Assembly (NCBI GenBank): GCA_937890045.1
Contig: CALBXV010000047.1
Span: 1-9,638 of the forward strand
DNA length: 9,638 nucleotides
Source of the DNA: an uncultured archaeon
GTDB taxonomy: Archaea > Thermoproteota > Nitrososphaeria > Nitrososphaerales > CALBXV01
Direction of reading: 5' to 3'
Below the pieces are notes generated by a model. That model was not told the DNA's origin and ran no database searches. It saw only the letters and a list, made by a program, of their open reading frames with translations. Each line of letters opens with the position of its first letter. Position 1 is the stretch's first letter. The translations under genes were made by a program, and so were the position numbers. Of the stretch, positions 1 through 9,638 are shown piece after piece.

Positions 1-265
1 CTACATCATAAGTTGTAATTGTTTCACTTGTACCCAAAACTGCTGCAAGATGAACAACTCTATCCATTCCTTTAATTGAGTTACTCAACAAACCATCTTC
101 TAAAACTGTACCTCTGCTAAAACTAAAATTTGGATTATGAGAATGTATTTGTGTATTTTCACTATTCCATAAATCCAAAACAGAAACTTGATGTTCTTCT
201 TTTAATAATCTATCTACTATATGACTGCCAATAAAACCTGATCCACCTGTAACCAATACTTTCAT
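1..265 (-). CDS. NAD-dependent sugar epimerase/dehydratase, N-terminal part (cut by window edge)
   Basis: Reading from an ATG at 265, 88 residues are visible before the gene leaves the window. They begin MKVLVTGGSGFIGSHIVDRL, the Rossmann-fold opening of the extended short-chain dehydrogenase/reductase family, with the glycine motif TGGSGFIG at residues 6-13. An aspartate at residue 31, at the end of the second strand (VSVLD), fits NAD ribose binding. HLAAVLG at 72-78 matches the conserved strand-4 motif. The family includes UDP-glucose 4-epimerases and nucleotide-sugar dehydratases. The catalytic YxxxK and the substrate-specific C-terminal region lie outside the window, so the exact reaction cannot be named. 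A strong AAAGGAG site sits 5 bases upstream. The gene follows the methyltransferase fusion after a 66-bp gap, the widest in the window. Among so many glycosyltransferases it probably supplies or remodels a nucleotide sugar (inference). Confidence 0.9.
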   Translation of the reverse strand, partial: MKVLVTGGSGFIGSHIVDRLLKEEHQVSVLDLWNSENTQIHSHNPNFSFSRGTVLEDGLLSNSIKGMDRVVHLAAVLGTSETITTYDV

Positions 266-270
266 ATAAA

Positions 271-277
271 CTCCTTT
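271..277 (-). promoter_or_regulatory. Shine-Dalgarno site of the epimerase gene
   Basis: The minus strand reads AAAGGAG, then five bases, then the ATG at 265. This is the strongest ribosome site in the window and fixes the start of the epimerase. It lies in the 66-bp gap 266-331, where I see no convincing promoter or hairpin terminator. Confidence 0.8.
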
Positions 278-331
278 ATTACTTAAAAACCATTTTCTAT
301 AAATATTATTTCAGACATTTAAATACATTTT

Positions 332-1708
332 TTATTTTGATGTGCAAATAACACCTTCTCTATCGTCAAATGATAATCCATGTACACAAATAAAACCATC
401 ATCTTCCCCAATAAATCTATCAATATTTATTTTTTTATCAGATACTTTAGCATTTATAGCCTTTTTTATATCTTGATTTGGATTACCATAATCGTCCATA
501 ATAAGAATAGGAGAATCTAAATTAGATAAACATCTATCTATATCATATGAAACTAACTGTGAAGTATGTCCTGCATCAACAACTACTACATCAACATCTT
601 TAGGAAAATCCCATTCTAATTTATATACATCTTTTAATAAAAATTCAATATTATTTTTATCTTCACATAATTTTTTTGCTTTATCTATATTTTCTTGAGA
701 ATTATCTACTGCATAAACTTTACCAAAAACTTCACTATATATTTTAGTTCCATCGCCCTGACAACACCCAAGTTCTAATACTTTCATTTCTTTATATTTT
801 TTATCAGAAAAATAATTAAGTATATCTTCTTTAAATTTTCTACTTGTAGTATATTTTGCAACATCTTTATGAAATACTTCATCTAATATATTTTTTGTTT
901 TTTCATTTAAAGACACATAATTATCTTTTACTATATCCCATGTTTGCTTCATACGTGACGATCTTTGTTCTTTTGGTATTCCATTAAAAACCCAGTCATA
1001 GCCGTATTTTATAAAAAATGGTGTTTTGTCTTCATTCAATTGCCAATTATGATTAAACATTTCTTTTCTATTCATATGAGTTAATTTAAATGGAAGAGGC
1101 AAATCTATATTTAAGTCTACGTTATTTATTTGTATCCAATAATTTATAGGCGTCTGCTCTGTTCCTTTTTTAACAATCTCGTCTTGTAATTTTATAAGCA
1201 TATCTGTATTATCATAATATAATTCTTTAAACGATAAGATCAAATCTCTGTGTTTTTTGTTTATAATCATTGGCGATGAATTAACGTATTTTGTAGAATC
1301 AAAATCAAAATCATTAAAAAACTTCTTGTATCCCTGTATACTGTCATATATCCATCTCATATTATCTATATCTCGCATAGCAGAAAGTTTTCCATCTGTA
1401 AAATTAAAAATATTTGGTGCATTCCACTTCATCATGTGCGTGCTATCTATCAAGGCAATTTGATCATAATCTATTCCTAATCTTTCTAATTCATCAAAAA
1501 CAAACATTGTTTTTTGCCAATTAGGTCTAAACCTAATCAAATCTTTTTCTACTGGCTCTGTGAATGGAACAAAAATACAATCATTTTCTTGGCACCAATA
1601 TTCCCATGTTTTTCTTGAATACTCAAAATAGTTATATCCTCCATATTTCTCAACAAAATCTTGTCTTTTATTTACTATTGCAGTCCACCAAACAACATTT
1701 TTACTCAT
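332..1708 (-). CDS. Fusion protein: GT-A-like glycosyltransferase domain plus class I SAM methyltransferase
   Basis: This 458-residue protein has two parts. Residues 1 to about 245 resemble GT-A nucleotide-sugar transferases. The sequence ALIDSTHMMKWNAPNIF at 85-101 occupies the place of the DxD metal motif and its follow-on, and YVNSSPMIINKKH at 141-153 resembles the usual N(S/A)GxMxIN segment. The DxD site reads D-S-T (88-90), so the second acid is missing. Residues about 270-458 form a class I S-adenosylmethionine methyltransferase: motif I LELGCCQGDG at 311-320, the ribose-binding acid D335 (VYAVD), D360, VVVVDAGH at 374-381, and ILIMDDYG at 401-408. The start overlaps the stop of the upstream CMAH-like gene (ATGA), so translation is probably coupled. 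The likely job is adding and/or methylating a sugar (inference). The methyltransferase call is firm; the transferase call is moderate. Confidence 0.8.
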   Translation of the reverse strand: MSKNVVWWTAIVNKRQDFVEKYGGYNYFEYSRKTWEYWCQENDCIFVPFTEPVEKDLIRFRPNWQKTMFVFDELERLGIDYDQIALIDSTHMMKWNAPNIFNFTDGKLSAMRDIDNMRWIYDSIQGYKKFFNDFDFDSTKYVNSSPMIINKKHRDLILSFKELYYDNTDMLIKLQDEIVKKGTEQTPINYWIQINNVDLNIDLPLPFKLTHMNRKEMFNHNWQLNEDKTPFFIKYGYDWVFNGIPKEQRSSRMKQTWDIVKDNYVSLNEKTKNILDEVFHKDVAKYTTSRKFKEDILNYFSDKKYKEMKVLELGCCQGDGTKIYSEVFGKVYAVDNSQENIDKAKKLCEDKNNIEFLLKDVYKLEWDFPKDVDVVVVDAGHTSQLVSYDIDRCLSNLDSPILIMDDYGNPNQDIKKAINAKVSDKKINIDRFIGEDDGFICVHGLSFDDREGVICTSK

Positions 1709-3285
1709 TTTTTTAATTCCACTTTTATTTTTGATTTATTGTTCAAACACTCTCCGCTTTCCAAAGAAAATTTCCAATTATGAATCGGGCAACGAAGATT
1801 CCCATCGCAAACATGCCCTTTAGACAGATCTCCTCTCGAATGTGGACAATATTTTTGAACTAGATATTCTTTTCCCTCATGATTAAGCACAAACATTTCT
1901 TCTTTGCTACTGTCATCTCCAAAATGAAATAATTCGTATTGTTTATACGCAATAGGATCTGCTAGTTTTAAAAAAGCCATAAGATGTTCGCTGTACTCAT
2001 CGGGATCTCGTTTCACTGTAAATCTCAAGCTTAAGAATAAATCTTCCCAAGTTATTTTTTTATCTAACACTTGATTCAAATGTTTTCCTTCAATCGTGAA
2101 CTCATAAAAATAATTGTCTTTATCAAAGTATCTAATTGAATTTCTATTCAATTTATTTCCAAAATCAACTACAATTTTTTCTTCAATTTCACCGAAAATA
2201 TTTAATAAAATTGACCCTCCTATATTATGACAAAGTTGTTTTGCTGAAAACATTAGCGGATAAAAATATTTTATACACTTATCGAGCAAGCTATAATTAA
2301 CATTCTCTATCTCGCTCAGTGTTTTGCCAATGATATCATCTCTTCTTTTTTTGTATTTTACTAAATATTCTCTTTTATTTGTGAAGCATTCTTCTTTTAA
2401 ATTTTCTTCAGTCATTTCTTTGATATCAGCGCCTGTTGGAATCGAATCTCCCGGCATCAGTACTGCAGTTTTTTTAGCAATTTCAGGATGCTCTTCTTCA
2501 AAAAATCTATAAATATCTGCTTGTGTTGGAAACGTATTTTCTTCTAACAAATTCACTTCAAAGACTTCTTCATTCAAAAAACACGGCGGCCCTGCACAAG
2601 GGATATACACTTTTGGATTTAATTTTTTAATTACATCGACAATGACTTTATATTTGAATAATCTTTTGTCTCTACAAAGATTATGCATTTCTTCTTTACT
2701 ATAATCGTACAACAATGGATACCAGCTTGCTCCAGAAAACTGCTTGAATAAATAAGTCACATCGTAATTATCATTTACCCAATCAAGATCCTTATGAGAA
2801 GGTTTCATATCATTAAAATTCATGATTACTTCTTCTCCTGTATCGAAAATCATTGCGCTATCTTCAACTCCCATTGGAACTTGAACTATTGGAGTATATT
2901 TTACGTCTCCTAGCAAAAGTGTATCTTTATGATTGACTTCTATTATCTCGTTATTTAAATTATTTCTGAGATGTTTTATAAACCTCTTGTTATTAAAACT
3001 TGCAGTAACTATTTTTGTTTTTTCATTTAATGTCTTCAAAAAATTGATATCATAATGATCTTGGTGTTCGTGTGACAAGCACACGTAATCCAAGTCTTTC
3101 ACCCACGAAAAATCAATTTCAGTGTTATCTGGAAACTGAAACCAACTTGCCTTAAAAGCCCCGTTTTTGTGAAGCCAGGGATCTGTTACAATCGAAACAT
3201 TGTCTGTTTGTACAAAAATACTTACATGTCCAAAGTATTTAACGATTTTTTCATCTCTTGTTCGCTCATTTTCTGTTCTTTCCAT
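1705..3285 (-). CDS. CMP-N-acetylneuraminate hydroxylase-like protein: metallo-beta-lactamase fold plus C-terminal Rieske domain
   Basis: The 526-residue protein starts with a UlaG-type metallo-beta-lactamase domain (KIVKYFGHVSIFVQ at 13-26; metal motif HEHQDH at 72-77; D159 in NFNDM as a likely further ligand). QFSGASWYP at 182-190 and VYIPCAGPP at 226-234 follow. Residues 410-445 (WEDL, LRF, KRDPDEY) resemble the C-terminal region of animal CMAH as I remember it. The end is a Rieske [2Fe-2S] domain: C480-P-H482, then C499-P-I-H502, with the standard 16-residue gap. CMAH converts CMP-Neu5Ac to CMP-Neu5Gc. Here the true substrate is unknown, and no sialic acid synthesis gene is in view. In animal CMAH the Rieske domain comes first, so the order is reversed. 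The ATG at 3285 has an AGGAG site. The N-terminus MERTENERTRDEK is a charged extension ahead of the usual family start. Sampled stretches have higher GC than neighbouring genes. Confidence 0.85.
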   Translation of the reverse strand: MERTENERTRDEKIVKYFGHVSIFVQTDNVSIVTDPWLHKNGAFKASWFQFPDNTEIDFSWVKDLDYVCLSHEHQDHYDINFLKTLNEKTKIVTASFNNKRFIKHLRNNLNNEIIEVNHKDTLLLGDVKYTPIVQVPMGVEDSAMIFDTGEEVIMNFNDMKPSHKDLDWVNDNYDVTYLFKQFSGASWYPLLYDYSKEEMHNLCRDKRLFKYKVIVDVIKKLNPKVYIPCAGPPCFLNEEVFEVNLLEENTFPTQADIYRFFEEEHPEIAKKTAVLMPGDSIPTGADIKEMTEENLKEECFTNKREYLVKYKKRRDDIIGKTLSEIENVNYSLLDKCIKYFYPLMFSAKQLCHNIGGSILLNIFGEIEEKIVVDFGNKLNRNSIRYFDKDNYFYEFTIEGKHLNQVLDKKITWEDLFLSLRFTVKRDPDEYSEHLMAFLKLADPIAYKQYELFHFGDDSSKEEMFVLNHEGKEYLVQKYCPHSRGDLSKGHVCDGNLRCPIHNWKFSLESGECLNNKSKIKVELKK

Positions 3286-3335
3286 TTTATTCTCCTATTT
3301 TTTAAATCCATTCTCTACTTTTCCAAAGTATTTAA
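3229..3335 (-). repeat. Two direct copies of a 14-nt motif, 93 bp apart
   Basis: TTAAATACTTTGGA (minus strand) occurs at 3229-3242 inside the CMAH-like gene and again at 3322-3335 in the micro-ORF upstream. Flanking bases also partly match (AAAAT before, GTA after). The offset is exactly 31 codons, and both copies are read in the same frame as K-Y-F-G. This suggests a short in-frame duplication, or an old gene start left behind by replacement, rather than chance. The match length is what I read directly; the origin is inference. Confidence 0.6.
3291..3296 (-). promoter_or_regulatory. Shine-Dalgarno site of the CMAH-like gene, overlapping a TAG stop
   Basis: The minus strand reads TAGGAGAATAAAATG. 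AGGAG lies 7 bases before the ATG at 3285, and the TAG of the upstream micro-ORF forms the left part of the same site. The junction at 9191-9196 has the same stop-in-SD layout, which supports this start. Confidence 0.75.
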
Positions 3336-3339
3336 TCAT
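3295..3339 (-). pseudogene. 14-codon micro-ORF, probable remnant of a CMAH/UlaG-type gene start
   Basis: An ATG at 3339 overlaps the TGA of the deacetylase gene (ATGA), as a real coupled start would. It opens the peptide MIKYFGKVENGFKK, followed by TAG. The first residues match the family N-terminus seen in the downstream gene (KIVKYFGHV), and the micro-ORF is in frame with that gene, separated by TAG and three codons. The simplest reading is that this was the original coupled start of the hydroxylase-like gene, or of a lost relative, and that a recombination event moved the working start to 3285. It could instead be a short leader peptide. TAG also ends the genes at 7854 and 9194, so readthrough is unlikely. 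Confidence 0.45.
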
Positions 3340-4073
3340 TTTATAAACTCTTTTGGAAAAGATTTGATTTCATTCATTGCTTTCAACAAATCTTCATGCC
3401 TCTCTTTCACTAGAGTTACGATATTTTTAAGATTATTATATCCAGATTCTGTCCATGAATAGGGATGCATCAGTAATTGAAGCTTTTTTGTCTTTTGATA
3501 ATCATACTCAAGAGGATGCCCATATTTCCACATATGATTTGAATCAGAAACATAATGCACTCTTAATTTTTCAGGTTTCTTGCCATCAAAGAAATGAAAG
3601 AATTTTTTTCCATAGCAATTAATTTTATTATCAAACTCAACATATTGTTTCAAATATTCATGTTTTGGAATATGATAAGAAAACCTATCTATATCAAACT
3701 GATAATAATTTTCAAGTGTTACTATATCTTTCAAAATATATTCTTTTAAATCATCCAATGCCATACCGGTTGGTGGATTGGGGTGTGTTCCTATCTTGTG
3801 TCCAAGAGATTTTATTTCTGTCATCATTTTTATACTTCTATTAGAAATAGCACTGTAAATATCTGACCTCAACTGAATCAAATATGTAGATTTGACTCCA
3901 AGACTATCTGCCTCAAATCTAGCTAAATCTAATGCCCTATCAATTGAATATTCTATATCATGTCGTAACAAACAAAATTTATTTGTATCCACAGTAACTT
4001 CCGAAAAATCAAGAATAGGGAAATTGAGTTTTAACAAATCAATTAAATTTTTATATTCTGCATATGAAAACAT
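3336..4073 (-). CDS. Polysaccharide deacetylase-like protein (NodB/CE4-related fold)
   Basis: The 245-residue protein has the layout of the divergent polysaccharide-deacetylase relatives found in surface-glycan gene clusters. LLRHDIEYSIDRAL at 35-48 corresponds to the first NodB motif, with H38, D39 and E41. KSTYLIQLRSDIY at 61-73 follows. LGHKIGTH at 90-97 gives the two-histidine metal motif (H92, H97). LLMHPYSW at 200-207 resembles the late histidine-containing motif. Classical CE4 enzymes remove N- or O-acetyl groups from sugars using a metal held by Asp-His-His. Here glutamate at 41 replaces the usual second aspartate of the HDxD form, so activity is not certain. There is no signal peptide, so it would act in the cytoplasm, perhaps on a lipid-linked or nucleotide-linked sugar (inference). 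It starts one base after the upstream glycosyltransferase-like gene, with GGAG at 4081-4084, and its stop overlaps the micro-ORF start. Confidence 0.72.
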   Translation of the reverse strand: MFSYAEYKNLIDLLKLNFPILDFSEVTVDTNKFCLLRHDIEYSIDRALDLARFEADSLGVKSTYLIQLRSDIYSAISNRSIKMMTEIKSLGHKIGTHPNPPTGMALDDLKEYILKDIVTLENYYQFDIDRFSYHIPKHEYLKQYVEFDNKINCYGKKFFHFFDGKKPEKLRVHYVSDSNHMWKYGHPLEYDYQKTKKLQLLMHPYSWTESGYNNLKNIVTLVKERHEDLLKAMNEIKSFPKEFIK

Positions 4074-4074
4074 A

Positions 4075-5082
4075 TTAATACTCCAGCCCTTCTATTTGTT
4101 TTCTAACCGAATCAAAACTATATATTTCATGTAATTTTGTCCATGCATATTCTATAGCTTTAAACCGAGCGGCCTCTTCAGTCAAATATTCTACAAAAAG
4201 TTCTTCTAATATTTTTTCATCACAAGTAGCTGTCGTTGGAAATAAAATAGTATGTGATTCATTAAGACCTCCTATATTTATACACCCCACTGATGCAGCT
4301 TGCATACATTGATTGCCAGGATAATAATTTTCTGGATCTAAATTAAAATGAAACGCACATTTACTCCACAATTCTATAAATTCTTTTAATGATAAATAAT
4401 CAAATTTTTGTCCAGACTGTAATGGTTTATATCTTACCTCAATATTATATTTTTTTCCAATATATTCTGCAAAAGCATATGTTCTACCTCGTCTATGTAC
4501 TGGGTTTGGTACATATGCATAAATACAACTATCTTTATACCCTGAATAAAAATTATCATACAAATAATCGGTATTTACTGGTTGTCCTATAAAATTAAAC
4601 TTTTTATTAACATTTTCTTTTAACTGAGTAAAAACATCTAATCGTTTAAATGTTGATATTCCTGAAGTTATTACAGCATCACATTCGTTTAAGAATTTAA
4701 TACGATTCAAATGTCTTGGATGATTATAATTATTGGATGTTCCTACCCAAACTTCTTTTATCCAACCAAAAATTTTTGCTTTTGGATACTTATCTCTTAA
4801 TCTATCAACACAAAATTTATCATAATTTTTATCGTCAAGTCCTATCTTACCATTATCATAAAATATTAAATCAAAATCTACATCTGGTAATTCATCTAAC
4901 TCTGCCCAATTAAAAAAGTAACCTTCTTCAAAAATAAACGGTAAATTTTGCATCGCTGAAAAACATTCTGGAGACACCGCGTGATGATAAACATATGGAT
5001 TATCATTAAAATCATACGCTACTTTATCCTTAATATAATAAGAATTGATAGCACAATCATCCATCATTAAAGCAAATTTCAT
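4075..5082 (-). CDS. Divergent GT-B-type glycosyltransferase-like protein
   Basis: The 335-residue protein has no signal peptide or membrane segment. Its ending is glycosyltransferase-like: FHFNLDPENYYPGNQCMQAA at 244-263 and SVGCINIGGL at 264-273 occupy the place where GT-B enzymes choose and expose the nucleotide-sugar site (an acidic or polar residue, then a small-residue turn, then a hydrophobic strand). Earlier, DAVITSGISTFKRLD at 135-149 and FNFIGQPVNTDYLY at 162-175 fit the end of the N-terminal Rossmann domain and the linker (compare V-P-x-G-x-D in GT4). HRRGRTYAFAEYIG at 196-209 would open the second domain. No clean E-x7-E motif is present, so the family is uncertain. It is translationally coupled to the gene before it (ATGA), with GGAGG at 5087-5091. 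A sugar-transfer role on the same glycan as its neighbours is an inference. Confidence 0.55.
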   Translation of the reverse strand: MKFALMMDDCAINSYYIKDKVAYDFNDNPYVYHHAVSPECFSAMQNLPFIFEEGYFFNWAELDELPDVDFDLIFYDNGKIGLDDKNYDKFCVDRLRDKYPKAKIFGWIKEVWVGTSNNYNHPRHLNRIKFLNECDAVITSGISTFKRLDVFTQLKENVNKKFNFIGQPVNTDYLYDNFYSGYKDSCIYAYVPNPVHRRGRTYAFAEYIGKKYNIEVRYKPLQSGQKFDYLSLKEFIELWSKCAFHFNLDPENYYPGNQCMQAASVGCINIGGLNESHTILFPTTATCDEKILEELFVEYLTEEAARFKAIEYAWTKLHEIYSFDSVRKQIEGLEY

Positions 5083-6104
5083 TCGGCCTCCACCCCTTCC
5101 AACTCAGAAAACAAAGAGTAATAATACATACACAGATTTTCATAAGTATATTTTTCCTTAAACATACTTCTAATATTTGTTAATATTTTCTCATTTAATT
5201 CATCAAAATTAGTTAATATATAATCAATCTTCTCTTCTAAATCTGACCAATCATATTTGCATGGTATATAAGTTACATCATCAAACATAATATTTGGTAT
5301 GGAATCTACTTTAGACTGACTTGGTTTTAAAATAATTGTTCCAAATTGTATTGCCTCAAAATCTCTAAAACACAATTCACCCATACCAAATGGTGATAAA
5401 CATATCTTTGAATTCCACAAATTTCTAACATATTCTTGAAATGGCATCCTCTCAGTTAACATATTATACTTATTTTTAAGTGGTTCTAAATTTTCCCATA
5501 ACCCCCTTCTATGTTCTGTATAATATACATCATTTCTAACTTTATGATCTTCACAGTACGGATGTTCTGCTTTAAAAATAGCACAAACATCAACAGTTTT
5601 ATTTGAATTGATTTGCTGAAAATCTTTATAATGTGGTAGTAAATAACCTAAATTAAATCCCGTAAATTTAATTCTATCCCATACATTTTCTGGTATATCG
5701 TATGATAAATCTAAATCACTTCCAGTTCCAAAAAAATATTTATTAAATGCATATGGTTTGAGATATTCTTCCCGAGTAAACAACTTTTGATTTTTTAACA
5801 GATATATAGCTTTACTTTGAATAAATACTTCATACGCTCCCATTAAAGAAGTTGAATCTGATCCATCAAATAAAAAATAATCTCCAGATATTTTTGAGAG
5901 ATTTTCTAAACCCATTTCCACACTCTCTTCTAATGATTTCTGCTTATCAATAAACTCATTCATACCAACAAACATATAATCAAAATCATCTGAATCTGTT
6001 ATATCAATACTGTAATCTCTTAACTTATCTTTAACAAAAAACAATGGCCTAAACGTTGGTTCATTTCTATCTTCAATTGGATTAGGTATTTTTACTTTTA
6101 TCAT
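5079..6104 (-). CDS. Glycosyltransferase-like protein with exostosin/GT-B-type C-terminal segment
   Basis: The 341-residue soluble protein is recognised mainly from its C-terminal third. YVRNLWNSKICLSPFGMGE at 225-243, then CFRDFEAIQFGTIILKP at 245-261, match the pattern of glycosyltransferase family 1-like and exostosin-type domains (hydrophobic strand, S-P-x-G, R/D-x-x-E-A, x-x-G-x-x-x-x). The downstream IPCKYDWSDLEEKIDYIL (280-297) and MFKEKYTYENLCMYY (314-328) fit the usual closing helices. The N-terminal part (FDYMFVGMNEFIDK at 41-54) has no clear motif. Its stop overlaps the next gene's start (ATGA, 5079-5082), and its own start overlaps the stop of the GT2 gene (6101-6104), so three transferase-type genes are coupled in a row. 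The donor and acceptor cannot be read from the sequence. A host-derived or phage-derived surface sugar pathway is likely. Confidence 0.6.
   Translation of the reverse strand: MIKVKIPNPIEDRNEPTFRPLFFVKDKLRDYSIDITDSDDFDYMFVGMNEFIDKQKSLEESVEMGLENLSKISGDYFLFDGSDSTSLMGAYEVFIQSKAIYLLKNQKLFTREEYLKPYAFNKYFFGTGSDLDLSYDIPENVWDRIKFTGFNLGYLLPHYKDFQQINSNKTVDVCAIFKAEHPYCEDHKVRNDVYYTEHRRGLWENLEPLKNKYNMLTERMPFQEYVRNLWNSKICLSPFGMGELCFRDFEAIQFGTIILKPSQSKVDSIPNIMFDDVTYIPCKYDWSDLEEKIDYILTNFDELNEKILTNIRSMFKEKYTYENLCMYYYSLFSELEGVEAE
5087..5091 (-). promoter_or_regulatory. Shine-Dalgarno GGAGG for the 4075-5082 gene
   Basis: The minus strand reads GTGGAGGCCGAATG, inside the last codons of the upstream gene. It supports the ATG at 5082, whose ATG overlaps the upstream TGA. 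Confidence 0.65.
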
Positions 6105-6733
6105 CTTTTAATTGTTGAATATAAACTATTTTGTTTTTCTTGTTTATCTATTGCCTTAGGATGATATAAACTAAATTCTTCGTATGGTGGAAGATGTGAA
6201 TATGTATCGGCTCCTGTTATAACTTCGTGTACTGGTTTTATCCATTTTATCTTTTCATTATTTCTAAAAACTCTTGCCTGATAATCTGGATAATTTACCC
6301 ACCCATTTTCTGTAACTCTCCATCCCCATTTTCTAATATGCTCTTCAGTAAGACCTTCTACTGTATTTACTCTTGGTATCCAAACTAAATCAATATCATT
6401 TGCTTCTAATATCTCTTTTATTTGAGATAGTAATTGTTCGTGTGGATATTCGTCTGCATCAATATGAAAAATATAATCACCACTACACTTTGATTTACTA
6501 TAATTTTTTAATTTCGAAAAATCACCTTCAAATTTATGTTGATGTACATTTATTACTTTGGCATGAGCGTATTGTTGAGTCCAACTTGTAATAACCTCGT
6601 GTGTTTCCTCATTTGAATAGTCATCACAAATAACTATTTCATCTTCTACGTCTGTCTTATGAATTAAAACGTCTAATAACTTATTAAGTTCATCAACTTC
6701 ATTATGAACTGTAATCGCGTAGGAAATCTTCAA
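6101..6733 (-). CDS. Family 2 glycosyltransferase (GT-A), TTG start
   Basis: The 210-residue protein opens with KISYAITVHNEVDELNKLL (2-20), the nucleotide-binding strand and loop of GT2 enzymes. EIVICDDYSNEETHEV follows at 32-47 (D37, D38). The metal motif is D92-A-D94 in FHIDADEYP (89-97). Later W164 and the H169-E170 pair (IKPVHE), and LYHPKA at 189-194, fit the acceptor-site region of phage and bacterial lipopolysaccharide-type GT2 proteins. At 210 residues it is short for the family, but it ends with the typical HPK...Q...Y tail, so it looks complete. The start codon is TTG at 6733, not ATG. It is supported by an AGAGG site 6 bases upstream and by the conserved N-terminus starting exactly there. 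It overlaps the upstream gene by 32 bp in another frame. The sugar is not predictable. Confidence 0.88.
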   Translation of the reverse strand: MKISYAITVHNEVDELNKLLDVLIHKTDVEDEIVICDDYSNEETHEVITSWTQQYAHAKVINVHQHKFEGDFSKLKNYSKSKCSGDYIFHIDADEYPHEQLLSQIKEILEANDIDLVWIPRVNTVEGLTEEHIRKWGWRVTENGWVNYPDYQARVFRNNEKIKWIKPVHEVITGADTYSHLPPYEEFSLYHPKAIDKQEKQNSLYSTIKR

Positions 6734-7187
6734 TTAAAACCTCTTTAAATTCTTTTGGTAAAACGATTGGCTCTAAAAATACTTGTGATTTTCTAGCCTC
6801 TTTATAATCATACGTTCTATAAACTAAAAATTTATTTAAATATCTTTTTATCTTTTTATAAATCGCCGGTCTTGCTCCTCTTACACCAACACCTTTTATA
6901 TTTACTCTATAAATATCATTATCTATATCTATAATTTTTACTTCACCTATTCGTTCTAAGATTTGAACAAGTATTGGTTTATTTCTAATAGTAGGTACAA
7001 TTCCTCTACTTTCTAATTTTAAACCAATTAAATGAAATGTTTTAGTAGTATCTTTTCTTTTATAAGGCATTCTTGGATTCAATACAAGTAATGTAGTCAA
7101 ATACCCTGCTGTGCCTTTTCCCGTATATCGGAAAGATATAATATCACCAGGTTTTACTTTACCCCAAGTATATACTTGTTTAGGCAT
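6702..7187 (-). CDS. Small phage-type protein of unknown function
   Basis: The 161-residue basic protein is rich in predicted beta strands. It starts with a VKPGDIISFRYTGKG segment (11-25) and a hydrophobic strand, LTTLLVLNPRMP (30-41). These are followed by FHLIGLKLE (51-59) and a lysine/arginine-rich stretch (VRGARPAIYKKIKRYLNKF at 102-120). The pattern of a GD-ISFxY opening, an L-V-LNPR strand and an H-GL-L strand recalls uncharacterised proteins next to structural genes in T4-like marine phages. That is my recollection, not a search result. No catalytic motif or membrane segment is seen. The start ATG overlaps the stop of the zinc-ribbon gene by 8 bp and has no clear ribosome site, so it is probably made by translational coupling. 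The pair 6702-7187 and 7180-7629 probably works together. Confidence 0.75.
   Translation of the reverse strand: MPKQVYTWGKVKPGDIISFRYTGKGTAGYLTTLLVLNPRMPYKRKDTTKTFHLIGLKLESRGIVPTIRNKPILVQILERIGEVKIIDIDNDIYRVNIKGVGVRGARPAIYKKIKRYLNKFLVYRTYDYKEARKSQVFLEPIVLPKEFKEVLIEDFLRDYSS
6740..6746 (-). promoter_or_regulatory. Shine-Dalgarno site that decides the TTG start of the GT2 gene
   Basis: The minus strand reads AAAGAGGTTTTAATTGAAG. The AAAGAGG lies 6 bases before TTG at 6733 and inside the coding sequence of the upstream gene. No ATG in frame gives the full GT2 N-terminus, so this site decides the start. Confidence 0.75.
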
Positions 7188-7629
7188 CTGGTTTAATGTC
7201 TCTAGTTATTCCCATTTTTTTACAGGCCTCAATGAATTCATATTGTCCAAACTTTTTTGCATTTTCAACATCAAGTCTCTGACTATAATTATCATATTTA
7301 GACTGTTCTTCTTCGGGAATGTCTATTACTTTAGCATATCTCCAACCCCAATTTTTCTTTGTCCCCTCTGGGAAAATTATTCCCAAAGTTCCCATATTAA
7401 TTACTGCTGGAAACCAAGTTATGTTTCTCTTTTTATCCAAAAATTTTAAATCCTGCACAAGTTTTGGTGAACTTTTAAGATTTTCAATCAATCTTAAACT
7501 CTCCGTTTCATACCGTGAATCACTCATAAATCCACACTTAAAACACAAAAATGAACTAAACTCTTTTTGTATTTCTTCAAAACAATGATCCACATCAAAA
7601 CAAACAGGACAATCTATTACTCTTTCCAT
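7180..7629 (-). CDS. Small zinc-ribbon protein, phage-type, unknown function
   Basis: The 149-residue protein carries a four-cysteine zinc ribbon at its N-terminus: C7-P-V-C10 and C29-F-K-C32. A conserved-looking core follows: ITWFPAVINMGTLGIIFPEG at 70-89, then WGWRYAKVIDIPEEEQSKY at 94-112 and FGQYEFIEACKKMGI at 127-141. The order F-P-x-x-I-N, G-x-x-F-P-x-G, W-x-W, I-P-E-E-E and a closing F-x-E-A helix resembles uncharacterised proteins of marine T4-like phages (recollection, not a search). Such small ribbons may bind nucleic acid or protein, but no function can be assigned. The start at 7629 has an AAGGAT site at 7635-7640, which also covers the last codon and stop of the upstream EF-hand gene. 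It overlaps the next gene by 8 bp. Confidence 0.78.
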   Translation of the reverse strand: MERVIDCPVCFDVDHCFEEIQKEFSSFLCFKCGFMSDSRYETESLRLIENLKSSPKLVQDLKFLDKKRNITWFPAVINMGTLGIIFPEGTKKNWGWRYAKVIDIPEEEQSKYDNYSQRLDVENAKKFGQYEFIEACKKMGITRDIKPDA

Positions 7630-7638
7630 ATCTAATCC

Positions 7639-7851
7639 TTATTTCAGTATAGCCTGTAGCGCCATAGCACCACCTACTATTGTACCATAAAATAATATAA
7701 GTACTATTACAGCTGACAAAGCTTCCCACCAGTCAACTTTTTTATTTCTATTTATATCTGGTATTGGAAAGAATATTTCATACCAATCTATTCTTTTATT
7801 CCTATTCCAATCAAAAATAGATATTAACTTTTTCTTTAATGATTCTTTCAT
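7639..7851 (-). CDS. 70-residue membrane protein with two EF-hand-type calcium loops
   Basis: Two 12-residue loops match the EF-hand consensus at every ligand position. Residues 14-25 are D-W-N-R-N-K-R-I-D-W-Y-E, and residues 32-43 are D-I-N-R-N-K-K-V-D-W-W-E (D1, N3, N5, I/V8, D9, E12). They lie 18 residues apart, much closer than the loops of a normal paired EF-hand and with no room for full flanking helices, so they look like a tandem repeat of about 54 bp. A hydrophobic segment at about 46-67 (VIVLILFYGTIVGGAMALQA) is a single membrane helix, and the N-terminus (MKESLKKK) is basic. There is no signal peptide, so the loops would face the cytoplasm or the inner side of a virion membrane contact. 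Known small phage membrane proteins include holins and spanins, but nothing here proves either. The ATG at 7851 follows the glycosyltransferase stop by two bases. Confidence 0.82.
   Translation of the reverse strand: MKESLKKKLISIFDWNRNKRIDWYEIFFPIPDINRNKKVDWWEALSAVIVLILFYGTIVGGAMALQAILK
7723..7812 (-). repeat. Tandem 54-bp coding repeat encoding the two EF-hand loops
   Basis: The two loop units (7777-7812 and 7723-7758) encode D-x-N-R-N-K-(R/K)-(I/V)-D-W-(Y/W)-E, identical at 8 of 12 positions with mostly conservative differences. The period is 18 codons. It is seen directly as repeated amino-acid pattern. At DNA level the copies have diverged, so the duplication is not recent. Confidence 0.65.
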
Positions 7852-7853
7852 AA

Positions 7854-9185
7854 CTACACTCTTTTTAATTTTGGTAATTTGATTTTGGGTGCCTTGTTTT
7901 CATTAGTTTTTTTAAGTTTTGGTAAATTCAACTCAACCTCTTTTGGAAATTCAGGAACATTATCGTCAAGAATTTTACCAAATTTTTTAGTCATTGTATC
8001 TAAAGAAAACTTACCTTTATTAACTATTCCTAATTTTTTTGCACTTAAAGTATATTTTTTATAATTAACGTACACATCTTTAATTGTATTGGAGGCTTCC
8101 ATATAATTTGCAGTAAACCATTCGGCCCCATCAACCCAAATATTTTCTTGAAAAGAATCCTTTTCAACTCTACTCATACTACCACCAAGTAAAATAGCTT
8201 GATCTGGATGTAAAAAATCGCAATGTCCACTCCATCCTGGTGCTATTACAGGTTTCTCTGAAATCGTTGCCTCAAGTAATGGCCTACCAAATCCCTCTCC
8301 GTGAGTTAATGTTACGTGTGCTTTAACTTTAGGATGATTATATAATTCATTCATTTCTATATCAGTAAAATCTCCATGTAACAAATAAATACTTGGTAAA
8401 TCTCCTTTTACAGAATTTTTAATATGTTGTATTTTTTCTAAAATATCTTCTCTATCTAACACAGAAAGTGTAGCACCACTTGTTTTCATAACTAATGCTG
8501 GTTTTACTGGTTTATTTTTAAATGTTTCAAGAAAAACTTTTATTAACATACCAGTATCTTTTCTATCTACTCCCAAACCACCTTGTAGCCAATGTCCAAC
8601 ATACAAAAAACAAAACTTCTCCTCTATTTTTTCAAACTCATCTACCAATTCTTTTGAAAATTCTTTTGTTTTTTTGAATATAGTCGAATCAACTCCTTCA
8701 AAAAGAACTTCAATTGGTTTTTCAACAGATAATTCTCCTATTTTTTCTTGTGTTTGATCATTTAAAGAATCAAACTTTGTTGATAACATAACTTCTTTTA
8801 CAAAATTAGAAGGAACAATATTTAAATCCATTCTATTCATGCCTTGTATCCAATCTGATGGACATACTGTTGTTTCTACTCCAGCAGTAATACCTATATT
8901 ATATTTACCCACAGTACTGAATTCATTAGGAATTACGATATGAATATGAACCTCTGGTTGTTTTGGTAAATCTGGGGCATCCAATAATCTATCCACTATT
9001 GGTTTATCATTCTCATCATTTGGATCTAATGCATTCATTGGTGTGTTGCCCCAACGAACTGGCCAAATTTTTACATCAAATCTATCAAGCTTAATAAGCG
9101 ACCTACAAATATCTCTACTATGAGATCCATATCCGCTCCTTGTTGCAACAGGTGCTGTAACTAAACATAAAGGTTTATCACTCAT
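7854..9185 (-). CDS. GT-B glycosyltransferase (GT4-like) with lysine-rich C-terminal tail
   Basis: The 443-residue protein has the two-domain GT-B layout. The N-terminal half opens with LCLVTAPVATRSGYGSHSRD (6-25), whose GYG loop fits acceptor/donor binding. NIVPSNFVKEVML at 122-134 and IEVLFEGVDSTIF at 158-170 (compare V-x-x-G-V-D) end the first domain. In the second domain KFCFLYVGHW (190-199) starts the donor half, and HGEGFGRPLLEA at 295-306 holds the retaining-enzyme E-x7-E pair (E297, E305). KPVIAPGWSGHCDFL at 311-325 follows as the usual small-residue turn. After about residue 415 the sequence turns into a basic tail with two LPKLK copies (421-425 and 438-442). The ATG at 9185 has a TAGGAG site that overlaps the previous gene's stop. 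The gene ends in TAG. The donor sugar is unknown. Confidence 0.9.
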   Translation of the reverse strand: MSDKPLCLVTAPVATRSGYGSHSRDICRSLIKLDRFDVKIWPVRWGNTPMNALDPNDENDKPIVDRLLDAPDLPKQPEVHIHIVIPNEFSTVGKYNIGITAGVETTVCPSDWIQGMNRMDLNIVPSNFVKEVMLSTKFDSLNDQTQEKIGELSVEKPIEVLFEGVDSTIFKKTKEFSKELVDEFEKIEEKFCFLYVGHWLQGGLGVDRKDTGMLIKVFLETFKNKPVKPALVMKTSGATLSVLDREDILEKIQHIKNSVKGDLPSIYLLHGDFTDIEMNELYNHPKVKAHVTLTHGEGFGRPLLEATISEKPVIAPGWSGHCDFLHPDQAILLGGSMSRVEKDSFQENIWVDGAEWFTANYMEASNTIKDVYVNYKKYTLSAKKLGIVNKGKFSLDTMTKKFGKILDDNVPEFPKEVELNLPKLKKTNENKAPKIKLPKLKRV

Positions 9186-9190
9186 ATTTT

Positions 9191-9196
9191 CTCCTA
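9191..9196 (-). promoter_or_regulatory. Shine-Dalgarno site of the GT4-like gene, overlapping the upstream TAG stop
   Basis: The minus strand reads ACTTAGGAGAAAATATG. The TAG stop of the preceding glycosyltransferase is built into the AGGAG site, which lies about 6 bases from the ATG at 9185. It confirms both the stop and the start. Confidence 0.75.
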
Positions 9197-9638
9197 AGTT
9201 TTATACATTGTATAACGTTTTCTTGGTTTCCACATTTCAAATCCTTTATCCATCTGATCAATAAAATTTTGAGACATTTTTTTAGCAGTCATCATTGATA
9301 TATCACTGCAAACAAACTCATATCCCGCCATTCCACACTCATTTCTTTTTTCCACATCCATATCATACCAATATCTTATAGCATCTGCTGCATCCTCATA
9401 ATCACATCTATCATCGAAAATATATGGTGTTGGTATTGAACCTACCAATGATCTATTTGATGGCCAAACTGGATATACCCATTCACCCCAAGTTAAATCC
9501 TCATTATTTTTCCATTTTTTATGGTCATGTAATGACTGTATTTCACTATAATCATTTTCATCTAAATGTTTTCCTTTATACTTAAACCCACATTGGTCTT
9601 GTAATCCACCAGTAACATTTACTATAATAGGTGTCCCT
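9194..9638 (-). CDS. Glycosyltransferase, C-terminal part (cut by window edge)
   Basis: The reading frame is open from the right edge of the window to a TAG at 9194, giving the last 147 residues. They begin GTPIIVNVTGGLQDQCGF, which matches the donor-binding segment of GT4-type enzymes (A/L-G-x-P-I-x-V-x-x-x-G-G-L-x-D-x). The sequence passes through a tryptophan-rich insert (WGEWVYPVWPSNRSLVGSIP at about 50-69) before the closing helices (DYEDAADAIRYWYD, then DVEKRNECGMAGYEFV). A TTG at 9448 could be mistaken for a start, but coding with clear family similarity continues upstream of it, so it is internal. The N-terminal half and the E-x7-E region lie outside the window. The gene is immediately followed by a second GT-B gene. 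Their roles may be successive sugar additions (inference). Confidence 0.85.
   Translation of the reverse strand, partial: GTPIIVNVTGGLQDQCGFKYKGKHLDENDYSEIQSLHDHKKWKNNEDLTWGEWVYPVWPSNRSLVGSIPTPYIFDDRCDYEDAADAIRYWYDMDVEKRNECGMAGYEFVCSDISMMTAKKMSQNFIDQMDKGFEMWKPRKRYTMYKT

Follow-up and report, generated by a model that had tools for sequence, protein, structure and literature searches.

The gene at positions 1705‒3285 of the 9,638-nucleotide stretch of DNA analysed here (hereafter the window) encodes a phage-borne protein of the NamH family. By hydroxylation, this protein probably converts the N-acetyl group on an activated amino sugar to N-glycolyl, as one of several alternative decorations held in an exchangeable slot of a glycan cassette. 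The gene is real: since the protein has 273 homologues at E ≤ 1e-3, including the window's own protein, and dN/dS between the window gene and two phage relatives is ~0.12‒0.18 (with dS near saturation), the open reading frame (ORF) did not arise by chance.

The protein comprises an N-terminal metallo-β-lactamase (MBL) domain, a central SCP2_Rv3818 domain, and a C-terminal Rieske domain (Table 1). In the MBL domain, Lactamase_B_3 (PF13483) matches residues 15‒99 of 526 with 37.4 bits (cut-off 24), and the same domain holds the HxHxDH motif HEHQDH (residues 72‒77, window 3055‒3072). The CPH...CPIH motif (residues 480‒502, window 1780‒1848) lies in the Rieske domain, and with both Pfam domains over their cut-offs, the MBL fold and complete Rieske cluster described in the first-pass annotation are confirmed. 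H72, H74, D76, H77, and D159 of the MBL domain and the Rieske residues C480, H482, C499, and H502 are invariant in 35 aligned sequences. Among 22 aligned relatives, Q182, S184, G185, W188, and P190 of the QFSGASWYP motif are invariant, as is R426 of the RDPDEY motif within the SCP2_Rv3818 domain, where P428, D429, and Y431 are nearly invariant. NamH, the muramic acid N-acetyl hydroxylase, has Rv3818 as its orthologue in tuberculosis and is, to our knowledge, the only member of the PF25451 family with a studied role. The SCP2_Rv3818 and Rieske matches, together with FrsH and CmlA as the top Foldseek matches, bear out the earlier assignment to a hydroxylase-type family.

Table 1 Features of the window, with coordinates in the window and supporting matches.
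Feature	Coordinates	Strand	Details
SDR: NAD-dependent sugar epimerase/dehydratase, cut by window edge	2..265	-	PF01370 49.6 bits, cut-off 20.9; 309 aa in L067
Two-part protein: N-terminal glycosyltransferase-like part, C-terminal methyltransferase	332..1708	-	Methyltransf_25 38.4 bits
Exchangeable slot; L067 holds other genes there	1616..3341	.	No blastn match to near-identical L067
NamH-type MBL / SCP2_Rv3818 / Rieske protein, predicted N-acetyl hydroxylase	1705..3285	-	ATG start, 526 aa
Rieske [2Fe-2S] domain (PF00355), residues 461-518	1732..1905	-	44.7 bits, cut-off 20.3
SCP2_Rv3818 domain (PF25451), residues 335-441	1963..2283	-	52.8 bits, cut-off 28.2
MBL-fold domain, residues ~15-284	2434..3243	-	Pfam Lactamase_B_3; VIA-align span is model residues 8-299
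CE4-like protein (polysaccharide deacetylase fold), upstream neighbour of slot	3336..4073	-	Foldseek
Conserved cassette protein, probable glycosyltransferase (by eye)	4075..5082	-	Homologues in L005, L006
Glycosyltransferase-like	5079..6104	-	RXYLT1_C below cut-off; 63% identical in L002 and L006
Family-2 glycosyltransferase	6101..6733	-	Glycos_transf_2 58.1 bits, cut-off 23.3
Glycosyltransferase, phage family phrog_2170	7854..9185	-	63.8 bits; 45% identical in Flavobacterium phage immuto
Glycosyltransferase, cut by window edge	9194..9637	-	463 aa in L054

The cassette belongs to a marine-type phage. A related contig, L067, is 98.8% identical to window positions 3342‒9638 by blastn, and its T4-like replication module (clamp loader, DNA polymerase, helicase, UvsX-like protein, and ssDNA-binding proteins) supports a phage origin. 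The surroundings of the hydroxylase gene match the phage glycan cassette proposed at first pass: Glycos_transf_2 and Epimerase exceed their Pfam cut-offs, and a phrog_2170 glycosyltransferase is present. Second copies of the glycosyltransferase‒methyltransferase protein in related phages match family GT8, among them the paralogue in L067 (32% identical) with 25.3 bits (cut-off 24.3). The CE4-like protein has no Pfam match over cut-off, and all seven of its Foldseek matches at E ≤ 1e-3 are CE4-type (model pLDDT 75.0); the conserved protein next to it has no Pfam match. The hydroxylase itself matches no PHROGs family at E ≤ 0.01, and a tblastn search of 50,697 phage records gave no match to it. 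The cassette resembles that of immuto, a 160 kb Flavobacterium phage from the Baltic Sea, in which a PD-(D/E)XK nuclease gene precedes two glycosyltransferases, the second of them 45% identical to the phrog_2170 protein of the window. A small gene, a glycosyltransferase of family 2, and amino-sugar genes follow in that order. In contrast to the window, the immuto cassette has no annotated hydroxylase; it carries two transaminases of the WecE type as well as a pilin glycosylation protein.

The hydroxylase gene occupies a slot bordered by the CE4-like gene on one side and the glycosyltransferase‒methyltransferase gene on the other. In L067, three genes stand in its place, among them one for an ATP-grasp protein and one for a PIG-L N-deacetylase. 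Across other phage contigs, which are partly close kin, a formyltransferase fills the slot in five and the slot is empty in four, where glycosyltransferase‒methyltransferase matches both short and ≤40% identical were left out of the count and L049 was thus excluded. Since related phages fill the slot with other N-acyl-editing genes or with none, we consider the hydroxylase one of several alternative decorations, and exchange of one gene may allow phages to change one chemical group on a surface sugar. The genes of the slot do not strictly exclude one another: L033, L042, and L059 have PIG-L-like genes at other places in their cassettes, L041 and L052 have formyltransferase-like genes at other places in theirs, L040 combines a formyltransferase in the slot with a PIG-L gene outside it, and L002 carries a hydroxylase at another place in its cassette.

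The novelty lies in this phage setting and in the slot with its exchangeable N-acyl-editing genes, not in the order of the domains. The first-pass annotation had regarded the C-terminal Rieske domain as a novel reversal of the animal CMAH order, a claim that falls because NamH has been published with the same layout, an N-terminal UlaG (MBL) domain and a C-terminal Rieske domain (PMC10050696), and because the order is MBL-first and Rieske-last in all 113 homologues with both motifs among the matches listed (120 were listed for domain order, and seven lack one or both motifs). The same observations led us to reject a rearranged CMAH as the identity of the protein. Animal CMAH shares the MBL and Rieske domains and the proposed N-acetyl to N-glycolyl chemistry (PMC4819959, PMC8227644), but its Rieske domain precedes the MBL domain in the order described in the latter source, whereas that of the window protein is C-terminal. 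With NamH/Rv3818, the window protein shares the UlaG-like N-terminal MBL domain, the SCP2_Rv3818 domain, and the C-terminal Rieske domain; however, NamH is a chromosomal mycobacterial gene of peptidoglycan synthesis, whereas the window gene lies beside glycosyltransferases in a phage glycan cassette. The PF25451 cut-off was reached in only six of the eight genomes with cellular homologues. Two apparent fusions of a hydroxylase with a UDP-sugar dehydrogenase (P0072 and P0098) look like neighbouring genes joined by a frameshift and were therefore not counted as fusions.

Clues to the sugar class come from relatives. The first-pass annotation saw no sialic acid gene, which is correct within the window but does not extend to the L005 cassette, where NeuB- and NeuA-type genes accompany a hydroxylase 61% identical to that of the window. 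This pairing makes a CMAH-like substrate possible, and the L005 sugar may be a CMP-nonulosonate. Cytidylyltransferase genes are found in L002, L005, and L006. The fragment nearest to the window, L067, gave no NeuB or cytidylyltransferase match. Among cellular homologues, a LegC-like aminotransferase lies near 8 of the 18 loci used (of 20; L023 and L030 were dropped as they have no matching ORF over 400 aa), and a NeuD acetyltransferase lies 65 bp upstream in L026. A gene near NeuB in L005, L040, and L009 that appeared by eye to encode a sialyltransferase was rejected, having no Pfam support and no sialyltransferase among its PDB sequence matches. A wider reading, which we put forward only tentatively, is that large marine phages possess a slot for exchangeable N-acyl-editing genes, filled by a hydroxylase, by a formyltransferase, or by an ATP-grasp together with a PIG-L deacetylase. 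The slot would determine what one amino group of a sugar specified by the phage carries, this sugar being a CMP-nonulosonate in some lineages; a virus would thereby make N-glycolyl nonulosonic acids, and near-identical phages would differ in this one group.

The family and domain order are also those expected if the protein acted as NamH does, hydroxylating host UDP-MurNAc during infection so that the N-glycolyl peptidoglycan resists lysozyme-like enzymes of the host or of rival phages, and 'UDP-MurNAc hydroxylase' is among the names of several database homologues. We regard this function as unlikely, since the gene sits among glycosyltransferases with the SDR gene downstream, sugar-editing genes take its place in L067 and other phages, LegC-like aminotransferases accompany the cellular homologues as counted above, and actinomycete homologues are distant from the window hydroxylase in a tree most of whose rows have no known origin.

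The predicted fold bears on the chemistry. In Foldseek, ranks 1‒5 for the AlphaFold model (pLDDT 91.5) are FrsH and CmlA, and FrsH is also the first match by sequence. These enzymes are diiron monooxygenases (MBL-fold β-hydroxylases) whose substrates are amino acids bound to peptide synthetases (PMC7794379). In Foldseek, their MBL domain matches the window protein best, but it is preceded by ~250 residues (aligned from chain residue 247‒250), whereas the MBL domain of the window protein begins at residue ~11‒15 and is accompanied by SCP2-like and Rieske domains instead. A profile alignment places the HxHxDH motif and D159 on CmlA residues. It is improbable that the MBL domain is instead a UlaG- or NAPE-PLD-like hydrolase acting on a sugar or a phosphodiester, with the Rieske domain in a structural or regulatory role. 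VIA-align scores for UlaG-type and other MBL proteins are as high as that for CmlA (CmlA 20.9, FrsH 19.5, 3bv6 21.4, 2wym 21.1) and do not separate the diiron enzymes from the others, and the hydrolase NAPE-PLD takes second place in the profile search, but the Rieske ligands are invariant, FrsH comes first in the sequence and Foldseek searches, and a hydroxylase role has been described for NamH, which belongs to the same family (PMC10050696). The MBL domain may have a UlaG-like fold. As a label for the whole protein, UlaG lactonase was rejected, because FrsH leads and because the UlaG-type lactonase is an MBL protein without the SCP2-like and Rieske domains, both over cut-off here.

It is very unlikely that the gene is a transient passenger, picked up by chance in a variable cassette, on its way out and useless to the phage: hydroxylase genes are uncommon, occurring in 2 of 28 related cassette contigs (these being partly close kin), and L009 holds a remnant with an internal deletion, but the ORFs are intact, dN/dS between phage copies is in the range given above (dS near saturation), and four viral lineages fall within one 20-row set of the tree.

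In the preferred reading, that of a phage-borne N-acetyl hydroxylase, the MBL domain most likely carries a non-haem diiron centre that would activate O2, and the C-terminal Rieske cluster would pass in electrons from a host reductase. The methyl group of the N-acetyl on a nucleotide-linked amino sugar would be hydroxylated to N-glycolyl, and the surrounding cassette would make and transfer the N-glycolyl sugar to the virion or the host surface, the hydroxylase supplying one decoration among several.

Among the matches listed in a search of the open-licence literature, which also covered glycosylation in phage immuto, we found no report of viral NamH- or CMAH-type hydroxylases. According to a 2018 review (PMC6288428), Neu5Gc had not been demonstrated on microbes in any study, and the CMAH-like genes of microbes were untested at that time. 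A direct test is possible with the L005 enzyme, whose gene lies beside genes of the NeuA and NeuB types. The phage version beside amino-sugar genes gives the NamH family a second setting, and the exchange of one gene between phages that are otherwise nearly identical suggests diversification of a surface sugar through one acyl group, a change that could bear on phage-host recognition.

The phage contig nearest to the window, L067, is 98.8% identical to it by blastn over 3342-9638 and 86.7% identical over 1-1615, and gives no blastn match to 1616-3341, the slot holding the hydroxylase gene and its edges (Table). In this slot L067 carries a 100-aa gene that has no Pfam match and was judged HAD-like by eye, together with ATP-grasp and PIG-L genes. 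Two further loci, L054 and L055, are at least 99.9% identical to window 3636-9638 by blastn. The window genes discussed here are all read as ORFs on the minus strand. Another stretch of the L067 contig, L068, encodes a clamp loader, processivity factor, DNA polymerase, ribonucleotide reductase, helicase, UvsX-like recombinase, and ssDNA-binding protein (PHROGs), and for its polymerase the top of 2591 records with a match is Microcystis phage Mel-JY01, at 47% identity. The start of the window's cassette resembles that of the cultured Flavobacterium phage immuto, in which WecE-type transaminases and a pilin glycosylation protein follow. L068 also encodes, between the DNA polymerase and ribonucleotide reductase genes (7343-8335), a glutamine synthetase family protein with Gln-synt_C and Gln-synt_N over cut-off; a similar gene, judged by eye, lies at 9003-9998 of the phage contig L069, which also encodes a dockerin-bearing, trypsin-like protease (9995-11251; both domains over cut-off).

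Table. Coordinates of the predicted hydroxylase, its domains and motifs, and the second viral group
Feature	Location	Strand	Detail
Hydroxylase ORF	window 1705-3285	minus	526 aa
Lactamase_B_3	hydroxylase residues 15-99		Pfam, over cut-off
HEHQDH motif	hydroxylase residues 72-77		
SCP2_Rv3818 (PF25451)	hydroxylase residues 335-441		Pfam, over cut-off
Rieske	hydroxylase residues 461-518		Pfam, over cut-off
CPH...CPIH motif	hydroxylase residues 480-502		
Second viral NamH-type group	L007 9992-11533; L008 9986-11521; L084		27-30% identity to window hydroxylase

We surveyed 30 loci for a CE4-like gene followed within 2.5 kb, on the same strand, by the glycosyltransferase-methyltransferase gene, and 13 showed this arrangement. 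The slot holds the hydroxylase in two of the 13 (window, L006), a formyltransferase in five (L036, L039, L040, L043, L053), the HAD/ATP-grasp/PIG-L set in one (L067), and other genes in one (L051), and is empty in four (L031, L034, L059, L063); these are not independent events, since some contigs are close kin. All three of the five formyltransferases scanned with Pfam pass the Formyl_trans_C cut-off and one passes that of Formyl_trans_N. One compared further is nearer ArnA, a sugar-nucleotide formyltransferase, than methionyl-tRNA formyltransferase, and scores below every NCBIfam cut-off. The CE4-like neighbour (model pLDDT 75.0) has seven Foldseek matches at E ≤ 1e-3, all CE4-type, with TM-scores of 0.39-0.45. 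Judged by the families of the slot genes, the alternatives are predicted to target N-acyl groups of sugars.

The alternation is not strict, as PIG-L-like genes also occur outside the slot (L033, L042, L059, and the contig of L040), as do formyltransferase-like genes (L041, L052). The gene order in L005 is hydroxylase, glycosyltransferase-methyltransferase, CE4-like, and in L002 the hydroxylase lies ahead of the glycosyltransferases. L009 retains N- and C-terminal pieces of a hydroxylase gene with the middle gone (~9990-10270), matched at the same place by L010; this remnant directly precedes a homologue of window 332-1708, with a NeuB gene ~9 kb upstream. L009 (271 aa) and L048 (263 aa) encode the first part of the two-part protein of window 332-1708 by itself, so the methyltransferase part of that protein is separable. 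Two short cassette genes at window 6702-7187 and 7180-7629 have no Pfam match over cut-off and are retained in several related phage contigs, e.g. L036, L039, L040, and L053.

The hydroxylase domain PF25451 is described in Pfam as 'Rv3818-like'. According to PMC10050696, Rv3818 is the NamH orthologue of the tuberculosis bacterium, and NamH has an N-terminal UlaG domain and a C-terminal Rieske domain. Since NamH has this layout, the MBL-then-Rieske order read from the window protein is that of a known hydroxylase, and by family the predicted enzyme is grouped with NamH. The protein search gave 273 matches at E ≤ 1e-3, the window's own protein included, and homologue details come from the 120 listed, the nearest of which, the window's own aside, are 76%, 68%, and 62% identical. 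Both motifs are present in 113 of the 120, and in every one of these the MBL motif precedes the Rieske motif; one or both are missing from the remaining seven, six of which are shorter than 440 aa. The MBL-first pattern recurs in 138 of 140 rows collected for the tree, a set overlapping the 120. The first-pass annotation had proposed a CMAH with reversed domain order: the Rieske domain is indeed C-terminal here and N-terminal in animal CMAH (PMC8227644), but the order is not novel, being that of NamH and of these homologues. By profile search, PF25451 exceeded its cut-off in six of eight genomes holding cellular homologues and was not found in 14 named control genomes.

H72, H74, D76, H77, D142, D159, C480, H482, C499, and H502 are invariant in an alignment of 35 of the proteins matched in the search, the window's own included. 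Against L006 and L002, dN/dS is ~0.18 and ~0.12, with dS of 1.6 and 3.1 and thus near saturation (dS against L005 was not computable). The AlphaFold2 model, built from 35 sequences, has pLDDT 91.5 and pTM 0.89. Foldseek against the PDB ranked FrsH (8a90, E 2.8e-12) and CmlA (4jo0, 5kik, 5kil) first to fifth, and FrsH was also top in sequence searches; the profile search placed FrsH first, the hydrolase NAPE-PLD second, and CmlA third. FrsH and CmlA are non-haem diiron monooxygenases, according to PMC7794379. VIA-align, covering residues 8-299 only, gave a near tie (3bv6 21.4, UlaG 2wym 21.1, CmlA 20.9, FrsH 19.5) that counts against the FrsH/CmlA lead. A diiron centre is favoured but not proved.

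The hydroxylase has no tblastn match among 50,697 phage records. Window-type relatives are found on six IMG/VR contigs (L001-L006; L001 and L002 have identical gene content over their overlap, and L004 is truncated by the contig end), and a second, distant type on three (L007, L008, L084). In a tree of 92 rows, whose deep joins are unsure because branches are long, a 20-row set (SH-aLRT 100) unites the window with L002, L005, and L006 and is nested in a 57-row set that also includes Nitrosopumilaceae proteins. L007 and L008 are placed elsewhere, with L024 and five actinomycete homologues (support 91). The split into two viral groups suggests that the putative hydroxylase gene was acquired at least twice. 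The 190-kb contig of L007 also encodes a carbamoyltransferase. The Nitrosopumilaceae hydroxylases of L011 (443-1972) and L012 (2421-3956), at 44-45% identity, adjoin genes that by eye resemble membrane-type family-2 glycosyltransferases.

Downstream of the L005 hydroxylase lie a NeuA-type gene (~2 kb), whose best solved match is CMP-N-acetylneuraminate synthetase (E 7.5e-30), and a NeuB gene (~6 kb; 205.7 bits, cut-off 22.1), whose best solved matches are N-acetylneuraminate synthases. Since NCBIfam scores of both fall under equivalog cut-offs, we leave the exact acid at type level. A cytidylyltransferase is present in L006 and L002, was not found in L008 or in the 4.8-7.6 kb stretches of L001, L003, and L004, and has one match in L007, below cut-off. 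In L039, L040, and L043, the slot formyltransferase is followed by a cytidylyltransferase, a DegT aminotransferase, and NeuB, an order that L006 shares as far as the aminotransferase, where its contig ends. Among 28 cassette contigs, NeuB occurs in four (L005, L039, L040, L043), a cytidylyltransferase in seven (these four, L006, L031, L034), and the hydroxylase in two (L005, L006); L067 has neither NeuB nor cytidylyltransferase, and its cassette contains a DegT aminotransferase and several SDR genes. A conserved gene of ~215-220 aa lies near NeuB in L005 (18272-18934), L040 (17057-17719), and L009 (1791-2432); its reading by eye as a sialyltransferase found no support from Pfam or PDB sequences.

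Among 18 cellular loci, 8 have a LegC-like aminotransferase 4-888 bp beyond the homologue (L015 and L016 are separate copies that share a contig, and in L018 the aminotransferase is on the opposite strand). In the cellular locus L026 the aminotransferase falls short of the LegC cut-off (388.7 against 420), and the locus also has a NeuD-type acetyltransferase 65 bp upstream that scores 200.4 bits (cut-off 160.8). Taken together, the cassette and cellular neighbours point to N-acetylated amino sugars in general as the likely substrate class, with CMP-nonulosonate as one case.

The mode of action is probably like that of CMAH and NamH. During infection, the phage cassette would make an amino sugar and transfer it, and the predicted hydroxylase would use O2 and electrons delivered via the Rieske cluster to convert N-acetyl to N-glycolyl. 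That near-identical phages differ by this gene swap suggests selection for variety in this one N-acyl group.
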